From the NCBI RefSeq assembly GCF_003387075.1, contig NZ_QUMQ01000001.1, positions 7,254,001 to 7,318,000 of the forward strand: a stretch of 64,000 bases of DNA, given 5' to 3'. Shown here piece by piece: positions 1 through 64,000 of this stretch (the stretch's first letter is position 1; every line of letters begins with the position of its first letter). Below the pieces are notes generated by a model. That model was not told the origin of the DNA, ran no database searches, and saw only the letters and a program-made list of their open reading frames with translations. The position numbers and the translations under genes are program-made. This stretch comes from Asanoa ferruginea. Lineage in GTDB: Bacteria; Actinomycetota; Actinomycetes; Mycobacteriales; Micromonosporaceae.

Positions 1-246
1 GCGCTGTTCTGCTTCATCGGCGCCGACCCGGTGTCGGGCTGGCTTTCCGGCGTGGCGAAAGACGACGGCGGCTTCGTTCTCACCGACAGCCGGCTGCCCA
101 CCGCGCCGCTACCGTTCGAGACCAGCGTTCCCCGGGTGTTCGCGGCCGGAGACCTGCGCGCCGGGTCGACGAAACGGGTGGCCACCGCCGTCGGCGACGG
201 CGCGAGCGCGGTCTCCTCCGTGCACGCCGCGCTCGCCCGCGACTGA
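1..246 (+). CDS. Thioredoxin reductase-like FAD/NAD(P) oxidoreductase, C-terminal fragment
   Basis: The window opens inside this gene; 81 codons remain before the TGA. The frame reads through base 1 with no start, so the N-terminal FAD and NAD(P) domains lie outside. The tail has the family signature of pyridine-nucleotide disulphide reductases of the thioredoxin reductase class: VFAAGD, then a KR pair, then GDGASAV, which binds the FAD ribityl and pyrophosphate. The redox-active CxxC would be upstream, so I cannot tell a true thioredoxin reductase from a ferredoxin-NADP-type or UspA-fused relative. It runs toward the desaturase gene, with four bases between the two stop codons. Confidence 0.75.
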   Translation, partial: ALFCFIGADPVSGWLSGVAKDDGGFVLTDSRLPTAPLPFETSVPRVFAAGDLRAGSTKRVATAVGDGASAVSSVHAALARD

Positions 247-250
247 GGCG

Positions 251-1291
251 TCAGGCCGCGCGTCGCGCCGCGTGCTCCGCCCGGGCGGGTGCGCTCACCT
301 CGTGCAGGTAGCCCAGCGCCTGGCGGTAGGACGTGACGAGGCTGGTCTGCACGTACGCCACGCCGATCTCGGCGCAGTGTGCCTCGACGATCGGCTGGGC
401 CTTGCGCAGGTTCGGTGCCGGCATGCCCGGGAACAGGTGGTGCTCGATCTGGTAGTTGAGCCCGCCCAGCGCCGCGTCGGTCAGCCAGCCGCCGCGTACG
501 TTGCGTGAGGTCAGCACCTGCTTGCGCAGATAGTCTTCGGCGCCGGTCGGGTGCGGCATGCCCTTGTGGTTGGGCGCGAACGTCATGCCGAGGTAGACGC
601 CGAACAGTGCCTGGTGCACCAGCAGGAAGGCGATCGCCTGTAGCGGCGAGAGCACGGTGAACAGCGCCACCAGGTAGCCGATCGCGTGCAGGACCAGCAG
701 GGCGCTCTCCAGCTTGCGGTGCTTCACGACGCCGGCGCGCAGGGCCTTGATGCTCGACACCTTCAGGTCGATGGCCAGCAGCGTCAGCAGCGGGAAGAAC
801 AGGGCGGCCTGGTGCCGGGTGATGAAGCCCTTCAGCCCGCGCCGGCCCAGCGCCGACTCGGTGGCCCAGATCAGCACCTCGGGCGCCACATCCGGGTCGA
901 GGTCGTCGTGGTTGGGGTTGTTGTGGTGCCGGGTGTGCTTGTCCATCCACCAGCCGTAGCTCATGCCCACGCCGAGGTTGCCGGCGATCCGGCCCGCGAT
1001 CTCGCTGGGCCGCTTGGTGCGGAACACCTGGCGGTGCGCCAGGTCGTGCGCCACCAGGGCGACCTGGGTGAAGGTGACGGCGAGGAACGCGGCGGTGACA
1101 AGCTGCCACCACGACGAGCCGATCAGGAAGAACGCGGTCCAACCGCCGATCAGCATCAACGAGACGACGCTGAGCCGCGCCACGTAATAGATGGGCCGGC
1201 GCTGCATCAGCCCGGCGCCGGTGATGCGACGGGACAGGATGGCGAAGTCGCTGCCAGTCGTCGGGCGCGGCGGCGCCATCGTAATCGTCAT
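251..1291 (-). CDS. Membrane fatty acid desaturase (acyl-lipid/acyl-CoA type)
   Basis: 346-residue di-iron membrane desaturase. All three histidine boxes of the family are visible: HDLAHRQ near residue 83, HTRHHNN near residue 119, and QIEHHLFP near residue 283; the Q in the third box is typical of front-end and linoleoyl-CoA-like desaturases. Hydrophobic pairs before box 1 and between boxes 2 and 3 match the usual four-helix topology. It would introduce a cis double bond into membrane fatty acids using reduced ferredoxin or a flavoprotein donor. Start ATG at 1291; an ATG four codons further in is an alternative. It lies 53 bases downstream of the next minus-strand gene and may share its transcript. 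Regiospecificity cannot be read from sequence. Confidence 0.88.
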   Translation of the reverse strand: MTITMAPPRPTTGSDFAILSRRITGAGLMQRRPIYYVARLSVVSLMLIGGWTAFFLIGSSWWQLVTAAFLAVTFTQVALVAHDLAHRQVFRTKRPSEIAGRIAGNLGVGMSYGWWMDKHTRHHNNPNHDDLDPDVAPEVLIWATESALGRRGLKGFITRHQAALFFPLLTLLAIDLKVSSIKALRAGVVKHRKLESALLVLHAIGYLVALFTVLSPLQAIAFLLVHQALFGVYLGMTFAPNHKGMPHPTGAEDYLRKQVLTSRNVRGGWLTDAALGGLNYQIEHHLFPGMPAPNLRKAQPIVEAHCAEIGVAYVQTSLVTSYRQALGYLHEVSAPARAEHAARRAA

Positions 1292-1344
1292 AGCTCAATC
1301 AAACGGGCTAACGCCGCGAAAGTCAGTAACGCTAGCGTCCGGCT

Positions 1345-2115
1345 CTACGGGTGGCTAGCACCACCAACAGAAGCGGCCTCGGAGAGCAGATGGCGCAGCC
1401 GGTCGTGTTCTTCGGCCGTCCCGATCGCGGCCCGGTGCTCCGGATGTGCGACGTAGTAACGGATCGCGTCGGTCAGGAACCACGGGTGGATGTCGAGCCA
1501 GAGGAACGGGACGATGGCGATCCCCCACCAGCGGGCGAGGTTGGACCCGGTCACGCTCAACGAAAAGTTGTCTGTGCGCTTAACAGGCCGCAACGGAGTT
1601 CCCGGCTGCACCTCATCCCACGGCGCGTAGCGGTAGCCGAACTGCGCCAGCACCCGCACCCCGTCGCGGGTCAGCTCGACGGCCGGCCGGCCCAACCACA
1701 CGCCGCGGAGGTAGACCACCACGACCGTCGCGGCCATCAGGCCCAGAAAGGCGGTCAACACCACCTGCATGACGTCGACCTGCCATTCCGGGTCGGTGCC
1801 GGGCTCCCACGTGGTCGGCGCGAAAGCCGCGAAGTTGGCGGTGAGCGCGACCGCGACCACCGCCGGCCACCAGATCGCGATCGCCGCCGGCCGCGTGCGG
1901 AAAACCTGATTGCCGGCCGCCGTCACGAAAGCGACGGTGACCGACGAACGGCGCAGCAGCGGAACAATACCCGCCACCACCAAGGCCGCCGAAGGGGACA
2001 AACGCACCGCCATAGACGCCCACAAGCCGTCATCGGACTCGTACGTCGCCTCGAACCACGCCGCCGTCAGCGCGGCGACCCCCGCACCGACCGCGACTAC
2101 CCGGCGGATCCTCAT
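1345..2115 (-). CDS. Membrane protein with C-terminal PH-like segment, function unknown
   Basis: I chose the ATG at 2115 (MRIRRVVAVG), because an upstream in-frame start would run into the divergent gene at 2151. The 256-residue product has about four hydrophobic segments in its first 140 residues. A soluble part follows that begins with VELTRDGVRV and YRYAPWDEV, a pattern seen in bacterial PH-like (bPH/DUF) domains. A Trp-rich hydrophobic stretch (WWGIAIVPFLWLD) sits inside that soluble part. No catalytic motif is visible. Its role is unknown; it may be co-transcribed with the desaturase. Confidence 0.6.
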   Translation of the reverse strand: MRIRRVVAVGAGVAALTAAWFEATYESDDGLWASMAVRLSPSAALVVAGIVPLLRRSSVTVAFVTAAGNQVFRTRPAAIAIWWPAVVAVALTANFAAFAPTTWEPGTDPEWQVDVMQVVLTAFLGLMAATVVVVYLRGVWLGRPAVELTRDGVRVLAQFGYRYAPWDEVQPGTPLRPVKRTDNFSLSVTGSNLARWWGIAIVPFLWLDIHPWFLTDAIRYYVAHPEHRAAIGTAEEHDRLRHLLSEAASVGGASHP

Positions 2116-2150
2116 CGTCTCGATCCGATCTTGAGTTCTAAGCTGGGGCA

Positions 2151-2561
2151 ATGCCAACTACACCCTTGCCGGAGCGGGTCGTCGACCTGCTGCGGCAGCC
2201 GAACCCCGCGGTCATGGCCACCGTCGCCGCGGACGGCCGCCCGGTCACCGTCGCCACCTGGTATCTGCTCGAGGACGACGGAATCGTACTGCTCGGACTC
2301 GATGCGAAGCGGGCCCGGCTCAAGCACCTGCACGCCGATCCCCGGGTCTCGCTGACGGTGCTGGCGCGCGATGACTGGTATACCCACGTCAGCCTGCAGG
2401 GCCGGGTCATCTCCATCATCGACGACGTCGGACTGCGGGAAATCGACCGCCTGGCAACCCATTACACCGGCAGCGCGTACGCGGATCGGGTGCGTCCCCG
2501 CGTCGTCGCCCGGGTCGAGGTCGAGCGCTGGCACGGGTGGGGCGAGCTCAAGAACGCCTGA
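2151..2561 (+). CDS. Pyridoxamine 5'-phosphate oxidase-fold protein, probably F420- or FMN-dependent
   Basis: 136 residues with the split-beta-barrel fold of the PPOX family: PAVMATVAADGRPV near residue 20, then WYLLEDDGIVLL and a KHLHADPRVSLTV strand, a pattern typical of actinobacterial F420H2- or flavin-dependent reductases. Such small proteins reduce quinones, biliverdin or enones; the substrate here is unknown. It is divergent from the membrane protein gene, with only 35 bases between the two ATG codons, so the promoters must overlap or the mRNAs must be leaderless. Convergent with the lipoprotein gene at 2572. Confidence 0.8.
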   Translation: MPTTPLPERVVDLLRQPNPAVMATVAADGRPVTVATWYLLEDDGIVLLGLDAKRARLKHLHADPRVSLTVLARDDWYTHVSLQGRVISIIDDVGLREIDRLATHYTGSAYADRVRPRVVARVEVERWHGWGELKNA

Positions 2562-2571
2562 GAAGCGCCGG

Positions 2572-3036
2572 TCAGGTAGCCGAGCAGGCGGTGGTCAGCT
2601 CCTTGATTGCCGCCTCCAGCTTCTTCTTGCTGGGCTTGGCGTCGGCGGATTTGTTGTAGGCCTCGCTCAGCGCCGCCATTTCCTGCTGCACCTTGTCGGC
2701 GGCCGCGCTGACCTGCTCGTTGGCGCCGATGGAATGGGCGATGACCGCGGCCGAGCCGGCGACCCACTGGGCACTGACCGCGATGTGCCCGGCCGGCGGA
2801 CCGATCTTCTCGGCCTTGCCCACCTTGTCGGCGTTATCGGCGATGTCCTTTTTGATGTCGTCGCACGCTTTCGCGGTGGCCGCGTCGGGGGCCGGGTTGG
2901 CCGAGATGGTGGGCGCGGCGGTGGTCGGACCGGTGTTCGACGGCACCGGAGCCGGCGATTCCGCCGAGTCGCAAGCAGACATCGCGAGCAACGCCGTGAT
3001 TGCCAAGCCACTGAGGACAAGCCGGGTCCGCTGCAT
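2572..3036 (-). CDS. Small secreted lipoprotein, unknown function
   Basis: 154 residues. The start at 3036 (MQRTRLVLSG) is preferred over one eight codons upstream because a GGGGGA ribosome-binding site lies just before it. A lipobox (LLAMSAC) sets the lipidated Cys at about residue 21. A Ser/Pro/Thr-rich linker follows, then a Lys/Ala-rich alpha-helical domain with two Cys residues (AKACDD and the C-terminal TACSA) that could form a disulphide. No enzymatic motif is visible. Probably anchored on the outer face of the membrane. Confidence 0.7.
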   Translation of the reverse strand: MQRTRLVLSGLAITALLAMSACDSAESPAPVPSNTGPTTAAPTISANPAPDAATAKACDDIKKDIADNADKVGKAEKIGPPAGHIAVSAQWVAGSAAVIAHSIGANEQVSAAADKVQQEMAALSEAYNKSADAKPSKKKLEAAIKELTTACSAT

Positions 3037-3087
3037 CGATGATTCCCCCATGATCGTCACGTCGGGGCGCCACGCTACCAGTGCCGG

Positions 3088-4077
3088 TCAAGCGGTCCGC
3101 CGATCGCGCCGGATGACGAGCCAGGCGATCCAGCCGGCACCGATCACCAGGCCCAGCGTGATGAGCCGGTAGAGCACGACGGCGGCGATCGCGGTCGGGG
3201 TGTCGAGTCCGCCGGCGGTCAGACCGACCACGACCGCGTTGTCGATGACGCCGAGGCCACCGGGCACGATCGTCAAAGTGCCCGCGGCCATCCCGGCGCA
3301 GAAGGCGAGCAGGAGCACGGTGGGGCTGACCGCCCGGGGCGCGATGGCGGCCAGACACAGCCAGAGGCAGCCGGCATCGAACAACCAGTTGAGCACGGCG
3401 TACGCGGCCGCCGCCACGGCGTGACCCGGGGTGAGCCGGGCACCGCGCAACTGGCCGAGCAGGGCGCGCGCCTGTTCGAGTCCGTCGTCGGCAGGTCGCC
3501 GGCGCACCCGGTTGAGCCGCGTCAGCACGGAACGCACGACCGGCACCAGGGATTCGGGGTGGCGGCGGATCCGGCGTACGCCGCCGGTGACGACGAGCAT
3601 GGTGATGGCCAGGCCGAGCAGCGATAGCCACGGCGGACGGCCGTGGCCGGCCACCGCCCCCAGTGCGGTGACCACGCCGAGGGCGGCGGTCGACAGGATG
3701 CCGGACAGGGCGATGCACCAGGAGGCGATCGCCGGGGTGGCACCGAAGCGGCGCAGTTGCTGGTAGTTGAGCTGGGTCGAGAAGGCGGGTCCACCGGGCA
3801 GCGTCTCGTTGAGGGAGTGCGCCGCGAAGGTCAGCGCCAGGAGCCGGCGCAACGACACCCGCACGCCGGCCGACGACAGCAGGTGGCGCTGCATCCGGGC
3901 GTAGACACTCATCGCGGCCAGCGCGGCGAACAACGCGGCCGCGAGCGGACCCCCGTGCGGGGCCCGCACCTGCGTCACCGCCGAGGCCAGCGCCGGCCAG
4001 CCCAGCACCAGCTCGACGGCGAACAGGCCCAACAGGCCCACCACCAGCGCGCGGCGCAGCCAGCGACGGTGGTCCAT
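3088..4077 (-). CDS. Lysylphosphatidylglycerol-synthase-type flippase membrane protein (UPF0104-like)
   Basis: 329 residues with about eight transmembrane segments. The pattern SLNETLPGGPAFS near residue 90 and GGLGVIDNAVV near residue 273 are landmarks of the LPG synthase transmembrane/flippase superfamily. There is no soluble aminoacyl-transferase domain, so this is the stand-alone type thought to move a lipid or polyprenyl-linked molecule across the membrane. AGGAG lies a few bases upstream of the ATG at 4077. A second member of the superfamily lies at 42826-43995. The transported substrate is unknown. Confidence 0.75.
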   Translation of the reverse strand: MDHRRWLRRALVVGLLGLFAVELVLGWPALASAVTQVRAPHGGPLAAALFAALAAMSVYARMQRHLLSSAGVRVSLRRLLALTFAAHSLNETLPGGPAFSTQLNYQQLRRFGATPAIASWCIALSGILSTAALGVVTALGAVAGHGRPPWLSLLGLAITMLVVTGGVRRIRRHPESLVPVVRSVLTRLNRVRRRPADDGLEQARALLGQLRGARLTPGHAVAAAAYAVLNWLFDAGCLWLCLAAIAPRAVSPTVLLLAFCAGMAAGTLTIVPGGLGVIDNAVVVGLTAGGLDTPTAIAAVVLYRLITLGLVIGAGWIAWLVIRRDRRTA

Positions 4078-4155
4078 CCCACTCCTAAGATACCTGACGT
4101 TTCTTGCGGGGCGAGCGTACCGTCGGATGGGAAGTCTCAGTTAGCGGGGGTTGAG

Positions 4156-4905
4156 ATGAAGATCGTGGTGTTCGGGGGAACCGGATTGATCGGCTCGCAG
4201 GTGGTGAAACTGCTGCGCGAGAAGGGGCACGAGGTCGTCGCCCAGTCGCCGTCGACCGGGGTCAACACGGTCACCGGCGACGGCGTCGCGGACGCCGTGG
4301 CAGGGGCCGACGTCGTGGTCGACGTGACGAACTCGCCCTCGTTCGCGCCCGACGACGTCATGGCGTTCTTCCAGAAGTCGACCGGAAACCTGCTCGCCGC
4401 GGAGAAGGCGGCCAAGGTCGGGCACCACGTCGCGCTGTCGGTGGTGGGCGCCGAGCGGAGCCCGGAGAGCTCATATCTGCCGGCGAAGGTCGCGCAGGAG
4501 AAGCTGATCCGCGAGTCGGGCGCTCCCTACACGGTGGTGCGCGCGACGCAGTTCTTCGAGTTTCTCGGCTCCATCGCCGACACCGCGACCGACGGCGACA
4601 CCGTGCACATCGCGCCGGTCGCGTTCCAACCGATGGCCTCGGCCGACGTCGCGGCGGCGGTCGCGGACGCGGCCGCCGCCGCAGCGGTCAACGCGGCGAT
4701 CGAGACGGCCGGGCCGGAGCGGCTCCGGTTCGACGAGGTGATCCGGGACACCCTGGCCGCCAAGGACGATCCGCGCCGGGTGGTCGCCGATCCGGCCGCC
4801 CGCTACTTCGGACAGACGATGCACGACGACACCGTCGTGCCGGTCGGCGACTACCGCCCGGGCGCGATCCGGCTGGCCGACTGGCGTGCCGCCCAGCCTG
4901 CCTAA
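4156..4905 (+). CDS. NmrA/SDR-type NAD(P)-binding protein
   Basis: 249 residues starting at the ATG at 4156. The N-terminal GGTGLIG glycine motif (residues 7-13) marks the dinucleotide-binding Rossmann fold of atypical short-chain dehydrogenases. The catalytic YxxxK is poorly preserved (SSYLPAKVAQE near residue 110 may supply it), and YTVVRATQFFEF is the usual NmrA/HSCARG strand. Such proteins act as NADPH quinone oxidoreductases or redox sensors. Its stop codon overlaps that of gap on the other strand by three bases. Confidence 0.75.
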   Translation: MKIVVFGGTGLIGSQVVKLLREKGHEVVAQSPSTGVNTVTGDGVADAVAGADVVVDVTNSPSFAPDDVMAFFQKSTGNLLAAEKAAKVGHHVALSVVGAERSPESSYLPAKVAQEKLIRESGAPYTVVRATQFFEFLGSIADTATDGDTVHIAPVAFQPMASADVAAAVADAAAAAAVNAAIETAGPERLRFDEVIRDTLAAKDDPRRVVADPAARYFGQTMHDDTVVPVGDYRPGAIRLADWRAAQPA

Positions 4906-5912
4906 GCCGCCGCCCGTGCGCCGATCCGCTCCGAGAACTCGACGAGGCGGTTGGCGAAGCCCCACTCGTTGTCATACCAGCCATGCACCTTGACCTGGTT
5001 GCCGATCGCCTGGGTCAGCGGGGCGTCGAAGATCGACGAGTAGGGGTTGCCGACGATGTCGGCGGACACCAGCGGCGCCTCGGAATACTGGAGGTAGTGC
5101 CGCAGCCTCTCGGAGGCGGCCGCCTCGCGGAAGGCCGCGTTGACGGCCTCGACATCGGCGCGCTCCCGGAGCACCACGGTCAGGTCGGTGATCGAGCCCA
5201 CCGGGACGGGCACGCGCAGCGCGGCGCCGGTCAGCCGCCCGTCGAGCTCGGGGATGACCTTGCCGATCGCCTTCGCCGCGCCCGATGACGTCGGGATCGT
5301 CGACACGGCCGCCGCGCGGGCCCGGCGCAGGTCGGAGTGCGGCGCGTCGTGCAGACGCTGGTCGCCGGTGTAGGCGTGGACCGTCGTCATCAGGCCCGAC
5401 TCGATGCCGAACGCGTCGTTGAGCACCTTGGCCAACGGCGCCAGCGAGTTGGTGGTGCACGAGCCGTTGGAAAAGACGTCGTGGCTGTCGGGGTCGAGCG
5501 TGTCGTCGTTGACCCCGAGAACGAAGGTGGGGACGTCGCCCTTGGCCGGCGCCGAGACGACGACCTTGCGCGCGCCGCCCTTGAGGTGGGCCGCCGCCGC
5601 GACGCCGTCGGCGAAGAAGCCGGTCGACTCGATGACGACATCGGCGCCGGCCTCACCCCACGGGATGGTCGCCGGGTCGGACTGCCCGAAGACCCTGATC
5701 TGCCGGCCCTGCACGACGATCGTGTCGCCGTCAGCGGCGACGCCGTCGAGGTGGCCGGAGATGGAGTCCCACTCGAGCAGGGTCGCCAGCGTGCGGGCGT
5801 CGGCGAGGTCGTTGACCGCGACCACCTCGACGTCGGCGTTATTGGCCAGGGCCGCGCGCAGGTAGCTGCGCCCGATCCGCCCGAACCCGTTGATGCCGAT
5901 GCGTACCGTCAT
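4902..5912 (-). CDS. gap: Glyceraldehyde-3-phosphate dehydrogenase, type I
   Basis: 336 residues, full length for NAD-dependent phosphorylating GAPDH. N-terminal INGFGRIGR binds NAD. The catalytic Cys152 is in SNGSCTTN, followed by Ser where most GAPDHs have a second Cys (CTTNC). STIPTSSGAAKAIG and WYDNEWGFANR are conserved. It converts glyceraldehyde 3-phosphate to 1,3-bisphosphoglycerate in the cytosol. Its AGGAGG ribosome-binding site lies inside the last codons of the TetR gene just upstream, so the two are co-transcribed. The usual glycolytic gap-pgk-tpi neighbours are absent, which suggests a secondary paralogue; that is inference. Confidence 0.93.
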   Translation of the reverse strand: MTVRIGINGFGRIGRSYLRAALANNADVEVVAVNDLADARTLATLLEWDSISGHLDGVAADGDTIVVQGRQIRVFGQSDPATIPWGEAGADVVIESTGFFADGVAAAAHLKGGARKVVVSAPAKGDVPTFVLGVNDDTLDPDSHDVFSNGSCTTNSLAPLAKVLNDAFGIESGLMTTVHAYTGDQRLHDAPHSDLRRARAAAVSTIPTSSGAAKAIGKVIPELDGRLTGAALRVPVPVGSITDLTVVLRERADVEAVNAAFREAAASERLRHYLQYSEAPLVSADIVGNPYSSIFDAPLTQAIGNQVKVHGWYDNEWGFANRLVEFSERIGARAAA

Positions 5913-5916
5913 GACT

Positions 5917-6501
5917 TCATTTCCTCCTGTTGATCTTAGGGTTGGGCTTGGCGGCGCGGAGCAGGGCGAGCGCGCCGGCCCGGGCGTCGTCGAACGGGCC
6001 CTGGTCCTGCTGTGCGATCGCGAGCACGTAGCCGCCCTGGAGCACGGCCATCAGGGTGTGTGCGAGCTGCTCGGGGTCGAGGTCGTCGCGCAGTTGGCCC
6101 GCGGCGACCGCCTCGCGGAGCACCCTCACCCAGCTCACGTGGACCTCGGCGAACGCGCGCGCGACCGGGGCGAGCAGCACCGGGTCTTCGCGGACCTGGG
6201 GGTCCTGGGTCATCCGCCCGACCTTGCAGCCCTTCAGGGCGGCGCGGGGACGCATCAGGTAGGCCTCGATGCGGGCCATCGGGTCGCCGGGGCCGTCGAG
6301 CTCGGACGCGGCCGGCAGCAGGTCGGCGATGTTGCGCTCGAGCGCGGCCAGCGCCAGGTCTCGCTTGGTCGAAAAGTGGTGGTACATGCTGCCCTGGCCC
6401 ACGCCGGACCGCTCGCGCACGTGGCGCGGGCTGGTGTCGGCGTAACCACGCTCCCACATCAGCTCGCTCATCGTGTCGACCAGGAGTTCTCGCGAGTCCA
6501 T
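5917..6501 (-). CDS. TetR-family transcriptional repressor coupled to gap
   Basis: 194 residues from the ATG at 6501. The helix-turn-helix reads YADTSPRHVRERSGVGQGSMYHHFSTK in parts near residues 20-45, with the hallmark YHHF. The C-terminal ligand domain (GCKVGRMTQDP) resembles the LmrA/YxaF branch. The stop codon is four bases from the gap start, so repressor and enzyme form one operon. A near-palindrome overlaps its own promoter (see 6510-6529), suggesting autorepression that also governs gap. The ligand is unknown. Confidence 0.87.
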   Translation of the reverse strand: MDSRELLVDTMSELMWERGYADTSPRHVRERSGVGQGSMYHHFSTKRDLALAALERNIADLLPAASELDGPGDPMARIEAYLMRPRAALKGCKVGRMTQDPQVREDPVLLAPVARAFAEVHVSWVRVLREAVAAGQLRDDLDPEQLAHTLMAVLQGGYVLAIAQQDQGPFDDARAGALALLRAAKPNPKINRRK

Positions 6502-6509
6502 GGTCCTAG

Positions 6510-6529
6510 TGTACATACCAGTAGGTACA
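6510..6529. promoter_or_regulatory. Putative TetR operator overlapping a leaderless-type promoter
   Basis: The 20-base site TGTACATACCAGTAGGTACA is an imperfect palindrome: 8 of 10 positions match between the half sites (TGTAC-TAC). On the minus strand a TACACT hexamer lies six bases before the ATG at 6501, which fits a -10 box for a leaderless transcript. The operator overlaps that box, so bound repressor would block transcription of the TetR-gap operon. Inferred from symmetry and position only. Confidence 0.6.
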
Positions 6530-6602
6530 GCGGGTTGGAGAGGCTCTGGATGGACGGCCACCGGATCTACCGCATCGCCCGCCTCGGCGCGAGGATGGTC
6601 GC

Positions 6603-8294
6603 ATGAAGCCCGGGGTCGGATCCGTCGACGAGTCACACGCTGGCCACCTCGCGACGATGCTGGCCTATGTGGACCGGCAGGAGCTCGATCCGCGCGAGAC
6701 GTTCCACGAATGGGAGGCCGAGCTTCCGCCGGCCGAGCGCGCGGCGTTCGGCGGGCTCAAGGACTCGGCCGCGATCCGGGCGAGCATCGAGGCGGCCTTT
6801 CCCGGCCACACCGTCCACAATGTAGACGGGATGAACGAGGTCTACGTCTCCAACATGGGCGCCAAGGGCTCCGACCGGGCGTTCCTCCAGCACCACATCG
6901 ACGGGCCGTTCGGCCTACTGCCGTTCATGACGCTGCTGCGCTGCCTGGTCGTCGTGCGGGGAAACGACCGCGTCACGACGATCTTCTCGGCCCAGCGGCG
7001 CGGTGACACGCTGCGTACGGGTCAGTTCTGCTGGTTCGACTACAACCGCGACATCCACCACATCACCAAGACCGGCGACCCCGACGACCTCCTCGACGAC
7101 AGCCGCATCTGCCTCAAGGTGCACTACGCGGTCGCACCGCGGTGGCTCGCGCCGTTCCAATCGCTCTTCGAGGGGTGGAACGAGACCTACAACCGGCGGG
7201 CACGGCAGCTTTTCGTCGCGAGCAAGAACCCGCAGTCGGCGATCGGCCGGTTCCTCGGCGCGATCGTCAACGTCGGCACGTTTCTCTACCCGCTGTTCTT
7301 CCAATACGTCGGCGTGCTCAACCTGCTCGTCGTGCTGCTGTTCTGGGTCGCGTCCGCGGGCCATCCCACGGAGCGGGTCTACCTGTTCAGCTTCGTCCAC
7401 TACCTCCTCTACGTCTTCGCCTACGCGTTCCGCGCGGTCGAGCCCGGCCGGTTCGCGCGCGACGCGACGCTGTTCCAGCTCATCGCGCTCGGCACGCTGT
7501 TCTACCAATACGGGCAGGAGGGGCTCGATGTGCCGTCGCTCGCGGTCGCGGCCGTCGGGTTCGGGCTGTCCGGGCTCGCGTTCCTGCGGCTCGGCTCCGA
7601 CCGCACCTATTTCGGCGCGGAGTTCGGCGTCGTCCCGCCGGGCAGGGTCACGGGCTTCCCCTACGGTGTCATTCCGCATCCCATGATCGTCGGCAAGCTC
7701 GTCGGCTTCGCCGGGCTCGCGCTGCACGCACCGTTCCGCGCGGCGTGGTGGCCGCTGCTGGTCGGGCACGTGGCCTGCTACGTGCTCGTGCTGTGCCAGG
7801 AGCTAGCGGGCCGGCACGTGGCCTTCCGCTTCGAGGAGACCTACCGCGACTTCGCGCGGTTCCATCGGCGGACCGGGAACGTGGTCGTCCACCTCGTCAC
7901 CACCGGGCTCGGCCTGCTCGGCATCTTCGGGCTCGTCGGCCTGGTCGGCCCGACGCCCGCGGTGGCGGTGTCGTTCGTCGCGGTCGGCTACGCGTTCTTC
8001 TGCGCCTACACGGCACCCGATCAGACCGCGCTGACGTCGGTCCTGTTCACCGGTGTCGTGCTGGCCGCCTACCTCGCCCTGCCCACGCTGATCTGGCCGG
8101 TCTCCGTCGGGCTGCTGGTCTTCGGCTGGGTGGCGCAGGACCTGTCCCACATCGTGTTCCGGGAGCGGACCTACATGAGCTCCTACCAGCGCGAGCGCGG
8201 GGCGGCGGGACAGTTCGCGCTGCACAGCGTGCTGCTCGTGCCGCTCATCTGCCGGGCCGCGTTCTTCCGTGTTACCGAGCCCGCAACCGCTTGA
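6603..8294 (+). CDS. Fused membrane protein: oxygenase-like, PE N-methyltransferase-like and Mpo1-like parts
   Basis: 563 residues in three parts. Residues 1-190 are soluble with HHIDGPFG near residue 98 and a distal KVHYAV near residue 175, an H-x-D...H arrangement suggestive of an Fe(II) oxygenase. Residues 200-430 are membrane helices ending in FGAEFGVVPPGRV and FPYGVIPHPMIVG, which resemble the SAM-binding region of phosphatidylethanolamine N-methyltransferases. The last 130 residues carry FHRRTGNVVVHLV and QDLSHIVFRERTYM, spaced like the His motifs of Mpo1/DUF962 fatty-acid dioxygenases. It faces the betaine-lipid-like operon and overlaps its last gene by 23 bases. Domain calls are from motif shape, not a search. 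Probable role: lipid headgroup methylation or acyl-chain oxidation. Confidence 0.55.
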   Translation: MKPGVGSVDESHAGHLATMLAYVDRQELDPRETFHEWEAELPPAERAAFGGLKDSAAIRASIEAAFPGHTVHNVDGMNEVYVSNMGAKGSDRAFLQHHIDGPFGLLPFMTLLRCLVVVRGNDRVTTIFSAQRRGDTLRTGQFCWFDYNRDIHHITKTGDPDDLLDDSRICLKVHYAVAPRWLAPFQSLFEGWNETYNRRARQLFVASKNPQSAIGRFLGAIVNVGTFLYPLFFQYVGVLNLLVVLLFWVASAGHPTERVYLFSFVHYLLYVFAYAFRAVEPGRFARDATLFQLIALGTLFYQYGQEGLDVPSLAVAAVGFGLSGLAFLRLGSDRTYFGAEFGVVPPGRVTGFPYGVIPHPMIVGKLVGFAGLALHAPFRAAWWPLLVGHVACYVLVLCQELAGRHVAFRFEETYRDFARFHRRTGNVVVHLVTTGLGLLGIFGLVGLVGPTPAVAVSFVAVGYAFFCAYTAPDQTALTSVLFTGVVLAAYLALPTLIWPVSVGLLVFGWVAQDLSHIVFRERTYMSSYQRERGAAGQFALHSVLLVPLICRAAFFRVTEPATA

Positions 8295-9090
8295 CGGCGC
8301 GCAGGAGCTCCATCGGTCGTTCGAACGGGATCGCGTGCCCGGCATCGGCCAGGACCGTCAACCGCGCGTCCGGAAGGCATTCCGACAGCACGCGTGAGTT
8401 GCGCGGCGCGAGCACCCGGTCGCCGGCCCCGACCAGCACCTCGACCGGCACGCCGACGGCTCCGAGCCGGCCGGCCGTGCGATGGAACGACATCGCGGCC
8501 GCCTGGAGGAGCGAGTTGACCCGCGAATAGGGCTCCGCCCGCTGGATCTCCCGGAGCGGGGCCAACAGCTCGTGCGCATCGCTCGGGCTCTTGTTCTCGT
8601 GGACGAGCAGGCGATCGCACATGGACCACACCCGGACGTCCTTCGAGACCGCCGCCGCGACGGTCAGCGGCAGCGAACGCAGGAACGCGCGCGAGAAGTC
8701 GGCGCGGGCCGAACTGGCCGACAGCACCAGCCCGCCGACCTGCCCCGGGTGCCGGAGAGCGAGGAGTTGCGCGACCATCCCGCCCATCGACTCCCCCACC
8801 ACGAGGGCGGGAGCGTGACCGGCGGCGGCGCCCAGGACGGCGGCGGCGTCATCAGCCACCGTCGAGAGCGTGTAGGGCCGCAGAGAGCGCGCCGACCCGC
8901 CCGTGCCGCGGTGGTCGACGAGCACGACTCGATAGGGCAGCGGACCCACCCGCTCGAGCCAAGGCAGCCAACTGCTCCCCGAGCGGCCGTAGCCGGCCAG
9001 CAACACGAGTGCGGGGTCCGGCCCGTCGCGGACCTGATACGACAGCCGCACGCCGCCGCGCTGCACCCAGTGGCGCGACAGCCCGCTCAC
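8272..9090 (-). CDS. Alpha/beta hydrolase, last gene of the FAAL-BtaA operon
   Basis: 272 residues from a GTG at 9090 whose GTGA overlaps the stop of the methyltransferase gene. The nucleophile elbow is GESMG with Ser101; the acid and base are probably in GAGDRVL and DAGHAIP. LLAGYGRSG near the start forms the oxyanion region. Overall shape is that of serine hydrolases, including thioesterases and esterases. In this operon it could release an acyl group from the carrier domain or remove a fatty acyl chain from a lipid product; that is inference. Its 3' end overlaps the convergent 563-residue gene. Confidence 0.82.
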   Translation of the reverse strand: MSGLSRHWVQRGGVRLSYQVRDGPDPALVLLAGYGRSGSSWLPWLERVGPLPYRVVLVDHRGTGGSARSLRPYTLSTVADDAAAVLGAAAGHAPALVVGESMGGMVAQLLALRHPGQVGGLVLSASSARADFSRAFLRSLPLTVAAAVSKDVRVWSMCDRLLVHENKSPSDAHELLAPLREIQRAEPYSRVNSLLQAAAMSFHRTAGRLGAVGVPVEVLVGAGDRVLAPRNSRVLSECLPDARLTVLADAGHAIPFERPMELLRAVKRLRAR

Positions 9091-9686
9091 GCGGTGAAGC
9101 GCGCGACGACGAAGTAGCGGAGCGGCCCGTGCGAGACGTGGCTGGCGCCGTGGCGGTGCAGCAGGTCGTCCGGCACCGCTTCGACGTGGAACGCGGACAG
9201 GAACCGCCGCATCGCCCGTAGCCCGTTTAGGTCGGCGAAGTCGACCACCCACAGCTCGCCGCCCGGCGCGAGGTGCCGTCGCGCGTTGTCGATCGCCCGG
9301 CCCTTGTCGGTGAACATCGACAGGCAGTAGGACATCAGGATCCGCTGCGGCGGCGCACCGAGGACGGCACCGATGTCGCCGTCTTCGGCGAAGCCGGCAT
9401 CGATCCGCGCCCACGGGCAGCGGCGGCGGGCGTGGGCGCGCATGACGTCGCTGGCCTCCAACCCGCCGAGCGTCGCGGTCGGCCGGCGCCGGTGGATCCG
9501 GGCGAGGTTGCGTCCGGTGCCCGGGCCGATCTCCACGAGCGTCGTCCAGTCGCTCGCCAGCAGCCTGTCGAGCACGCCGTCGCGGCCGAACAGGAAGTAT
9601 TTCCGCGTTGCGTCGTAGACGTGATGGGTGAGCCGGTAGTAGCGGTCGAGGAACGCGCGATGGGCCGCCTGGGCGTCCGGCGTCAT
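9087..9686 (-). CDS. BtaB-like SAM-dependent N-methyltransferase
   Basis: 199 residues starting at the ATG at 9686, which overlaps the btaA-like stop by four bases (ATGA). N-terminal YYRLTHHVYDATRKYFLFGR is the pattern seen in BtaB, which trimethylates the homoserine headgroup of betaine lipids. The class I methyltransferase motif I is LVEIGPGTGRN near residue 50, with GGLEASD as motif II and LAPGGELWVVDF as a later strand. BtaB converts diacylglyceryl-homoserine to DGTS with three SAM. Here the acceptor may differ because of the linked acyl-condensing enzyme. Confidence 0.8.
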   Translation of the reverse strand: MTPDAQAAHRAFLDRYYRLTHHVYDATRKYFLFGRDGVLDRLLASDWTTLVEIGPGTGRNLARIHRRRPTATLGGLEASDVMRAHARRRCPWARIDAGFAEDGDIGAVLGAPPQRILMSYCLSMFTDKGRAIDNARRHLAPGGELWVVDFADLNGLRAMRRFLSAFHVEAVPDDLLHRHGASHVSHGPLRYFVVARFTA

Positions 9687-10813
9687 GCGATGACCCGGTA
9701 AAGGTTGACCCGGCCGTAGAGCCGGGTGCGCTCCTGCTCGCTCGCCTGGCTCGAGGCGGGCTCGACGCGTTCGTAGAGGTCGGACAGGCCGACCCGGTCG
9801 ACGACGCACGCGTCTTCGACGCTGCGGGTCAGGACGACGGCACTCGGCCCACCCACCCTGGCGATCCCCCGCAACAGGTGCCGCTGCGCGTCGGTCGGCA
9901 GCCAGTCGAGCACGTCGCAGAGGGAGAAGTGCGACCACTGCCCCGGCGCCGCGTCGGCGACCATCCGTTGCAGCGACGCGCGATGGAAGCCCACCTCGGT
10001 CGGCGCCACGAGCGAGCGCCGGTGGCTCTCCGCCCGAAGGTACGGCGGAACTGCCTCGGGGTGATCGTGGTTGAACTCCCCCGTCAACGCCACCCAGACG
10101 AACCAGTTCGTCTCCAGGTCGGTCTGGGCGAGCCGTTCGAAACGGGCGGCGACGACGTCCATCATGGTCGCCGCCGCGTTGGCCCGCAGGTTGCGCTGCC
10201 GTTGCTCGAAGTTGACGCCGATGCCGAGCAGGAACAGCGGTGTGTTGACCACCGTGCGGATCGGCACCGAGCCTTTGATCGAGGCGAAGATCGGGGCGAG
10301 GCGGGCGAGCCGGTCGGCGGGCGGGAGCCGGTGCAGGGCGCGCAGGAAGTCCGCGTCGAGGCCCACCTTCCGCCGGAGCCACCGCTGGAAGGTGCCGGCC
10401 AGGCCCTCGGCGTACAAGTTGCGCTGAAAGCGTCGGTAGTTCGTGCTCCAATAGCGCCCCACCCAGTCCGGCAGGCCGTTCATCAGCGGCCGGAGGGTTT
10501 GCTCCGGGTCGCCGTGCCGGCCGCGGCCGAGGAGTTCATAGAACTCGGCGTGCGACCGCACCCGGCGCGCCGCGGCGACCTTGAGCGCGGCCAACGCCAG
10601 GTGGTGCGGATTGGTGTCGATCGCGTCGATCCGCGCCGGGTGCGCCGCGAGCAGACCCGCCACCCCACAGCCGGCCCCGCTGACCGCCAGCACCCGCGAG
10701 CGTTGGTCGAGCCCCAGCACGCGGTTGTCGACCTCCGAGTCCTCGTAGAGCAGGGAGAAGGTGAAGATGCGCTTGAAGGTCGCGGCGAACGCGCGGTCGG
10801 CGAGTTGGGCCAT
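9683..10813 (-). CDS. BtaA-like (DUF3419) S-adenosylmethionine 3-amino-3-carboxypropyl transferase
   Basis: 376 residues. AFAATFKRIFTFSLLYEDSE at the N-terminus and RVLAVSGAGCGVAGLLA near residue 35, followed by IDAIDTNPHHLALAALK, match the SAM-binding part of BtaA/DUF3419 proteins. These move the 3-amino-3-carboxypropyl group of SAM to diacylglycerol, the first step to betaine lipids. YWSTNYRRFQRNLY and PRH-like regions continue the family pattern. The start shares one base with the ligase stop (TGATG), so translation is coupled. In known betaine-lipid producers btaA-btaB stand alone; here they sit downstream of an acyl-AMP ligase fusion. The acceptor is therefore uncertain. Confidence 0.83.
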   Translation of the reverse strand: MAQLADRAFAATFKRIFTFSLLYEDSEVDNRVLGLDQRSRVLAVSGAGCGVAGLLAAHPARIDAIDTNPHHLALAALKVAAARRVRSHAEFYELLGRGRHGDPEQTLRPLMNGLPDWVGRYWSTNYRRFQRNLYAEGLAGTFQRWLRRKVGLDADFLRALHRLPPADRLARLAPIFASIKGSVPIRTVVNTPLFLLGIGVNFEQRQRNLRANAAATMMDVVAARFERLAQTDLETNWFVWVALTGEFNHDHPEAVPPYLRAESHRRSLVAPTEVGFHRASLQRMVADAAPGQWSHFSLCDVLDWLPTDAQRHLLRGIARVGGPSAVVLTRSVEDACVVDRVGLSDLYERVEPASSQASEQERTRLYGRVNLYRVIA

Positions 10814-13800
10814 CAGGGTGTGGTGCCACCGCTGCGCGCCATGCCGCGGACCTCGTCGTCGAACCGGGCCATCCACCCGTCGATCTCCCCGCCCGACCAT
10901 CCGAGGTGGCGGGGCGAGTAGAACCACTCGACGCACGTCGTTCCCTCGACAACGGAGCACTCCAGGTAGAGCGGCGGTTGCTTGACCCCGCACTCCGGGT
11001 CCCACATGTCGCCGAGCGGCCCCGCCCGCAGCGAGAACAGGCCGCCGCGGCTCCGGGTCGGCGCCTCGCCCTGGAAGTTGAACCAGAGCGTCGGCGCCGG
11101 CGCATCGAGGATGCTCTTTCGCACGATCGGATCGTCGTTCAGATATTTGAGCGCGTCGAACGACAGGCCCGCCGACGGCACGCGGGTGAGCCGTTCGGCC
11201 ACCGCGGACAGCGTCTCCGCCGGGCTCTGGTGTGCGCTGTCGTCGAACGCCAGCGGGAAGCTGCAATGCATGTCGCCGACCGTCCGCGAGAGATCGAGGC
11301 CGTGCACCGCCGGCTGTCTGCCCGAGCTCGACAGCTTCAGCGCGAGGCGACCGCAGCTCCACTGGCGCTGAGCGGTTCGCACCAGCGTCGCGAGCAGCGT
11401 CGTCGCCAGTGGGGCGCGGCGCCCGTCGACGCGCAGGTCGCGCAGCGCGCGCGTCTCGTCGGGCCCGAGGTATTGGCGGGCGCTCACGACGTCTTTCATC
11501 CGGATGCCGGGGTCGTAGGCGACGGGCGGCGGCACATCGAGCTGCGCGCGCCAGAAATCCAGATCGGCGGTGGCGGCGCCACGCGCGAAGTCGTTCATCC
11601 AGCGGGCGAAGACCTCGAAGCGTTCGGAGGTACGCGCCAGCGCGAGGCGCTCGCCCCGCTCGTCGAGCTGGCAGAGGCGGTCGAGCTCGTCGACCAGGAT
11701 GCCCATCGTGACGGCGTCCATCACGAGGTGATTGACGGTGATGAAGAGGCGCTGCGCCGAGCCGGTCTCCACCAGCAGCAGGCGCAGGACGGGGCCGTTC
11801 TCGATGCGAAGGCGGCGATGCTGCTGGTTCAGCAGCTCCTCGTCGGGCTCGCTGGAGGTGACCGACTCGACGGCAAAGCTGGTTTCGATGTCGCCGTAGC
11901 GCTGTGCGAAGCGGCCGTCGTCCCGCCGGAAGCGCAGCCGCAGCGAGTCGTGCCGGGCGACCAGCGCGGCCGTGGCCCGGCGCAGGCCCTCCGGACTGAG
12001 CCGGCGGTGCACGTCGAGCATGACCGCGCGGTTCCACCAGTTCCATTGCCCGAGTCGCAGGGCGTGCGCCTGCGCGGGGCTGAACGGGACCTCGCCGGTG
12101 TGCGATGCGCTCGTGGCTTCCTCCGGGTCGGCGGGCGCCAGCTCGAATCGGCTCTGGACCACAGCCGCGATCGCCCGCAGGGTCGATCCGTCGGTGATGC
12201 TGGCCGGCTCGACGCGCGCTCCGGTGCGGTCCTCGATGCGGGTGGCCAGGTCGAGCAGCCCGAGCGAGTCGAGGCCGGCGTCGCGCAGCGGCAGGTCGAC
12301 CGGTATGTCGTTGGGCTCGGACAGCCCCAACACGGCGGCGACCTCGGTTTGCAGCAGCCGGAGCAGGTATCCCGGATCAGCGTCGCTCCGCGCCGTCGGA
12401 CGGTGCTGTCCCGTGAGCGCCAGCGGGCGCAGGGAGCCGTCCGTCCACTGTTGCCCGCACTCCCCGCGCCGCAGCTTTCCGCTGGTCGTCTTCGGCAGGC
12501 TGTCGGGCCGCAGCAGCAGGACCTCGTGGCACTGCACACCGCTGTGCGCGGCCACCGCGGCGCGAATCGCGGACGCCGCACGGTCGAGCGGGACAGGCTC
12601 CCTGCCCGCGAGAACCTTCTTGCGTACCTCGGCCGCCACCACGACCCGCTCGACGCCGTCGACGTGCACGCCGAAGGCGACCGCGTTGCCGGGCCGCAGG
12701 ATCGGGTCGGCGGCCACCACGGCCGCCTCCAGGTCCTGCGGATGGATGTTGCGACCGCCGACGATGATCAGGTCCTTGAGGCGGCCGCAGATGAACACCT
12801 CGCCGTCGTCGCCGATGACACCGAGGTCACCGGTGCGCAGGAAGCGCCGCTCGTCGCCGCCCTCCAGCCGCGCGGCGAAGGTGGCCGCGTTCTCCTCCTC
12901 GGAGCGTCCCCAGTAGCCGCTCGACACGCTCGGGCTGGAGATCCAGATCTCGCCCACGACGTGCGGCGGCCGCGGCCGCCGGGTGACCGGGTCGACGGCG
13001 ATCACCGACACGCCGAGCCCCGCGTCGGGGACGCCGCTGCCCACGAGCGTCACCGCGGGTGCGTCGGGCACGGGAGGCGTGATCACCCCGTCGCGATCCA
13101 GCACGGCCCGGTCGCCGCGCAGCAGCGTCGGCTTCCGGCCGATCCGGCCGCTGACGAACAGCACCGCCTCGGCCAGGCCGTAGACGTTGCAGAACGACGC
13201 CGGGTCGAAGCGCATCGGAGCCAGCCCGGCTTCGACGCGATCCATCGTCGCGGCCAGCATCGGCTCGCCGCCCTGAAGCGTGGCTCGCAGCGACGAGAGG
13301 TCGAACGTGTCGCCGTCGCGGATGCCGCGCAGCACGTACTCATAACCGAAGTTGGGTCCTGCGATGTGGGTGGCCCGGTAGCGGTCGATCGCGTCGAGCC
13401 AGAGGCGGGGCGCGGCCAGGAAGGTCAGCGGCGAGAAGTAGACGCAGCGGGCCCCGGTGTAGGCCGCGTTCAGGATCCCGCCGGCCAGGCCCATGTCGTG
13501 GAACAGAGGCACCCAGCCGACGAGCACCGAGTCGCTGTCGACCCGGGTGCTGCGCGCGATGAGCTCGAGGTTGTGGACCAGGTTCTTATGGCGCACGACG
13601 ACGCCCTTGGGGGCCGACGTCGAGCCGGAGGTGTATTGGAGGTAGACGATGTCGTCGGGGCCGAACCTGCTGGCCGCGCGGGCGAGTCGGGCCGCGGCCC
13701 GGTCCGGCTCGGCCCGCTTGATGCGGTGGGACAGGAGCCACGAGAGCCTGGGCCAGGCCGCCGCCTCGCGGCCGCGCAACAGGTTGGTCACGCCGTCGCG

Positions 13801-14199
13801 CACCGACGCGAGCGTCGTGAGCGCCCGGTATCTGGCGTGCGTGAGCGCGACGCGGGCGCCGCTGTCGTCGACGAGGTGGCGGAGCTTGGGCAGCTCGCGA
13901 TCGAGATGCCGGGGGTCGGGACTCGCGGCCGGGACCGCGATCGCGCCGAGCAGCACACAGCCGAGGAAGCTGGCGACGAACTCGAGACCGCCGTCGGGCG
14001 GGAAGACCAGCAGGACCCGGTCGCCGGGCCCGACCCCGGCCGCTTCGAGCAGGTCGGCGGCCCCCGCCGCGCGCCGCACGATCTCCTCGTAGTCGGCCGA
14101 GTCCACCTCGTTGCCGTGGCGATCGAGGAACGCGAACAGGGGCGCCCGAGGGGCGACGTCGAGACGCTCGACCATTCTGGCGAGAAGGCTCGCGGTCAT
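10813..14199 (-). CDS. Fatty acyl-AMP ligase - carrier - condensation trifunctional protein
   Basis: 1128 residues. Residues 1-590 form an acyl-AMP ligase: YLQYTSGSTSAPKGV near residue 190, VPLFHDMGLAGG, RTGDLG and catalytic Lys575 in TTSGKLRR; the YTSGSTSAPKGV and HDMG forms are typical of FAALs, which load fatty acids on carrier proteins. Residues 610-690 form a carrier domain with attachment Ser645 in GLDSL. Residues 700-1120 form an NRPS condensation domain whose core is NH-LVM-DA (His824, Asp828) in place of HHxxxDG. There is no adenylation domain for amino acids and no thioesterase. It would join an activated fatty acid to an amine or hydroxyl, possibly the product of the coupled BtaA-like enzyme. 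Confidence 0.87.
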   Translation of the reverse strand: MTASLLARMVERLDVAPRAPLFAFLDRHGNEVDSADYEEIVRRAAGAADLLEAAGVGPGDRVLLVFPPDGGLEFVASFLGCVLLGAIAVPAASPDPRHLDRELPKLRHLVDDSGARVALTHARYRALTTLASVRDGVTNLLRGREAAAWPRLSWLLSHRIKRAEPDRAAARLARAASRFGPDDIVYLQYTSGSTSAPKGVVVRHKNLVHNLELIARSTRVDSDSVLVGWVPLFHDMGLAGGILNAAYTGARCVYFSPLTFLAAPRLWLDAIDRYRATHIAGPNFGYEYVLRGIRDGDTFDLSSLRATLQGGEPMLAATMDRVEAGLAPMRFDPASFCNVYGLAEAVLFVSGRIGRKPTLLRGDRAVLDRDGVITPPVPDAPAVTLVGSGVPDAGLGVSVIAVDPVTRRPRPPHVVGEIWISSPSVSSGYWGRSEEENAATFAARLEGGDERRFLRTGDLGVIGDDGEVFICGRLKDLIIVGGRNIHPQDLEAAVVAADPILRPGNAVAFGVHVDGVERVVVAAEVRKKVLAGREPVPLDRAASAIRAAVAAHSGVQCHEVLLLRPDSLPKTTSGKLRRGECGQQWTDGSLRPLALTGQHRPTARSDADPGYLLRLLQTEVAAVLGLSEPNDIPVDLPLRDAGLDSLGLLDLATRIEDRTGARVEPASITDGSTLRAIAAVVQSRFELAPADPEEATSASHTGEVPFSPAQAHALRLGQWNWWNRAVMLDVHRRLSPEGLRRATAALVARHDSLRLRFRRDDGRFAQRYGDIETSFAVESVTSSEPDEELLNQQHRRLRIENGPVLRLLLVETGSAQRLFITVNHLVMDAVTMGILVDELDRLCQLDERGERLALARTSERFEVFARWMNDFARGAATADLDFWRAQLDVPPPVAYDPGIRMKDVVSARQYLGPDETRALRDLRVDGRRAPLATTLLATLVRTAQRQWSCGRLALKLSSSGRQPAVHGLDLSRTVGDMHCSFPLAFDDSAHQSPAETLSAVAERLTRVPSAGLSFDALKYLNDDPIVRKSILDAPAPTLWFNFQGEAPTRSRGGLFSLRAGPLGDMWDPECGVKQPPLYLECSVVEGTTCVEWFYSPRHLGWSGGEIDGWMARFDDEVRGMARSGGTTP

Positions 14200-14208
14200 T
14201 CCCGGAAG

Positions 14209-15591
14209 CTACACCCGCGATCGATCCCGGCGTACGGTCAGCGCACACCCGACAGCCGCGGCCACCAACAGGGCCGCGTTGACGGTGAGGGCGGTGTGCA
14301 TCGCGTCCACCATGGATGCTCCGGCGGTCATCCGGGTGGTGAGGATCGCGCCGAGCACGGCGGGGCCCAGCGTGCCGCCATACTGGCGCAGCGCGGTGTT
14401 GCCGGCCGCGGCCATGCCGGCGAGATGGTGTGGGACGCGGTGGATGGCCGCCACCGCGACCGCGCTGAGCATGAACGCGTTGGCGACACCCAGGACGGCC
14501 AGCCGCCAGGCGGCGTCACCGAGGCCGGTGTCGGGCCGCAGACCGGTCAGCAGCACCATGGCGACGGCCCCGAGTGCCAGCCCGACGGCCAGCAGGCCGA
14601 TCGGTGACCAGCGGCCGAGCAGCCGGCCGACGAACGGGTTGGCGACCACGGCGACGCCGTTGAGAAACAGCAGGCGCACCGCGATCTCCAGCGGCGAAAG
14701 GTGCTGTCCGGCGCCGAAGTAGAGGCTGAGCAGGAAGGTCGTGCCGACCAGCACGAACAGCGCGACGAGCGCCGCGACGCCCGCCGCGCTGAACGCCGGC
14801 GAGCGGAACAGCGCCAGGTTCAGCAGCGGCGACGTGGAGCGTGCCTCCGCCCGCAGGAACCCGGCCAGGGCGGCGGCGCCGACGCCCAACCCGATCACCG
14901 CCCGGGTCGAGCCCCAGCCGGCCGCTCCGCCCTCGATGACGCCGAAGATGCTGGCCGCGATGGCGACGGTGGCGAGCAGTTGGCCGGGCCAGTCGAGGTG
15001 CCGGCCCTCCGGCGACCGGGAGTCGGGCAGCCAGCGGGCCGCGAAGGCGGCGGTGCCGACCGCGAGCACCGTGACCGGCGCGAAGATCCAGCCCCAGCCG
15101 GCGTACCGCAGGATGATGCCGGACGTGAGTGGCCCGACCGTGAGGCCGCCGACGAGTCCGGTCGCCCACGCGGCCATGAACCGCGCCCGCCGGCCGGGCT
15201 CCGGGACCGCGTGGGCGATGAGCCCGAGCGTCGTCGGCAGGAGCAGGCCACCGCCGACGCCGGTCACCGCCTGTCCTACACAAAGGACGGTCAACGGCCC
15301 CGGCAACGCGGCGCTGGCGGCGGCGAGCGCCGTGCCCGCCGCCGTCAGCGCCATGCCGATCAGGAACACCCGCCGGCGGCCGTGCAGGTCGCCGAAGACG
15401 CCGGCGGAGAGGATCACCGCTGCCATCGGGATGACATAGCTGACGGTGACCCACTGCAGGCCCGCGGTCGAGGCGCCGGTCGCGGCGCCGATGGTGGTCA
15501 GCGCGACGCTGACGGCGGTGATGGGTAGATAGATCACGAAGACCGCGACGACGGCGAACGCGACGGCACGGACGGCGGGCGGTCGGTTCAT
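14209..15591 (-). CDS. MFS transporter, DHA2-like drug/metabolite exporter
   Basis: 460 residues with about fourteen hydrophobic helices, the size of the DHA2 (14-TMS) proton antiporters. FGDLHGRRRVFLIG near residue 65 is the loop 2-3 signature, and GGGLLLPTTLGLIA the motif C region. It starts at the ATG at 15591, seven bases after the aldehyde dehydrogenase stop, and ends ten bases before the ligase gene. That spacing puts it in the same operon, so it probably exports the operon product or a toxic intermediate. Confidence 0.83.
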   Translation of the reverse strand: MNRPPAVRAVAFAVVAVFVIYLPITAVSVALTTIGAATGASTAGLQWVTVSYVIPMAAVILSAGVFGDLHGRRRVFLIGMALTAAGTALAAASAALPGPLTVLCVGQAVTGVGGGLLLPTTLGLIAHAVPEPGRRARFMAAWATGLVGGLTVGPLTSGIILRYAGWGWIFAPVTVLAVGTAAFAARWLPDSRSPEGRHLDWPGQLLATVAIAASIFGVIEGGAAGWGSTRAVIGLGVGAAALAGFLRAEARSTSPLLNLALFRSPAFSAAGVAALVALFVLVGTTFLLSLYFGAGQHLSPLEIAVRLLFLNGVAVVANPFVGRLLGRWSPIGLLAVGLALGAVAMVLLTGLRPDTGLGDAAWRLAVLGVANAFMLSAVAVAAIHRVPHHLAGMAAAGNTALRQYGGTLGPAVLGAILTTRMTAGASMVDAMHTALTVNAALLVAAAVGCALTVRRDRSRV

Positions 15592-15598
15592 GGTCGGC

Positions 15599-17047
15599 TC
15601 AGGCGAATTTCTGGGTGATCGTCTTGTATTCGAGGAAGTGGTCGATGCCGCCCGGGCCGTTGGCGTGGCCGACACCGCTCTGCTTGTAGCCGCCGATCTC
15701 GAACTGGTTCGGCAACTGGCCCCAGTCGTTGATCCAGAGCATGCCCGCCTGCACCTTCCGGGCGACCCGCAGCGGGCGGTTGACGTCGCTGCTCCAGACG
15801 CTGGCACCGAGGCCGTACTCGCTGTCGTTGGCGAGCGCGATCGCCTCGGCCTCGGTGTCGAAGACCTGGATCGTCTGCACCGGGCCGAAGACCTCCTGGT
15901 GCACGATGGGCAGCGCCGGATCGGTGACCTCGAGCAGGGTCGGCCGGTAGAACGCGCCCTTGGCGAGGTCGCCCTCGCGGGCCGGGCCGCCGCGCACGAC
16001 CGGCACGGCGCCGGCGGCGATGGCCTCCTCGACCAGCCGGTCCACCCGCTCGACGCCGGCCTGGTCGATCAGCGAGCCCATGTCGACGGACCGGTCGGCG
16101 CCGGGGCCGACGGTGACGTTGGCCAGGCGCTCGGCGAGGCGCTGCTTGACCGTCCCGTAGACGCCGCGCTGCACGATCAGCCGGCCGGCGGTGATGCAGA
16201 ACTGGCCGGTGAAGATGGTCAGCGACTTCTCGATGACCGGCAGGGCGGCGTCGAGGTCGGCGTCGTCGAAGACGATGTGCGGGGTCTTGCCGCCCAGTTC
16301 CAGGCCCACCCGCTTGACGTGCTTAGCGGCGGCGGCACCGATGGCCCGGCCGGTCGGCGTGCTGCCGGTGAACATGATCGCCGGCACGTCCGGGCTGTCG
16401 ACGAGCCACTTGGCGGCTTCGCTGCCGCTTTCGGTGAGCACGTTGACGACGCCCGCCGGCAGGCTCGGCACGTCTTCGAAGACCCGGCTGATCGCCTCGT
16501 TGAGCAGTGGGGTCTGGCCGGGCAGCTTGACCACGGCAGTGCAGCCGGCGGCCAGGGCCGGCGCGAGGTCGCGGGCCAGCAACGCGGTCGGCGAGTTCCA
16601 CGGCGTGATCACCGCGGCGACGCCGACGGGCTCGCGCACGACCATCGTGTGCTTGCCGGGCTCGACCTCCATGACCCGGCCGTACGTCGTCTGCGCCAGC
16701 GCGGCCGCCGTGGTGAAGTTGCCCTTGGCGAAGCCGACCTCGAACTCGGCCTCCCAGATGGTCTTGCCGTTCTCCAGGGTGGTGAGGTCGGCGAGTTCCC
16801 GCTCGTGCCGCTGGAACGACGCGGCGATCTCCAGGAGCACCTTGGTGCGGAACTCCATGTCGTGGGCCCAGGTGGTCTCGTGGAAGGCCGCCGTGGCCGC
16901 GCGTACGGCCTGCTCCGCCTCCTCCTGACCCGCGTCGGCGTAGTGCCCGACGACCTCCCCGGTGGCGGGGTTGACGCTGTCGCCGTGCCGCGCCGAGTCG
17001 ACCCACTTTCCGTTGATCCAGTGCCGCGCTGTCCTGAGCGTGCTCAT
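15599..17047 (-). CDS. NAD(P)-dependent aldehyde dehydrogenase
   Basis: 482 residues, full length for the ALDH superfamily. VITPWNSP, ELGGKTPHIV (general base Glu) and the catalytic Cys284 in GQFCITAGR are present, with EVFGPVQ and YGLGASVW near the end. It oxidises an aldehyde to the acid in the cytosol. It starts at the ATG at 17047 after an AAGAG ribosome-binding site and is the first gene of the operon leading to the MFS and acyl-ligase genes. A fatty aldehyde or betaine aldehyde substrate would fit that context; an aromatic aldehyde is an alternative. An IclR gene is divergent from it. Confidence 0.88.
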   Translation of the reverse strand: MSTLRTARHWINGKWVDSARHGDSVNPATGEVVGHYADAGQEEAEQAVRAATAAFHETTWAHDMEFRTKVLLEIAASFQRHERELADLTTLENGKTIWEAEFEVGFAKGNFTTAAALAQTTYGRVMEVEPGKHTMVVREPVGVAAVITPWNSPTALLARDLAPALAAGCTAVVKLPGQTPLLNEAISRVFEDVPSLPAGVVNVLTESGSEAAKWLVDSPDVPAIMFTGSTPTGRAIGAAAAKHVKRVGLELGGKTPHIVFDDADLDAALPVIEKSLTIFTGQFCITAGRLIVQRGVYGTVKQRLAERLANVTVGPGADRSVDMGSLIDQAGVERVDRLVEEAIAAGAVPVVRGGPAREGDLAKGAFYRPTLLEVTDPALPIVHQEVFGPVQTIQVFDTEAEAIALANDSEYGLGASVWSSDVNRPLRVARKVQAGMLWINDWGQLPNQFEIGGYKQSGVGHANGPGGIDHFLEYKTITQKFA

Positions 17048-17103
17048 CTCTTCGACCTTCGTGTCTGCGATGGGCACCCGGCCGGGCGCCCGAGCCGAAC
17101 GTG

Positions 17104-17122
17104 TCACCGGGACCCCGGGTGA
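17104..17122. promoter_or_regulatory. Possible IclR operator in divergent promoter region
   Basis: A 19-base interrupted palindrome with outer arms TCACC and GGTGA lies between the aldehyde dehydrogenase and IclR starts. The intergenic space is 158 bases and the site is near its middle. IclR regulators often control the divergent gene from such a site. Only symmetry and position support this; GC-rich palindromes are common by chance. Confidence 0.3.
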
Positions 17123-17205
17123 GCCAAACCGCGCCCCGGCTGATCTTCCACCCGGCGGAAAAAAGCACGGTGGCAGCGACCTGGCTCTCCGGCTACTCTT
17201 CTGCC

Positions 17206-17949
17206 ATGCGGGAGAATGACACCGCCGAGTCCGTCGTCCGGCGCGCGCTGCGGCTGCTCGCCGTGCTGGCCGAGCATGGCGAGACCCGCCTGGGTCAGCT
17301 CGCGGCCGAGTCCGGGATACCCACGTCGACCGCGCACCGGCTGCTCGCCGCGCTGGAGGCCAGCGGCCACGTGGTGCGCCCGGCCGGCCCCGGCCGCCGG
17401 GCCTACCTGCCCGGCCCGGCTTTGTTCGAGCTCGCCGGTGCACGCGACCGGGCCGAGGGCGAGCTCGTCCGCCGCGCCGAGCCCTACCTGGCGTCGCTGG
17501 CCACCGAACTCGGCGAGACCGTGCACGTCGCCGTGCTGCACAACGGCCGCACCCGCTTCCTGGCGGGGCACGAGTCCCCCCGATCGCTGCGGGCCGGCCT
17601 ACGGCTCGGGCTCGAACACCCGGCGACCCTGTCGTCGCCCGGGCGGGCCATCCTGGCCCACCTCTCGCCCGACAATCTGGTGAGCTGCCTGGGCCCCGAG
17701 GTCGCCGGCGACCCCGCGCTGGCGCCGGTTCTCGAGGAGACCCGCCAGCGGGGCTACGCGGTCAACATCGCCGGCGTCGAACCCGACATCACCGCGATCG
17801 GCGCCGCGGTGGTCGACATCTACGGCCGGGTCCGTGGCGCGCTGGCCGTCGCCGGGCCGACCACCCGACTGCCGGAGAGCACGCTGCCGTGGATCGGCGG
17901 CATCCTGACCAAAGCGGCCAACGCGCTCGGCGCCGAGCTCGACACCTGA
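17206..17949 (+). CDS. IclR-family transcriptional regulator
   Basis: 247 residues from the ATG at 17206. The winged helix-turn-helix is at the N-terminus (TRLGQLAAESGIPTSTAHRL, residues 26-45). The IclR ligand domain follows, with LASLATELGETVHVAVL, SSPGRAILAHL, and RGYAVNIAGVEPDITAIGA. It is divergent from the aldehyde dehydrogenase operon and so may control it, sensing a small carboxylate or aromatic acid. It is followed by a strong terminator shared with the convergent SDR gene. Confidence 0.9.
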   Translation: MRENDTAESVVRRALRLLAVLAEHGETRLGQLAAESGIPTSTAHRLLAALEASGHVVRPAGPGRRAYLPGPALFELAGARDRAEGELVRRAEPYLASLATELGETVHVAVLHNGRTRFLAGHESPRSLRAGLRLGLEHPATLSSPGRAILAHLSPDNLVSCLGPEVAGDPALAPVLEETRQRGYAVNIAGVEPDITAIGAAVVDIYGRVRGALAVAGPTTRLPESTLPWIGGILTKAANALGAELDT

Positions 17950-17956
17950 TCCCGCA

Positions 17957-18010
17957 CGCCCGAGGGGCGCCACCCGCTCCCCCTGCCGTGCGGATGGCGC
18001 CCCTCGGGCG
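17957..18010. terminator. Bidirectional intrinsic terminator
   Basis: A perfect 16-base stem (CGCCCGAGGGGCGCCA at 17957-17972 with its complement at 17995-18010) encloses a 22-base loop between the convergent IclR and SDR genes. There is no long T run on either side, as is usual for actinobacterial terminators. Position and stem length make a two-way terminator likely. Confidence 0.75.
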
Positions 18011-18017
18011 GCGGTGT

Positions 18018-18767
18018 TCAGAGCCGGGCGTAGCCGCCGTCCGCCATGATCGTCTGCCCGGTCACGAAGCTCGCGTCGTCACTGGTCAGGAACGCGACCG
18101 TGCCGGCCACGTCGTCGGGTTCACCGTTGCGCTTGATGGCCTGGCTCGCGGCGGCCGCCCGCAACGCCTCCTCGCTGTGCTCCAGCAGCGCTCCCGGCGT
18201 GCGGCTGAGCGTGGGCCCGACAGCGTTGACCGTGATCCCGTCGGCGGCGACATCGTTGGCCAGGCCGCGGGTGAAGCCGATCGCGCCCATCTTGCTCGCC
18301 ATGTAGTGCGACAGGTTCGCCTGCGTCGTGATGATCGAGTTGGAGGTCAGGTTGACGATGCGCCCCCAGCCACGCTCGCGCATCGCCGGCAGCAGGGCCT
18401 TGACCATCAGGAACTGCGAGTCGAGGTTGACCGCGAGGATCCGCCGCCAGGTGGCGTAGTCGAGCTCGTCGATGCCGATGTGCGGGAGGATTCCCGCGTT
18501 GTTGACCAGGATGTCGGCCCGGCCGAACTCGCGGACGATCCCGGCACCGACGGCGGCGACCTGCTCCGGGTCGGACACGTCGACCGTGCGGCCGACCGCG
18601 ACCTGGCCGGACTCGTCGATCAGCGCGAGGGTCTCGTCGGGGCTGGCGAGGTCGATCGCGACGATCGTCGCGCCACGCTCGGCGAGCCGGCGCGCGATCG
18701 CCTGGCCGATGCCACGAGCGGCGCCGGTGACCACCGCCACCCGGCCTTCGTGCGTCTGTGTTGACAT
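18018..18767 (-). CDS. Short-chain dehydrogenase/reductase
   Basis: 249 residues, classical SDR. TGAARGIG (residues 15-22) binds the cofactor; Asp in VAIDLA suggests NAD preference; NNAG follows. The active-site Ser, Tyr and Lys are in TSNSI and YMASK, and the tail FLTSDDASFVTGQ is the FabG-like end. AGGAGG lies nine bases before the ATG at 18767. It follows the nitroreductase gene by 13 bases, so the two form an operon for reduction or oxidation of a small carbonyl compound. Confidence 0.9.
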   Translation of the reverse strand: MSTQTHEGRVAVVTGAARGIGQAIARRLAERGATIVAIDLASPDETLALIDESGQVAVGRTVDVSDPEQVAAVGAGIVREFGRADILVNNAGILPHIGIDELDYATWRRILAVNLDSQFLMVKALLPAMRERGWGRIVNLTSNSIITTQANLSHYMASKMGAIGFTRGLANDVAADGITVNAVGPTLSRTPGALLEHSEEALRAAAASQAIKRNGEPDDVAGTVAFLTSDDASFVTGQTIMADGGYARL

Positions 18768-18780
18768 GGCTGTTCCTCCT

Positions 18781-19374
18781 TCAGGCCGTCGTGACGACGT
18801 CGTCGTAGTCGAGCCGCGGGCCGCGGCCGAACCACGCGTCCGCGCCGGGCTTACCGAGGTTGATGACGGCGAGCACCTCGTGCTCGCCATCGGGAAAGAA
18901 GGTCTTGTTGATGCCCGCGGCGTCGAACCCCACCATCTGCCCGGCGGCCAGGCCGGCCGCGCGCACGCCGAGGATGAAGTAGCCGACCTGGAGCGCCGCG
19001 CTCAACCGCGCGGACCCGACGCGCAACTCCTCGTCTCGGTCGAACTTCTCGCGCGCGGTCGGTGCGTGCGGGAACGTGCGATGCAGGTCAGTGTGGAAGT
19101 TGGTGTAGGCGGCCATGATCGCGACCAGCGGCGCGCTGCCGGTCTTGGCCTTGTTGCCGTCGTCCATGTGGACCAGCAGCCGGTCGCGTGCCTCCGGCGA
19201 CCGCACCAGGACGATCCGCAGCGGCTGGCCGTTCATCTCGGTGGGTCCATATTTGATCAGGTCGTAGACGGCGCGCATCTGCCCGTCGGTCACCGACTCT
19301 TCGGTGAACGTGTTGGCCGTGCGGGCCGTGCGGAACAGGAGATTCTGGGCTGTGTCGTCGATCAGGAGAGACAT
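18781..19374 (-). CDS. RutE/HadB-like malonic semialdehyde reductase (nitroreductase family)
   Basis: 197 residues with the FMN-dependent nitroreductase fold. LFRTARTANTFTEESV and IKYGPTEMNGQPLRIVLV match the RutE/RutE-like subfamily, which reduces malonic semialdehyde to 3-hydroxypropionate. GAAL-type helix LQVGYFILGVRAAGLAAGQM and the acidic GFD loop complete the domain. First gene of a two-gene operon with the SDR. No other pyrimidine-degradation genes are nearby, so the real substrate may be another short aldehyde or enal. Confidence 0.82.
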   Translation of the reverse strand: MSLLIDDTAQNLLFRTARTANTFTEESVTDGQMRAVYDLIKYGPTEMNGQPLRIVLVRSPEARDRLLVHMDDGNKAKTGSAPLVAIMAAYTNFHTDLHRTFPHAPTAREKFDRDEELRVGSARLSAALQVGYFILGVRAAGLAAGQMVGFDAAGINKTFFPDGEHEVLAVINLGKPGADAWFGRGPRLDYDDVVTTA

Positions 19375-19591
19375 TCATCCGGTCCTCTGGTGAGTCAGCT
19401 TCGGGCCGTTCATCGGCCGCTGACCCAGCGTCGGTCGGCATCAACCCTTCGACAATCTCGTGATCCGCGAACTTTCCGCTCACCGGAACAACTGGCTGCA
19501 CGTGCCCCCTCGGGAGCGATCAGCATGCCCGGCTCGCGAAAAGCTCCCCGTCATTTCAGTCGAAACCGGCACTGGCGTACGCAAATTGGCT

Positions 19592-19604
19592 GATAATTCT
19601 GCAG
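19592..19604 (+). promoter_or_regulatory. Putative leaderless promoter -10 element
   Basis: GATAAT at 19592-19597 is followed seven bases later by the GTG at 19604. This is the spacing expected if transcription starts on the first base of the codon. No clear -35 hexamer is seen. There is no Shine-Dalgarno sequence before this GTG, which supports a leaderless mRNA and this start over the GTG at 19460. Confidence 0.5.
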
Positions 19605-20227
19605 TGTCCAGCTTTCCTCCCTCACTGTTCGCGCCGGTGGCCCTCGGGTTCTTCGGCCTGGGCACGGGCTACCTGATCTGGGGCCCGCAGGAGCTGCTCG
19701 GTTTCCCCCGACGCGACCAGCACGTCGACCGCGCCAACGGCGTCTGGGGCATCTGGCTGCCGGGCTTCTGCCAGTTCCTCGTCGGCATCCTGCTGTTCAT
19801 CGGGTTGAGCTGGTTCCCGGTCTTCACCGGCAGCAAGGCCAACTACATGGCGGCGCTCGCGTTCAGCGCGTATGGCATCCACTGGTTCGCCCTGGGCTGG
19901 AACCGGGCGCGCGGCGCCGACGCCCGGCCCAACGGCTTCATGTCGATCCCGTTCGTCATCATCTCGAGCCTGGGTGCGACGGTGTTCTTCCGGGCGAGCT
20001 CCTGGCCCCTCGGGGTGCTGTTCGTCGGGCTCGCGGTGGTCTACATCGCGGAGTTCTTCGCCAGCTTCAAATTCGGCGTCCGGGTCGGCCCGGACGGCCG
20101 GGAGTCGGTCAACCTCGGCGAGAAGGCACTGGGCGCCGTCCACATTCTCGTCGGCCTGTGGCTGATGTATCTCACCTTCGCCACGACCCTGAACATCGCC
20201 TCCGGCTTCGACCTCCCGGCCGCCTGA
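19604..20227 (+). CDS. Six-helix membrane protein, GPR1/FUN34/YaaH (acetate transporter)-like
   Basis: 207 residues from the GTG at 19604. Six hydrophobic segments are spaced as in the acetate/succinate transporter family: FAPVALGFFGLGTGYLIWG, FCQFLVGILLFIGL, the MAALAFSAYGIHWF segment, and three more. The family NPAPL motif is replaced by FAPVALG, so membership is tentative; an AmiS/UreI-type channel is the alternative. Divergent from the nitroreductase-SDR operon, suggesting import of a small organic acid used there. Its stop is two bases from the convergent hydrolase stop. Confidence 0.55.
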   Translation: MSSFPPSLFAPVALGFFGLGTGYLIWGPQELLGFPRRDQHVDRANGVWGIWLPGFCQFLVGILLFIGLSWFPVFTGSKANYMAALAFSAYGIHWFALGWNRARGADARPNGFMSIPFVIISSLGATVFFRASSWPLGVLFVGLAVVYIAEFFASFKFGVRVGPDGRESVNLGEKALGAVHILVGLWLMYLTFATTLNIASGFDLPAA

Positions 20228-20228
20228 G

Positions 20229-21125
20229 TCACCGTTGGCCGGCCGCGAGGGCGGCCACCTCCCGCACGGCGTCGGCGAAGGCGCCGGGTGCCTCCTGCGG
20301 GAGGTTGTGCCCCGCGTCGGGGACCTGGTGGTGGATGCGCGGGCCGGTGAAATGTCCCGCGCCCGGGCTGCCGTCGGTGGCGGGGAAGTTCCCGTCGGCC
20401 GTGCCGTCGAGGGTGACCGTTGGAACGGTGATCGCCGGCGACAGGGCGAGTGCGGCCTCGGCGTCGGCGTACTCGGGTGCGCCGGCGGCGTGCCCGAGCC
20501 GGTGCCGGTAGGAGTGGAGGACGACGTCGACGTAGTCGGGGTTGTCGAACGCCTCGGCGGCCCGATCGAGATCGGCGCCGCCGAACGTCCACTTCGGCGA
20601 GTTGCGTCGCCAGATCACCTCGGCGATCTCCCGCCGGTTCGCGGTCAGGCCGGCGCGGCCGCGATCGGTCAGGAAGTAGAAGAAATACCAGAAGCCGGCT
20701 TCCAGGTCGGGCGGCAGCGGCCGGGCCGAGGCGCTGATGTCCTGGATGAGGTAGCCGTTGACCGACACGAGCCCGGTGACCCGCTCGGGCCGCAGGGCCG
20801 CCGCGACGCAGGCCGCACGACCGCCCCAGTCATAGCCGGCCAGGACCGCGCGGGGAATGGCTAGGGCGTCCATCAGGTCGATGACGTCGGCTCCGAGCGC
20901 GGCCTGCTGCCCCGACCGGGGAGTCTGCGGGCGACGGAACCGGGTCGGTCCGTGCCCGCGCAGGTAGGGCACGATGACCCGGTAGCCGGATGCGGCCAGC
21001 AGGGGCGCCACCTCGACATAGCTGTGGATGTCGTAGGGGAACCCGTGCAGCAGGATGACCGGCTGGCCGTCGCCGACGTCCTGGTAGGCCACGTCCAGCA
21101 CCTCGGTGCTGACCCGCCGGATCAT
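20229..21125 (-). CDS. Epoxide hydrolase-like alpha/beta hydrolase
   Basis: 298 residues. HGFPYD near residue 28 is the HGxP oxyanion motif. The nucleophile elbow is AGYDWGGR near residue 97, with Asp where esterases have Ser; this is the signature of epoxide hydrolases and haloalkane dehalogenases. DAGHNLPQE near the end supplies His. It opens epoxides to diols via an ester intermediate. Its ATG overlaps the stop of the upstream esterase gene by four bases, so both are translated together, plausibly for xenobiotic or lipid-epoxide breakdown. Confidence 0.82.
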   Translation of the reverse strand: MIRRVSTEVLDVAYQDVGDGQPVILLHGFPYDIHSYVEVAPLLAASGYRVIVPYLRGHGPTRFRRPQTPRSGQQAALGADVIDLMDALAIPRAVLAGYDWGGRAACVAAALRPERVTGLVSVNGYLIQDISASARPLPPDLEAGFWYFFYFLTDRGRAGLTANRREIAEVIWRRNSPKWTFGGADLDRAAEAFDNPDYVDVVLHSYRHRLGHAAGAPEYADAEAALALSPAITVPTVTLDGTADGNFPATDGSPGAGHFTGPRIHHQVPDAGHNLPQEAPGAFADAVREVAALAAGQR

Positions 21126-22078
21126 CGCGCCGCCTTACCGAATGCCTTGCGCAGGACGTGGATGGCCTGCTCGACGGCGGCCGTCGAGGCGGCGGTGTCC
21201 CGCACGGGGTTGAGCATCATGAAGTCGTGCAGGGTGCCGTTGTAGCGGGCGCTGGTCGTGCGTACGCCGGCCGCGGTGAGCTTGCGGCCGTAGGCCTCGC
21301 CCTCGTCGCGCAGGACGTCGTTCTCGTCGACGATCAGGAAGGCCTCGGGCAGTCCGGCGAGTTCTGCGACGGTCGCCCGGAGCGGAGACGCGGTGATCTC
21401 GTCGCGCTTGTCCTTCTCGGGCAGGTAGGCGTCCCAGAACCAGGCCATCGACGCGGCCCGCAGGTAGGGCCCCTCGGCGAACTCGCGGTAGCTGTCGGTG
21501 TCCTGGCCCGCGTCGGTGACGGGGTAGTAGAGCGACTGGTGCACGAAGGTGACGTCGCCGCGCTGCTTGGCCAGGATCGTCAGGGCCGCGGTCATGTTCC
21601 CGCCGACGGAATCCCCGGCGATGGCGAGCCGGGAGCTGTCGAGGCCCTCGGCGGCACCGTGCTCGGTGATCCACTGCGCGGTCGCGTACGCCTGCTCGAT
21701 CGCCACCGGATAGCGGGCCTCGGGCGAGCGGTCGTATTCGACGAACACGACGGCGGCCCGCACCCCGGTGGCCAGTTCGCGCACGAGCCGGTCGTGGGTT
21801 CCGGCGTTGCCGAGAATCCAGCCGCCGCCGTGCACGTAGAGGATGGTCGGCAGGGCCGAGGCGGCGCCGACGGGCTTGACGATGCGCACCCGCACGTCGC
21901 CCACCGCGGCCGGCACGGTGATCCAGGTCTCGTCGACGTCGGGCTTCGCGATCGGCGCGGCCTGGATGTCGTCGAGCACCTTGCGGGCGCCGTCGACGCC
22001 GAGCTCGGGCAGGAAGGGCGGTTTGGCGGTGGCGTCGGCGATTTCCTGTGCGGCCGGCTCGAGGACGTGGTTGTTCAT
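21122..22078 (-). CDS. HSL-family alpha/beta hydrolase (carboxylesterase)
   Basis: 318 residues. YVHGGGWILG near residue 87 is the HGGGW oxyanion motif of hormone-sensitive-lipase-type esterases, and GDSVGGNM near residue 160 holds the nucleophilic Ser. DENDVLRDEGEAY and HDFMML give the acid and histidine. It cleaves short-chain esters. Start ATG at 22078 follows a GGGG-rich ribosome-binding site. Coupled to the epoxide-hydrolase-like gene downstream. Confidence 0.87.
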   Translation of the reverse strand: MNNHVLEPAAQEIADATAKPPFLPELGVDGARKVLDDIQAAPIAKPDVDETWITVPAAVGDVRVRIVKPVGAASALPTILYVHGGGWILGNAGTHDRLVRELATGVRAAVVFVEYDRSPEARYPVAIEQAYATAQWITEHGAAEGLDSSRLAIAGDSVGGNMTAALTILAKQRGDVTFVHQSLYYPVTDAGQDTDSYREFAEGPYLRAASMAWFWDAYLPEKDKRDEITASPLRATVAELAGLPEAFLIVDENDVLRDEGEAYGRKLTAAGVRTTSARYNGTLHDFMMLNPVRDTAASTAAVEQAIHVLRKAFGKAAR

Positions 22079-22179
22079 TGGGGTTCCCCTTTTCTGTGGT
22101 CACCAGTCCAGACCGGGCAGCCGCCAAGTCTGTGACACGCGGGCCCCAGCAACCGGGAGATCGCGCGGCGACCCGGCGG

Positions 22180-23364
22180 CTACAACGTGCGGAGCGCCTC
22201 GGTCGGCGACATCCGGGCGGCGCGCGCCGCCGGATAGACGCCCGCCAGGGCGCCGACCAGCAACGCGGCCCCGAAGCCGGCCACCAGCGCCGACGGCGGG
22301 ATCGCCAGGGTGTTCCCGGCCATGCGGGCGGCGACCGCCGTCGCCAGCACGCCCAGGCCGGCGCCGAGCACGCCGCCGATCACCGCCAGGAGCGTCGACT
22401 CCAGCAGGAACTGGACGGCGACGTGCCGGCGGCGGGCGCCCAGCGCGCGGCGCAGCCCGATCTCGCCGCGGCGCTCCAGGACCGAGATCACCATGATGTT
22501 GGCGATGCCGACGCCGGCGATGAGCAGCGCGATGCCGCCCAGGCCCAGGAACAGGCCGACGAACGTGCCCTTCGCCGCGATCCGCGCCACCAGCAGGTCG
22601 GACGGGCGGCGGACCTGCACGTCTTCGTCGCGGGTCGGTGACGCCGTGATCGCCAGCACCGATGCGACCGCGGCCACCTGGTCCGGGTCGGCGCGGAGGT
22701 AGATCCGGGTGGCGTTGCGTTCCATCCCGAACAGGTCGTGTGCGGCCCCGAAGCTGATCAGCGCGGCCATGTCGACCTCCGGTGCGACCGCCACCGGTGC
22801 GAGGATGCCCACGACGGTGACGTAGCGCTCCCCCAGGAACACCTGGGTCGGGTCGGTCAGCGTGCCGATTCCGAGGACCCGGGCCGCCTCGAAGCCGAGC
22901 ACCGTCACCGGGTAGCGCTCGGCGGTCGCGTCCAGGTAATGGCCCCGCAGCATCCGGGCGGACAGCGTGTCCAAAAGGGAGGGTCCGGCGGCGAGGACGT
23001 TGATGCCGCTGGTCCGCACCTCCGGAATGGCCGCGCTGCGCCGCACGGTCACGTTGTCGACCGCGGCGACGGCCGTGACCGTGCGGACCGGCGGGATCCG
23101 CGCGATCATCGGTTCGGCGGTGACCGGCAGCGGGATCGACCGGCCGTTGGTCGTCTGCGCCGAGGCCACGGTGAGCAGGTTGCCCTGCTCACCGAGCTGG
23201 TCGAGCAGGTCGGCCTTCGACGACTCGGCGATGCCGAGCACGGCGACCACGGCGGCGATCGCGATCGCGATGCCGAGCGCGGACAGCGCCGAGCGGACCC
23301 GCCGGGCGCGCAGGCCGACGGTGGCCAACGCGATCGCGTCGGGAAGACGCAGCCGTGAGCTCAT
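22180..23364 (-). CDS. MacB/FtsX-type ABC transporter permease
   Basis: 394 residues. One N-terminal helix, a large extracytoplasmic domain (MacB_PCD), then three helices near residues 270-380, the MacB layout. [21 protein letters not shown] is the conserved cytoplasmic coupling segment and [17 protein letters not shown] the usual C-terminus. It works with the ATPase and adaptor encoded just upstream in the operon (lipoprotein, adaptor, ATPase, permease; overlaps 8, 4 and 4 bases). Likely role: efflux of a peptide or lipid, or transmission of force across the membrane. Confidence 0.9.
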
Positions 23365-24053
23365 CGGATCCGGTCCCTTTCCGTGGAGTCTTCGACGATC
23401 CGGCCGTCGCGGAGGTGGATCTGGCGGCCCATCGCCGCGGCGACGTCGGCGTTGTGGGTGATCAGCACGACCGTGGTGCGGTCGTCGGCCAGCCCCGCCA
23501 ACAGCTCGGTGATCTCCGCACCGGTGGCCGAGTCGAGGTTTCCGGTCGGCTCGTCGGCCAGCAGCACGGCTGGCCGGCCGACGATCGCCCGGGCGATCGC
23601 GACGCGTTGCCGTTCGCCGCCGGAGAGCTGGCCGGCCTTGTGCCGCATCCGCTCGGCGAGGCCGACCTGGCGCAGGGCGCCGGCCGCGCGTTCCCGCCGG
23701 ACGTTGCCGGGCAGGCCGCGGTAGACCAGGCCGGTCGCCACGTTGTCCAGCACGCTCAGGTGTTCGAGCAGGTAGAACTGCTGGAAGACGAAGCCGAGGC
23801 TGGTCGCGCGGACCGCCGAGAGCTGCGGGTCGCTCATCGCCGACGTGTCGGTCCCGGCGATGCGGACCACGCCGCTGGTCGGCCGTTCGAGGGTGCCGAG
23901 GATGCTCAGCAGCGTCGACTTGCCGGCGCCCGACGCGCCGGTGATGGCCACCGTCTCGCCGGCGTCGACGACCAGGTCGACGTCGGCGAGCGCCGTCACG
24001 GCGGTGGGTGGCGGGTAGACCTTGTTGACGTGGTGCAGCTCCAGGGCTCTCAC
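23361..24053 (-). CDS. MacB/LolD-type ABC transporter ATP-binding protein
   Basis: 230 residues from a GTG at 24053. Walker A is GASGAGKST, the signature [14 protein letters not shown], Walker [14 protein letters not shown], and the switch His is in LITHN. The NLDSATG form is typical of the MacB/LolD/FtsE group. It powers the permease encoded by the next gene; the start overlaps the adaptor stop (GTGA) and the stop overlaps the permease ATG. Confidence 0.94.
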
Positions 24054-25129
24054 GTCGCCGGCACCTCCACCGTCGCGTTCTCCCGCAGGTCGCCGCCGCT
24101 GACCTCGACGAGGGTGTCGGAGAACAGGCCGGGCGTGACGCCGATCAGCCGCCGTTCGGCACCGTCGACCAGGTAGAGCCCCCAGCCGCCACCGGCAAGC
24201 GCGACCAGCGCGGTGACCGGGACGGCGAGGACACCTTTGACGGCCTTGCCGGTGACGTTGACCTGAACCGGTGCCTGGTCGAACGTCGCCGCGGCGACCT
24301 GGTGGTCGAGCGTGACGGTCGCGGGAACGGTGGTCTGGCCGGGACCGCGCCCGGGATCGTTCTCGTCGCGCTCGGCCGCGACGGTCGACAGCGCGGTCAC
24401 CCGCCCGGGCTCGGCGGTGCCGCCGGGCAGGTCCACGGTGACGGCATCGCCGAGGTGTACGAGGTAGGTCCGGTTCGCCGGCACGGCGAGGGTCACCGCG
24501 ACCGTCGTGGACGTGCCGACCAGCAGCGGCTCGCCGTCGCCGCCGGCCGGCGCACCCACGTGCCCGTTGACGGTGGTGACCCGCAGCGGGCCGGGCTGGA
24601 ACGTGACCGTGCCGAGTTCGAGGCGGCCGGTGACCGCCTGGTGGGTCTTGTCCTGCCAGCGCCGCAGCGCCGCCGCGGTCGCCCGGGTGAACCTGCCGTC
24701 GACGGTCAAGTTCCGGGTCGTGGCATGACCGAGCGCGACGAGGTTCTTCTCCACGGCGCGCACGTCGGGGCCGCCGGTGACGCCGAGCGCCAGCGGTCGC
24801 CACGCGGGCCGGTCGGCGTAGAAGAGGCGGACGGGTCGGTTGTCGACGGCGTACACCTGTTGGCCCCTGGTGATCAGTTTGCCGGGCTGCGGCAGCGCCG
24901 TCACGACGCCGCCACCGCCCTGCGCGTAGACCGAGTAGGAACCGGCGTAGCCGAGGGTGCCCGGAACCTGGACGGTCGTCGACAGGTCGGTCTTGACGAC
25001 GGAGGCCGTCCCGGTCGGCACCTCGGCGGCGGTTGCTTCCGCCGCGGGCTGGCTGCGCAGCCACCAGCCGGCACCCGCTGTCCCGGTGGCCACCAGGGCC
25101 GCTCCGGCCAGCACCGCCCGCCTACGCAT
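24050..25129 (-). CDS. Membrane fusion/adaptor protein with peptidoglycan-binding-like domain
   Basis: 359 residues. A signal anchor (AVLAGAALVATGTAGAGWWL) is followed by a short lipoyl-like beta region (VQVPGTLGYAG), a peptidoglycan-binding-1-like segment (VRAVEKNLVALGH to VDGRFTRATAAALRRWQ, residues 125-165), then HlyD-type barrel strands. This layout is common in actinobacterial MacA-like adaptors that sit between the permease and the cell wall. Overlaps the lipoprotein gene by eight bases and the ATPase gene by four. Confidence 0.85.
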   Translation of the reverse strand: MRRRAVLAGAALVATGTAGAGWWLRSQPAAEATAAEVPTGTASVVKTDLSTTVQVPGTLGYAGSYSVYAQGGGGVVTALPQPGKLITRGQQVYAVDNRPVRLFYADRPAWRPLALGVTGGPDVRAVEKNLVALGHATTRNLTVDGRFTRATAAALRRWQDKTHQAVTGRLELGTVTFQPGPLRVTTVNGHVGAPAGGDGEPLLVGTSTTVAVTLAVPANRTYLVHLGDAVTVDLPGGTAEPGRVTALSTVAAERDENDPGRGPGQTTVPATVTLDHQVAAATFDQAPVQVNVTGKAVKGVLAVPVTALVALAGGGWGLYLVDGAERRLIGVTPGLFSDTLVEVSGGDLRENATVEVPAT

Positions 25130-25751
25130 CGCCGAGGTTTCCGAGACTGGACAGGCGGTTCAGCTCGTTGATCAGGTCCTTGCACGCGTCGCCGGCCCGC
25201 ATGAACGCGTCGTCCTTCCCGCCGGGCAGCTCGTCGGGGCTGTGCCCGAACCCGTGCCCGGGGGTGAACGGACTGTCGGCGGTCGGGTCCTTGACGTTGG
25301 GCAAACCGTTGGCCCGCATGCATTCGGCCACCTTGACGCCGGCCTGGACCACCTTCGGCGGCGCCGGCGCCTGATCGTCCGGTGCGAACCGCGCCGCGCG
25401 GATCAACTCACCGCAGGCCGCCTCGAGGTCGTCGAGCGCGGACTCCTCGATGCTGTCCTGCAGCGTGCGGGCGTCGGTGTAGACCTGACCGTTCGCGGTC
25501 AGCACCGGGTCCTGGTAGCGCGGCGCACCGTGCTGGCGGATGCATTCGGCGGCGTTGTGCAGCGCGGTCCGCCGCGCCGCGGTGGCATCACCGGTGGTCC
25601 CGTTCGGGTTCGCGTCGGTGCCTCTGGAAGCGTCGGCGGACGGGCCGCCGCTGGCCTGCGGCAGGCTGGGCACCGTCGGCGTCGACGGCGCTGCGCTGCA
25701 CGCGCTGAGCATGGTCACGATGGCCGCTACGGCCACCACTCGGAGTCTCAC
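25122..25751 (-). CDS. Lipoprotein, first gene of MacAB-like operon
   Basis: 209 residues from the GTG at 25751, which follows a GGGTGTGGA ribosome-binding site; longer reading frames lack one. Lipobox VTMLSAC sets the acylated Cys near residue 17. Two Cys-containing repeats, AAECIRQHGAP and VAECMRANGLP, resemble each other and precede conserved Asp-Pro motifs, as in secreted actinobacterial proteins encoded with MacAB-like exporters. Function unknown; it may bind the exported molecule or act as a sensor partner for the divergent two-component system. Confidence 0.78.
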   Translation of the reverse strand: MRLRVVAVAAIVTMLSACSAAPSTPTVPSLPQASGGPSADASRGTDANPNGTTGDATAARRTALHNAAECIRQHGAPRYQDPVLTANGQVYTDARTLQDSIEESALDDLEAACGELIRAARFAPDDQAPAPPKVVQAGVKVAECMRANGLPNVKDPTADSPFTPGHGFGHSPDELPGGKDDAFMRAGDACKDLINELNRLSSLGNLGDA

Positions 25752-25863
25752 TCCACACCCCCGGGTCAAGAGTTCGTGCGACAGGTCTACCGAGCCGGCG
25801 GTGACATCACCGCTACGCCGCATGTAGGACCGATGTCACCCGGGCCGGCGCACAATGGGCGCC

Positions 25864-26514
25864 ATGCGGGTGTTGGTGGTCGAGGACAACCTGACGTTGG
25901 CCGCCCGGATCGGCGAGGGCCTGCGCGACGCGGGGATGGCGGTCGACGTGGTGCACGACGGCGCGGCGGCGCTCACCGCGGCTGACGGACCGGCGTACGA
26001 CGTCGTGGTCCTGGATCGGGATCTTCCGGTCGTGCACGGCGACCAGGTGTGCCGCTCGCTCGCGGCCGTCGACGGGGGCGCCCGCATCCTCATGCTCACC
26101 GCGGCCGCGGCCGTCGACGACCGGGTCGACGGGCTGGAGCTGGGTGCCGACGACTACCTCGGCAAGCCGTTCGCCTTCCAGGAGCTGATCGCGAGGGTAC
26201 GCGCACTGAGCCGGCGCGCTCCGTCGGCGCCACCGGTGATCCGGCGCGGCGACCTCACCGTCGACCGGGCGCGGCACCGGGTGTCCCGCGCCGGCCGGGT
26301 CCTTTCGCTGACCCGCAAGGAGTTCGGGGTCCTGGAGATGCTGACCGCCGCCGACGGCGCCGTGGTCAGCGCCGAGGAGCTGCTGGAACACGTGTGGGAC
26401 GCCAACGCCGACCCGTTCAGCAACGTCGTGTCGGTGACGCTCACCCGGCTGCGACGCAAGCTCGGGACGCCACCGCTGATCGAGACCGTCGTGGGTCGGG
26501 GGTATCGGCTGTGA
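25864..26514 (+). CDS. OmpR-family response regulator
   Basis: 216 residues. The receiver domain begins VLVVEDN, has phospho-acceptor Asp in VVVLDRDLPV (Asp-Arg-Asp in place of the usual Asp-x-Met-Leu-Pro), and Lys in YLGKPFAFQEL. The winged-helix output ends with VSVTLTRLRRKL and ETVVGRGYRL. Divergent from the MacAB-like operon with 112 bases between starts, so it probably controls that operon. GTGA overlap with the kinase gene. Confidence 0.92.
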   Translation: MRVLVVEDNLTLAARIGEGLRDAGMAVDVVHDGAAALTAADGPAYDVVVLDRDLPVVHGDQVCRSLAAVDGGARILMLTAAAAVDDRVDGLELGADDYLGKPFAFQELIARVRALSRRAPSAPPVIRRGDLTVDRARHRVSRAGRVLSLTRKEFGVLEMLTAADGAVVSAEELLEHVWDANADPFSNVVSVTLTRLRRKLGTPPLIETVVGRGYRL

Positions 26515-27749
26515 GGCCGCGTTTCACGGTCCGCGTCCGGCTGACGTTGCTCTACACAGGACTGTTCGCCGCGTGCGGCGCGATCGTCGTCGGCGTCACC
26601 TATGCCATGTTGGCCGCCAACCTGCCGGACCCGGTGGCGGCCGGCGACAAACCCAACGATACGACCGTCATGGTGCAGGGGGTGCCGAAGACCCAACTCG
26701 CCCGGGAGTTCTTCGACGAGAACTGCCAGAAGGTGCTCAAGGACGAGCCCGACGTGACCCTGCTGAAGAACAAGTGCGAGGCGGCCTACAAGGAGGGGAT
26801 CATCGAGGGGGCGAAGAACCAGCGGGCGGCGACGCTCGACCGCCTGCTCTGGTATTCGCTCAGCACCCTGGCGGGGGTCACCCTGCTGGCCGCGGTCGCC
26901 GGGTGGATCGTGGCCGGCCGGGTGTTGCGCCCCGTGCACCGGATCACCGCGGCGGCCCGGGACGCGTCCGAGCACCACCTGGCGGCGCGGGTGGCGTTGA
27001 CCGGCCCACGCGACGAGCTCCGGGAGTTGGCCGACACGTTCGACGCCATGCTCGACCGGTTGCAGGCGGCGTTCGAGGGGCAGCGCCGGTTCATCGCCAA
27101 CGCCGGCCACGAATTGCGCACCCCGCTCACCGTGATGCGGGCGACCGTCGACGTGGTGCTCGCGAAGCCGGCGCCGACCAACGACGAGTTGCAGGCGATG
27201 GGCCGGGACGTCCGGGCGGCGGTCGACCACGCCGAGGCGCTGATCGAGGCCTTGCTGACGCTGGCCCGCACCGACCGCGGCCTGGTCGGGCGGGATCCCG
27301 TCGACCTCGCCACGATTCTCGAGGACGCCGTCGACGCCGCTCCCGGCGCCGCCCCTACAGCACGGCTGCACACGTCGCTGGCGCCCGCGCCGGCCACGGG
27401 CGACCCGATCCTGCTCGAGCGGCTCGCCGCCAACCTCTACGACAACGCGATGCGCTACAACGTGCCGGGCGGCGAGGTGTGGCTGACGACGGCGACCGTC
27501 GACGGCCGGGCGGTGCTCACGGTGGCCAATACGGGTCCGACCATCCCGCCGGACGCGGTCGGTGGGCTGTTCCAGCCGTTCCGGCGGTTGCGCGACCGCA
27601 CGGGCGACGGCGGCTTCGGGCTCGGCCTCGCGATCGTCGCGTCGATCGCGACGGCCCACGGTGGTTCGGCGGTGGCCGACGCGCCACCCGACGGCGGGCT
27701 CAGCGTCACGGTCAGCCTGCCCGCCCGTCTTCCCGATGGGGCTAGGTGA
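26511..27749 (+). CDS. Sensor histidine kinase (HisKA type)
   Basis: 412 residues from a GTG at 26511. One helix near residue 20, an extracytoplasmic loop of about 90 residues with two Cys (ENCQKVL and KNKCEAA), a second helix near residue 120, a HAMP domain, the H-box NAGHELRTPLTVMRA, the N-box ANLYDNAMRYN, and a G-box GFGLGLAI. It phosphorylates the OmpR regulator encoded just before it. The paired Cys in the sensor loop could form a redox- or fold-sensitive disulphide. Confidence 0.92.
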   Translation: MRPRFTVRVRLTLLYTGLFAACGAIVVGVTYAMLAANLPDPVAAGDKPNDTTVMVQGVPKTQLAREFFDENCQKVLKDEPDVTLLKNKCEAAYKEGIIEGAKNQRAATLDRLLWYSLSTLAGVTLLAAVAGWIVAGRVLRPVHRITAAARDASEHHLAARVALTGPRDELRELADTFDAMLDRLQAAFEGQRRFIANAGHELRTPLTVMRATVDVVLAKPAPTNDELQAMGRDVRAAVDHAEALIEALLTLARTDRGLVGRDPVDLATILEDAVDAAPGAAPTARLHTSLAPAPATGDPILLERLAANLYDNAMRYNVPGGEVWLTTATVDGRAVLTVANTGPTIPPDAVGGLFQPFRRLRDRTGDGGFGLGLAIVASIATAHGGSAVADAPPDGGLSVTVSLPARLPDGAR

Positions 27750-28788
27750 GCCGAACGCGGCGGACGCGTAGGACGCAGAACGCGCTCAATGCAAGGGCCA
27801 GCACCAGGTAGCCGGTGGTCTCCAGCCACTGGAAGGTCCAATAGCGGCTCGCGGGCTGGTAGGCGACGCGTTGGCTCAGGTGCAGTTGGTTGATGGCGGC
27901 GTCGCATTCGGCCAGGGAGCTTGTCGGTGACAGGCAGACCTGCGGTGCGGGCCCGGTGAACGGCTGCCCGGCGGCGTCGATCGCGTGGACCGACGTGATC
28001 CAGTCGCCGGGCAGTGTCACCGGCATCGAGACCTCCAGGGTGTTGTCGGTGATGAAGATCGAGTGCGGCGCGTCGGGGGTGAACGACATCGCCGTGCTGG
28101 TCTGCTCGGGCGCGAGGTAGTGGGCGCGCAGCGTCGTCGGCACCAACACCTGGATCGCGGCGACGGCGGCGAGGGTGAGGGCCATGGCCGGCAGGGTGCG
28201 CCGCACCAACAGGCCGACCGTGACACCGAGCGCGAAGGCGAACGCCGCGTGACCGATCGGGACGATGTCGCGGGCGCCGAAGACCAGCGGCATGAACCGG
28301 TGCGGGAAGCCGAGCCCCTGGCCCTCGCCCGCGAGCGCCGCCGCGCGGTCGATCGGGCCCGACCACCAGGTCACGGTCAGGCTGAGCAACCCCGTCGCCA
28401 GCACCGCGACCAACGCGAGCAGCCCGACCTTCGTCACGGCCCAGCGGACGCGGGAGACGCTCTGGCTCCAGGCCAGCCGCAATGTGCCGGCCTCCAGCTC
28501 GCGGGCGATCAGCGGGGCGCCCCCGAAGATGCCCAGAATGGCGGGCGTGGCGTAGCTGACGGCCAGCCCGGCGAAGTACAACAGCGGGTAGGCCCTACTT
28601 CCGTCGACGGCCGCGGCGAAATGGGCCTGGGCGGTCTGGCAGTCGGAGGCGCACGACGCCAGGCCACTCGTGTCGAAGAGGTGTGCCAGATGCGGCCCGC
28701 TGGCCGCCAGCGCGACCACCACCACGACGACGGCGCCGAGCACGGCACAGCCCTGCACGCGGAACTGCCGCCAGGTCAACCAGATCAT
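27742..28788 (-). CDS. ABC-2 type transporter permease
   Basis: 348 residues beginning MIWLTWRQFRVQG, a common start for actinobacterial ABC-2 permeases. Six hydrophobic segments are visible with an extracytoplasmic loop after the first that carries a Cys pair (GLASCASDCQTAQ) and a second loop before the last helix. It overlaps the ATPase gene by four bases and forms a two-gene exporter with it. Its 3' end overlaps the kinase gene by eight bases on the other strand. Confidence 0.85.
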   Translation of the reverse strand: MIWLTWRQFRVQGCAVLGAVVVVVVALAASGPHLAHLFDTSGLASCASDCQTAQAHFAAAVDGSRAYPLLYFAGLAVSYATPAILGIFGGAPLIARELEAGTLRLAWSQSVSRVRWAVTKVGLLALVAVLATGLLSLTVTWWSGPIDRAAALAGEGQGLGFPHRFMPLVFGARDIVPIGHAAFAFALGVTVGLLVRRTLPAMALTLAAVAAIQVLVPTTLRAHYLAPEQTSTAMSFTPDAPHSIFITDNTLEVSMPVTLPGDWITSVHAIDAAGQPFTGPAPQVCLSPTSSLAECDAAINQLHLSQRVAYQPASRYWTFQWLETTGYLVLALALSAFCVLRVRRVRLT

Positions 28789-29522
28789 TTCGCTGCCTCC
28801 TCGGTGTCGCGGCGTCCCTGGGTCAGATAGGCCAGGACGAGGTCTTCGAGATTCGGCGCGCTGCCGGGATGGGCGGCCAGCAGATCCTGGATCGCGCCGG
28901 AGACGAGCACGTGGGCCGTGTCCAGCACGATGAGGTAGTCGCAGATCCGGGCCAGGTCGGAGACCAGGTGGGAGGAGAGCACGACGCTCATCTCGCGCTG
29001 GGCGACCGCGTCGGCGAGCTGTTCGAGGAACTCGCGGCGGGCCAACGGGTCGAGGCTGGCAGCGGGCTCGTCGAGGATCAGCAGCCGCGGTCGCTTGGCC
29101 AGTGCCAGCGTGAGCGCGAGTTGGGCACGCTGCCCGCCGGAGAGCTTCCCGGCCGGCTTGCCCGGGTCGATCCCGAGGCCGCGGACCCGGCTCGTCGCGT
29201 AGCCGGCGTCCCAACCCGGGTTCAGTCGGGCGCCGAGCTTCAGGTGATCGGCGGCGGACAGCGAGGTGTAGACAGGTGCGTCCTGCGCCACGAAACCGAC
29301 TTCGGCCAGGCTCGAACCCGGGCGCCGGCCGAGGACCTCGACCGTGCCGGTCGTCGGCGCCAGGAAACCGACCGCGAGGTTGAGCAGCGTCGTCTTTCCG
29401 GCGCCGTTGGGACCGACCAGCCCCACCACCCGGCCGGCCGGGATCGAGAGCGTGCACTCGGTCAGCGCCCATCTGCCCTTGTATCGCTTGCCCAACCCGC
29501 GGGCGGTGATGACGTCGGTCAT
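28785..29522 (-). CDS. ABC transporter ATP-binding protein
   Basis: 245 residues. Walker A GPNGAGKTT, signature LSGGQRAQLALTLALA, Walker B LLILDEPAASLDP and switch His in LSSHL are all present. GGAGGG lies seven bases before the ATG at 29522. It powers the permease of the next gene. A 176-base gap separates it from the divergent kinase gene at 29699, whose two-component system is the likely regulator. Confidence 0.93.
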   Translation of the reverse strand: MTDVITARGLGKRYKGRWALTECTLSIPAGRVVGLVGPNGAGKTTLLNLAVGFLAPTTGTVEVLGRRPGSSLAEVGFVAQDAPVYTSLSAADHLKLGARLNPGWDAGYATSRVRGLGIDPGKPAGKLSGGQRAQLALTLALAKRPRLLILDEPAASLDPLARREFLEQLADAVAQREMSVVLSSHLVSDLARICDYLIVLDTAHVLVSGAIQDLLAAHPGSAPNLEDLVLAYLTQGRRDTEEAAK

Positions 29523-29698
29523 CAGGCACCCTCCTTCCGAGGCAGTGCACCGCCCAGCGCGGTGACGCGGTCCACCGTCGCGCGGCGGGCGACGAAGATC
29601 GTCGGGCCTGGGACCAGACTTCGCGGCCGCCGGTTGGACTCAGGTACACCGGTCCACAGACTGACGCCGACCGCCACGGTGCCGGCTACCGTGTGGCG

Positions 29699-30865
29699 AT
29701 GGACCCGCTGCGCCCGCCGCTGATCCGGCGTCTGACGCCGGCGCAGTGGGTCGCGGTCGACTGCGTGGCGGCGGCTCTGCTGGTGGCGCTGTCGACCTAC
29801 TTCGCGCAGGGCCCGCTGGGCACCCGGGGCCCGAGCAACGCCGACGCGGCCGTCGTGGTGGCCGCGACGGTCGCCGCCGGGATGCGGCGCCGGTCCACCC
29901 GCACGGCGCTCGCCCTCGTCGTGCTCGTCGCGGTGTTGTCGATGGGGATCACGACGTTCCCGGCGCCGTGGGTGGCCGTCGCCTTCGTGATCTACATGGT
30001 CCCGGTCCGCCTGGACCGCACCGAGGCGTTGGGGCTGCTGGCCGGGACGATCGTGGTGGCCGGCGTCGTCCTGGCGGACCCATACGGCGGCCCCGGTCCT
30101 AACCGGCTCACGATGATCGCGGGGATGGCGCTGTTGATCACAACCGCGTGGACGATCGGCTACGCCGTGCGCCAGCAACGGATGTACGCCGCCGGCGTCC
30201 GCGAGCGCGAGCGGCTGGAACGGCACGCGGAAGGCCGCCGCGCGGTCAGCGAGGAGCGCCTGCGGATCGCCCGCGAGCTGCACGATGTCGTCGCGCACAC
30301 GATGAGCGTCATCGCGGTGCAGGCCGGGGTCGCCAACCACGTCGCCGTCGAACGTCCCGACGAGGCCCGCCGGGCGCTGTCGTCGATCGAGGAGACCAGC
30401 CGGGGCGCCCTGCGCGAGATGCGGGCGCTGCTGGGCGTGCTCCGCGACGACGGCAACGAGGACCCGGCGCCCGCACCGGGCCTGACCGACCTCGGTGCGC
30501 TGGTGACCCGGGCCGCCGCAGCCGGCGTCCGGGTGGACCTCCAGGTCACCGGCTCCAGGCCGGCCGGCCTGTCCGCCGGACTGGACCTGGCGGCCTACCG
30601 GGTGGTTCAGGAAGCGGTCACCAACGTCATCAAGCACGCCGGCACCGACCGCTGCCAGGTGATCGTCGCCTACGCGGCCGACGCGTTCACGGTCGAGGTC
30701 GTCGACGACGGACCCGGCCCCGCCGCACCCGGAGCCGGGCACGGCATCGCCGGCATGCGCGAGCGGGTGGGCATGTATGGCGGCGAGTTCCAGGCCGGTC
30801 CCCGGTCCGGGGCGGGTTTCCGGGTCACCGCCCGGTTCCCCCTGACCTTCCCGGCGGCGCCGTGA
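29699..30865 (+). CDS. NarL-system sensor histidine kinase (HisKA_3)
   Basis: 388 residues; a GTG two codons upstream is an equal start candidate. Five or so hydrophobic helices fill residues 20-150. The HisKA_3 H-box is RIARELHDVVAHTMSVI, and the ATPase N-box AVTNVIKHAG precedes VDDGPGP and GHGIAGMRERV. It phosphorylates the LuxR-type regulator encoded next (GTGA overlap). Divergent from the ABC-2 exporter at 27742-29522, a typical arrangement for self-regulated export modules. Confidence 0.92.
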   Translation: MDPLRPPLIRRLTPAQWVAVDCVAAALLVALSTYFAQGPLGTRGPSNADAAVVVAATVAAGMRRRSTRTALALVVLVAVLSMGITTFPAPWVAVAFVIYMVPVRLDRTEALGLLAGTIVVAGVVLADPYGGPGPNRLTMIAGMALLITTAWTIGYAVRQQRMYAAGVRERERLERHAEGRRAVSEERLRIARELHDVVAHTMSVIAVQAGVANHVAVERPDEARRALSSIEETSRGALREMRALLGVLRDDGNEDPAPAPGLTDLGALVTRAAAAGVRVDLQVTGSRPAGLSAGLDLAAYRVVQEAVTNVIKHAGTDRCQVIVAYAADAFTVEVVDDGPGPAAPGAGHGIAGMRERVGMYGGEFQAGPRSGAGFRVTARFPLTFPAAP

Positions 30866-31530
30866 TCCGCGTCGTGGTCGCCGACGATCAGGCGCTGGTC
30901 CGAGGGAGCTTCCGGGTGCTGGTCGACACCGCACCCGACCTGGTGACGGTCGGCGAGGCCGCCACCGGTGCCGAAGCCGTCGACGTGGCCCGGCGGGAGA
31001 AGCCCGACCTCGTGCTGATGGACGTGCGGATGCCCGACCTCGACGGCATCGAAGCGACCCGCCGGATCAGCGAAGACCCGGCGACCGGCCAGGTCAAGGT
31101 GCTGATCCTGACCACCTTCGACCTCGACGAGTACGTGTTCGCGGCCCTGCACGCCGGCGCCAGCGGCTTCCTGCTCAAGGACACCCGACCGGCCGACCTC
31201 CTCTCGGCGATCCGCGTCGTCGCCGCCGGTGACGCCCTGCTCGCCCCCGGCGTCACCCGCCGGCTCATCGCGGAGTTCACCCGCCGCCCGGCGCCGCTGC
31301 CCGGGCCGGCGACCGCGCTGGCCGAGATCACCGAGCGGGAGCGCGAGGTCCTCACGCTGGTCGGCCTCGGGCTGTCCAACACCGAGATCGCGGCCCACCT
31401 GCACGTGAGCCTTTCCACGGCGAAGACCCACGTCGGCCGGCTGCTGATGAAGCTCGCCGCCCGGGACCGGGCCCAACTGGTCATCGCCGCCTACGAAGCG
31501 GGCCTGGTCCGCGTTCCGCGCCACACGTGA
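30862..31530 (+). CDS. NarL/LuxR-family response regulator
   Basis: 222 residues from a GTG at 30862. Receiver: VVVADDQALVR, phospho-Asp in LVLMDVRMPDLDG, Lys in LLKDTRP. The C-terminal helix-turn-helix reads LTEREREV-like (ITEREREVLTLVGLGLSN) with TAKTHVGRLLMKL. It acts as a DNA-binding partner of the kinase encoded upstream and probably controls the neighbouring exporter genes. Confidence 0.93.
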   Translation: MIRVVVADDQALVRGSFRVLVDTAPDLVTVGEAATGAEAVDVARREKPDLVLMDVRMPDLDGIEATRRISEDPATGQVKVLILTTFDLDEYVFAALHAGASGFLLKDTRPADLLSAIRVVAAGDALLAPGVTRRLIAEFTRRPAPLPGPATALAEITEREREVLTLVGLGLSNTEIAAHLHVSLSTAKTHVGRLLMKLAARDRAQLVIAAYEAGLVRVPRHT

Positions 31531-31588
31531 GCGGAAATAAGTGCCCGCGGCAGTGAACCGATCGGCGCGGAAACGCAACAAAGAAGCG

Positions 31589-32128
31589 ATGGACAACGAC
31601 CAGTTGATCGCAGCCGTGGCCGGTGGTGACGACACCGCGCTGCGGGAGCTGTTCGCCCGGCACGCGCCGTGGCTCGCCGCCCGGCTGCGCGCCGTGCTGC
31701 CGGCCGCCGACGTCGAAGACGTGCTCCAGGAGACGTTCCTCGCCGTGTGGCGGGGTGCCGGGGGCTATCGACACGACGGCGCCGGTGGCTGGTTGTGGGG
31801 CATCGCGCGCCGGCAGGCCGCGATGTGGCTGCGCCGGCGCGGCAACCCTGAGCACCTGCTGGCGGCGCTGGCCGCCGATGGCGACCAGCGGGTGCCCGAT
31901 CCGGCCGAGGCGGCGTTGTCCCGGGCCGAGCTCGCCGACGCCGTCGAGGCGCTCGGCGCGGCCGGCAGCGCGCAACGCGAGACCTGGCGGCTGATGTATG
32001 TCGAGGACAGGACGGTGGCCGAGGTGGCCGAGCTGATGGGCGTCCCGCCGGGGACGGTGAAGAGCCGCGCATACCACGTCCGGCGGCTGATGCGGGCCGC
32101 CCTCGGTGGCCGGGGAGGTGCGCGATGA
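31589..32128 (+). CDS. ECF-type RNA polymerase sigma factor
   Basis: 179 residues from the ATG at 31589; an upstream GTG at 31541 is less likely. Region 2 spans VAGGDDTALRELFARHA and DVEDVLQETFLAVWR; region 4 is the tail YVEDRTVAEVAELMGVPPGTVKSR. It directs RNA polymerase to its own promoters. It opens a five-gene run of 1-4 base overlaps with an ABC exporter. The next gene encodes a membrane protein that lacks the zinc-binding HxxxCxxC motif of typical anti-sigma factors. Confidence 0.9.
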   Translation: MDNDQLIAAVAGGDDTALRELFARHAPWLAARLRAVLPAADVEDVLQETFLAVWRGAGGYRHDGAGGWLWGIARRQAAMWLRRRGNPEHLLAALAADGDQRVPDPAEAALSRAELADAVEALGAAGSAQRETWRLMYVEDRTVAEVAELMGVPPGTVKSRAYHVRRLMRAALGGRGGAR

Positions 32129-32805
32129 GCGACGTCGACCTCGACCGGGTCTGGATCGGCGTGGCCGCGCAGGTGTGGGCGCGCCGGCCCGGGCCGGTCG
32201 AGCGGGCCGCGCGGCGACTGTTGCGGTCGCCCGGTCTGGCACGGGCGCTGGTGACCACGCCGTCGCTGCTGCTCGGGTGGGTGGTCGCGACCGCGGTGGT
32301 GCTGGCCGCCGGGGTGCTGGCCACTCGCGGCACCGGGACACCGTTCGTGGCCCTGTGCGCCCCGGGCATCGCGGCGGCGGGCATCGCCTACGCCTACGGG
32401 CCCGGCGTCGACCCCGCCTGGGAGCTGTCCCGCAGCGCGGCGGTCAGCGACCGGATGGTGCTGCTGGTCCGGGCACTCGCCGTGTTCGGCCTCAACGCGG
32501 CGCTCGGGTTGGCCGCCTCGGTCGCGTCGGGCACGGCGACAGCGGTCACGGTGGGCTGGCTGGTCCCGATGACCGCGGTGTGCGCGCTCGCCCTGGCCGC
32601 CGCGACCGTCGCCCGGTCGGCCAACGTCGGCGTGGCTGCGGGCCTGGCCGGCTGGGCGATCACTGTCCTTTCCGGACAGATGGCCGCCGGGCGGCTCACC
32701 GCCGCCGTCACCGAGACCACCCTTTTCCTGCCCTACCTGGCGTTCGCCGGTTGCTGCGCGCTGATCGTCGGCTACGCGACCCGGATATCGAGAGGAACCT
32801 CATGA
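32125..32805 (+). CDS. Membrane protein after ECF sigma factor, possible anti-sigma role
   Basis: 226 residues starting with an ATGA overlap. A 45-residue cytoplasmic N-terminus (VDLDRVWIGVAAQVWARRPG) precedes six hydrophobic helices with short loops. There is no zinc-finger anti-sigma motif, but the N-terminal segment could bind the sigma factor; it could equally be a transporter component for the following ATPase. Nothing in the sequence settles which. Several closely spaced Gly/Ala residues suggest tightly packed helices. Confidence 0.6.
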   Translation: MSDVDLDRVWIGVAAQVWARRPGPVERAARRLLRSPGLARALVTTPSLLLGWVVATAVVLAAGVLATRGTGTPFVALCAPGIAAAGIAYAYGPGVDPAWELSRSAAVSDRMVLLVRALAVFGLNAALGLAASVASGTATAVTVGWLVPMTAVCALALAAATVARSANVGVAAGLAGWAITVLSGQMAAGRLTAAVTETTLFLPYLAFAGCCALIVGYATRISRGTS

Positions 32806-33548
32806 ACGTCGAGATCAGCGAGTTGACCCGGCGGTTCAGGCGCACCCAGGCGGTCGTCGGTGTGAGCCTCGACGTCGGCCCGGGAGTGTTCGGCCTGCTC
32901 GGTCCCAACGGTGCTGGCAAGACGACGCTGTTGCGGATGATGGCGACCGTCGTGCCGCCGTCGTCGGGCCGGATCCGCCTGCTGGGCCACGATCCGGGCA
33001 GCTACGGGCCACGGCGACAGATCAGACGCAGGCTGGGGTACGTGCCGCAGAACCTCGGCTTCTACCCGCGGTTCACGGTGGTGGAGTTCGTCGAATACTT
33101 CGCGCTGCTCAAGGAGGTGCCGGCCGCGCGGGTGCCGCGCGCGGTGGCCGCCGCCGTCGAGCGCGTGGATCTGGGCGACAAGGCGACCGCAAAGCTGCGC
33201 ACCCTCTCGGGCGGGATGCTGCGCCGGGTCGGCATCGCGCAAGCGATCGTCAACGATCCCGACCTGCTGCTGCTCGACGAGCCGACGGCCGGCCTCGATC
33301 CCGAGCAACGCGTAGCGTTCCGGGCCCTGATGCGCGACCTCGGCGAGCGCACCACCGTGGTGGTCAGCACCCACCTGGTCGAAGACGTCGGCGCGGCCTG
33401 CACGCGGGTCGCGCTGATGGACCAGGGCCGGATCGCCTTCGACGGCACGCCCGACGAGTTGACGGCCCGCGGCGCCGGCACGTCCGCCGCCGGCGACGCC
33501 CCGCTGGAGCGCGGCTACAGCGCGGTGCTGGCGCAGGTGCGGTCGTGA
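32802..33548 (+). CDS. ABC transporter ATP-binding protein
   Basis: 248 residues. Walker A GPNGAGKTT, signature LSGGMLRRVGIAQA, Walker B LLLLDEPTAGLDP, switch His in VVSTHL. The form resembles ATPases of actinobacterial ABC-2 exporters. It is coupled by ATGA to the membrane protein before it and by GTGA to the permease after it. Confidence 0.93.
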   Translation: MNVEISELTRRFRRTQAVVGVSLDVGPGVFGLLGPNGAGKTTLLRMMATVVPPSSGRIRLLGHDPGSYGPRRQIRRRLGYVPQNLGFYPRFTVVEFVEYFALLKEVPAARVPRAVAAAVERVDLGDKATAKLRTLSGGMLRRVGIAQAIVNDPDLLLLDEPTAGLDPEQRVAFRALMRDLGERTTVVVSTHLVEDVGAACTRVALMDQGRIAFDGTPDELTARGAGTSAAGDAPLERGYSAVLAQVRS

Positions 33549-34951
33549 CGGCGGCGGCCCGGCTGCTGCGGCTGGAGTTACGCAACAACGTGATGCTGTG
33601 GCTACTCCCCCTGGCAGCACTGCTGTTCTGGTTCGTCACCTACCGCCCGGGCATGGCCTACCCTCCGATGTGGAACCTACGGGCGACGGCCATGCAGACC
33701 TCGTCGCTGGCGGTCTTCGTTCCCCTTGTCGTAGGCGCCGCGGCGTGGTCGGGCTCGCGGGAGGGCCGGCACGGCGTCAAGGAGTTGGTGGTCGGCAGCG
33801 CCCGCCCTCGGTGGGCCCGGCAACTCGGCGCGTGGGCTGCGACCACCTGCTGGGCCATCGTCGCCTATCTGGGCTGCGTCGGTGTGCTGTATGCGGTCAC
33901 CGCCGGCGAGGGCGCCTGGGGCGGGCCGTTGTGGTGGCCGGCCGTGGTGGGCACGGCGAGCCTGCCGGCCTTCTCGGCGCTCGGGTTCGCCGCCGGCGCG
34001 CTGCGGCCGAGCCGCTTCACTCCCCCGGTGCTGGCCATCGGCGCTTTCCTCGCACTGGAGATCAGCGCCAACTTCATCCAGGGGTACGGCTCACCCTGGC
34101 AGATCTCACCCCTGGTCGCCAATCCCTGGTCGCTGGGCGCCGACGAGGGCATCGCGACGTTCTACCGCTACCTGCCCGACCTCGCGATCGCCCAGATCCT
34201 CTTCCTCGCCGGCCTCACCGCGGCGCTGCTGGGCGTGCTCGGCCTGCCCGCGGCCGCCGGCGGTCGGTGGCTGCGCCGGTCGGCTACCGCCCTGACCGTC
34301 GCCGGTGTCCTCGGCGCCGGCACCGGGATCGCCCTGGCCGGCACCGGTCACCTCGACCAGCACGGCATGATCGCCATCCCGATCCTGCACAACGGTGCCT
34401 ACGACCGCCCGGTTCCGCACACCGCGGTGTGCAGCCAGACCCCGATCCCCGTGTGCGTGCACCCGGCCTACCGCCGCTACCTGCCGGCGGTGGTGGATGG
34501 GCTCGCGCCGGTGCTGACCGAGGTGGCGGGCCTGCCCGGCGCGCCGGCGCGGGTCGACCAGGTCGCCGCGGCCTACGAGCAGCGCTCCGGCAACGACGCG
34601 GGCATCGGTCGGGCCGGCGCGGCGGTCACCGGCACCCCGCCCGTGTTCAACGTGCTGCTGCCCACCCAGTTGGCCCACCAGCTGAGCGCCGAAGAACTGG
34701 CCGGGGAAATACGTGGGGGAATGGCCCGCGACCTCGTCCAGAGCCTCACCGGCGGCGGCCGCGGTGCGGACGACGCGCAGGCGGCGGTGACGGAGGCGCT
34801 GGCGCACACCTCGACCCTGCCGCCGGGCAGCCCGGTCGCCGAGGCCGCGCAGCGGTTCGCGGCCCTGCCGGCCGCCACCCGGCACGCCTGGCTGATGGCA
34901 CACCTGCCGGCGCTGCGGGCCGGCCAGCTCACCCTGGCGGACCTGCCGTGA
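33545..34951 (+). CDS. ABC transporter permease with extracytoplasmic C-terminal domain
   Basis: 468 residues from a GTG at 33545. Six hydrophobic segments fill residues 15-270. A roughly 190-residue outside domain follows that contains two Cys (AVCSQTPIPVCVHPAYRRYL) and a helical tail ending GQLTLADLP. The fusion of a permease with a soluble outer domain is seen in Streptomyces-type exporters of unknown substrate. The paired Cys are likely disulphide-bonded. Confidence 0.78.
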   Translation: MTAAARLLRLELRNNVMLWLLPLAALLFWFVTYRPGMAYPPMWNLRATAMQTSSLAVFVPLVVGAAAWSGSREGRHGVKELVVGSARPRWARQLGAWAATTCWAIVAYLGCVGVLYAVTAGEGAWGGPLWWPAVVGTASLPAFSALGFAAGALRPSRFTPPVLAIGAFLALEISANFIQGYGSPWQISPLVANPWSLGADEGIATFYRYLPDLAIAQILFLAGLTAALLGVLGLPAAAGGRWLRRSATALTVAGVLGAGTGIALAGTGHLDQHGMIAIPILHNGAYDRPVPHTAVCSQTPIPVCVHPAYRRYLPAVVDGLAPVLTEVAGLPGAPARVDQVAAAYEQRSGNDAGIGRAGAAVTGTPPVFNVLLPTQLAHQLSAEELAGEIRGGMARDLVQSLTGGGRGADDAQAAVTEALAHTSTLPPGSPVAEAAQRFAALPAATRHAWLMAHLPALRAGQLTLADLP

Positions 34952-35721
34952 CCGGCCGCGTACGACCTGTGCCGCCGCGCCTCACCAGGCGGCGCGGTGC
35001 GGCGACCGGCGGCGTGCGGCTGGTGACATCGCGCCTCATCAGCCCCCGCGGTGCTGCGACCGGCGGCGTGCGGCCGGCGACACCGCGGCTAACCAGCGGG
35101 CGCGGTACGGCGACCGGCGGCGTGCGGCTGGTGGCACTGCACCTGGCCAGCCGGCGCGTACCCCTGGCCGTGGTGATGCTGTTGACCTGCGCCCTCGGGT
35201 TGCGAGTCGCGCTGCACGGCAACTGGGACGCCTACGGCGCGCTCCAGTTGCCGCTGTTCTTCGAGACCGGGTGCGCGGTCGTCATCGCGGCCACGACGGC
35301 GAGCCCGTTCGGCGACCCGGAACGCGCGACCGGCCGGTGGCTGCCGTTCCTGCGGCTCGGCAGCGCGCTGGCCCTCACCGCGATCGCCGTCGGCGCGCTG
35401 GCGGCCTTCACGGCCGGCGCTCCACTGGCCGGCGGCGCCCTCGGCGCCCTGCGCAACACGGTCGGCTCGACCGGCATCGGCCTGCTGTGCGCGGTCGCGT
35501 TCGGTGGCTCGCTGGCCTGGACCGGCCCGACCGCCTACCTCGTCGCCGGCATCTACGCCCTCTACACGCAGTGGCACCCGCCGGCGCTGACGACGCCGTG
35601 GCTCTGGCCGGCCCACCCCTCGTCCGACGTCGAGGCCGCGTGGTGCGCCGGTCTGGTGTTCGGCGCCGGATTGATCCTGCTGATGGTGCGGGGGTCACGA
35701 GAGGCGAAAACCCGGGCCTGA
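34948..35721 (+). CDS. Membrane protein with repeat-expanded N-terminus, last gene of ECF-ABC operon
   Basis: 257 residues from a GTG at 34948 overlapping the permease stop. The first 70 residues are arginine-rich and consist of about four copies of an 18-residue unit (GAATGGVRLVTSRLISPR and variants). The rest has six hydrophobic helices starting at PLAVVMLLTCALGL and looks like a second permease half for the exporter. The repeat would lie in the cytoplasm (positive-inside rule). Without the repeat the protein would begin near 35130. Confidence 0.7.
   Translation: MTGRVRPVPPRLTRRRGAATGGVRLVTSRLISPRGAATGGVRPATPRLTSGRGTATGGVRLVALHLASRRVPLAVVMLLTCALGLRVALHGNWDAYGALQLPLFFETGCAVVIAATTASPFGDPERATGRWLPFLRLGSALALTAIAVGALAAFTAGAPLAGGALGALRNTVGSTGIGLLCAVAFGGSLAWTGPTAYLVAGIYALYTQWHPPALTTPWLWPAHPSSDVEAAWCAGLVFGAGLILLMVRGSREAKTRA
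34951..35157 (+). repeat. 54-base tandem repeat inside a coding region
   Basis: Three copies of a 54-base unit (34996-35049, 35050-35103, 35104-35157) preceded by a degenerate fourth (34951-34995). Each unit encodes GxATGGVRxxxxxLxxxR. Period is a multiple of three, so the frame is kept when copies are gained or lost. Divergence between copies shows the array is not very recent. Confidence 0.8.
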
Positions 35722-35726
35722 ACCGT

Positions 35727-35747
35727 GCACCTACAAGTTGTAGGTGC
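35727..35747. promoter_or_regulatory. Perfect palindromic operator upstream of PAP2 gene
   Basis: A 21-base palindrome with ten-base perfect arms around a central G; its core is CACCTACAAGTTGTAGGTG. It ends 14 bases before the ATG at 35762. The TACAAGTTGTA core resembles BlaI/MecI/CopY-family operators (TACA...TGTA) but has a three-base centre. A variant of the same site lies at 37518-37536 before the iron importer, suggesting one regulator for both. Confidence 0.7.
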
Positions 35748-35761
35748 GAGGATCGGACCCT

Positions 35762-36385
35762 ATGCACACACCCGGGCTTCGGCTCCTCCCACCCGCGGTG
35801 ACGGCGATCGTTTTCGCAGGACTCACGATCGCCGTCGCCGCGCACGCCGGTGCGTTGATCCACGCTGACGCGGCGCTGGTGAACAGCGCCCGGTCGGCAA
35901 GCCTCGACCATCCGGCGCTCCACTCGTTGATGGCCGCGCTCACCCGCACGGGCGGCAGCGCGGTGCTCATCCTGGCCGGCCTGGTCACCGTGGCCGCGCT
36001 ACTCGCCGGCCGGCTGTGGCGTGCGGCCGCGTTCGTGGTGGTCGCGGCCGTGTCGACGACCGCCGTCAGGTGGGCGGTGCGGGCCGCGGTCGCCCGCCCC
36101 CGCCCCGCCGAGCAGCTGGCTCCGGCCGAGGGTTGGGCCTACCCCTCGGGACACACCACGTCGTCGACGCTGGCCGCGCTGGTCGCGGTCGCCCTGCTCC
36201 TCCGCCTCGTCGATCCCGGTCCGCGGCGGTCCGCGGGAATCGCGGTGGTGACCGTCTGGGCGGTCGGGGTGGGGCTCAGCCGGGTGTTCCTGGCGGTGCA
36301 CTGGCCGACCGATGTGATCGGTGGCTGGCTGCTCGCCGCCACGGTGGTGCCGCTGTGCGCGGTGGCCATCCGGCTCCGCGATTGA
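35762..36385 (+). CDS. PAP2-family membrane phosphatase
   Basis: 207 residues from the ATG at 35762. All three phosphatidic acid phosphatase motifs are present: RAAVARPRP near residue 106, PSGHT near residue 130, and SRVFLAVHWPTDVIGG near residue 170. Six helices. Enzymes of this class remove phosphate from phosphatidate, undecaprenyl pyrophosphate or related lipids on the outer face of the membrane. A perfect palindrome sits just upstream. The 3' end overlaps the convergent membrane gene by 110 bases. Confidence 0.9.
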   Translation: MHTPGLRLLPPAVTAIVFAGLTIAVAAHAGALIHADAALVNSARSASLDHPALHSLMAALTRTGGSAVLILAGLVTVAALLAGRLWRAAAFVVVAAVSTTAVRWAVRAAVARPRPAEQLAPAEGWAYPSGHTTSSTLAALVAVALLLRLVDPGPRRSAGIAVVTVWAVGVGLSRVFLAVHWPTDVIGGWLLAATVVPLCAVAIRLRD

Positions 36386-37457
36386 CTGCGAGGACACAGC
36401 AGCCCAGGAAATACAGCAGCGTCAGCCACCCGTGCGCGCTGTCCGGCATCGGCACCCAGCGGGCGGAGAACTGCGTCAGGCACGCGAGGCCCGTCCACCA
36501 GGGCAGCAGCCGGCGCGAGCCGACGACGTCCCAGAGCGCGGCACCCACGACCAGTCCGGCCACGTAGTACTTGTTGGTGCCGGGATCCAGCACCAGTCGG
36601 GCCGCGACGGCCACCAGCACGATCGCCGGCCAGCGGCGCCTGCGGAAGGCCATAAGAGCCAACCCAGTTCCGAGCACGGCCTGGGCCGGCCGCACCCACG
36701 GCGGGGTGCGTGGGTCATCCACGCCGAGCACCCGCAGCGCCGACAACGGGGTGTTGACGATCGTGAAATGCACCGCGTTGCTGGTGCCCGGGTCGGCCAG
36801 GAAGAACGGCAGCCAGCCGACCGCCACAATGGCCGCCATGACGGCAGCTCCCACCGCGACCAGGCGCGGGCGGCCGAGCAGCAGGAGCAGGCACGCGAAC
36901 GGCACCGCCCAAGGCTTGGCGTCGACCGCCAGCCCGAGCAGAAGTCCGGCACTCACCGCGCGGCCCAGCAGCGCCCTGCGCACCGCGAAGACGGCGAAGA
37001 GCAGGGCGAGTTCGTCGTCGAGATGCGCGGCCCCGACGGCCAGGAACATCCAGACCGGCACGACGAAGATCGCCACGCTGGTCACCTTCAGGTCGAGCAG
37101 TTGCCGGTCCTGGAAGGGCCGCACGAGCCGCGCGATCCGCCGGATCTCCAGCAGCACCAGCACACCGGCGAGCGCACCCAGGATCTGCCAGGCCAGCAGC
37201 GCGCCGCCCGCCCCGAGCGGCATCGCCGCCAGCGCGGCCACCAGGGCGACCGGCCCGATCTGCAGGACCGGCGCCGCGGCGTAGACGTGCAACCCACCGC
37301 GGACGGCGTCGTCGAGATCCGCCAGGAGCTGGGCACCCTGCACGAAGTAGTGCCACGACCCGCCACCCCGCCCGATGAGGACCGCGAACCACAGCACCGA
37401 CCAGCCGGCCACCACGACCGCCGACAGTCGGGCCACGGTCCGCGTCGAGGTCACCAT
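36276..37457 (-). CDS. Polytopic membrane protein, GT87/mannosyltransferase-like
   Basis: 393 residues from the ATG at 37457, with ten or more hydrophobic segments. HLDDELALLFAVFAVRR near residue 155 and AVDAKPWAVPFACLL near residue 185 give the acidic loop and the KPW motif seen in DUF2029/GT87-type polyprenyl-phosphate-mannose-dependent transferases. Such enzymes extend lipid-linked glycans on the outer face. The last 36 residues are read antisense to the PAP2 gene and are Arg/Ser/Pro-rich, so the true family end may be near 36385. Confidence 0.65.
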   Translation of the reverse strand: MVTSTRTVARLSAVVVAGWSVLWFAVLIGRGGGSWHYFVQGAQLLADLDDAVRGGLHVYAAAPVLQIGPVALVAALAAMPLGAGGALLAWQILGALAGVLVLLEIRRIARLVRPFQDRQLLDLKVTSVAIFVVPVWMFLAVGAAHLDDELALLFAVFAVRRALLGRAVSAGLLLGLAVDAKPWAVPFACLLLLLGRPRLVAVGAAVMAAIVAVGWLPFFLADPGTSNAVHFTIVNTPLSALRVLGVDDPRTPPWVRPAQAVLGTGLALMAFRRRRWPAIVLVAVAARLVLDPGTNKYYVAGLVVGAALWDVVGSRRLLPWWTGLACLTQFSARWVPMPDSAHGWLTLLYFLGCCVLAVNRGAGWPPRTAAPPWRRAASHRSHRSASAPPGTPG

Positions 37458-37517
37458 GGCCCGGACGCTAGGAGCGCGTATCTGAGGCCGCCCTGAAAAG
37501 GTGATCCGGTTTGACAA

Positions 37518-37536
37518 CACCTACAAGATGTAGGAG
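37518..37536. promoter_or_regulatory. Imperfect copy of the CACCTACAAGnTGTAGG palindrome
   Basis: CACCTACAAGATGTAGGAG matches the perfect site at 35727-35747 in 17 of 19 positions and keeps the TACA...TGTA core. It lies about 40 bases before the EfeU-EfeO start, in the 118-base divergent region. A TTGACA at 37511-37516 touches its edge, but no matching -10 is evident. Confidence 0.55.
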
Positions 37537-37546
37537 GTTGTCGCCG

Positions 37547-37565
37547 TTAGGTTAGCCTGTGCTGC
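37547..37565 (+). promoter_or_regulatory. IdeR/DtxR-type iron box (left half site)
   Basis: TTAGGTTAGCCT begins at 37547 and matches the first nine bases of the IdeR/DtxR consensus TTAGGTTAGGCTAACCTAA exactly; overall 13 of 19 positions agree. It lies 11 bases before the start of an iron importer gene, where iron-loaded repressor would block expression. The right half site is weak. Confidence 0.6.
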
Positions 37566-37575
37566 CGGAGGGTTG

Positions 37576-39543
37576 ATGAGCACCGCCTTCTTCGCGAGCT
37601 TCCTCATCGGACTGCGCGACGGCCTCGAGGCCTCGCTCGTGGTCAGCATCCTCACCGCCTTCCTGGTCAAGGCCGGCCGCAGGGACCGGCTCTTCCAGGT
37701 CTGGGCCGGCGTCGGCGCGGCCGTCGTCGTCGCCGCCGCGCTCGGCGTCCTGCTCACCACCGTTGCCGACTCGCTGCGCAGCGGCACCCGGATGGAACTG
37801 TTCGAAGCGGTCACCTCCCTGGCGGCAGTCGCCCTGGTCACCTGGATGATCTTCTGGATGCGGCGCACGGCCCGGACGCTGAAGGGTGAGCTGACCGGCA
37901 AGCTCAACGAAGCGCTCGCGATGGGTGGCCTCGCGGTCGCCGGGATGGCGTTCCTGGCCGTCGTCCGCGAAGGCGTCGAGATGGTGCTGCTGGTCTTCGC
38001 GGCGGCGGAGAGCGCGTCCACCACGACGGCACCGCTGATCGGCATGGTCGCCGGCGTCGCGACCGCCGTGCTGCTCGGCTGGGCGATGGCCAGGGCGGTG
38101 GCCCGGATCAACCTGGGCCGCTTCTTCGCGTGGACGGGCGCCCTGCTCGTCCTCGTCGCCGCGGGCATCTTCAAATACGGCGTCCACGGCCTACAGGTCG
38201 CCGGCATCCTGCCCGGCGGTCAGCAGCAGGCCTACGACCTGACCACCACCATCGACCCGACCTCCTGGTATGCCACCGTGCTGGCCGGCACGGTCAACAT
38301 CACGCCGCAGGCGACCGTCCTGGAAGTCGTCGCGTGGGTGGGCTTCGCGGCGATCGTCCTGGCCCTGTTCTTCCGCCCCACGCCGACCCGCCCCACGCCG
38401 ACCGCCCAGGCCCCGGCCCGCGCCCTTGGCATCGGTGGAGTCGCCGCGATCGTCGCGCTGCTGCCGGCGAGCTGCGGAGGCAGCCCGACCGCAGAGGCGC
38501 CGGCCAACCCGCCGATCGCCGTCGACGCCGGCGACACGACGTGCGGGCTCGCCACCGCCAGCCTGGCGTCGGGCACCCACACGTTCGAGATCACCAACAG
38601 CGGATCCAAGATCACCGAGTTCTACGTGTACGCCAAGGGCGAGCGCATCGTCGGCGAGGTCGAGAACATCGCACCGGGCCTGGCCCGGCGGCTCACGGTC
38701 GAGCTACCGGCCGGCTCCTACGCCGCGGTCTGCAAACCCGGGATGGTTGGTGACGGCATCCGTTCCACCCTGACCGTCACCGGCTCGTCATCGCCGGCGT
38801 TGGCCGACGACGCCGCGCTGGCCGCCGCGGCCGCGAGCTACGAACGCTACGTCCGCACCCAGGCGGGTGCCTTCGTCGACGCCACCGCCGCCTTCACCAC
38901 GGCCGTCCGAAAGGGAGACCGTGCCACCGCGAAGCGGCTCTACCCCACCGCGCGGACCTACTTCGAACGGATCGAGACCGTCGCGGAGTCGTTCGGCGAC
39001 CTCGATCCGCGCATCGACGCCCGCGACGGCGACCTTGATCCCGGCACGGCGTGGACGGGCTACCACCGGCTGGAGAAGGACCTCTGGAGCAACGCCGATC
39101 TGAAGGCCGACGCGGCGATCGCCGACACGCTGCTCGCCGACGTGACCGCGCTGCGCGACCGGCTGGCGACCACCACCCTGCGCCCGCTCGACCTCGCCAA
39201 CGGCGCCAAGAGCCTGCTCGACGAGGTCGCCACCAAGAAGGTCACCGGTGAGGAGGACCGCTACTCGCACACCGACCTGTGGGACTTCGCGGCCAACGTC
39301 GAGGGCTCCAAAGCGGCGATCGCCGCGCTGCGCCCGATTCTCGACGCGCGGCAGCCCGATCTCGGCGTGCGGATCGACCAGGGCTTCGCGACCGTCACCG
39401 AGCTGTTGGCAACCCATCGGCGCGGCGACGGCTACGTCTCCTACGCCGACCTGACCCGCGAACAGGTGCGGGCGCTCGCCAACGCGATCGACGCCCTCGC
39501 CGAGCCGGTCAGCACGGTCGCCGCGGTCATCGCCACCCGCTAG
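37576..39543 (+). CDS. EfeU-EfeO fusion: FTR1-type iron permease with cupredoxin and M75 domains
   Basis: 655 residues from the ATG at 37576, five bases after GGAGGG. Residues 1-275 are an FTR1/EfeU permease with the two iron motifs R14DGLE18 and R131EGVE135. A linker helix (GIGGVAAIVALLPASCGG) resembles a lipoprotein signal with Cys and may be the old EfeO signal. Residues 315-400 are an EfeO cupredoxin-like domain (TCGLATASL, YAAVCKPGM). The rest is an M75/imelysin-like domain with H497RLE500. It would take up iron across the membrane. EfeO is normally separate, and no EfeB peroxidase gene is nearby. Confidence 0.85.
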   Translation: MSTAFFASFLIGLRDGLEASLVVSILTAFLVKAGRRDRLFQVWAGVGAAVVVAAALGVLLTTVADSLRSGTRMELFEAVTSLAAVALVTWMIFWMRRTARTLKGELTGKLNEALAMGGLAVAGMAFLAVVREGVEMVLLVFAAAESASTTTAPLIGMVAGVATAVLLGWAMARAVARINLGRFFAWTGALLVLVAAGIFKYGVHGLQVAGILPGGQQQAYDLTTTIDPTSWYATVLAGTVNITPQATVLEVVAWVGFAAIVLALFFRPTPTRPTPTAQAPARALGIGGVAAIVALLPASCGGSPTAEAPANPPIAVDAGDTTCGLATASLASGTHTFEITNSGSKITEFYVYAKGERIVGEVENIAPGLARRLTVELPAGSYAAVCKPGMVGDGIRSTLTVTGSSSPALADDAALAAAAASYERYVRTQAGAFVDATAAFTTAVRKGDRATAKRLYPTARTYFERIETVAESFGDLDPRIDARDGDLDPGTAWTGYHRLEKDLWSNADLKADAAIADTLLADVTALRDRLATTTLRPLDLANGAKSLLDEVATKKVTGEEDRYSHTDLWDFAANVEGSKAAIAALRPILDARQPDLGVRIDQGFATVTELLATHRRGDGYVSYADLTREQVRALANAIDALAEPVSTVAAVIATR

Positions 39544-40165
39544 TCGCTTCCCGTTCGGTCACGAGGGACCTGAGCAACGCGAGGTTCTTCCCGATCACCC
39601 CGTCGGCGCCCAGGCGACGCGCGTCCGCGAGGGCCGCGTCGGAGTCGACCGGCCAGACCAGCACGGTCACCCCGGCCGCCCGTAGCTCGTCGACGACGTC
39701 CGGGTTCAGCAACTGTTGCCGCACGGAGGCGGCACCGACCGGTGAGCGGCGGATCAGGAACCGGAGCCGGGTGAGCTGCCGCGACGTGCGTGCGGTGTAG
39801 ACCCGCTGAACCGGTGAGCCCTCGGCGAAGGCGTCGAACATGCGCCACTGCTTGGTGCACACGGCGACCGGAAGATCGGGGAAGCGGTCGCTGAGCATCG
39901 CGGCGACCTCGTCGGCGACGGCCAGCGACGGCCCTTTCAGGTCGAGCAGCAGGCGCGGACCACCGTCGGCGGTCGTCAGGATCTCCTCAAGGGTCGGCGC
40001 ATGTCGGCTTACGGCGATCGCACCATGTCGAACGCGCAGCGTGCCGTGTATGAAGTGCACGTCGGCCTCGATCGCGTCGACGCCCGAGGCCAGGGCCGCG
40101 CGCAGGTCGGCCATCCGGTTGCCGCCGCGATGGGCCACCGCGATCAAACCCGGTCCGCCGTTCAT
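39527..40165 (-). CDS. Glycerophosphodiester phosphodiesterase (GDPD)
   Basis: 212 residues from the ATG at 40165. VAHRGG (residues 8-13) and VDAIEADVHFIHGTLRVRH carry the His, Glu and Asp residues of the GDPD TIM-barrel active site; the second His of the family HRG...H pair is in LRVRHGA. It cleaves deacylated phospholipid headgroups to glycerol 3-phosphate and an alcohol. No signal peptide, so it acts in the cytosol. ATGA-coupled to the DedA gene upstream; overlaps the importer gene by 17 bases at the 3' end. Confidence 0.85.
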   Translation of the reverse strand: MNGGPGLIAVAHRGGNRMADLRAALASGVDAIEADVHFIHGTLRVRHGAIAVSRHAPTLEEILTTADGGPRLLLDLKGPSLAVADEVAAMLSDRFPDLPVAVCTKQWRMFDAFAEGSPVQRVYTARTSRQLTRLRFLIRRSPVGAASVRQQLLNPDVVDELRAAGVTVLVWPVDSDAALADARRLGADGVIGKNLALLRSLVTEREATSGWR

Positions 40166-40782
40166 GCCTTCGCCCGCCGACGCATCAGCCAGCGGCCCGC
40201 GACCGCGATCGCGATCACGCCGGCGACCACGATCGCCAGGACCACGCTGGCCTGGCCCAGATAGGCCTGTGCGCGCTGCCAGGACGCACCGGCGAGGTAA
40301 CCGCCCAGGACCACGGCGGTGGCCCACAGCGCCGCACCGGCGACGTTGAACAGCAGGAACCGCCGGTATGGCATCCGGGTCATCCCCGCCAGCGCCGGCA
40401 CGAGCGCGCGCATCAGGCCGACCCAGCGCCCGCCGAACACCGCCCAGCCACCGTGGCGGGTCATGAACGTCTCCGCCCGGTCCCACCGCGCCGCACCGAT
40501 GAACCTCCCAGCCCGGCTGCCGCGCATCGCCAGACCGCCGACCCGCCCGATCTCGTAGCCCACCGAATCACCCACGACCGCCGCCACGATCGCCAGCACG
40601 ACCATCACCGGCAAGCTGATCCGGCCGCTCGCGGCGACGACACCGCCGAGCAGCAACGCGGTCTCGCCCGGCAGCACCAACCCGACGAACGCGGCCGATT
40701 CGCCGAACGCCAACGCCGCCACGGCGCCGTAGACCGCCCAGGCGGGCATCGTCAGCACCGCGTGGATCAGCTGTCCCACCAC
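40162..40782 (-). CDS. DedA-family membrane protein
   Basis: 206 residues. ESAAFVGLVLPGETALLLGG near residue 28 is the re-entrant DedA signature with Glu, and GYEIGRVGG and FGGRWVGLMRALVPALAGMTRM give the conserved Gly and Arg residues. DedA/VTT proteins help recycle undecaprenyl phosphate or scramble phospholipids. It is coupled to the GDPD gene. A second DedA lies at 44079-44711. Confidence 0.9.
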   Translation of the reverse strand: MVGQLIHAVLTMPAWAVYGAVAALAFGESAAFVGLVLPGETALLLGGVVAASGRISLPVMVVLAIVAAVVGDSVGYEIGRVGGLAMRGSRAGRFIGAARWDRAETFMTRHGGWAVFGGRWVGLMRALVPALAGMTRMPYRRFLLFNVAGAALWATAVVLGGYLAGASWQRAQAYLGQASVVLAIVVAGVIAIAVAGRWLMRRRAKA

Positions 40783-40847
40783 GCTCGCCCCTTTCGCCCG
40801 GATATTTCACAGCATTGCGGACGGGCCCTGAGACTGGCCTTAACAGG

Positions 40848-41663
40848 TCAGCGCAGGCTGGCGAAGATGTCGTCGGCGAACGGCTCGCCGGGGCGGCGGC
40901 CGGGTTCGACATACCACTCGTGACCGGCCACCGCGGCGAACACGGGGCCGGGCAGCCGGCTGAGTACGGCGATCGTGCGTAACCCGCGCCCGCCCTCGGT
41001 CTGGCTCGTGTGCGCTCGCAGCGCCGCGCGTTTCCGCCTCAGGAACGGCCGCACGTCGACCATGTGCGTGATCTCCGCGTGAGCGGTGAACGCCGTGCGG
41101 GCGCCGAGCAACGGCAGTCTCGGTAGCAGCCGTCCGGCGACCCGCAGCGCGGCGAGCAGCGGGCGCAGCGACCGGCGGTCGACCGTCGCCTCCAGCACCA
41201 CCGGCGTGCCCGCCAGCCGCGCGGCCAGCGCGCCGACGCGGTGCACCTGGACGTGGTCGGGATGTCCGTAGCCACCCCGCGCGTCATAGGTGGTCAGCAC
41301 GTCCGCGTGTTCGATCCGCAGGATCTCCGCCAGCCGTGCCGCCGCGACTTCCACCGCGACCGCCGCGAACCGTTGCGGCGCGGATTCGTCGTGCAGACCG
41401 GAATCCAGATAGTCGAGCGTCACCACCCGGGCGCAGCCGAGGATCGACGCCGACGTCAGCAGTTCGCCGCGGCGCCGGGCGGCCAGCGCGTCACCGCCGG
41501 GCCCGGCAGCCAGACCGGCCTGCCCGAGCGTGGCGACCACCAGCACGACCCGGTGCCCTTCGGCGACGATCCGCGCGAGCGTCCCACCCGTGAGCAGCGC
41601 CTCGTCGTCGGGGTGGGCGTGGAAGGCGACGACCGTGAAGCGCCGCTCGTCCACGGAGTTCAT
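40848..41663 (-). CDS. PIG-L family N-acetylglucosaminyl deacetylase
   Basis: 271 residues. AHPDDE (residues 16-21) and GGYGHPDHVQVH near residue 137 supply the zinc ligands and catalytic Asp of PIG-L/LmbE enzymes, which remove acetyl from GlcNAc-lipids, mycothiol precursors or bacillithiol precursors. ATGA overlap with the glycosyltransferase gene upstream suggests it deacetylates the sugar that enzyme adds. In actinobacteria the MshB paralogue acts in mycothiol synthesis, but the neighbours here point to a lipid-linked glycan. Confidence 0.88.
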   Translation of the reverse strand: MNSVDERRFTVVAFHAHPDDEALLTGGTLARIVAEGHRVVLVVATLGQAGLAAGPGGDALAARRRGELLTSASILGCARVVTLDYLDSGLHDESAPQRFAAVAVEVAAARLAEILRIEHADVLTTYDARGGYGHPDHVQVHRVGALAARLAGTPVVLEATVDRRSLRPLLAALRVAGRLLPRLPLLGARTAFTAHAEITHMVDVRPFLRRKRAALRAHTSQTEGGRGLRTIAVLSRLPGPVFAAVAGHEWYVEPGRRPGEPFADDIFASLR

Positions 41664-42790
41664 GCCGGACTGCCGATCAGCTCGCCGAGCAGGCGCCCCT
41701 GGCGCCGCGCCGCGTCGGCGTAGAGGGCGTCGGCGCGGTCGAGGACGCTCTGCCAGTGCACCCGCGGGGCGACGGCGCGGTTGTGCGCGGCGACAGCGCT
41801 CAGCCGCCCCGGATCGTCGAGCAGCGCGGCGACCGTCGCGATCAGGCCGTCGTCGGAGTCGACCAGCCACCCTTCGACCCCGTCGTGGATGAAGTCCGCC
41901 ACCCCGGTGCCGGCGCGGGCGATGACCGGCAGGCCGGCGCTTCGGGCCTCCAACGCGGCGATCCCGAACGACTCCCGCGGCGCCGGCGACAGGTAGAGAT
42001 CCGCGCCCGCCAGCAGCGTCCGGATCTCGGTGCGGTCGAGCGCCCCGGTCAGCTCGACGCCGCCGACCCCGGCCGCGTCGAGGTCGCGGCGCAGGCGCGG
42101 CAGCAGCGGGCCGTCACCCACGAGCACCGCTCGGAACCGTCCGGGGTGGGAGGCGTGCAGCGTGAGCAACGCCCGCAGCAGCTCCCGTGGTCGTTTGCGG
42201 CGCACCATCCGCAGCACGCTGACGACCGTCGGCACGTCGCCCGCCGGGCCGGCGGGCAGGAGCCAGGCGTCGGGGTCGATGCCGTTGGGCAGCACCGCCA
42301 CCGCCGCGCCGTCGAGCACCTCCCGGACGGCCCCGGCTGCCGCCGAACTGACCGCCGCCCACGCGACCGGCCAGTCGCCGGCCCCTTGCCAACGCGCGTA
42401 GCGGCGGGCGATCGGGGCGATGTCGTGCCACATCGAGTGCACCGACACCACCGTCGGCAGCCCCTCGCCGGCCGCCACGCGCGCCGCGGCCCAACTCAAC
42501 GGCGAGAACGCCGACAGATGCACGTGCACCGCGTCGACCCGGCGCTCGGCCAAGGACCGGGCCAGGGCATGACCCCGGATGACGCGGTACGGGCCGAAGC
42601 CGGCGCCGGACGCGTCGAGGCGCACCACCGGTGGATCGCCGCTGTCCGCCAACGGGTGCGGTCCAGCGGTGGTGGTGACCACGACCGTGTCGTGGCCGGC
42701 GGCTCTCTGGCGCGCGGCCAGGTCACGCACCTGGAGTTCGATACCGCCCAGGCGCGGCAGGTAGACGTCGGTGACATGGGCGATGCGCAT
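41660..42790 (-). CDS. Glycosyltransferase family 4
   Basis: 376 residues from the ATG at 42790, which has GGAGG nine bases upstream; an ATG at 42829 overlaps the upstream stop by four bases and is the alternative. MRIAHVTDVYLPRLGGIELQ is the usual GT4 start, and PRESFGIAALEARSAGLPVIA is the donor-binding EX7E motif. It transfers a nucleotide-sugar residue. Arranged as flippase, glycosyltransferase, deacetylase, this three-gene operon looks like a module for making or moving an amino-sugar lipid; that is inference. Confidence 0.9.
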   Translation of the reverse strand: MRIAHVTDVYLPRLGGIELQVRDLAARQRAAGHDTVVVTTTAGPHPLADSGDPPVVRLDASGAGFGPYRVIRGHALARSLAERRVDAVHVHLSAFSPLSWAAARVAAGEGLPTVVSVHSMWHDIAPIARRYARWQGAGDWPVAWAAVSSAAAGAVREVLDGAAVAVLPNGIDPDAWLLPAGPAGDVPTVVSVLRMVRRKRPRELLRALLTLHASHPGRFRAVLVGDGPLLPRLRRDLDAAGVGGVELTGALDRTEIRTLLAGADLYLSPAPRESFGIAALEARSAGLPVIARAGTGVADFIHDGVEGWLVDSDDGLIATVAALLDDPGRLSAVAAHNRAVAPRVHWQSVLDRADALYADAARRQGRLLGELIGSPA

Positions 42791-42825
42791 GGCTGGTGGC
42801 CTCCAGGCGGAAGGATCGGGGCCGC

Positions 42826-43995
42826 TCATGCCGGCCGGCGCGCGACAGCGCGGCGGCTGATCAGCCACGCGAGGGTGGCGATGCCCCCGACGGGGATCTC
42901 GGCGAGGAAGACGAAAGCGCGGTAGAGCAGGATGCCGGCCAGCGCTCCGGTGGGTGCGACGCCCAGGGCGATCAGGACCGCGATCGCACCGGCCTCGACC
43001 ACGCCCGCGCCGCCCGGGGTGAGGGCCAGCAGGGTCAACAGCCGCTCGGCGACCAGGCCGGCGAACACCACCGGCGCCGCGACGTGCACGCCGACCGCCA
43101 CCATGCACAGCCACAGCAGCGCGCCCTGGAGCACCCAGTAGCCGGCCATCCCCCAGGTCAGCGACGCCCAGCGCCGCCGCACCAACCGGTCGGTGCCGTC
43201 GAGGAGCCGGGTGACCGCCGCGGTCCATCCCGGCGCCGGATCACGGCCCGAGCGGCCGGATCGGCCCGAGCGGTTCGAGCGGCCCGAGCAGCCCAAGCAG
43301 CCCGAGCGGCCCGAGCGGCCCGACCGGCCCGAGCAGCCCGAGCAGCCCGAGCGGCCCGAGCGGCCCGAGCGGTGCGAGCGGCCCAAGCGGTGCGAGCGGC
43401 GCGAGCGCCACGTCCACCCCCGCTCCGCCAGCGTCACCAGCCGCAGCAGCGGGCCGACCCGGCCCACGAGGGCGCACACCACCAGGCATCCGGCCACCGC
43501 GCCGGCCGCCGCGCCCAACGCCCAGGGCACGTCGTGCCGGGCGGGCTCTATCAGCCCCCACAGCAGCAGGCCGGCCAGGGCGAGCGCCGGGGTCAGCAGC
43601 TTCGCCACCAGATCGGCGGCCTTGGACACCACGACGAACCGCGCGAAGTCCGGTCCACTGTGGCCCCAGCCGCGGACCATGCCGAGATTCAGGACGGTTC
43701 CGGCGACCCCGCCCAATGGCAGCACGTTCGCGACCGCGCTGCCCGACAGGTTGAGCGTCAGCGCCCGCCGGTGCGAGAGCCCCGGCATCGAGGCGGTCAA
43801 CACGACGGTGTGCACGCACAGGCCGAGGAACCACAGGGCGGCCAGCCCCGCCAGCCAGCGCCAGCCCAGTTGGTCGATCAAGTGCCACGCCGAGGACCAG
43901 GACGCACCGACGGAAGAGGCGTGCAGCGCGGCCCAGCCCGCCACGACGACGCCGATGACGAACAGGCCGATACGTCGCTGCCGACGCCAGGTCAT
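42826..43995 (-). CDS. LPG-synthase-type flippase membrane protein with repeat insertion
   Basis: 389 residues from the ATG at 43995. GSAVANVLPLGGVAGT near residue 83 and LTPGGAGVVEAGAIAV near residue 325 are the superfamily landmarks shared with the protein at 3088-4077. Between the fourth and fifth helices lies a 57-residue Arg-Ser-Gly-rich insertion (about residues 195-250) made by a 9-base repeat. It is positively charged and would lie in the cytoplasm. First gene of the operon with the glycosyltransferase and deacetylase. Confidence 0.8.
   Translation of the reverse strand: MTWRRQRRIGLFVIGVVVAGWAALHASSVGASWSSAWHLIDQLGWRWLAGLAALWFLGLCVHTVVLTASMPGLSHRRALTLNLSGSAVANVLPLGGVAGTVLNLGMVRGWGHSGPDFARFVVVSKAADLVAKLLTPALALAGLLLWGLIEPARHDVPWALGAAAGAVAGCLVVCALVGRVGPLLRLVTLAERGWTWRSRRSHRLGRSHRSGRSGRSGCSGCSGRSGRSGRSGCLGCSGRSNRSGRSGRSGRDPAPGWTAAVTRLLDGTDRLVRRRWASLTWGMAGYWVLQGALLWLCMVAVGVHVAAPVVFAGLVAERLLTLLALTPGGAGVVEAGAIAVLIALGVAPTGALAGILLYRAFVFLAEIPVGGIATLAWLISRRAVARRPA
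43243..43410 (-). repeat. 9-base minisatellite inside the flippase gene
   Basis: About eighteen imperfect copies of a 9-base unit, GCGGCCCGA on the plus strand, run from 43243 to 43410 with variants ending CAGCCCGA and CGGTGCGA. On the coding strand they give repeats of Arg-Ser-Gly and Cys-Ser-Gly. The period keeps the frame. Not a CRISPR: no spacers. Confidence 0.85.
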
Positions 43996-44078
43996 GCCGT
44001 CCTCCGTACGCCGTCCACGGGTTGCCGGACCGAATCTCGCAACCGGCGGCTGAAGGACCGCTGAAACGGACGTCGCGG

Positions 44079-44711
44079 TCAGGGCCGCGAGGTCGCGGCC
44101 ATGGTCGCCCGCCGGCGCCGCACGAACTCGATGACCACCGGGATGAACGACACCGCGACGATGGCGATCAGGATGAGCTCGACGTTGGAGCGGACGAAGC
44201 CGATCTGGCCCAGGAAGTAGCCCGCGACGGTGACTCCGGTGCCCCAGGCGATGCCGCCGATGACGTTGTAAGTCACGAAAGTGCGGTAGGACATCCGGCC
44301 GGCGCCGGCCACGACCGGCGTGAACGTGCGCACGATAGGCACGAACCGCGCGAGCACCACCGAGCGGCCGCCGTGGTTGGCGAAGAACGTCTCCGCCCGG
44401 CGCAGGTTCTCCTGCTTGAACAGCCGTGAGTCCGGCCGGCGGAACAAGGCCGGCCCGACCTTGCGGCCGAACAGGTAGCCCACCTGGTCGCCGGCGATCG
44501 CCGCGATGCTGATCAGCAGGCAGACCAACCACAGTGGAGCGTGCAGGGCGCCGCCGGCGACCAGCAGCCCGGCGGTGAAGAGCAACGAGTCGCCGGGCAG
44601 GAAGAAGCCCGCGAGGATGCCCGACTCCGCGAAGACGGCGACCAGGATCCCGATCAGCCCGAACGTGGAGATCAACTGGGCGGGGTCGAGGAACCCGAGG
44701 TTGGCTGTCAC
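44079..44711 (-). CDS. DedA-family membrane protein
   Basis: 210 residues. ESGILAGFFLPGDSLLFTAG near residue 28 is the DedA signature, and FARFVPIVRTFTPVVAGAGRMSYRTF the conserved Arg/Pro stretch (positions around 118-140), closer to the YghB/YqjA consensus than the copy at 40162. It ends 83 bases before the flippase start and may be co-transcribed with it. Likely a proton-coupled carrier for undecaprenyl phosphate or a scramblase. Confidence 0.92.
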   Translation of the reverse strand: MTANLGFLDPAQLISTFGLIGILVAVFAESGILAGFFLPGDSLLFTAGLLVAGGALHAPLWLVCLLISIAAIAGDQVGYLFGRKVGPALFRRPDSRLFKQENLRRAETFFANHGGRSVVLARFVPIVRTFTPVVAGAGRMSYRTFVTYNVIGGIAWGTGVTVAGYFLGQIGFVRSNVELILIAIVAVSFIPVVIEFVRRRRATMAATSRP

Positions 44712-44756
44712 CTGACCACCGTGCGTCGGCGAGGCTGAACGTAGCCTGAAAGCCCG

Positions 44757-45434
44757 TCAGCCCCCGTCGGCCGCGAGCCGGTAGCCGGTGCCGCGCACGG
44801 TCTCGATCGCCGCCTTCCCGTAGGGCAGGTCGATCTTGCGGCGCAGGTAGCGGACGTACACCTCGACGATGTTCTGGTCGCCATCGAAGTTCATGTCCCA
44901 CACGTTCTCGATGATCGCCGTCTTGCTGACCACGTCGCCGCGATGGCGCATCAGGAACTCCAGCAACGCGAACTCGCGGCTCGTCACGGTGATCTCATCG
45001 TTCCCACGGGTCACGCGTCGCCGGGCCGGATCGACCGACAGGTCGCCGGCGGTGAGCACGGTCGGCCGTGCGGGCGCGCCGCGGCGGGTCAGCGCGCGCA
45101 GGCGGGCGACCAGGACCACGAACGAGAACGGCTTGGTGAGGTAGTCGTCGGCGCCCAGATCGAGGGCGTCGGCCTGGTCATACTCGCCGTCCTTGGCGGT
45201 CAGCATCAGGATCGGCGTCCAGACCTCGCGGGCCCGCAACTGCCGCGACACCTCGTACCCGCTCATGCCCGGCAGCATGATGTCGAGCACGACGACGTCG
45301 TAGGGATGCTCGGTCGCCGCCCACAACCCGTCGGGCCCGGTGTGCATGACGTCGACCGCGAAGCCCTCCCCGGTCAGCCCCTCGCGGACCATCTCGGCCA
45401 GCGCGACCTCGTCCTCAACGAGCAGAATCCGCAT
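44757..45434 (-). CDS. OmpR-family response regulator
   Basis: 225 residues from the ATG at 45434. Receiver VLLVEDE-type start (ILLVEDEVAL), phospho-Asp in VVVLDIMLPGMSG, Lys in YLTKPFSF. Winged helix tail EVYVRYLRRKID and ETVRGTGYRLA. Its start lies 20 bases inside the kinase gene, so the two are coupled. Resembles MprA/PrrA-type envelope stress regulators. It may control the DedA and lipid-glycan genes downstream on the same strand. Confidence 0.92.
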   Translation of the reverse strand: MRILLVEDEVALAEMVREGLTGEGFAVDVMHTGPDGLWAATEHPYDVVVLDIMLPGMSGYEVSRQLRAREVWTPILMLTAKDGEYDQADALDLGADDYLTKPFSFVVLVARLRALTRRGAPARPTVLTAGDLSVDPARRRVTRGNDEITVTSREFALLEFLMRHRGDVVSKTAIIENVWDMNFDGDQNIVEVYVRYLRRKIDLPYGKAAIETVRGTGYRLAADGG

Positions 45435-46839
45435 CGTCGCCCCCTTTTCCGGAACCGCTCGGCAGCCAGATGTGCAGCGAAGCGCCACCGCTGGCCGAGG
45501 TTTCGACCGTGATGCGCCCGCCGTGACTGGCGACGATCTCGTGCACGATCGCCAGTCCGAGGCCAGAGCCACCATCTGATCGGGTACGACTGTCGTCGAG
45601 CCGCACGAACCGGTCGAAGACCCGTTCCCGGTCGGCTTCGTCGATGCCCGGACCGTCGTCGTCGACCCGCAGGTCGGTGCCGTGGTCGTCGGCCGCGACC
45701 GTCAGCGTCACGACGTGTCGCGCGTAGCGGGCGGCGTTGTCGCACAGGTTGCGGATCGCCCGCTCGAGCTGGTGGGCGTCGCCGCGCACCCGGGCCGGCC
45801 GGATGCGCGACTCGATGCGCAGTTCGGGATGTTCGGCGTGCAGGCGATCGCGCTCGACGTAGGCGAGGTCGTCGAGGTCGACGTCGTCGTGCCGCACGGC
45901 CAACCCGTGCTCGTCGGCCCGCGCCAGCAACAGCAGATCGGAGATGATCCGGCTCAGCCGGGCGGTTTCGCCCCGCATGCGCCGCACCTGCCGGCCGTGG
46001 GCGGGATCGGCGGCCTCGAGGAGCTCGAGCCCGACCTGGAGGGTGGCCAGCGGGCTGCGCAGCTCGTGGCTCGCGTCGGCGACGAACCGGCGTTGCGTCT
46101 CCGCGGCGCCCTGGAGCCGGTCGAGCATCGCGTTCATCGTCTCGGCCAGCGCCGCGACCTCGTCGCGGGCGGACGGGACCGGGACCCGGGTACGCAGGTC
46201 GCTGGCGGTGATCGTCGACACGCGGCGGCGGATCGCCTCGACGGGGCGCAGCGACTTGCCGACAAACAGATAGGTCGCCAGGGCTACGACGACCGCCAGG
46301 ACCGGCACCCCGACGAGCGCCGCCCGCACGATCGCCTCGACGCTTTCGTTGACCGGTCGCAACGACTGGCCGACCACCACGATCCGCGCACCCTCGGGGG
46401 TCTGCGCCCCGGTGACGACGATCCGGAACTTGTCCTCGTCGCCGGGTGAGAGCAGCCGTTCCTGCGTCACGCTTTGCCCCGGAGCCGGGCGGGCGGTGGT
46501 CAGCGGGCCCCGGCCGGCGAGGTCGGGCGAGGCGTCCAGGACCCGGCCGGAGCGGTCGAGCACCTGCACGGCGGTGCGATCGCCGGCGCCGGGTTGCAGC
46601 GTCTGCGTGAGGCGGGTGGGGTCGTCGGCCTGGAGGGCGGCGACGACCTGCCCGGTCCGCTGGTCGGCGGCGGCGTCGACGTTGCCGGTCAGGGTGGCCC
46701 GGGTCGTGAGCAGCAGGCCAAGGCCGGCGAGGAGGACGGCGCAGGCGACGACTGCGGCGGCCGCCAGCGCGGTGCGCACGCGGACGCTGCCCAGCCGCGC
46801 AGCCCAGGGCTGCGCGCTGCGTCGAAGGGCGGCCGTCAC
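45415..46839 (-). CDS. Sensor histidine kinase (MprB/HisKA type)
   Basis: 474 residues from a GTG at 46839. Two helices (near residues 24-45 and 165-185) bracket an extracytoplasmic domain of about 110 residues with no Cys. A HAMP segment, the H-box DASHELRSPLATLQ, the N-box IRNLCDNAARYA, and G-boxes DDDGPGI and GSGLGLAI follow. It senses an unknown envelope signal and signals to the regulator encoded next. Confidence 0.92.
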   Translation of the reverse strand: MTAALRRSAQPWAARLGSVRVRTALAAAAVVACAVLLAGLGLLLTTRATLTGNVDAAADQRTGQVVAALQADDPTRLTQTLQPGAGDRTAVQVLDRSGRVLDASPDLAGRGPLTTARPAPGQSVTQERLLSPGDEDKFRIVVTGAQTPEGARIVVVGQSLRPVNESVEAIVRAALVGVPVLAVVVALATYLFVGKSLRPVEAIRRRVSTITASDLRTRVPVPSARDEVAALAETMNAMLDRLQGAAETQRRFVADASHELRSPLATLQVGLELLEAADPAHGRQVRRMRGETARLSRIISDLLLLARADEHGLAVRHDDVDLDDLAYVERDRLHAEHPELRIESRIRPARVRGDAHQLERAIRNLCDNAARYARHVVTLTVAADDHGTDLRVDDDGPGIDEADRERVFDRFVRLDDSRTRSDGGSGLGLAIVHEIVASHGGRITVETSASGGASLHIWLPSGSGKGGDDADSAR

Positions 46840-46968
46840 CTTCGAAGCGTAGGACCCCCCTGCCTGAGAACACGCTGAACAGGCGCGCTTCAGCCCATTC
46901 TCAGGGCGGCCTTCCTAGCGTCCCGCAGGCACGGGCGGCGACCGCTGCCAGCAGGAGGGCCCCAGAGC

Positions 46969-48054
46969 ATGCGACCAACCCCGCGGATAGCGATGATCTC
47001 GGCCAGCATCGGCGCCGGGCACGACCAGGCCGCCGACCAGCTGACGACCGCACTTGTCGCGCGCGGCTGCACGGTGACCCGGCACGACTTCCTCGATCTG
47101 CTGCCGGCCGGGGCCGGGCATCGGCTCTCCGAGCTCTACGCGGCCCAGCTCCGCAGGGCACCGGGTAGCTGGGGCGCGCTCGTCGGCGCCCTGCGCCGGC
47201 CGGCGTTGGCCGGGGCGGCCGCCGGCGCCGTCGCCCGGGCGGCGGCTCCGGGGGTCCAGGCGGCCCTGACCGGGCAGGAGGACCTCGTCGTGTCCACCTT
47301 CCCGTTCGCCAGCCAGACGCTCGGCCGGCTCCGGGCCACCGGCCGGCTGGCCTCGCCGGTGGCCACCTTTCTCTGTGACCCGTCGGTGCATCCGCTGTGG
47401 GTGTCCGACGGCGTCGACACGCACATGGCGGTGGACACCGTCGCCGCGGCGCAGGCCCATCGGCTCGGGGCGCGCGGGATCCTCGTCTGCGCTCCGGCCG
47501 TCGGTCCCGAGTTCCGCCCGGGCACCGAGGCGCAGAGGCGCGCGGCCCGCGCGCGCTGGGGCCTGCCGGACGGCCCGATCGCGCTGGTGGTCGGCGGATC
47601 CTGGGGTGCCGGACAGCTCGCGCACACCGCGCGGGACATCGCCGCCACCGGGCTGGCCACGCCGGTGACCGTCTGCGGCCACAACACGCGGCTGCACCGG
47701 CGGCTGGTCAGTGGCGGGCCGGGCATCACCCTGGGCTGGGTCGCCGACATGGCCGAACTGCTGCGGGCCGCCGACGTCGTGGTGCACAACGCCGGCGGGA
47801 TGACCTGCTGGGAGGCGATCGCCGCGGGTGTGCCGCTGCTGGCCTACCGGGCTCTGCCCGGCCACGGCACCGCCAACGCCGCGGCGCTCAAACAGGCCGG
47901 ACTGTCCGCCTGGTGCCGTGACCGTGCCCAGCTCAGGGCGGCGCTGCGCGATCCGTGCCCGGTGCCGCCGCAGCCGGTGACCGCGCCCCTGCCGGCCGAC
48001 GCGCTGGCGCGGTTGCTGGGAGCGCCGGTCGCCGACCTGGCGCCGGCGACGTGA
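46969..48054 (+). CDS. MGD-synthase-like family 28 glycosyltransferase
   Basis: 361 residues from the ATG at 46969, preceded by AGGAGGG. ISASIGAGHDQAADQL near residue 10 matches the acceptor-side N-terminal domain of monogalactosyldiacylglycerol synthases and processive diglucosyl synthases. The C-terminal half has VVGGSWGAGQL, GWVADMAELLRAADVVVHNAGGMT and the donor site of GT28/MurG. It probably adds hexose to diacylglycerol or a related lipid at the membrane. GTGA overlap with a polysaccharide deacetylase gene. Confidence 0.78.
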   Translation: MRPTPRIAMISASIGAGHDQAADQLTTALVARGCTVTRHDFLDLLPAGAGHRLSELYAAQLRRAPGSWGALVGALRRPALAGAAAGAVARAAAPGVQAALTGQEDLVVSTFPFASQTLGRLRATGRLASPVATFLCDPSVHPLWVSDGVDTHMAVDTVAAAQAHRLGARGILVCAPAVGPEFRPGTEAQRRAARARWGLPDGPIALVVGGSWGAGQLAHTARDIAATGLATPVTVCGHNTRLHRRLVSGGPGITLGWVADMAELLRAADVVVHNAGGMTCWEAIAAGVPLLAYRALPGHGTANAAALKQAGLSAWCRDRAQLRAALRDPCPVPPQPVTAPLPADALARLLGAPVADLAPAT

Positions 48055-48749
48055 ACCGAGGTTGGCGTGCGGCGCTGGCCATCGCCGCGACGGCCGTCGC
48101 TCCGGCGCTCGCGCCCTCGCTGCAGGTGGTGGCTCCGGCGCTCGCCGGCGTCGGGGACCGGCGGCACGTCGCGCTCACCTTCGACGACGGACCCCATCCG
48201 TCGTCGACACCGGCGTTCCTGGAGCTGCTCGACCGGCTGGGCGTACGCGCGACGTTCTTCCTCCTCGGCGAACAGGCCGCCGCCTACCCTGCGTTGGCGC
48301 GCCGGATCGTCGTCGACGGCCACGAGGTAGCGCTGCACGGCTACCGCCATCGCCTGCTACCCACCCGCAGCCCGTCGGCCACCCGGGACGACCTGCACCG
48401 GGGCTACGCCAGCGTGGCCACCGTGACCGGGGTTCAGCCGCGGTGGTACCGACCGCCCTACGGCGTGCTGACCCCGGCCGCCCAAGCGGCGGCGGCCGAG
48501 CTCGGCATGCGCCCCGTCCTCTGGACCGACTGGGGTCGCGACTGGACGGCCCGGGCCACCCCAGGGACCGTGTACGACACCGTCACGCGCCGGCTCGCCG
48601 GAGGCGCCACGGTCCTGCTGCACGACAGCGACACCCAGTCGGCACCGGGCTCCTGGCGCGCCACCCTCGGCGCGGTCACCCCACTCGCCGGGGCCTGCGA
48701 CCGTCGAGGGTGGACGATCGGCCCGCTCGGCGAGCACCGGATGGCGTGA
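48051..48749 (+). CDS. Secreted polysaccharide deacetylase (CE4, NodB homology)
   Basis: 232 residues from a GTG at 48051. A signal peptide (ALAIAATAVAPALAPSL) precedes the NodB domain. TFDDGPHP (catalytic Asp45, metal Asp46) and HGYRH (metal His pair) are the first two CE4 motifs; RPPYGVL and WTDWGRDW are motifs 3 and 4, and LLHDS motif 5. It removes N-acetyl groups from a glycan outside the cell. Coupled to the MGD-like transferase, so it may trim a glycolipid or cell-wall glycan made with it. Confidence 0.88.
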   Translation: MNRGWRAALAIAATAVAPALAPSLQVVAPALAGVGDRRHVALTFDDGPHPSSTPAFLELLDRLGVRATFFLLGEQAAAYPALARRIVVDGHEVALHGYRHRLLPTRSPSATRDDLHRGYASVATVTGVQPRWYRPPYGVLTPAAQAAAAELGMRPVLWTDWGRDWTARATPGTVYDTVTRRLAGGATVLLHDSDTQSAPGSWRATLGAVTPLAGACDRRGWTIGPLGEHRMA

Positions 48750-48752
48750 GGG

Positions 48753-49427
48753 TCAGCGGACCCAGCGGTAGCGGTGTTCCGGCCGGCCGGTGCCGCCATA
48801 CCGCCGCCGCACCTCGGCCTTGCCCGTCTGCGCCAGGTATTCCAGATAGCGGCGGGTGCTGACCCGCGACAACCCGGCCTGCTCGGCGCACTCCCCCGCC
48901 GACAGGTCGGTCGGGCTGTCGCGGAGCACCGCGATCACGAGATCGGCGGTCGTCGGGTTGAGGCCCTTGGGCAGCGTCGTGTCGGTCTGCCGGAGGGCAC
49001 CGAACAGCTTGTCGACGTCGGTCTGCGCCGCCGCGTCCGCGCCGGCCGCGGCGAAGCGATGCAGTGCGGTGGCGTAACGCTCCAAACTGGACCGCAAGGT
49101 CTCGAAGGAGAACGGCTTGACCACGTAGTGCACGACGCCACCGCGGAGCGCGCCGCGCACGGTCTGCGCGTCGCGCGACGCGGTCACCACCAGCACGTCG
49201 ACCGGGCTGTCCTGCTCGCGGAGGCGGCGGAGCACCTCGAGCCCGGAGATGTCCGGCAGGTAGATGTCGAGCAGCACCAGGTCGGGCGCGAGCTGGTCGA
49301 CCGCGGCCAGCGCCTCCTCGCCGGTGTGCGCCACCCCGATGACGGTGAACCCGGGCACCCGTTCGACGAGCCCGGTGTGCACCCGGGCGACCATGAAGTC
49401 GTCGTCGACGACGAGGACCCGGATCAC
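48753..49427 (-). CDS. CitB/DctR-type response regulator
   Basis: 224 residues. Receiver starts VLVVDDD, has phospho-Asp in LVLLDIYLPDISG and Lys in YVVKPFSFE. The C-terminal part has LSAGECAEQAGLSRVSTRRYLEYL, the helix-turn-helix used by CitB/DpiA regulators. It overlaps the kinase gene by four bases and, with it, stands divergent from tctCBA, so it most likely switches on tricarboxylate uptake. Confidence 0.9.
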   Translation of the reverse strand: MIRVLVVDDDFMVARVHTGLVERVPGFTVIGVAHTGEEALAAVDQLAPDLVLLDIYLPDISGLEVLRRLREQDSPVDVLVVTASRDAQTVRGALRGGVVHYVVKPFSFETLRSSLERYATALHRFAAAGADAAAQTDVDKLFGALRQTDTTLPKGLNPTTADLVIAVLRDSPTDLSAGECAEQAGLSRVSTRRYLEYLAQTGKAEVRRRYGGTGRPEHRYRWVR

Positions 49428-50980
49428 GACCCGCTCCGCTTCTGGCGCGGCAGCCGCGCCGTGAACGTCGGTCCCGCCACGGAGACTGAACCGCCCCGGG
49501 CCGCGCAGACCTTGCTGACCAACGCCAGACCCAGCCCGCGGTGGCCGTCGCCGCTCTTGGTGCTGAACCCGCTGCGGAACACCTTCTCGGCCAGTTCGCT
49601 GGCGACACCCGGGCCGGAGTCACGCACCACGACCACCACGTCGCCGCCGTCGCGCCGGACGCTGACCTCGACCTGGCCACCCGGCGACACCGCGTCGATG
49701 GCGTTGTCGACCAGGTTGCCGGTGACCGTGACGAGGTCGGCGGCGAGCCGGTCCTCCAGCGGCCCGGGAATGCGGCTGTCCGGCCGCACGACCAACGACA
49801 CGAGTTGCTCTGCCGCGACGCTGGCCTTGGCGATGATCAGCGCGGCGAGGGCCGGGTCGGCGATCCGCGACTGCACCTCGTTGCTCAACGCCTCCTGTGC
49901 CTCGCCGGCGCTGATGATGAAGTTGACCGCCTCTTCGTACTGACCGAGCTGGAGCAGCCCGGAGATGGTGTGCAGCCGGTTGGTGAACTCGTGAGCCTGG
50001 GCCCGCAGCGTGTCGGTCGCCGTGCGGCTCAGCGCCAGCTCGTGCTCCAATGAGGACAGTTCGGTCTGGTCGCGCAGCGTCGTGACCGTGCCCACCGCGG
50101 TGCCGCGCACGACGACCGGCATCCGGTTGAGCACCAGTACCCGGGCGTCCTGCACGACCACCGCGTCGGGCTCGTCGGCGCCGCCGGTCAACAGCTCGGC
50201 GAGCGGCTCGCCGACGATCGCCCGCAACGGCCGGCCGGTGGCGTCGGCGGGCAGGCCGAGCAGCCGGACCGCCTCGTCGTTGGCGAGCGTCACCCGACCC
50301 GCGGTGTCGAGCCCCATCAGGCCTTCCTTGATGCCGTGCAGCATGGCCTCGCGGTGCTCGACCAGGCCGGCGATCTCGCGCGGCTCCAGCCCGAGCGTCT
50401 GCCGCTTCACCCGCCGGGCGAGCAGCAGCGAGCCGCTGACACCCAGGACCGAGCCGAGCAGCAGGTAGGTCAGCAGGTCGGGCGTCGCGGCCGCGATCAA
50501 TTCCGGCAACGACGGGTAGGCCTTGCCGGCGATCACCAGACCCAGGACGTGCGCGTCGGCCGGGTCCAGGATGGGCTCGTGTGCCACCAGGAACCGTGAC
50601 CCGTCGTCGACGACGCCGAGCCAGCCCCGGCCGGCCAGCCCGTCGCTGTCGGCGAGGGGCGCCCGTCGACCCCGGTCGGGGCCCGTCAGGAGGGTCCCGC
50701 CGGCGTCGGTGAGCACGACGAAGGAGGAGCCGGAGACGCTGCGCGCGGTCTCCGCCACCGCGGCCAGCGGTTCCTGCCAGATCGGATCGCCGACGCCCTG
50801 TCGGACCGTGTCGTTGGCCGCGAGGTTCGCCGCGATCGACCGCAGCCGGGCGCCCTCCTCCCGGCGGAACGCGGCCGCGGATCCGGCCAGCGAGACGGCG
50901 GCCACCGCGGCCACGACCAGCAGCACGATGCCGAGTTGGAACAGCAGCAGTTGCCGGGTGAGGGTGAGCTGCCAGCGCAT
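49424..50980 (-). CDS. CitA/DcuS-type sensor histidine kinase
   Basis: 518 residues from the ATG at 50980. Two helices bracket an extracytoplasmic PDC/CACHE-like sensor domain (residues 40-165). A PAS domain follows (MLHGIKEGLMGLDTAGRVTLAND), then the SPOB-type H-box AHEFTNRLHTISGLLQLG and the ATPase motifs LVDNAIDAV and GLGLALV. CitA-like kinases bind citrate or C4-dicarboxylates directly. 178 bases separate it from tctC. Confidence 0.92.
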   Translation of the reverse strand: MRWQLTLTRQLLLFQLGIVLLVVAAVAAVSLAGSAAAFRREEGARLRSIAANLAANDTVRQGVGDPIWQEPLAAVAETARSVSGSSFVVLTDAGGTLLTGPDRGRRAPLADSDGLAGRGWLGVVDDGSRFLVAHEPILDPADAHVLGLVIAGKAYPSLPELIAAATPDLLTYLLLGSVLGVSGSLLLARRVKRQTLGLEPREIAGLVEHREAMLHGIKEGLMGLDTAGRVTLANDEAVRLLGLPADATGRPLRAIVGEPLAELLTGGADEPDAVVVQDARVLVLNRMPVVVRGTAVGTVTTLRDQTELSSLEHELALSRTATDTLRAQAHEFTNRLHTISGLLQLGQYEEAVNFIISAGEAQEALSNEVQSRIADPALAALIIAKASVAAEQLVSLVVRPDSRIPGPLEDRLAADLVTVTGNLVDNAIDAVSPGGQVEVSVRRDGGDVVVVVRDSGPGVASELAEKVFRSGFSTKSGDGHRGLGLALVSKVCAARGGSVSVAGPTFTARLPRQKRSGS

Positions 50981-51158
50981 ACGCCTGCTCCTCGCGGAGG
51001 GATTCACAGCGGTGATGCGGCGAAGGGTAACTGCCGGGTGGCCGGGATCAAAACGACCAAAACTTCCTGTGCGTACACAAGGGTGACCTGGTCCGTGGGG
51101 TCGGGGCATGGTGCGTAACACGCCCGCCATCCCTCATTGACAGGAGCGTGACCCCACG

Positions 51159-52175
51159 ATGCGCAGCAAGCTTCTTGGCCTGGTGGTGACCGCCGCCGTT
51201 CTCGGCGTCGCCGGTTGCGCGGAGCAGTCGGTCGGCGGGTCCAACGATCAGGCCGCCGCCTACCCGAGCAAGACCCTGCAGATCATGGCTCCGGCAGCGG
51301 CCGGTGGCGGCTGGGACACCACCGCACGCTCGATGCAGAAGTCACTCCAGGACGGCGGCCTCCTCAACGGACACTCGGCCGACGTCCGTAACGTCAACGG
51401 CGCGGCCGGCACGATCGGGCTGGCCGAGCTGGTCAGCAGCCACTCCGGCGACGCACACCAACTGATGATCACCGGCCTGGTGATGGTCGGCGGCGTGGTG
51501 ACCAACAAGTCGCAGGTCAACCTGACCCAGACGACGCCGATCGCGACGCTGACCTCAGAGTCGGAGGTCGTCGTGGTGCGGGCTGACTCGAAATACAAGA
51601 CCTTGAAGGATCTGCTGGACGTGGCCAAGGCCGATCCGGCCGCGGTGAAATGGGGTGGCGGCTCCGCCGGCGGCACCGACCACATCCTCGTCGGGCTGCT
51701 CGCCAAGGCGGCCGGCGCCGACGCGAAGACCGTGGCCAAGCAATACGTGGCCTACTCCGGCGGCGGCGAGGCCAAGGCTGCCCTGCTCTCCGGCGACATC
51801 TCGGTCGGCGTCTCCGGCGCCAGCGAGTTCGCCGACCTGGTCAAGTCCGGCGACCTGCGGGCGCTGGCCGTCTCCGGCGGAGCGCCGGAAGACGTGGGCG
51901 CCGGCTCACCCACCGCAACGATCAAGGACGCCGGCTACGACGTCGAACTGCTCAACTGGCGCGGCGTCGTGGCGCCGCCCGGGATCAGCGACGCCGACCG
52001 GACCGCGGTCATCGGCCTGGTCGACAAGCTGCACGCCTCCGACGCGTGGAAGCAGACGCTGACCGAGAAGAAGTGGCAGGACTTCTACCGGTCCGGCGAC
52101 GACGCGAAGGCCTTCTTCGAGGCGGAGAGCACCCGGATCACCGCGGTCCTCGCCGAGATCGGGCTGGGCCAGTGA
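51159..52175 (+). CDS. tctC: Tripartite tricarboxylate transporter substrate-binding lipoprotein
   Basis: 338 residues. Lipobox GVAGC fixes the lipidated Cys near residue 20. The Bug/TctC fold is shown by [17 protein letters not shown] near residue 45, [12 protein letters not shown] near residue 168, and [12 protein letters not shown] near residue 265, where the carboxylate is held. It captures citrate or a similar acid outside and hands it to TctAB. Coupled to tctB by GTGA. Divergent from the CitAB-like genes. Confidence 0.93.
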
Positions 52176-52726
52176 CCCAGCCGGCCACCCCGCGCACGTC
52201 CGACCCGCCGCCACCGGCGGACGCGGACGGGCCGGGTCAGGTGGAGGCGAGCCCGCTGGCCGGGCTCGCCGCCGGCCTGGTCCTCGTCGCCGCCGGGGTA
52301 GCGCTGTTCGTCCGGGCGTTGCTGGTCGGCGCCGACCGGGGCATCACGCTCGGCGGGCCGACGTCGGCACCGATCGTCGTCACGGGCCTGTGGGTGGTGG
52401 TGGCGGTCGCCTACCTCGTCACCCGGATCGCCGCGTGGCGCCGGCGCGTGCCCCGCCCCGCCGCCGCCCGGCCCACCTGGCGGGTGCCGATCCTGCTGAT
52501 GGTGCTGCTGGTCGCCTACGCGTTCGTCCTCAAATACACGGCGGTCGGATATGTGCTCGCCACCGTCCTGTTCTATGTCGGCTCGGCCCAACTGTTGTCG
52601 ACCCGCCCGCTGCGCGAGGTGATCGTGCGGGACACGATCGTCGGCGTCGTCCTGTCGCTGACCATCTATCTCTCCTTCACCAAGTTGCTCGGCATCGTGC
52701 TGCCGGCGGGGGTGCTGCCGCTGTGA
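52172..52726 (+). CDS. tctB: Tripartite tricarboxylate transporter small membrane subunit
   Basis: 184 residues from a GTG at 52172. A Pro-rich 30-residue N-terminus is followed by four hydrophobic helices (starting [20 protein letters not shown], then [31 protein letters not shown] and the last near [19 protein letters not shown]), the TctB pattern. It stabilises TctA and helps docking of the binding protein. GTGA overlaps on both sides. Confidence 0.85.
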
Positions 52727-54243
52727 ACGCGTTCGCCAATCTCATCGACGGCTTCGGCGCGGTGCTGACACCACAGAACCTGTTGTACGCCGCGATCGGC
52801 GTCACCGTGGGAACGCTGGTCGGCATGCTGCCCGGCATCGGCCCGGCGCTGACGATCGCGCTGCTGCTGCCGGTGGCCCTGGAACTGGACGACCCCACCG
52901 GCACGCTCATCATGTTCGCCGGCATCTACTACGGCGCCATGTATGGCGGGTCGACGACCTCGATCCTGCTCAACACACCCGGCGAGTCGGCCTCGGTGGC
53001 CACCTCCATCGAGGGTTATCAGATGGCCAAGCGCGGCCGGGCCCGCGCCGCGCTCGCCACCGCCGCGATCGGCTCGTTCGTCGCCGCCATCATCACGACC
53101 ATCCTGCTGACCTTCGTCACCGAGCCGATGGCCCGGCTGGCGGTGACGTTCCGCGCGTCCGACTACTTCGCGCTGGCCCTGCTCGCGATGGTCACCGTCA
53201 CCGCGGTGGTCGGTGCCTCGATCGTCCGCGGGCTGATGTCGCTGACGTTCGGGCTGTTCCTCGGCATCGTCGGCATCGACGCGCTGACCGGCCAGGCCCG
53301 CTTCACCTTCGGCGTCGCGTCGATGCTCGACGGCATCGACGTGGTGGTCGTGATCGTCGGCCTGTTCGCCGTCGGCGAGACGCTGTTCATCGCCTCGCGG
53401 CTGCGCGAGTTGCCGGAGAAGGCCGTGCCGCTGGAGCCGGCGACCGGCTTCGCGTGGCTCTCCCGCGCCGACTGGAGCCGCTCCTGGCGGCCGTGGCTGC
53501 GCGGCACCGCGCTGGGCTTCCCGTTCGGCGCGCTGCCCTCGGGCGGCGCGGAACTGCCGACGTTCCTGTCCTACATGTATGAGAAGCGCCGGTCCCGCAA
53601 CCGCGAGGAGTTCGGCCGCGGCGCCATCGAGGGCGTCGCCGGGCCCGAGGCGGCCAACAACGCGTCGTTCTCCGGCGTGCTGGTGCCGCTGTTGACGCTG
53701 GGCATCCCGACCTCGGCGACGGCGGCGGTCATGCTGGCGGCGTTCAGCTATTTCAACCTCTCCCCCGGCCCGCAACTCCTGCAGAACCAGGGCCCGCTGG
53801 TGTGGGCGTTGATCGCGTCGCTGTTCGTCGGGAACGTGCTGCTGCTCGCCCTCAACCTGCCACTCATTCAGCTCTGGGTGAAGGTGCTCCAGATCCCCCG
53901 GCCCCTGCTCTACTCCGGCATCCTCGTGTTCGCCACGCTCGGCGTCTACGCGGTGTCCGGAAACATCGTCGACGTGCTCCTGGCGTACGCCATCGGCCTG
54001 ATCGCGATGCTCATGCGGCACCTGGACTTCCCCATCGCGCCGGCCATCCTCGGGCTCATCCTGGGGCCGCTGATGGAAACCCAGTTCCGGCGGGCGCTGC
54101 TCCTGGCCGACGGCGACCTGTCGATCTTCGTCCGGCGGCCGCTGACCCTGATCCTGCTGCTGCTCGCCGTGGCCGCGCTCGCCCTGCCGCACCTGCCCAA
54201 GCTCTTCCGCGGCCAGCGCGCGGTGGTCACCGGCGAGGACTAG
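52723..54243 (+). CDS. tctA: Tripartite tricarboxylate transporter large permease subunit
   Basis: 506 residues from a GTG at 52723. [17 protein letters not shown] near residue 35 and [19 protein letters not shown] near residue 68 are diagnostic of TctA. About twelve helices. [15 protein letters not shown] near residue 325 repeats the same loop in the second half. It imports tricarboxylates with sodium or protons. Its TAG stop forms the first arm of the hairpin at 54240-54410. Confidence 0.95.
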
Positions 54244-54410
54244 GGGGGTTTCTCGTGGATCAGGGTGGTGCTCCGGCGAGGTCCAGGCGGCGTCCGGGCG
54301 TGCGCGGAGATCGGTCGGATACCGGTGTTGTATCTGGCCGGTCTTCGCGTGCGGTCGGTCGTCGCCTGGATCCGGCGGAGCGCCGGCATGATCCACGAGA
54401 GACCCCCTAG
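54240..54410. repeat. 171-base imperfect palindrome (long hairpin)
   Basis: The element begins CTAGGGGGGTTTCTCGTGG and ends with the near-complement at 54389-54410 (22 of 23 outer positions pair, allowing one single-base bulge and one mismatch). Inner segments also pair (GTGCTCCGG with CGGAGCGCC, GTCCAGGCGGCG with CGTCGCCTGGAT), leaving a seven-base loop at 54323-54329 between GATAC and GTATC. The whole intergenic space is thus one stem. It could be an attenuator, an mRNA stabiliser or a decayed MITE with terminal inverted repeats. Confidence 0.8.
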
Positions 54411-54436
54411 CAATGGGGCGGCGTTACATTGACGGG

Positions 54437-55393
54437 GTGCAGCGCCGGACGCTTCTCGCCGCCTCGGTGGCGGCGCTGCTTCCCGCTGCCGGCTGCGGCC
54501 GGGAAGCGCCGCCGCCGCTGCGGCTGATGGTGCCCAACGCGCCCGGCAGCGGCTACGACGTGACGGCGCGCGCGGTCGGCACGGCCCTCGACGTGAGCGG
54601 CGTGGCCAGGAGCGTCGAGATCTTCCACCTGCCCGGCGCCGGCGGCGCGGTCGGCCTGCAACGGCTGGTGTACGAGCGCGGCAACGGCGCCATGCTCATG
54701 CTGATGGGCCTCGGCCTGGTCGGCGCCCAGCACACCGTGCCGGCCTCGGCGACGCTCGCCGACGTCACGCCCATCGCCCGGCTGGTCGAGGAGCCGGAAG
54801 CGTTCGTGGTCACCCGCGACTCCCCGCTGCGGACCATGGCCGACCTCGTCACGGCCTGGCGCGCGGCACCAACCGCCCTGACGGTCGGCGGCGGCTCCAC
54901 CACGGGCGGCCCCGACCACCTGGCGCCGATGCTGGTCGCCCAGGCGATCGGGGTGCCACCGGCATCGGTCCGCTACGTCCGCTACGACGGCGGCGGCACC
55001 CTGCTGGCCGCCGCGCTCGGCGCGAAGGTCGCGGTGGCCGTGTCGAGCCTCGGCGAATACGCCCAGCAGATCGTCTCGGGCCAGCTCCGGGTGCTGGCGG
55101 TGACCGGCGCGGCCCGGACCCCGGGCGTCGACGCGCCGACACTGCGCGAGGCCGGCGTCGACGTCATCTTCCTCAACTGGCGCGGCCTCGTCGCGCCGCC
55201 GGGCCTGACCGCGACCGATGAACGCGGCCTGCTCGACATCGCCGGCGGGCTCCGCGCCTCGCCGGCGTGGCGCGAGACCGTGACCCGCAACCGTTGGACC
55301 GACGCCTATCTACCGGGGTCGGAGTTCGGAACGTTTCTGCGGGAAGCGGATGCCCAGCGCCTGCGCACTTTGACGTCGCTGGGACTCCACTGA
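54437..55393 (+). CDS. Second TctC-like substrate-binding lipoprotein
   Basis: 318 residues from a GTG at 54437; an ATG at 54413 gives a longer, Asp-containing N-terminus. Lipobox LLPAAGC. Bug-fold motifs parallel the first copy: MVPNAPGSGYDVTAR, GGGSTTGGPDHLAPM, and FLNWRGLVAPPGL. It is shorter and clearly diverged from the protein at 51159, so it may bind another carboxylate for the same TctAB, or act as a co-sensor of the CitA-like kinase. It lies beyond the hairpin and has the same strand as tctCBA. Confidence 0.87.
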   Translation: MQRRTLLAASVAALLPAAGCGREAPPPLRLMVPNAPGSGYDVTARAVGTALDVSGVARSVEIFHLPGAGGAVGLQRLVYERGNGAMLMLMGLGLVGAQHTVPASATLADVTPIARLVEEPEAFVVTRDSPLRTMADLVTAWRAAPTALTVGGGSTTGGPDHLAPMLVAQAIGVPPASVRYVRYDGGGTLLAAALGAKVAVAVSSLGEYAQQIVSGQLRVLAVTGAARTPGVDAPTLREAGVDVIFLNWRGLVAPPGLTATDERGLLDIAGGLRASPAWRETVTRNRWTDAYLPGSEFGTFLREADAQRLRTLTSLGLH

Positions 55394-55404
55394 CCCGGGG
55401 CCGC

Positions 55405-56202
55405 TCAGGCCGCGGGATCGCGGCGGCGGAGCACGAGCAGACACGCCGTCGCACACACGGCCACAGTGGCGATCTGGACGACAATTCCGGTCCCCATGCC
55501 GGTCGCGTGGTCAGACTCGAGCAGGCCGACCCAGTTCTGCCAATAGTGGACCGGGAGAATGACGGCGACGGCGTGCAGGGCCGGCTGGCCGTTGAGGATG
55601 CTCGCGGCGACGACGAACGCGACGGCCGCGGCGACCGCCTCGGCGCCGCGGGGCAACAGCAGCCCGAGGGTGAAGGCGATGGCGGCCATGCTGAGCATGC
55701 ACAGCAGCGTGTAGCCGCTCGCGGCGGACACGCGGGCGATGGCGTCGCCGGCGCCCAGGTTGGGAGCACCGATCAGGTGGAACGGGTGCCAGCCAAAGAT
55801 GGCCAGCCCGGTGATCAGTCCGGCCGCCAGCACGCAGGCCAGGGCGACCGTGGTGGCGATCGCGACGGCGGCGAGCTTCGCGGCCAGCAACCGGCTCCGG
55901 GTGACCGGAGCGACATAGAGGTAGCGAAGGACGCCCCAGTCGCGGTCGGCGGATGCGATGGCGGCCGCCAGCAGTGCGACGACGATCGGCAGCAGGAGCG
56001 GCCCGATGAATTCCAGGCTGGCCATGGTGTGGTTGAGCGCCGAGTAGGGAGACGCGCCGAACAGACCGCCCTGCGTGCCGTTTCGATGCCCGGCCGAGGA
56101 AGCGAACGACAGACCGGCCAACACGGGTACGGCGGCCAGCAGCGCCAGCGCGATCAGGGTCCGCACCCGCATCAGCTGGGTGGTGAGCTCAACGCCGAGC
56201 AT
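55405..56202 (-). CDS. ABC-2 type transporter permease
   Basis: 265 residues. Six hydrophobic segments with a first loop (SSAGHRNGTQGGLFGASPYSA) outside, and the coupling stretch SADRDWGVLRYLYVAPVTRSRLL after the second helix, as in ABC-2 permeases of NosY/YxlG type. Overlaps the ATPase gene by 14 bases. Last gene of a PadR-controlled operon. Its stop lies 12 bases from the convergent lipoprotein stop. Confidence 0.85.
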   Translation of the reverse strand: MLGVELTTQLMRVRTLIALALLAAVPVLAGLSFASSAGHRNGTQGGLFGASPYSALNHTMASLEFIGPLLLPIVVALLAAAIASADRDWGVLRYLYVAPVTRSRLLAAKLAAVAIATTVALACVLAAGLITGLAIFGWHPFHLIGAPNLGAGDAIARVSAASGYTLLCMLSMAAIAFTLGLLLPRGAEAVAAAVAFVVAASILNGQPALHAVAVILPVHYWQNWVGLLESDHATGMGTGIVVQIATVAVCATACLLVLRRRDPAA

Positions 56203-56923
56203 GGTCGTGCCCTTCGGTCATGGCGAGGTAGGCGTCCTCGAGTGACTGGTTGGCGAGCACGGTGGCCAACGGGCCCGAGCTGACCAGGCGTCCGCGATTC
56301 ATGACGACGATGTGCGTGGCGAGCTGCTGCACCTCGGCCAGCTGATGGCTGGAGATCAAGATGGTGGCGCCGGCGTTGGCCATGGCCGCCAGATGCTCAC
56401 GCAGAGCGCGTACCTCCGCCGGATCGAGGCCGTTGGCCGGTTCGTCCAGGACCAGCACGTCGGGCCCGCGCATCAGGGCCTGGGCCAGCACGAGCCGCTG
56501 CTTCATGCCCATCGAGTAGCTCTTGACCTTGCGGTCGATCGCCGCGCCCAGCCCGGCCAGGTGCAGGGCCTCGTCGACCGCGGGTGGTGGCCACGTGCGC
56601 CGGGCGGCCGACCACAGCAACTTCAAGTTCCGCATGCCCGTCAGGTGCGGGATGAACGCCGGGCCGTCGATGAGCACCCCGACCCGGCGCAGCACGGGCG
56701 CGCCGAGGCCCACCGGGTCACCGGCGATGCGCACGCCGCCGCCGTCCGGTGTGGACAGACCGACCAGCATCCGCATGGTCGAGGTCTTGCCGGCCCCGTT
56801 CGGCCCGAGCAGGGCGCAGATCTGGCCCGCCTCGACGGCGAAGGAGAAATGGTCGACGGCCCGATGACGGCCGTACCGCTTGGACAGGTCATCGACCTGG
56901 ATCGTCGCCGCTGGCGCGGACAT
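56189..56923 (-). CDS. ABC transporter ATP-binding protein
   Basis: 244 residues. Walker A GPNGAGKTS, signature YSMGMKQRLVLAQALM, Walker B VLVLDEPANGLDP and the switch His in ISSHQLAEV. The YSMGMKQR form is usual in BcrA/DrrA-type drug or lantibiotic exporters. AAAGGTGCC precedes the ATG at 56923. Pairs with the permease downstream. Confidence 0.93.
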   Translation of the reverse strand: MSAPAATIQVDDLSKRYGRHRAVDHFSFAVEAGQICALLGPNGAGKTSTMRMLVGLSTPDGGGVRIAGDPVGLGAPVLRRVGVLIDGPAFIPHLTGMRNLKLLWSAARRTWPPPAVDEALHLAGLGAAIDRKVKSYSMGMKQRLVLAQALMRGPDVLVLDEPANGLDPAEVRALREHLAAMANAGATILISSHQLAEVQQLATHIVVMNRGRLVSSGPLATVLANQSLEDAYLAMTEGHDHARR

Positions 56924-56946
56924 GGGGCACCTTTCTCGGAGGGCCG

Positions 56947-57753
56947 TCAGCGCGCGGCGGCGAACTGACGCCGGCTGGCGACCGTGGCGATGGCGGTCGC
57001 GGCGGCCATCAGGACCACCGTGGTGATCCAGCTAGGGACGAACGGGGTGGCCAGAATCCCCTGGTCGCCGGCCGGCGCCCGCAGGCCCCAGACCAGGGCG
57101 ACGACGGTCGTGCCGGCCATACCGGCGGCCAGCAGGGCCAGGGCCACGGGCCGCAGGTGGGTCGGCTGAGCGGCCGGCACCCGGCGCAGCACGGTGCTGG
57201 CCGCCCAGGCGGTTGCTACGAGCACGGCGACGCCGGCCACCGCGACGAGCGCGAACCCGGTGACCGTGGCCGCCGAGTGCACATCGTGGCCGTGCGAGAT
57301 GGCCAGCGCCAGGCGCACGACGCCATACCAGGCAGCGACGCCGACGACTGGGACGGCCAGGTATTTCCACGCGCCGGCATCCCGGCCGCGCAGCAACGCC
57401 ACCGCCGTCGGAGCCGCGGCGGTGACCAGTGCAAGCAGCGCGATCGCCGCCGCGACGATCACCAAGGTTGGAGCGGTGCCATCTTCGGTAAGTTTCTGGA
57501 ACCCGATTCCCGCCACGGTGAACAGACCGGCGGCCCACACGGCGGTGGTCATCGGGGAACGGGTGGACATCAGCGGGCCTCCGTGGCTGAGTTGGGCGCG
57601 CAGCGCACCCCGCAGCGAGTCGACGATCAGGAGTGGACGGCGGTGGATGCGCAGGTCGCAGAGAAGTTGGGCGTATTCGTCGCCGTAGCGCTGGCGCCAG
57701 CCTGCCGGGTAGCACGCGAGCAGGGCGCGGACCAGCCGCGGATCGCCGGTCAC
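56947..57753 (-). CDS. Membrane protein linked to PadR regulator
   Basis: 268 residues from a GTG at 57753 that overlaps the padR-like stop. The first 55 residues (RLVRALLACYPAGWRQRYGDEYAQLLCDL) are the conserved N-terminal segment of actinobacterial PadR-linked membrane proteins, after which seven or so hydrophobic helices follow. Function unknown; its place between PadR and an ABC exporter suggests a sensor or accessory subunit. A fixed helix order with His-Gly-His in a loop (SHGHDVHS) could bind metal. Confidence 0.7.
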   Translation of the reverse strand: MTGDPRLVRALLACYPAGWRQRYGDEYAQLLCDLRIHRRPLLIVDSLRGALRAQLSHGGPLMSTRSPMTTAVWAAGLFTVAGIGFQKLTEDGTAPTLVIVAAAIALLALVTAAAPTAVALLRGRDAGAWKYLAVPVVGVAAWYGVVRLALAISHGHDVHSAATVTGFALVAVAGVAVLVATAWAASTVLRRVPAAQPTHLRPVALALLAAGMAGTTVVALVWGLRAPAGDQGILATPFVPSWITTVVLMAAATAIATVASRRQFAAAR

Positions 57754-58064
57754 GCCGAGCCCAGCCGCAGCCGGCCCAGACTCAAGGTCGCCAGCCGCTG
57801 CATCCGGCCGGCCTGTGCCGACAGTTCGGCCGCGCCGGCCGCGGTCAGCCGGTAGGGACGGCGGCGCCCTTCGGCCGGCAGGCCCTCGATCAGGCCGCGC
57901 TCCTCCAACCGGGCCAGCGCCGCATACAGCGTGCCGGGGCCGAGGTTGACACCCACCTGTTCGGCGATGTCGTTGGTGATGGCGTAGCCGTGCTTGTCGC
58001 CGTCGGCCAGGCTGGTCAGCACCAGCAGCCCCGGCTCGGCCCAACGGCCCAGTTCGTCGTTCAT
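57750..58064 (-). CDS. PadR-family transcriptional repressor
   Basis: 104 residues. LLVLTSLADGDKHGYAITNDI and LGPGTLYAALARLEERGLIEG are the PadR winged helix with the hallmark GTLY. The short C-terminal helix (LSAQAGRMQRLATL) is the dimer arm of subfamily 2. First gene of an operon with a membrane protein and an ABC exporter; a palindrome lies in its promoter (58098-58116). Such repressors respond to toxic small molecules and release exporter expression. Confidence 0.9.
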   Translation of the reverse strand: MNDELGRWAEPGLLVLTSLADGDKHGYAITNDIAEQVGVNLGPGTLYAALARLEERGLIEGLPAEGRRRPYRLTAAGAAELSAQAGRMQRLATLSLGRLRLGSA

Positions 58065-58097
58065 ACGTTGCTCCGTCCCGCGCTATATCGCCTAATG

Positions 58098-58116
58098 TAC
58101 TACGCGCGACGTAGTA
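58098..58116. promoter_or_regulatory. Palindromic operator upstream of PadR gene
   Basis: TACTACGCGCGACGTAGTA has perfect seven-base arms (TACTACG/CGTAGTA) around a five-base centre. It lies 33 bases before the PadR start in the 81-base divergent region to the small gene at 58146. Position and symmetry suggest autoregulation. The TAC-TAC half sites are typical of operators bound by winged-helix dimers. Confidence 0.65.
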
Positions 58117-58145
58117 ACGCCATCCCAAGGTGACACACTGATGGG

Positions 58146-58382
58146 ATGCGCTCCCCCAAGTGGCTCGTGCCCGTGGCTGGCAGCGCGGTGTGGGCCGGCT
58201 CCTGGTATCTGATGTATCTGGAGATAACGCGCTGGCACCACGTCAAGCCCTCGCTCGCGTTCAACTCCGACATCGCCCCGGGCGCCCGGCCGGGTCTGCC
58301 CCTGATGGTGCTCTACGCCGCCTGCGCGGCCAGCCCGCTGTTCGCTCTCGCTGGGCTCGGGCGGGCTAGGGCTCGTCGGTGA
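58146..58382 (+). CDS. Small membrane protein, uncertain
   Basis: 78 residues with two hydrophobic segments (LVPVAGSAVWAGSWYLMYL and LMVLYAACAASPLFALAGL). A loop has a WHHVKP motif. It is divergent from the PadR gene and overlaps the following regulator gene by 17 bases at the 3' end. No Shine-Dalgarno sequence is seen. Function unknown; coding status is likely because of the hydrophobic pattern and the shared operator region, but not certain. Confidence 0.45.
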   Translation: MRSPKWLVPVAGSAVWAGSWYLMYLEITRWHHVKPSLAFNSDIAPGARPGLPLMVLYAACAASPLFALAGLGRARARR

Positions 58383-59025
58383 GGCCGGCGCGGACGGCGA
58401 ACACGGCGAGCTGGACCCGGTTGCCGTAGCCCGTCTTGCTCATCAGGTTGCCCACGTGGGTCTTGACCGTCGTGACCCCAAGGTGCAACCGCTCGCCGAT
58501 GTCCGCATTGGACAGACCGGCGCCGAGCAGGCGCAGCACGTCGCGTTCGCGCCCCGTCAAAGGCATTTCCGGAAATTCAGCGGGTGTACGCGGGTCCGCA
58601 CGCGCCGACATCGCCTGGGTGACCAGCCTCCGCAACACCGTCGGGCTGAACGGGTTCTCGTCGCGGGCCGCGCGCCGGATGCCGTCGAGCAGCTCCTCCG
58701 GCGTGGCGTCCTTGACCAGGAAACCGCAGGCGCCGGCGGCCAGCGCCGGGTAGAGGTGGTCGTCGTCGTCGAACGTCGTCAGCACGGTGATCCGGGCCTG
58801 GGGGCGCACCTTGAGGATCGCCGTCGTCGCGTCGATGCCGTCCATCCTCGGCATGCGCAGGTCCATCAGGATGACGTCGGGCACGAGCCGCTCGGCCAGG
58901 CGCACCGCGTCGCGCCCGTCGACCGCCTCGCCGACGATCTCGATGTCGGGCTCGGCGGCGCACAGCGCGCGCAGACCCGCCCGCACCAACCGCTGGTCGT
59001 CGACGAGCAGGAGCCGGATGCTCAC
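58366..59025 (-). CDS. NarL/LuxR-family response regulator
   Basis: 219 residues. LLLVDDQRLVRAGL, phospho-Asp in VILMDLRMPRMDG, Lys in LVKDATPEEL. LTGRERDVLRLLGAGLSNADI and TTVKTHVGNLMSK form the output helix-turn-helix. ATGA overlap with the kinase gene upstream. Likely controls one of the flanking ABC exporters. Confidence 0.93.
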   Translation of the reverse strand: MSIRLLLVDDQRLVRAGLRALCAAEPDIEIVGEAVDGRDAVRLAERLVPDVILMDLRMPRMDGIDATTAILKVRPQARITVLTTFDDDDHLYPALAAGACGFLVKDATPEELLDGIRRAARDENPFSPTVLRRLVTQAMSARADPRTPAEFPEMPLTGRERDVLRLLGAGLSNADIGERLHLGVTTVKTHVGNLMSKTGYGNRVQLAVFAVRAGLTDEP

Positions 59026-60221
59026 GCCGGGCCCGCCGCCATCGCCGTCACCGGCAGGACCGCTTGGATCCGCCAGCCCGCCAGACCCAGGCCGGGACCC
59101 GCCTCGAACTCCCCGCCCAGCAGGTGGATCCGCTCGCGCAGGCCGAGCAGGCCATGCCCACCGGTAGGCGGATGCCGCTTAGCCGCGGTGCCGTCGTCAA
59201 AGATGTCGATCCGCACGGCGCCGTCGGCCGTCGCCGCCACCGTAACCGTCGCGCTCGCGTGCGGGCCCGCGTGCTTGAGCACGTTGGTCAGCCCTTCCTG
59301 AACGACCCGCAGCAGGGCCAGGCCGCGCACCGCGTCGAGGCCGGCGACCCCCGGGTCAACCGACGCGTCGAGGGACAGGCCGGCGTTGCGGCTGCGGGCG
59401 ACCGCCTGGTGCAACAGGTCGGGCAGGTCGGCCGGGTCGAGCAGCAACGGCGCGTGCGCCTCCTCGTCGAGCGTCGCGGGGTCGCGCAGCACGGCGACCA
59501 GCCGGCGCAGGTCGGCCAGGGCGGCGGTGCCGGTCGCGTGCACGTCGTCGAGGGCCGCCGCCGTTTCCGGGTCGGCGTCCGGGTCGAGGTGGCGGGCCAC
59601 GCCGACGCGCAGCACGATCGACGCGACGTGGTGGACCACGATGTCGTGCAGTTCGCGGGCGATGGCGGTGCGTTCGGTGGCTCGTACCATCGCTTTCTCG
59701 GATTCTCGCCGTTGTTCGAGCTCGACCGCGCGCTGTTGGGCCTCCGCGGTGGCCAGCCGGGCCGCCTTCAGGTGCAGACCCAGCAGGATCGGTGCGCCGA
59801 GCAGGCTGGCGATCACGCCGGTGACGACGAAGAAGAACGGCGGCTGGAGCGGTGCCAGCGGCACATCGACGAAGTTGACGAACAGGCCGACGGCGGCGGC
59901 GAGCACGCCGGCGGCGATCCAGCGGCGGTCGCGGTGCAACGCCAGGTCGATCAACGCCGCGAAGGTCGCCAGGATGACCACCACGTCGGCGTGGGTGCCG
60001 ATCCGGTCAGTGATCACCAGAAGGCCCGAGAGGCAGAGCACCATCGTCAGCGGGATCCGGCGACCGAACGCGAACAGGGCGGCGGCGCCCAGCGCGAACG
60101 CCCATGCCCAGCCGTCGACCGGGTTGCCGGGCTGGTCGGCCAGCGGCAGGTAGAACACGGCCAGGGCGGTCGGGACGAGGCGCAGCAGGAACGCGCTGCG
60201 CGACCGGGTGGGTGGTGACAC
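59022..60221 (-). CDS. Sensor histidine kinase (HisKA_3)
   Basis: 399 residues. Five hydrophobic segments fill the first 150 residues, then a coiled linker. The H-box is TAIARELHDIVVHHVASIV, the N-box EGLTNVLKHAG, and the G-box GGHGLLGLRERI. It belongs to the DesK/NarX-like group that feels membrane state. Partner of the regulator encoded next. Confidence 0.93.
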   Translation of the reverse strand: MSPPTRSRSAFLLRLVPTALAVFYLPLADQPGNPVDGWAWAFALGAAALFAFGRRIPLTMVLCLSGLLVITDRIGTHADVVVILATFAALIDLALHRDRRWIAAGVLAAAVGLFVNFVDVPLAPLQPPFFFVVTGVIASLLGAPILLGLHLKAARLATAEAQQRAVELEQRRESEKAMVRATERTAIARELHDIVVHHVASIVLRVGVARHLDPDADPETAAALDDVHATGTAALADLRRLVAVLRDPATLDEEAHAPLLLDPADLPDLLHQAVARSRNAGLSLDASVDPGVAGLDAVRGLALLRVVQEGLTNVLKHAGPHASATVTVAATADGAVRIDIFDDGTAAKRHPPTGGHGLLGLRERIHLLGGEFEAGPGLGLAGWRIQAVLPVTAMAAGPA

Positions 60222-60350
60222 CCGTCGACCCTAGATCGCCATTCTGGGTACGCGGTTCCTCCTTCGGCAGGAGGCCGCTCCTGCTGCCGGCCGGCGGGAC
60301 GGGCTTCGTGGCCGACCTCACGGCGCCGCGGGCCGCAGACGCTGGTCGGC

Positions 60351-61001
60351 GTGACCACACCAGCTGACCTGCGGGTCTTCCTCGATGCCGCGGCCCGCCG
60401 CCCCCATTCCGTCGGGGCGATCGCCCCGAGCGCACCGCAACTGTGCCGCCGGCTGGCCCAGATCGTGCCGCGTACGCACGTTTCGACCGTCGTGGAACTG
60501 GGTGCCGGCACCGGGACCGTCAGCGACGCCATCGGAGAGCGGCTCGTGCCGGGCTCCCGCCACCTCGCGATCGAAATCGACCCGTCGCTGGCGACACGGC
60601 TACAAGGGCGGCGGCCCGACCTCGAGGTGGTCGTCGGTGACGCCGCCGACCTGCGGGCGATCCTGAGCGAGCGCGGTGTCGACCGGGTCGACGCCGTGGT
60701 CAGCGGCCTGCCGTGGTCGCTCTTCCCGGCCGCGGCACAACAGCGGATCATGACGGCGGTCGCCCACGTGCTCGCACCGGGCGCCGGGTTCGCGACCTTC
60801 GCCTACCTGCACGCGCTGCCGCTCGCCGGCGCCCGCGGCCTGCGCCGCCTGCTGCACGACACGTTCGACGAGGTGATCGCGAGCGCCTCGGTGTGGCGCA
60901 ACCTGCCGCCGGCCCTCACCTACACCTGCCGCCGCCCGACGGTCCGCTCGACCTGGGCCACCCCCTGCGTCCCGACCGCCTACCCGGCGGCTCATCGATG
61001 A
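60351..61001 (+). CDS. PmtA-like phospholipid N-methyltransferase
   Basis: 216 residues from a GTG at 60351. FLDAAARRPHSVGAIAPSAPQL at the N-terminus and VVELGAGTGTVSDAI (motif I, near residue 47) match the Rhodobacter-type PmtA branch and its rRNA-dimethylase-like relatives. EIDPSLA, GDAADL and SGLPWSLFP are the next motifs, the last replacing the NPPY-like loop. It may methylate phosphatidylethanolamine at the membrane. Divergent from the two-component genes with 129 bases between starts. Confidence 0.75.
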   Translation: MTTPADLRVFLDAAARRPHSVGAIAPSAPQLCRRLAQIVPRTHVSTVVELGAGTGTVSDAIGERLVPGSRHLAIEIDPSLATRLQGRRPDLEVVVGDAADLRAILSERGVDRVDAVVSGLPWSLFPAAAQQRIMTAVAHVLAPGAGFATFAYLHALPLAGARGLRRLLHDTFDEVIASASVWRNLPPALTYTCRRPTVRSTWATPCVPTAYPAAHR

Positions 61002-61017
61002 CCTGGAATGCCATGTC

Positions 61018-61061
61018 GTACCGCGGTACTACCGCCCCGATCGAAGATCGGACCGCGGTAC
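61018..61061. promoter_or_regulatory. Paired palindromic sites upstream of ABC exporter
   Basis: GTACCGCGGTAC at 61018-61029 is a perfect 12-base palindrome. GGACCGCGGTAC at 61050-61061 repeats it with one change. The starts are 32 bases apart, about three helical turns, so two dimers would bind on one face. The ATPase gene starts 79 bases downstream. The regulator is unknown; the truncated two-component system at the window end is a candidate. Confidence 0.55.
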
Positions 61062-61140
61062 CACGGATCGCCTCCGGCCCGGCCCTAGCGTTCGAGCTGG
61101 AACGCCGACGTCGTCGGCGCACGGGATGTCAGGGGAAGCG

Positions 61141-62067
61141 ATGATCGAAGCGCGTGGGCTGACCAAGCGGTACGGCGACAAGACCGCCGTCGACGGATTG
61201 ACCTTCACTGTTCGACCGGGCGTGGTGACCGGCTTCCTGGGCCCCAACGGCGCGGGCAAGTCCACCACCATGCGCATGATCATCGGGCTGGACGCGCCGA
61301 CGTCCGGAGCGGTGACCGTCAACGGCCGCCGGTACGCCCGGCATTCCGCGCCCTTGCACGAGGTCGGGGCGCTGCTCGAGGCGCGATCGATCCACCCCGG
61401 GCGCTCGGCGTTCAACCATCTGATGGCCCTCGCGTACACCCATGGCATCTCCCGGGCCCGGGTGACCGAAGTGATCGACCTGACCGGGTTGCAGTCGGTG
61501 GCCGGCCGGCGGGCCGGAGCCTTCTCGCTGGGTATGGGCCAGCGTCTGGGCATCGCCGCCGCACTGCTCGGCGACCCGCAGACGGTCATGTTGGACGAGC
61601 CGGTCAACGGGCTCGACCCGGAGGGCGTGCTCTGGATCCGCAACCTGCTCACCGCGCTGGCCGCCGAGGGCCGGACCGTCTTCGTCTCGTCGCACCTGAT
61701 GAGCGAGATGGCACTGGTCGCCGACCATCTGATCGTCGTGGGGCGGGGCCGGGTCCTCGCCGACACCACCGTGCGGGAACTGGTGACGCACGCGGGTGGC
61801 GACACCGTCGTGGTCGCCGCCGCCGACCCGGCCCAACTGCGCCAGGTGCTGGCCGGGCCGGGTGTCGAGGTCTCCGGGCACCCCGGGTCGGAGCAGTTGA
61901 GCGTCACCGGCCTGTCGGCGCGGGAGATCGGGCTCAAGGCGGCCGCGCACGGCCTGGCCCTGTTCGAGCTCACGGCCAAGACCGTCTCCCTCGAGGAGGC
62001 ATTCATGGACCTCACCAGGGAGTCCGTCGAATACCACGCGTCGAGCACACCTGTGAGGGCAGCATGA
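61141..62067 (+). CDS. ABC transporter ATP-binding protein
   Basis: 308 residues from the ATG at 61141, four bases after AGGGGAAG. Walker A GPNGAGKST, signature FSLGMGQRLGIAAALL, Walker B TVMLDEPVNGLDP and switch His in VSSHLMSEM. The extra 80-residue C-terminal part (VVAAADPAQLRQVL to SLEEAFMDLT) is the BcrA/NatA-type tail. Pairs with the permease at 62064 (ATGA overlap). Confidence 0.94.
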   Translation: MIEARGLTKRYGDKTAVDGLTFTVRPGVVTGFLGPNGAGKSTTMRMIIGLDAPTSGAVTVNGRRYARHSAPLHEVGALLEARSIHPGRSAFNHLMALAYTHGISRARVTEVIDLTGLQSVAGRRAGAFSLGMGQRLGIAAALLGDPQTVMLDEPVNGLDPEGVLWIRNLLTALAAEGRTVFVSSHLMSEMALVADHLIVVGRGRVLADTTVRELVTHAGGDTVVVAAADPAQLRQVLAGPGVEVSGHPGSEQLSVTGLSAREIGLKAAAHGLALFELTAKTVSLEEAFMDLTRESVEYHASSTPVRAA

Positions 62068-62903
62068 CGATCACGATCGAGAAGCGAGCCGTCCCCGCGC
62101 GGCACACCGGATCCCACCTGAAGGTGACCGGGCGGCGGGTGCTGCGCTCGGAGTGGGCCAAGCTGTGGTCGCTGCGGTCCACGTGGATCACGCTCGGCCT
62201 CGGGCTGCTTTTCCTGTGCGCCTTCGGCACCATCGCCGCACTGCGCTACAAGTCGGTGGTCAACTCCGGGCAGCCGATGGACCCGGACTTCGCCGACGCG
62301 ACGGCCTACAGCCTGGCGCTGTTCGGAGTGCCGTTCTCGTTGATCGCGCTCGGCGTGCTGGGCGTGCTGACCGCGTCCGGCGAATACTCGTCGGGCATGA
62401 TCCGATCGACGTTGGCGGCTGTGCCGCGGCGCCTGCCGGTGCTGTGGTCCAAGGCTGCCGTCTATGGCGGGCTCGCGTTCGTCATCGGGACGGTCGGCGC
62501 ACTGATCGGTTTCCTGATCAGCAGTGGGGTCCTGTCCGGCACGGCGGTCGCGATGAACCTCTCCGACGGCGGCGTCGTGCGCGGCCTGCTCGGCGCCGGG
62601 CTCTATCTGGGTCTGGTCGGCGTCATCGGCGTCTCGCTCGGCACGCTGCTGCGCTCGACCGCGGGCGGGATCTCGGCCCTGGTCGGCACCTTCCTGCTGG
62701 TGCCGGGGCTGATGTCGCTGCTGCCGAAGTCGTGGCGGGCCGACCTCACGCCCTATCTGCCCAGCAACGCCGGCGAGTCGATCTTCGCTCTGCACCACTC
62801 CGCCGGGACGCTGTCGGCCGGTGCCGGGCTGCTGGTCCTGCTCGGGTGGACGGCTCTCGCTCTGGGCGGCGCCGCCTACCGGTTGATGCGCTCGGACGCC
62901 TGA
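62064..62903 (+). CDS. ABC-2 type transporter permease
   Basis: 279 residues. A 25-residue cytoplasmic N-terminus with VTGRRVLRSEWAKLWSLRSTW, the usual ABC-2 lead-in, precedes six helices. SGEYSSGMIRSTLAAVPRRLPVLWSKA is the coupling loop. Works with the ATPase encoded upstream; probably a drug or lipid exporter. The kinase gene begins 46 bases downstream. Confidence 0.9.
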   Translation: MTITIEKRAVPARHTGSHLKVTGRRVLRSEWAKLWSLRSTWITLGLGLLFLCAFGTIAALRYKSVVNSGQPMDPDFADATAYSLALFGVPFSLIALGVLGVLTASGEYSSGMIRSTLAAVPRRLPVLWSKAAVYGGLAFVIGTVGALIGFLISSGVLSGTAVAMNLSDGGVVRGLLGAGLYLGLVGVIGVSLGTLLRSTAGGISALVGTFLLVPGLMSLLPKSWRADLTPYLPSNAGESIFALHHSAGTLSAGAGLLVLLGWTALALGGAAYRLMRSDA

Positions 62904-62948
62904 CGGCCCGGCCGTCCAGCGCACCGTGGTTGCCGGAGGATAGGTCCC

Positions 62949-64000
62949 GTGAGCAGCGAAGACAGTGCGGCCGGCGGCCTCGTCGGGCATCCGGTGGTCG
63001 CCCGGATGTTCGACGCGGGGCGTCGGCTGCGGCAGTGGGACGCCGGCCATCCATGGGCGCTGGACACCCTCGTGGTCCTGGTGATCTTCCTGGTCTTCTG
63101 CCTGCCTGGCCTGCTCCATGACAACGGCCGCCGATCGGACGCGCCGATCACGCTCACCCAACGCCCGCTGGCGCAGATGCTCCTGCTCCAGGCCGCCCTG
63201 GTGCTGCCGCTGTGGTGGCGGCGCCGCGCCCCGGAGGCGGCGTTCTTCACCGTGCTGGCGGCCTTCGTGGCGGAATGGGCGGCGGGGATCGTGCTGCGCG
63301 CGGACGCCGCCCTGCTCGTCGCGATCTACAGCCTGGTGCTGCACGGCCAGTTGCGCCGCCTGGTCTGGGCCGTGCCGGGATTGGCCGCGGCCGTGGTCCT
63401 GGTGGTGGTGCGGCTCTCCGGCGTTGTTGGGGTCTGGGACGTGCTGTTCTTCGTCATCACCATCGGGACGGCGGCGGTCGCTTTGGGCTTCGCGATCCGC
63501 GTCCGCCGCGCCCAGTTGGCCGCCCTGCGGGAACGGGCCGTCCAACTGGAGATCGAGCGCGACCAACGCAGCCGGCTCGCCACGGCGACCGAACGAGCCC
63601 GGGTCGCGCGCGAGATGCACGACATTCTCGGGCACAGCCTCTCGGTGATCATCACGCTCGCCGACGGCGGCGGACACGCGGCGGACGCGGCGCCGGAACG
63701 GAGCAAAGAGGCGCTCCGCCTGATCGGCGACACCAGCCGCACGTCGCTCGCTGAGTTGCGCCGCATGCTCGGCGTGTTGCGCGAGCCGACCGGCGGGCCC
63801 AACCTCAGCCCCCAGCCGGGCATCGCCGACCTGGACCTGTTGTGCCGGCAGATCCGCGCCGCCGGGCCGGACGTCGAATACCAGAGCGCCGGAGCGCTCG
63901 ACACGCTCGACGCGGGCGTGCAACTGGCCGCCTATCGCATCGTGCAGGAAGCGCTGACCAACGCGCTCAAGCATGCTGGCCCGCGGACCCGGATCCACCT
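62949..64000 (+). CDS. Sensor histidine kinase (HisKA_3), truncated by window end
   Basis: 350 codons are present from a GTG at 62949 that follows GGAGG by nine bases; the 3' end is outside. Five hydrophobic helices lie in residues 38-180. The H-box is RVAREMHDILGHSLSVI and the N-box EALTNALKHAG is near the edge; the G-box is missing. A response regulator gene probably follows beyond the window. Same strand as the ABC exporter before it, so it may regulate or be co-expressed with it. Confidence 0.9.
   Translation, partial: MSSEDSAAGGLVGHPVVARMFDAGRRLRQWDAGHPWALDTLVVLVIFLVFCLPGLLHDNGRRSDAPITLTQRPLAQMLLLQAALVLPLWWRRRAPEAAFFTVLAAFVAEWAAGIVLRADAALLVAIYSLVLHGQLRRLVWAVPGLAAAVVLVVVRLSGVVGVWDVLFFVITIGTAAVALGFAIRVRRAQLAALRERAVQLEIERDQRSRLATATERARVAREMHDILGHSLSVIITLADGGGHAADAAPERSKEALRLIGDTSRTSLAELRRMLGVLREPTGGPNLSPQPGIADLDLLCRQIRAAGPDVEYQSAGALDTLDAGVQLAAYRIVQEALTNALKHAGPRTRIH

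Follow-up and report, generated by a model that had tools for sequence, protein, structure and literature searches.

A candidate specialised homoserine-betaine lipid locus in Asanoa ferruginea

We analysed a 64,000-nucleotide stretch of contig NZ_QUMQ01000001.1 (positions 7,254,001 to 7,318,000) of the soil bacterium Asanoa ferruginea, here called the window. The six minus-strand open reading frames of the initial annotation are all present at 8272-17047. As it had claimed, they are separated by gaps or overlaps of no more than 10 bases: by the coordinates, the first two junctions are gaps (7 and 9 bp) and the remaining three are overlaps (1, 4 and 4 bp), lengths that rest on chosen, unproven start codons. 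The features are as follows.

6544..6603, plus strand: pfaC remnant, the last 20 codons (tblastn E 3e-5, 90% identical to Asanoa ishikariensis PfaC)
6603..8294, plus strand: convergent membrane protein, 563 aa, with a further N-terminal domain, a PEMT domain at residues 313-400 and a weakly Mpo1-like C-terminal part
8272..9090, minus strand: alpha/beta hydrolase with a GESMGG stretch (Abhydrolase_1, 78 bits; start codon uncertain)
9087..9686, minus strand: BtaB-like N-methyltransferase, 199 aa (generic methyltransferase domains in Pfam)
9683..10813, minus strand: BtaA-like DUF3419 protein, 376 aa, a predicted 3-amino-3-carboxypropyl transferase (PF11899)
10813..14199, minus strand: fusion of a fatty acyl-AMP ligase (FAAL), a carrier (T) and an epimerase/condensation-fold domain, 1128 aa (Pfam, PDB matches, orthologs), here FAAL-T-C
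10870..12105, minus strand: E-type condensation-fold domain of that fusion, about residues 699-1110 (sequence matches and motifs)
14209..15591, minus strand: MFS exporter, judged to lie outside the lipid unit (MFS_1, 134 bits)
15599..17047, minus strand: aldehyde dehydrogenase (ALDH), judged to lie outside the lipid unit (Aldedh, 496 bits)

The six genes hold as positions, but they fall into two blocks rather than a single unit. The conserved unit comprises FAAL-T-C, BtaA, BtaB, the alpha/beta hydrolase and the convergent membrane protein (window 6603-14199), and thus reaches beyond the initially annotated span to the convergent gene at 6603-8294. All frames of the unit are intact. In the relatives G001, G003, G056 and G071, an available start codon allows the 4-base BtaA-BtaB and BtaB-hydrolase overlaps, and the FAAL-BtaA overlap is 4 to 59 bases. 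Because overlaps recur in the four relatives measured, the tight packing is conserved rather than due to chance; the relatives' genes were called with a simple script based on GC by codon position, and their start codons are uncertain.

As judged by sequence comparison, ALDH and MFS belong to a separate nitroreductase-SDR-IclR-ALDH-MFS block. Their A. ishikariensis orthologs (91% and 85% identical) lie in the same order with IclR, SDR and nitroreductase genes on another contig, and we therefore rejected the membership in the lipid unit that had been assigned to them initially. When the corresponding loci in four named relatives were searched for ALDH and MFS at E 1e-3, a single match came up, a 33% identical ALDH at L032, several kb off.

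Pfam places AMP-binding at residues 30-430, PP-binding at 615-680 and Condensation at 702-1019 of FAAL-T-C. By sequence, the ligase part is closest to FAALs: FadD32, FadD23, FadD28 and a fatty acyl-adenylate ligase are among its best PDB matches, while its three top PDB chains carry the name polyketide synthase only. Fatty-acid--AMP ligase models also rank high in NCBIfam, where none of the 25 families listed reaches its cut-off. Orthologs of FAAL-T-C occur in 21 other genomes, with 64-76% identity over the C-terminal half. Three of the 22 rows (G056, G045, G013) have a stop inside the matched stretch, and the genes as called are 1115-1136 residues long.

The third domain had been read as a plain condensation domain, a reading that sequence matches and motif alignment do not sustain. 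Its closest relatives are NRPS epimerization (E) domains. The best match is the domain of PvdL that stands ahead of a C domain (129 bits, versus 17 bits for that C domain), followed by bacitracin, tyrocidine and gramicidin synthase chains; by their motifs, we take the matched domains to be E domains. The E-domain model TIGR01720 gives 38.9 bits (E 7e-10), under its cut-off of 74.2. The catalytic glutamate of E domains sits in an EGHGRE motif; where PvdL has LEGHGRE, the window protein reads LSSSGRQ (at about residue 956). This glutamate is absent from all 22 orthologs, where Ser, Ala, Phe or Thr takes its place in the alignment, and SSSGR occurs in all six orthologs from BtaA-carrying genomes. 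The active-site histidine is kept (VNHLVMD at residue 822), and the His and Asp of xHLVxD are present in 21 of the 22 orthologs, window included; the one exception at the histidine position, G066, reads VHRLVMD. We thus rejected a standard condensation domain in favour of an epimerase-type scaffold that has lost the epimerase glutamate. This domain alone matches PF00668 (at E 0.001) in the 9.07 Mb genome, and it thus has no NRPS partner whose adenylation and carrier modules it could serve.

BtaA matches PF11899 (DUF3419) with 167.6 bits against a curated cut-off of 28.2. It is 42% identical to a protein of a deltaproteobacterial metagenome-assembled genome (MAG) and 23-28% identical to three rhizobial DUF3419 proteins (E 2e-30 to 2e-26). 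In the DUF3419 tree, one row read on the wrong strand (L014) was disregarded and the remaining rows were kept. The BtaA model (pLDDT 62) has mostly methyltransferases as fold matches, none at E 0.001. BtaB is 40% identical (E 5e-34) to the methyltransferase that immediately follows DUF3419 in Rhizobium leguminosarum and 50% identical to the partner methyltransferase of the MAG BtaA. BtaA is directly followed by a BtaB-type methyltransferase in the window, G001, G003, G056 and G071; a BtaB-like gene is likewise directly downstream at two of the three rhizobial DUF3419 loci, with none seen downstream at L065, and BtaA/BtaB-type pairs were seen in a Rhizobium and on a Sinorhizobium plasmid. Orthologs of the hydrolase (71-78%) adjoin BtaB at L030-L032. 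The membrane protein matches PEMT with 39.4 bits and, with its C-terminal part scanned alone, an Mpo1-like family with 24.9 bits (cut-off 24; 15.4 in the whole protein); its AlphaFold model is uninformative (pLDDT 38).

To analyze the distribution of the unit, we searched the genomes of the family and samples of the order and the class. Six of 354 family genomes carry an ortholog of BtaA, and these same six carry one of the membrane protein. The co-occurrence of FAAL-T-C and DUF3419, proposed initially as a check, was found in these 6 genomes, where the two genes overlap. The ligase fusion and BtaA/BtaB thus stand as a conserved set in 6 genomes, but FAAL-T-C itself occurs without BtaA in 16 of its 22 genomes, and its acceptor therefore need not be the BtaA product. 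Matches at E 0.001 were obtained in 6 of 397 order-sample and 11 of 394 class-sample genomes; with the window genome set aside, the best (1.3e-15 and 4.6e-16) are partial, so these samples contain no further ortholog. The collection scan used two peptide patterns and did not pick up G071. In five relatives, the region ahead of FAAL showed no clear PHO-box-like site (against the PHO consensus, 85 to 200 of 200 shuffles were as good), and one window match to that consensus (3 of 200 shuffles) falls inside the MFS gene.

The relatives' genomes revealed a further partner that, like the genomes carrying FAAL-T-C without BtaA, was invisible to the initial annotation from the window alone. A PUFA-synthase-type (Pfa) cluster of PfaD, PfaA and PfaC is present in 4 of the 6 BtaA genomes. 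Its genes adjoin the unit in three (G001, G003, G056); in the fragmented G002 they are split over contigs, and the pfaC end adjoins the membrane-protein gene. In G003, PfaA and PfaD pass curated cut-offs; PfaA has KS, AT, ACP and KR domains and a PS-DH match, and PfaC has KS, AT and a FabA-type DH. PfaD orthologs of at least 67% identity occur in 8 of 22 genomes with FAAL-T-C versus 0 of 22 chosen genomes lacking it (p 0.004, uncorrected for kinship); 12 of the 16 FAAL-T-C genomes without BtaA also have no such ortholog. Pfa genes and FAAL-T-C are neighbours without BtaA in G075, G076 and G350. In the window genome, a search for PfaC and PfaD gave no PfaD match at 1e-20 and PfaC matches of only 30-42% over parts. 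The pfaC remnant there overlaps the start of the membrane-protein gene, as pfaC does in relatives. The unit is likewise retained in G071, where PfaC and PfaD orthologs are also missing, and hence two of the six BtaA carriers have neither. An MFS-type gene adjoins FAAL-T-C in G075, G076 and G351, and an MFS-type reading frame lies upstream of pfaD in G001 and G003. At locus L107, one gene is AurF by Pfam.

From the gene set, its order and conservation, the domain families, the motif loss and the pfaC remnant, we infer substrates, an order of steps and a product, and propose a specialised (secondary) homoserine-betaine lipid locus in which the E-type domain transfers a FAAL-loaded chain to a lipid acceptor. 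We give this reading a probability of about 0.48. In the full form, the iterative synthase PfaD/PfaA/PfaC would build an unusual acyl chain, which FAAL would activate as acyl-AMP and load onto the T domain. The E-type domain, its glutamate lost and its histidine kept, may then pass the acyl group to a hydroxyl-bearing acceptor, most simply glycerol or a lyso-glycerolipid. BtaA would place the 3-amino-3-carboxypropyl group of SAM on the remaining hydroxyl, and BtaB would N-methylate the BtaA product to the homoserine betaine. Editing or trimming of the chain may fall to the hydrolase and the PEMT/Mpo1-like membrane protein. The window strain has apparently lost its Pfa genes by deletion, and FAAL would therefore have to draw its chain from ordinary metabolism. 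Homologues of BtaB trimethylate the nitrogen; if BtaB does the same, the N-acylated product suggested initially is unlikely. The broader initial idea of a product other than the usual betaine lipid retains the conserved ligase, BtaA and BtaB, having lost ALDH, MFS and the plain condensation domain. It is tempting to speculate that the locus makes a new bacterial lipid class, a homoserine-betaine head on a PUFA-synthase-type chain delivered by a glutamate-less NRPS epimerase scaffold turned acyltransferase, with head and tail modules swapped between related clusters, but this extension is doubtful.

One alternative is that two independent activities merely adjoin: BtaA/BtaB would make ordinary DGTS from diacylglycerol, and FAAL-T-C would serve a Pfa-linked or stand-alone lipid pathway. 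The 16 genomes with FAAL-T-C without BtaA fit this picture, as do the BtaA/BtaB pairs without FAAL-T-C in the deltaproteobacterial MAG and on an annotated stretch of a Rhizobium leguminosarum plasmid. However, this BtaA subfamily overlaps FAAL-T-C in all six genomes that hold it, and the membrane protein co-occurs in all six, which makes independence unlikely.

We consider quite unlikely a glycerol-free, possibly secreted product, for which BtaA would act on a hydroxyl of the Pfa/FAAL chain, BtaB would methylate and a transporter would export. The MFS-type genes beside FAAL-T-C or upstream of pfaD agree with export, but they are only 29-35% identical to the window MFS, whose closest ortholog sits in the other block. 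The secondary lipids formed by Pfa-type synthases need not be glycerolipids, as heterocyst glycolipids and phenolic lipids show (PMC3098273), whereas passages of a review name BtaA for betaine lipid only (PMC10491745).

It is improbable that the window unit is what survives of a Pfa cluster and is now decaying. The 20-codon pfaC remnant and the missing PfaC and PfaD orthologs would fit decay, and the highest window pair exceeds the highest Pfa-carrier pair in dN/dS for BtaA (0.344 against 0.284) and the membrane protein (0.365 against 0.312). On the other hand, every pair lies far below 1 (0.15-0.37, by a simple count method under biased codon use, with the hydrolase left out and BtaB covered by a single pair), window pairs for FAAL-T-C (0.27-0.34) are level with Pfa-carrier pairs (0.26-0.33), the frames are intact and G071 has retained the unit in the same way. 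It is very improbable that all six genes form one pathway, with roles for ALDH and MFS in processing the product, since the short gaps of 7 and 9 bp and the recurrence of MFS-type genes near related clusters are outweighed by the separate A. ishikariensis block and the near-empty search of the four relatives' loci.

The preferred reading, a specialised homoserine-betaine lipid, has parallels in known systems. BtaA and BtaB form the bacterial DGTS pathway, and the window shares with it a DUF3419 protein followed by a class I methyltransferase with the common YDxTRKYxLxGRD motif; here, however, BtaA forms its own subfamily and overlaps FAAL-T-C, and the unit adds the hydrolase and the PEMT/Mpo1-like protein, with Pfa genes in some relatives. 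FAAL-initiated lipopeptide starters such as PvdL have the same layout of FAAL, T and condensation-fold domain, whereas the window protein has an E-type third domain in a genome with one PF00668 match. PapA5-type acyltransferases of mycobacterial PDIM are condensation-fold enzymes that transfer a lipid chain from a carrier to the hydroxyl of a lipid. The third domain shares this fold and matches them weakly (E 8e-7), but it is E-type and forms one protein with its FAAL and carrier, and transfer here is a prediction. With PfaD, PfaA and PfaC, G003 resembles the secondary-lipid synthases of Types A-T of Shulse and Allen (PMC3098273); the parts of that work consulted describe no BtaA, BtaB or FAAL partner, and the window has no PfaC or PfaD ortholog. 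We found no pathway with this gene set in the open literature searched, in agreement with the initial annotation, and no work on a betaine lipid in Asanoa.

Betaine lipids are simple phosphorus-free membrane lipids. Together, our results place their head-group enzymes beside a specialised-lipid tail pathway in actinobacteria, which makes a custom-made betaine lipid testable. An epimerase-type NRPS domain, the single match to its family in this genome, may have turned into a lipid acyltransferase that works on its own. Since related clusters differ naturally in whether they carry the head-group or the tail genes, the parts could be tested separately.

All six minus-strand genes of the initial annotation, packed as claimed, were found in the 9.07-Mb, single-contig window genome: those for an aldehyde dehydrogenase (ALDH), an MFS protein, a fatty acyl-AMP ligase/carrier/condensation-fold fusion (FAAL-T-C), a BtaA-like transferase, a BtaB-like methyltransferase and a serine hydrolase. 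FAAL-T-C (1128 residues) matches the AMP-binding, PP-binding and Condensation families, and BtaA matches DUF3419 with 167.6 bits. For BtaB, Pfam returns only generic methyltransferase families; the BtaB-like identity is upheld by homology, because the protein shares 40% identity (E 5e-34) with the methyltransferase encoded directly 3' of a DUF3419 gene on a Rhizobium leguminosarum plasmid.

The packing stood, but the reading of the six genes as one operon did not. In Asanoa ishikariensis, orthologs of the window nitroreductase, SDR, IclR, ALDH and MFS genes lie on contig C3 in the same order with 84-91% identity, while the FAAL-BtaA unit is on another contig, C5, which argues against ALDH and MFS as members of the lipid unit. 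An ALDH match at 1e-100 was found in only two of the six genus genomes, the window genome counted, and at E 1e-3 the four named relatives show a single ALDH or MFS match in their loci, a 33% ALDH in L032. Judged by gene order, what looks like one six-gene operon is two blocks placed side by side. The MFS, ALDH, IclR, SDR and nitroreductase block at window 14209-19374, also present on the other A. ishikariensis contig, looks like an IclR-controlled catabolic set. An MFS-type gene of a different lineage (29-35%) may serve as exporter, since such genes adjoin FAAL-T-C in three compared genomes (G075, G076 and G351) or lie upstream of pfaD in A. hainanensis and A. ishikariensis.

The conserved unit comprises FAAL-T-C, BtaA, BtaB, an alpha/beta hydrolase and a convergent membrane protein. 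It is present in the window genome, A. hainanensis, A. ishikariensis, Paractinoplanes rishiriensis and a further genome, G071, and is spread over contigs in A. iriomotensis. A start codon suitable for 4-base BtaA-BtaB and BtaB-hydrolase overlaps is available in the window and four measured relatives. The membrane protein (563 residues) has a PEMT domain; its C-terminal part alone narrowly exceeds the Mpo1-like cut-off (24.9 versus 24 bits), and the full protein scores 15.4. It occurs in 6 of 354 family genomes, exactly those carrying the window BtaA subfamily. DUF3419 of any type matches in 25 of the 354, comprising these six, 12 with other strong matches and seven with weak ones. When 84,980 genomes were scanned with two patterns, the hits were the four named relatives and a deltaproteobacterial MAG. 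The MAG encodes a BtaA/BtaB pair (42% and 49-50% identical to the window proteins), in whose locus FAAL-T-C had no match; order and class genome samples yielded no additional ortholog. As far as sampled, the gene set is narrowly distributed.

The MAG pair (L033 9995-11781; 42% and 50%) is the nearest found outside the family, and its lineage is a possible source of BtaA/BtaB by transfer. A second DUF3419 type forms a tree group (L005-L009, L011, L013, L015, L016, L018) and also includes L107 5716-11854, from genome G083, the only locus whose complete gene content was read. This compact cluster encodes DUF3419, a KAS III-like protein, an AurF-type N-oxygenase, an NAD_binding_4 reductase, a GNAT protein and an 81-aa putative carrier with no Pfam match, and no BtaB-like gene lies directly 3' of its DUF3419 gene. 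In this second type, aminocarboxypropyl transfer may belong to natural-product biosynthesis.

In the window genome PF00668 matches once, in the transfer domain of FAAL-T-C. Against PDB sequences this domain reaches 129 bits for the PvdL domain preceding a C domain versus 17 bits for that C domain; bacitracin, tyrocidine and gramicidin synthase chains come next. We take these matches to be E domains, with motifs in agreement. TIGR01720 matches below its cut-off (E 7e-10). The PvdL motif LEGHGRE reads LSSSGRQ in the window; the Glu position is Ser, Ala, Phe or Thr in all 22 orthologs, and the active-site-motif His is retained in 21, the exception being genome G066. The simplest reading is that this E-type domain would be an acyltransferase onto a free acceptor, with which a weak PapA5 match (E 8e-7) is compatible.

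In some relatives, the unit adjoins a PUFA-synthase-type (Pfa, secondary-lipid) cluster. A. hainanensis and A. ishikariensis have a pfaD-pfaA-pfaC run whose pfaC end is overlapped by the membrane-protein gene; in the latter, PfaD and PfaA score 575.7 and 1153.4 bits against curated cut-offs of 449.25 and 1010.1. In P. rishiriensis, pfaD diverges from FAAL-T-C with ~125 bp between them (called start), and in the fragmented A. iriomotensis genome the membrane-protein gene adjoins the pfaC end, the remaining Pfa genes being on other contigs. In the window genome PfaC has partial matches of 30-42% but no ortholog, and PfaD has no match at 1e-20; both orthologs are likewise absent from G071. One trace lies in the window:

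6544-6603: pfaC remnant, last 20 codons, 90% identical, running into the membrane-protein gene, the arrangement seen in relatives

We read this remnant as a probable trace of Pfa deletion in the window strain. An ORF at 5917-6501, TetR-like by eye, ends 42 bp from it.

By a simple method, dN/dS was 0.15-0.37 over 46 pairwise comparisons; every value is far below 1, so the unit appears to be maintained by constraint, as far as this method can tell. FAAL-T-C values in window pairs (0.27-0.34) equal those in Pfa-carrier pairs (0.26-0.33). BtaA and the membrane protein may be slightly relaxed in the window strain, since their highest window pairs (0.344 and 0.365) exceed their highest carrier pairs (0.284 and 0.312).

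The C-terminal half of FAAL-T-C matches at 1e-30 in 34 of 354 genomes: 22 have orthologs, including the window (the others 64-76% identical to it), and 12 only ordinary matches (≤35%). Co-occurrence with DUF3419 was partial: six family genomes hold both, but 16 of the 22 FAAL-T-C genomes lack a DUF3419 match. PfaD orthologs of at least 67% occur in 8 of the 22, versus none of 22 FAAL-T-C-less genomes chosen by hand (G004, G005, G016-G035; p 0.004, uncorrected for kinship). Lower-identity PfaD relatives occur in FAAL-T-C-less G016 (45%) and FAAL-T-C-carrying G014 (47%). G075 and G076 lack BtaA there and have an MFS-FAAL pair oriented divergently to pfaD-pfaA-pfaC. In a midpoint-rooted tree of the 22 proteins, whose bootstrap had not fully converged, the window falls within a group of eight (96/97), namely the six BtaA carriers, G075 and G076, and 11 of 12 stand-alone proteins form a separate group (100/100). 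Our reading is that a single transfer enzyme has acquired or lost modules for the head group and the tail around it; the direction of change is an inference.

Twelve genomes, 11 of them in one genus, g4, carry FAAL-T-C with neither BtaA nor a close PfaD (L077, L080-L084, L086-L090, L092). No neighbour gene is common to all 12 loci (only four locus pairs share one at ≥60%), which suggests that stand-alone FAAL-T-C acts on a common cellular acceptor.

BtaA is named for betaine lipid in passages of PMC10491745. The parts of PMC3098273 consulted describe 20 types of Pfa cluster, 14 with uncharacterised products, and make no mention of a BtaA/BtaB/FAAL combination with Pfa. Within the open-access (PMC) literature, we found no recognisable account of BtaA/BtaB with a FAAL or PUFA synthase. 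The gene combination is real and conserved, and undescribed as far as the open literature was searched. The locus is predicted to combine the making of a betaine-lipid head group with secondary-lipid synthesis in one hybrid system.
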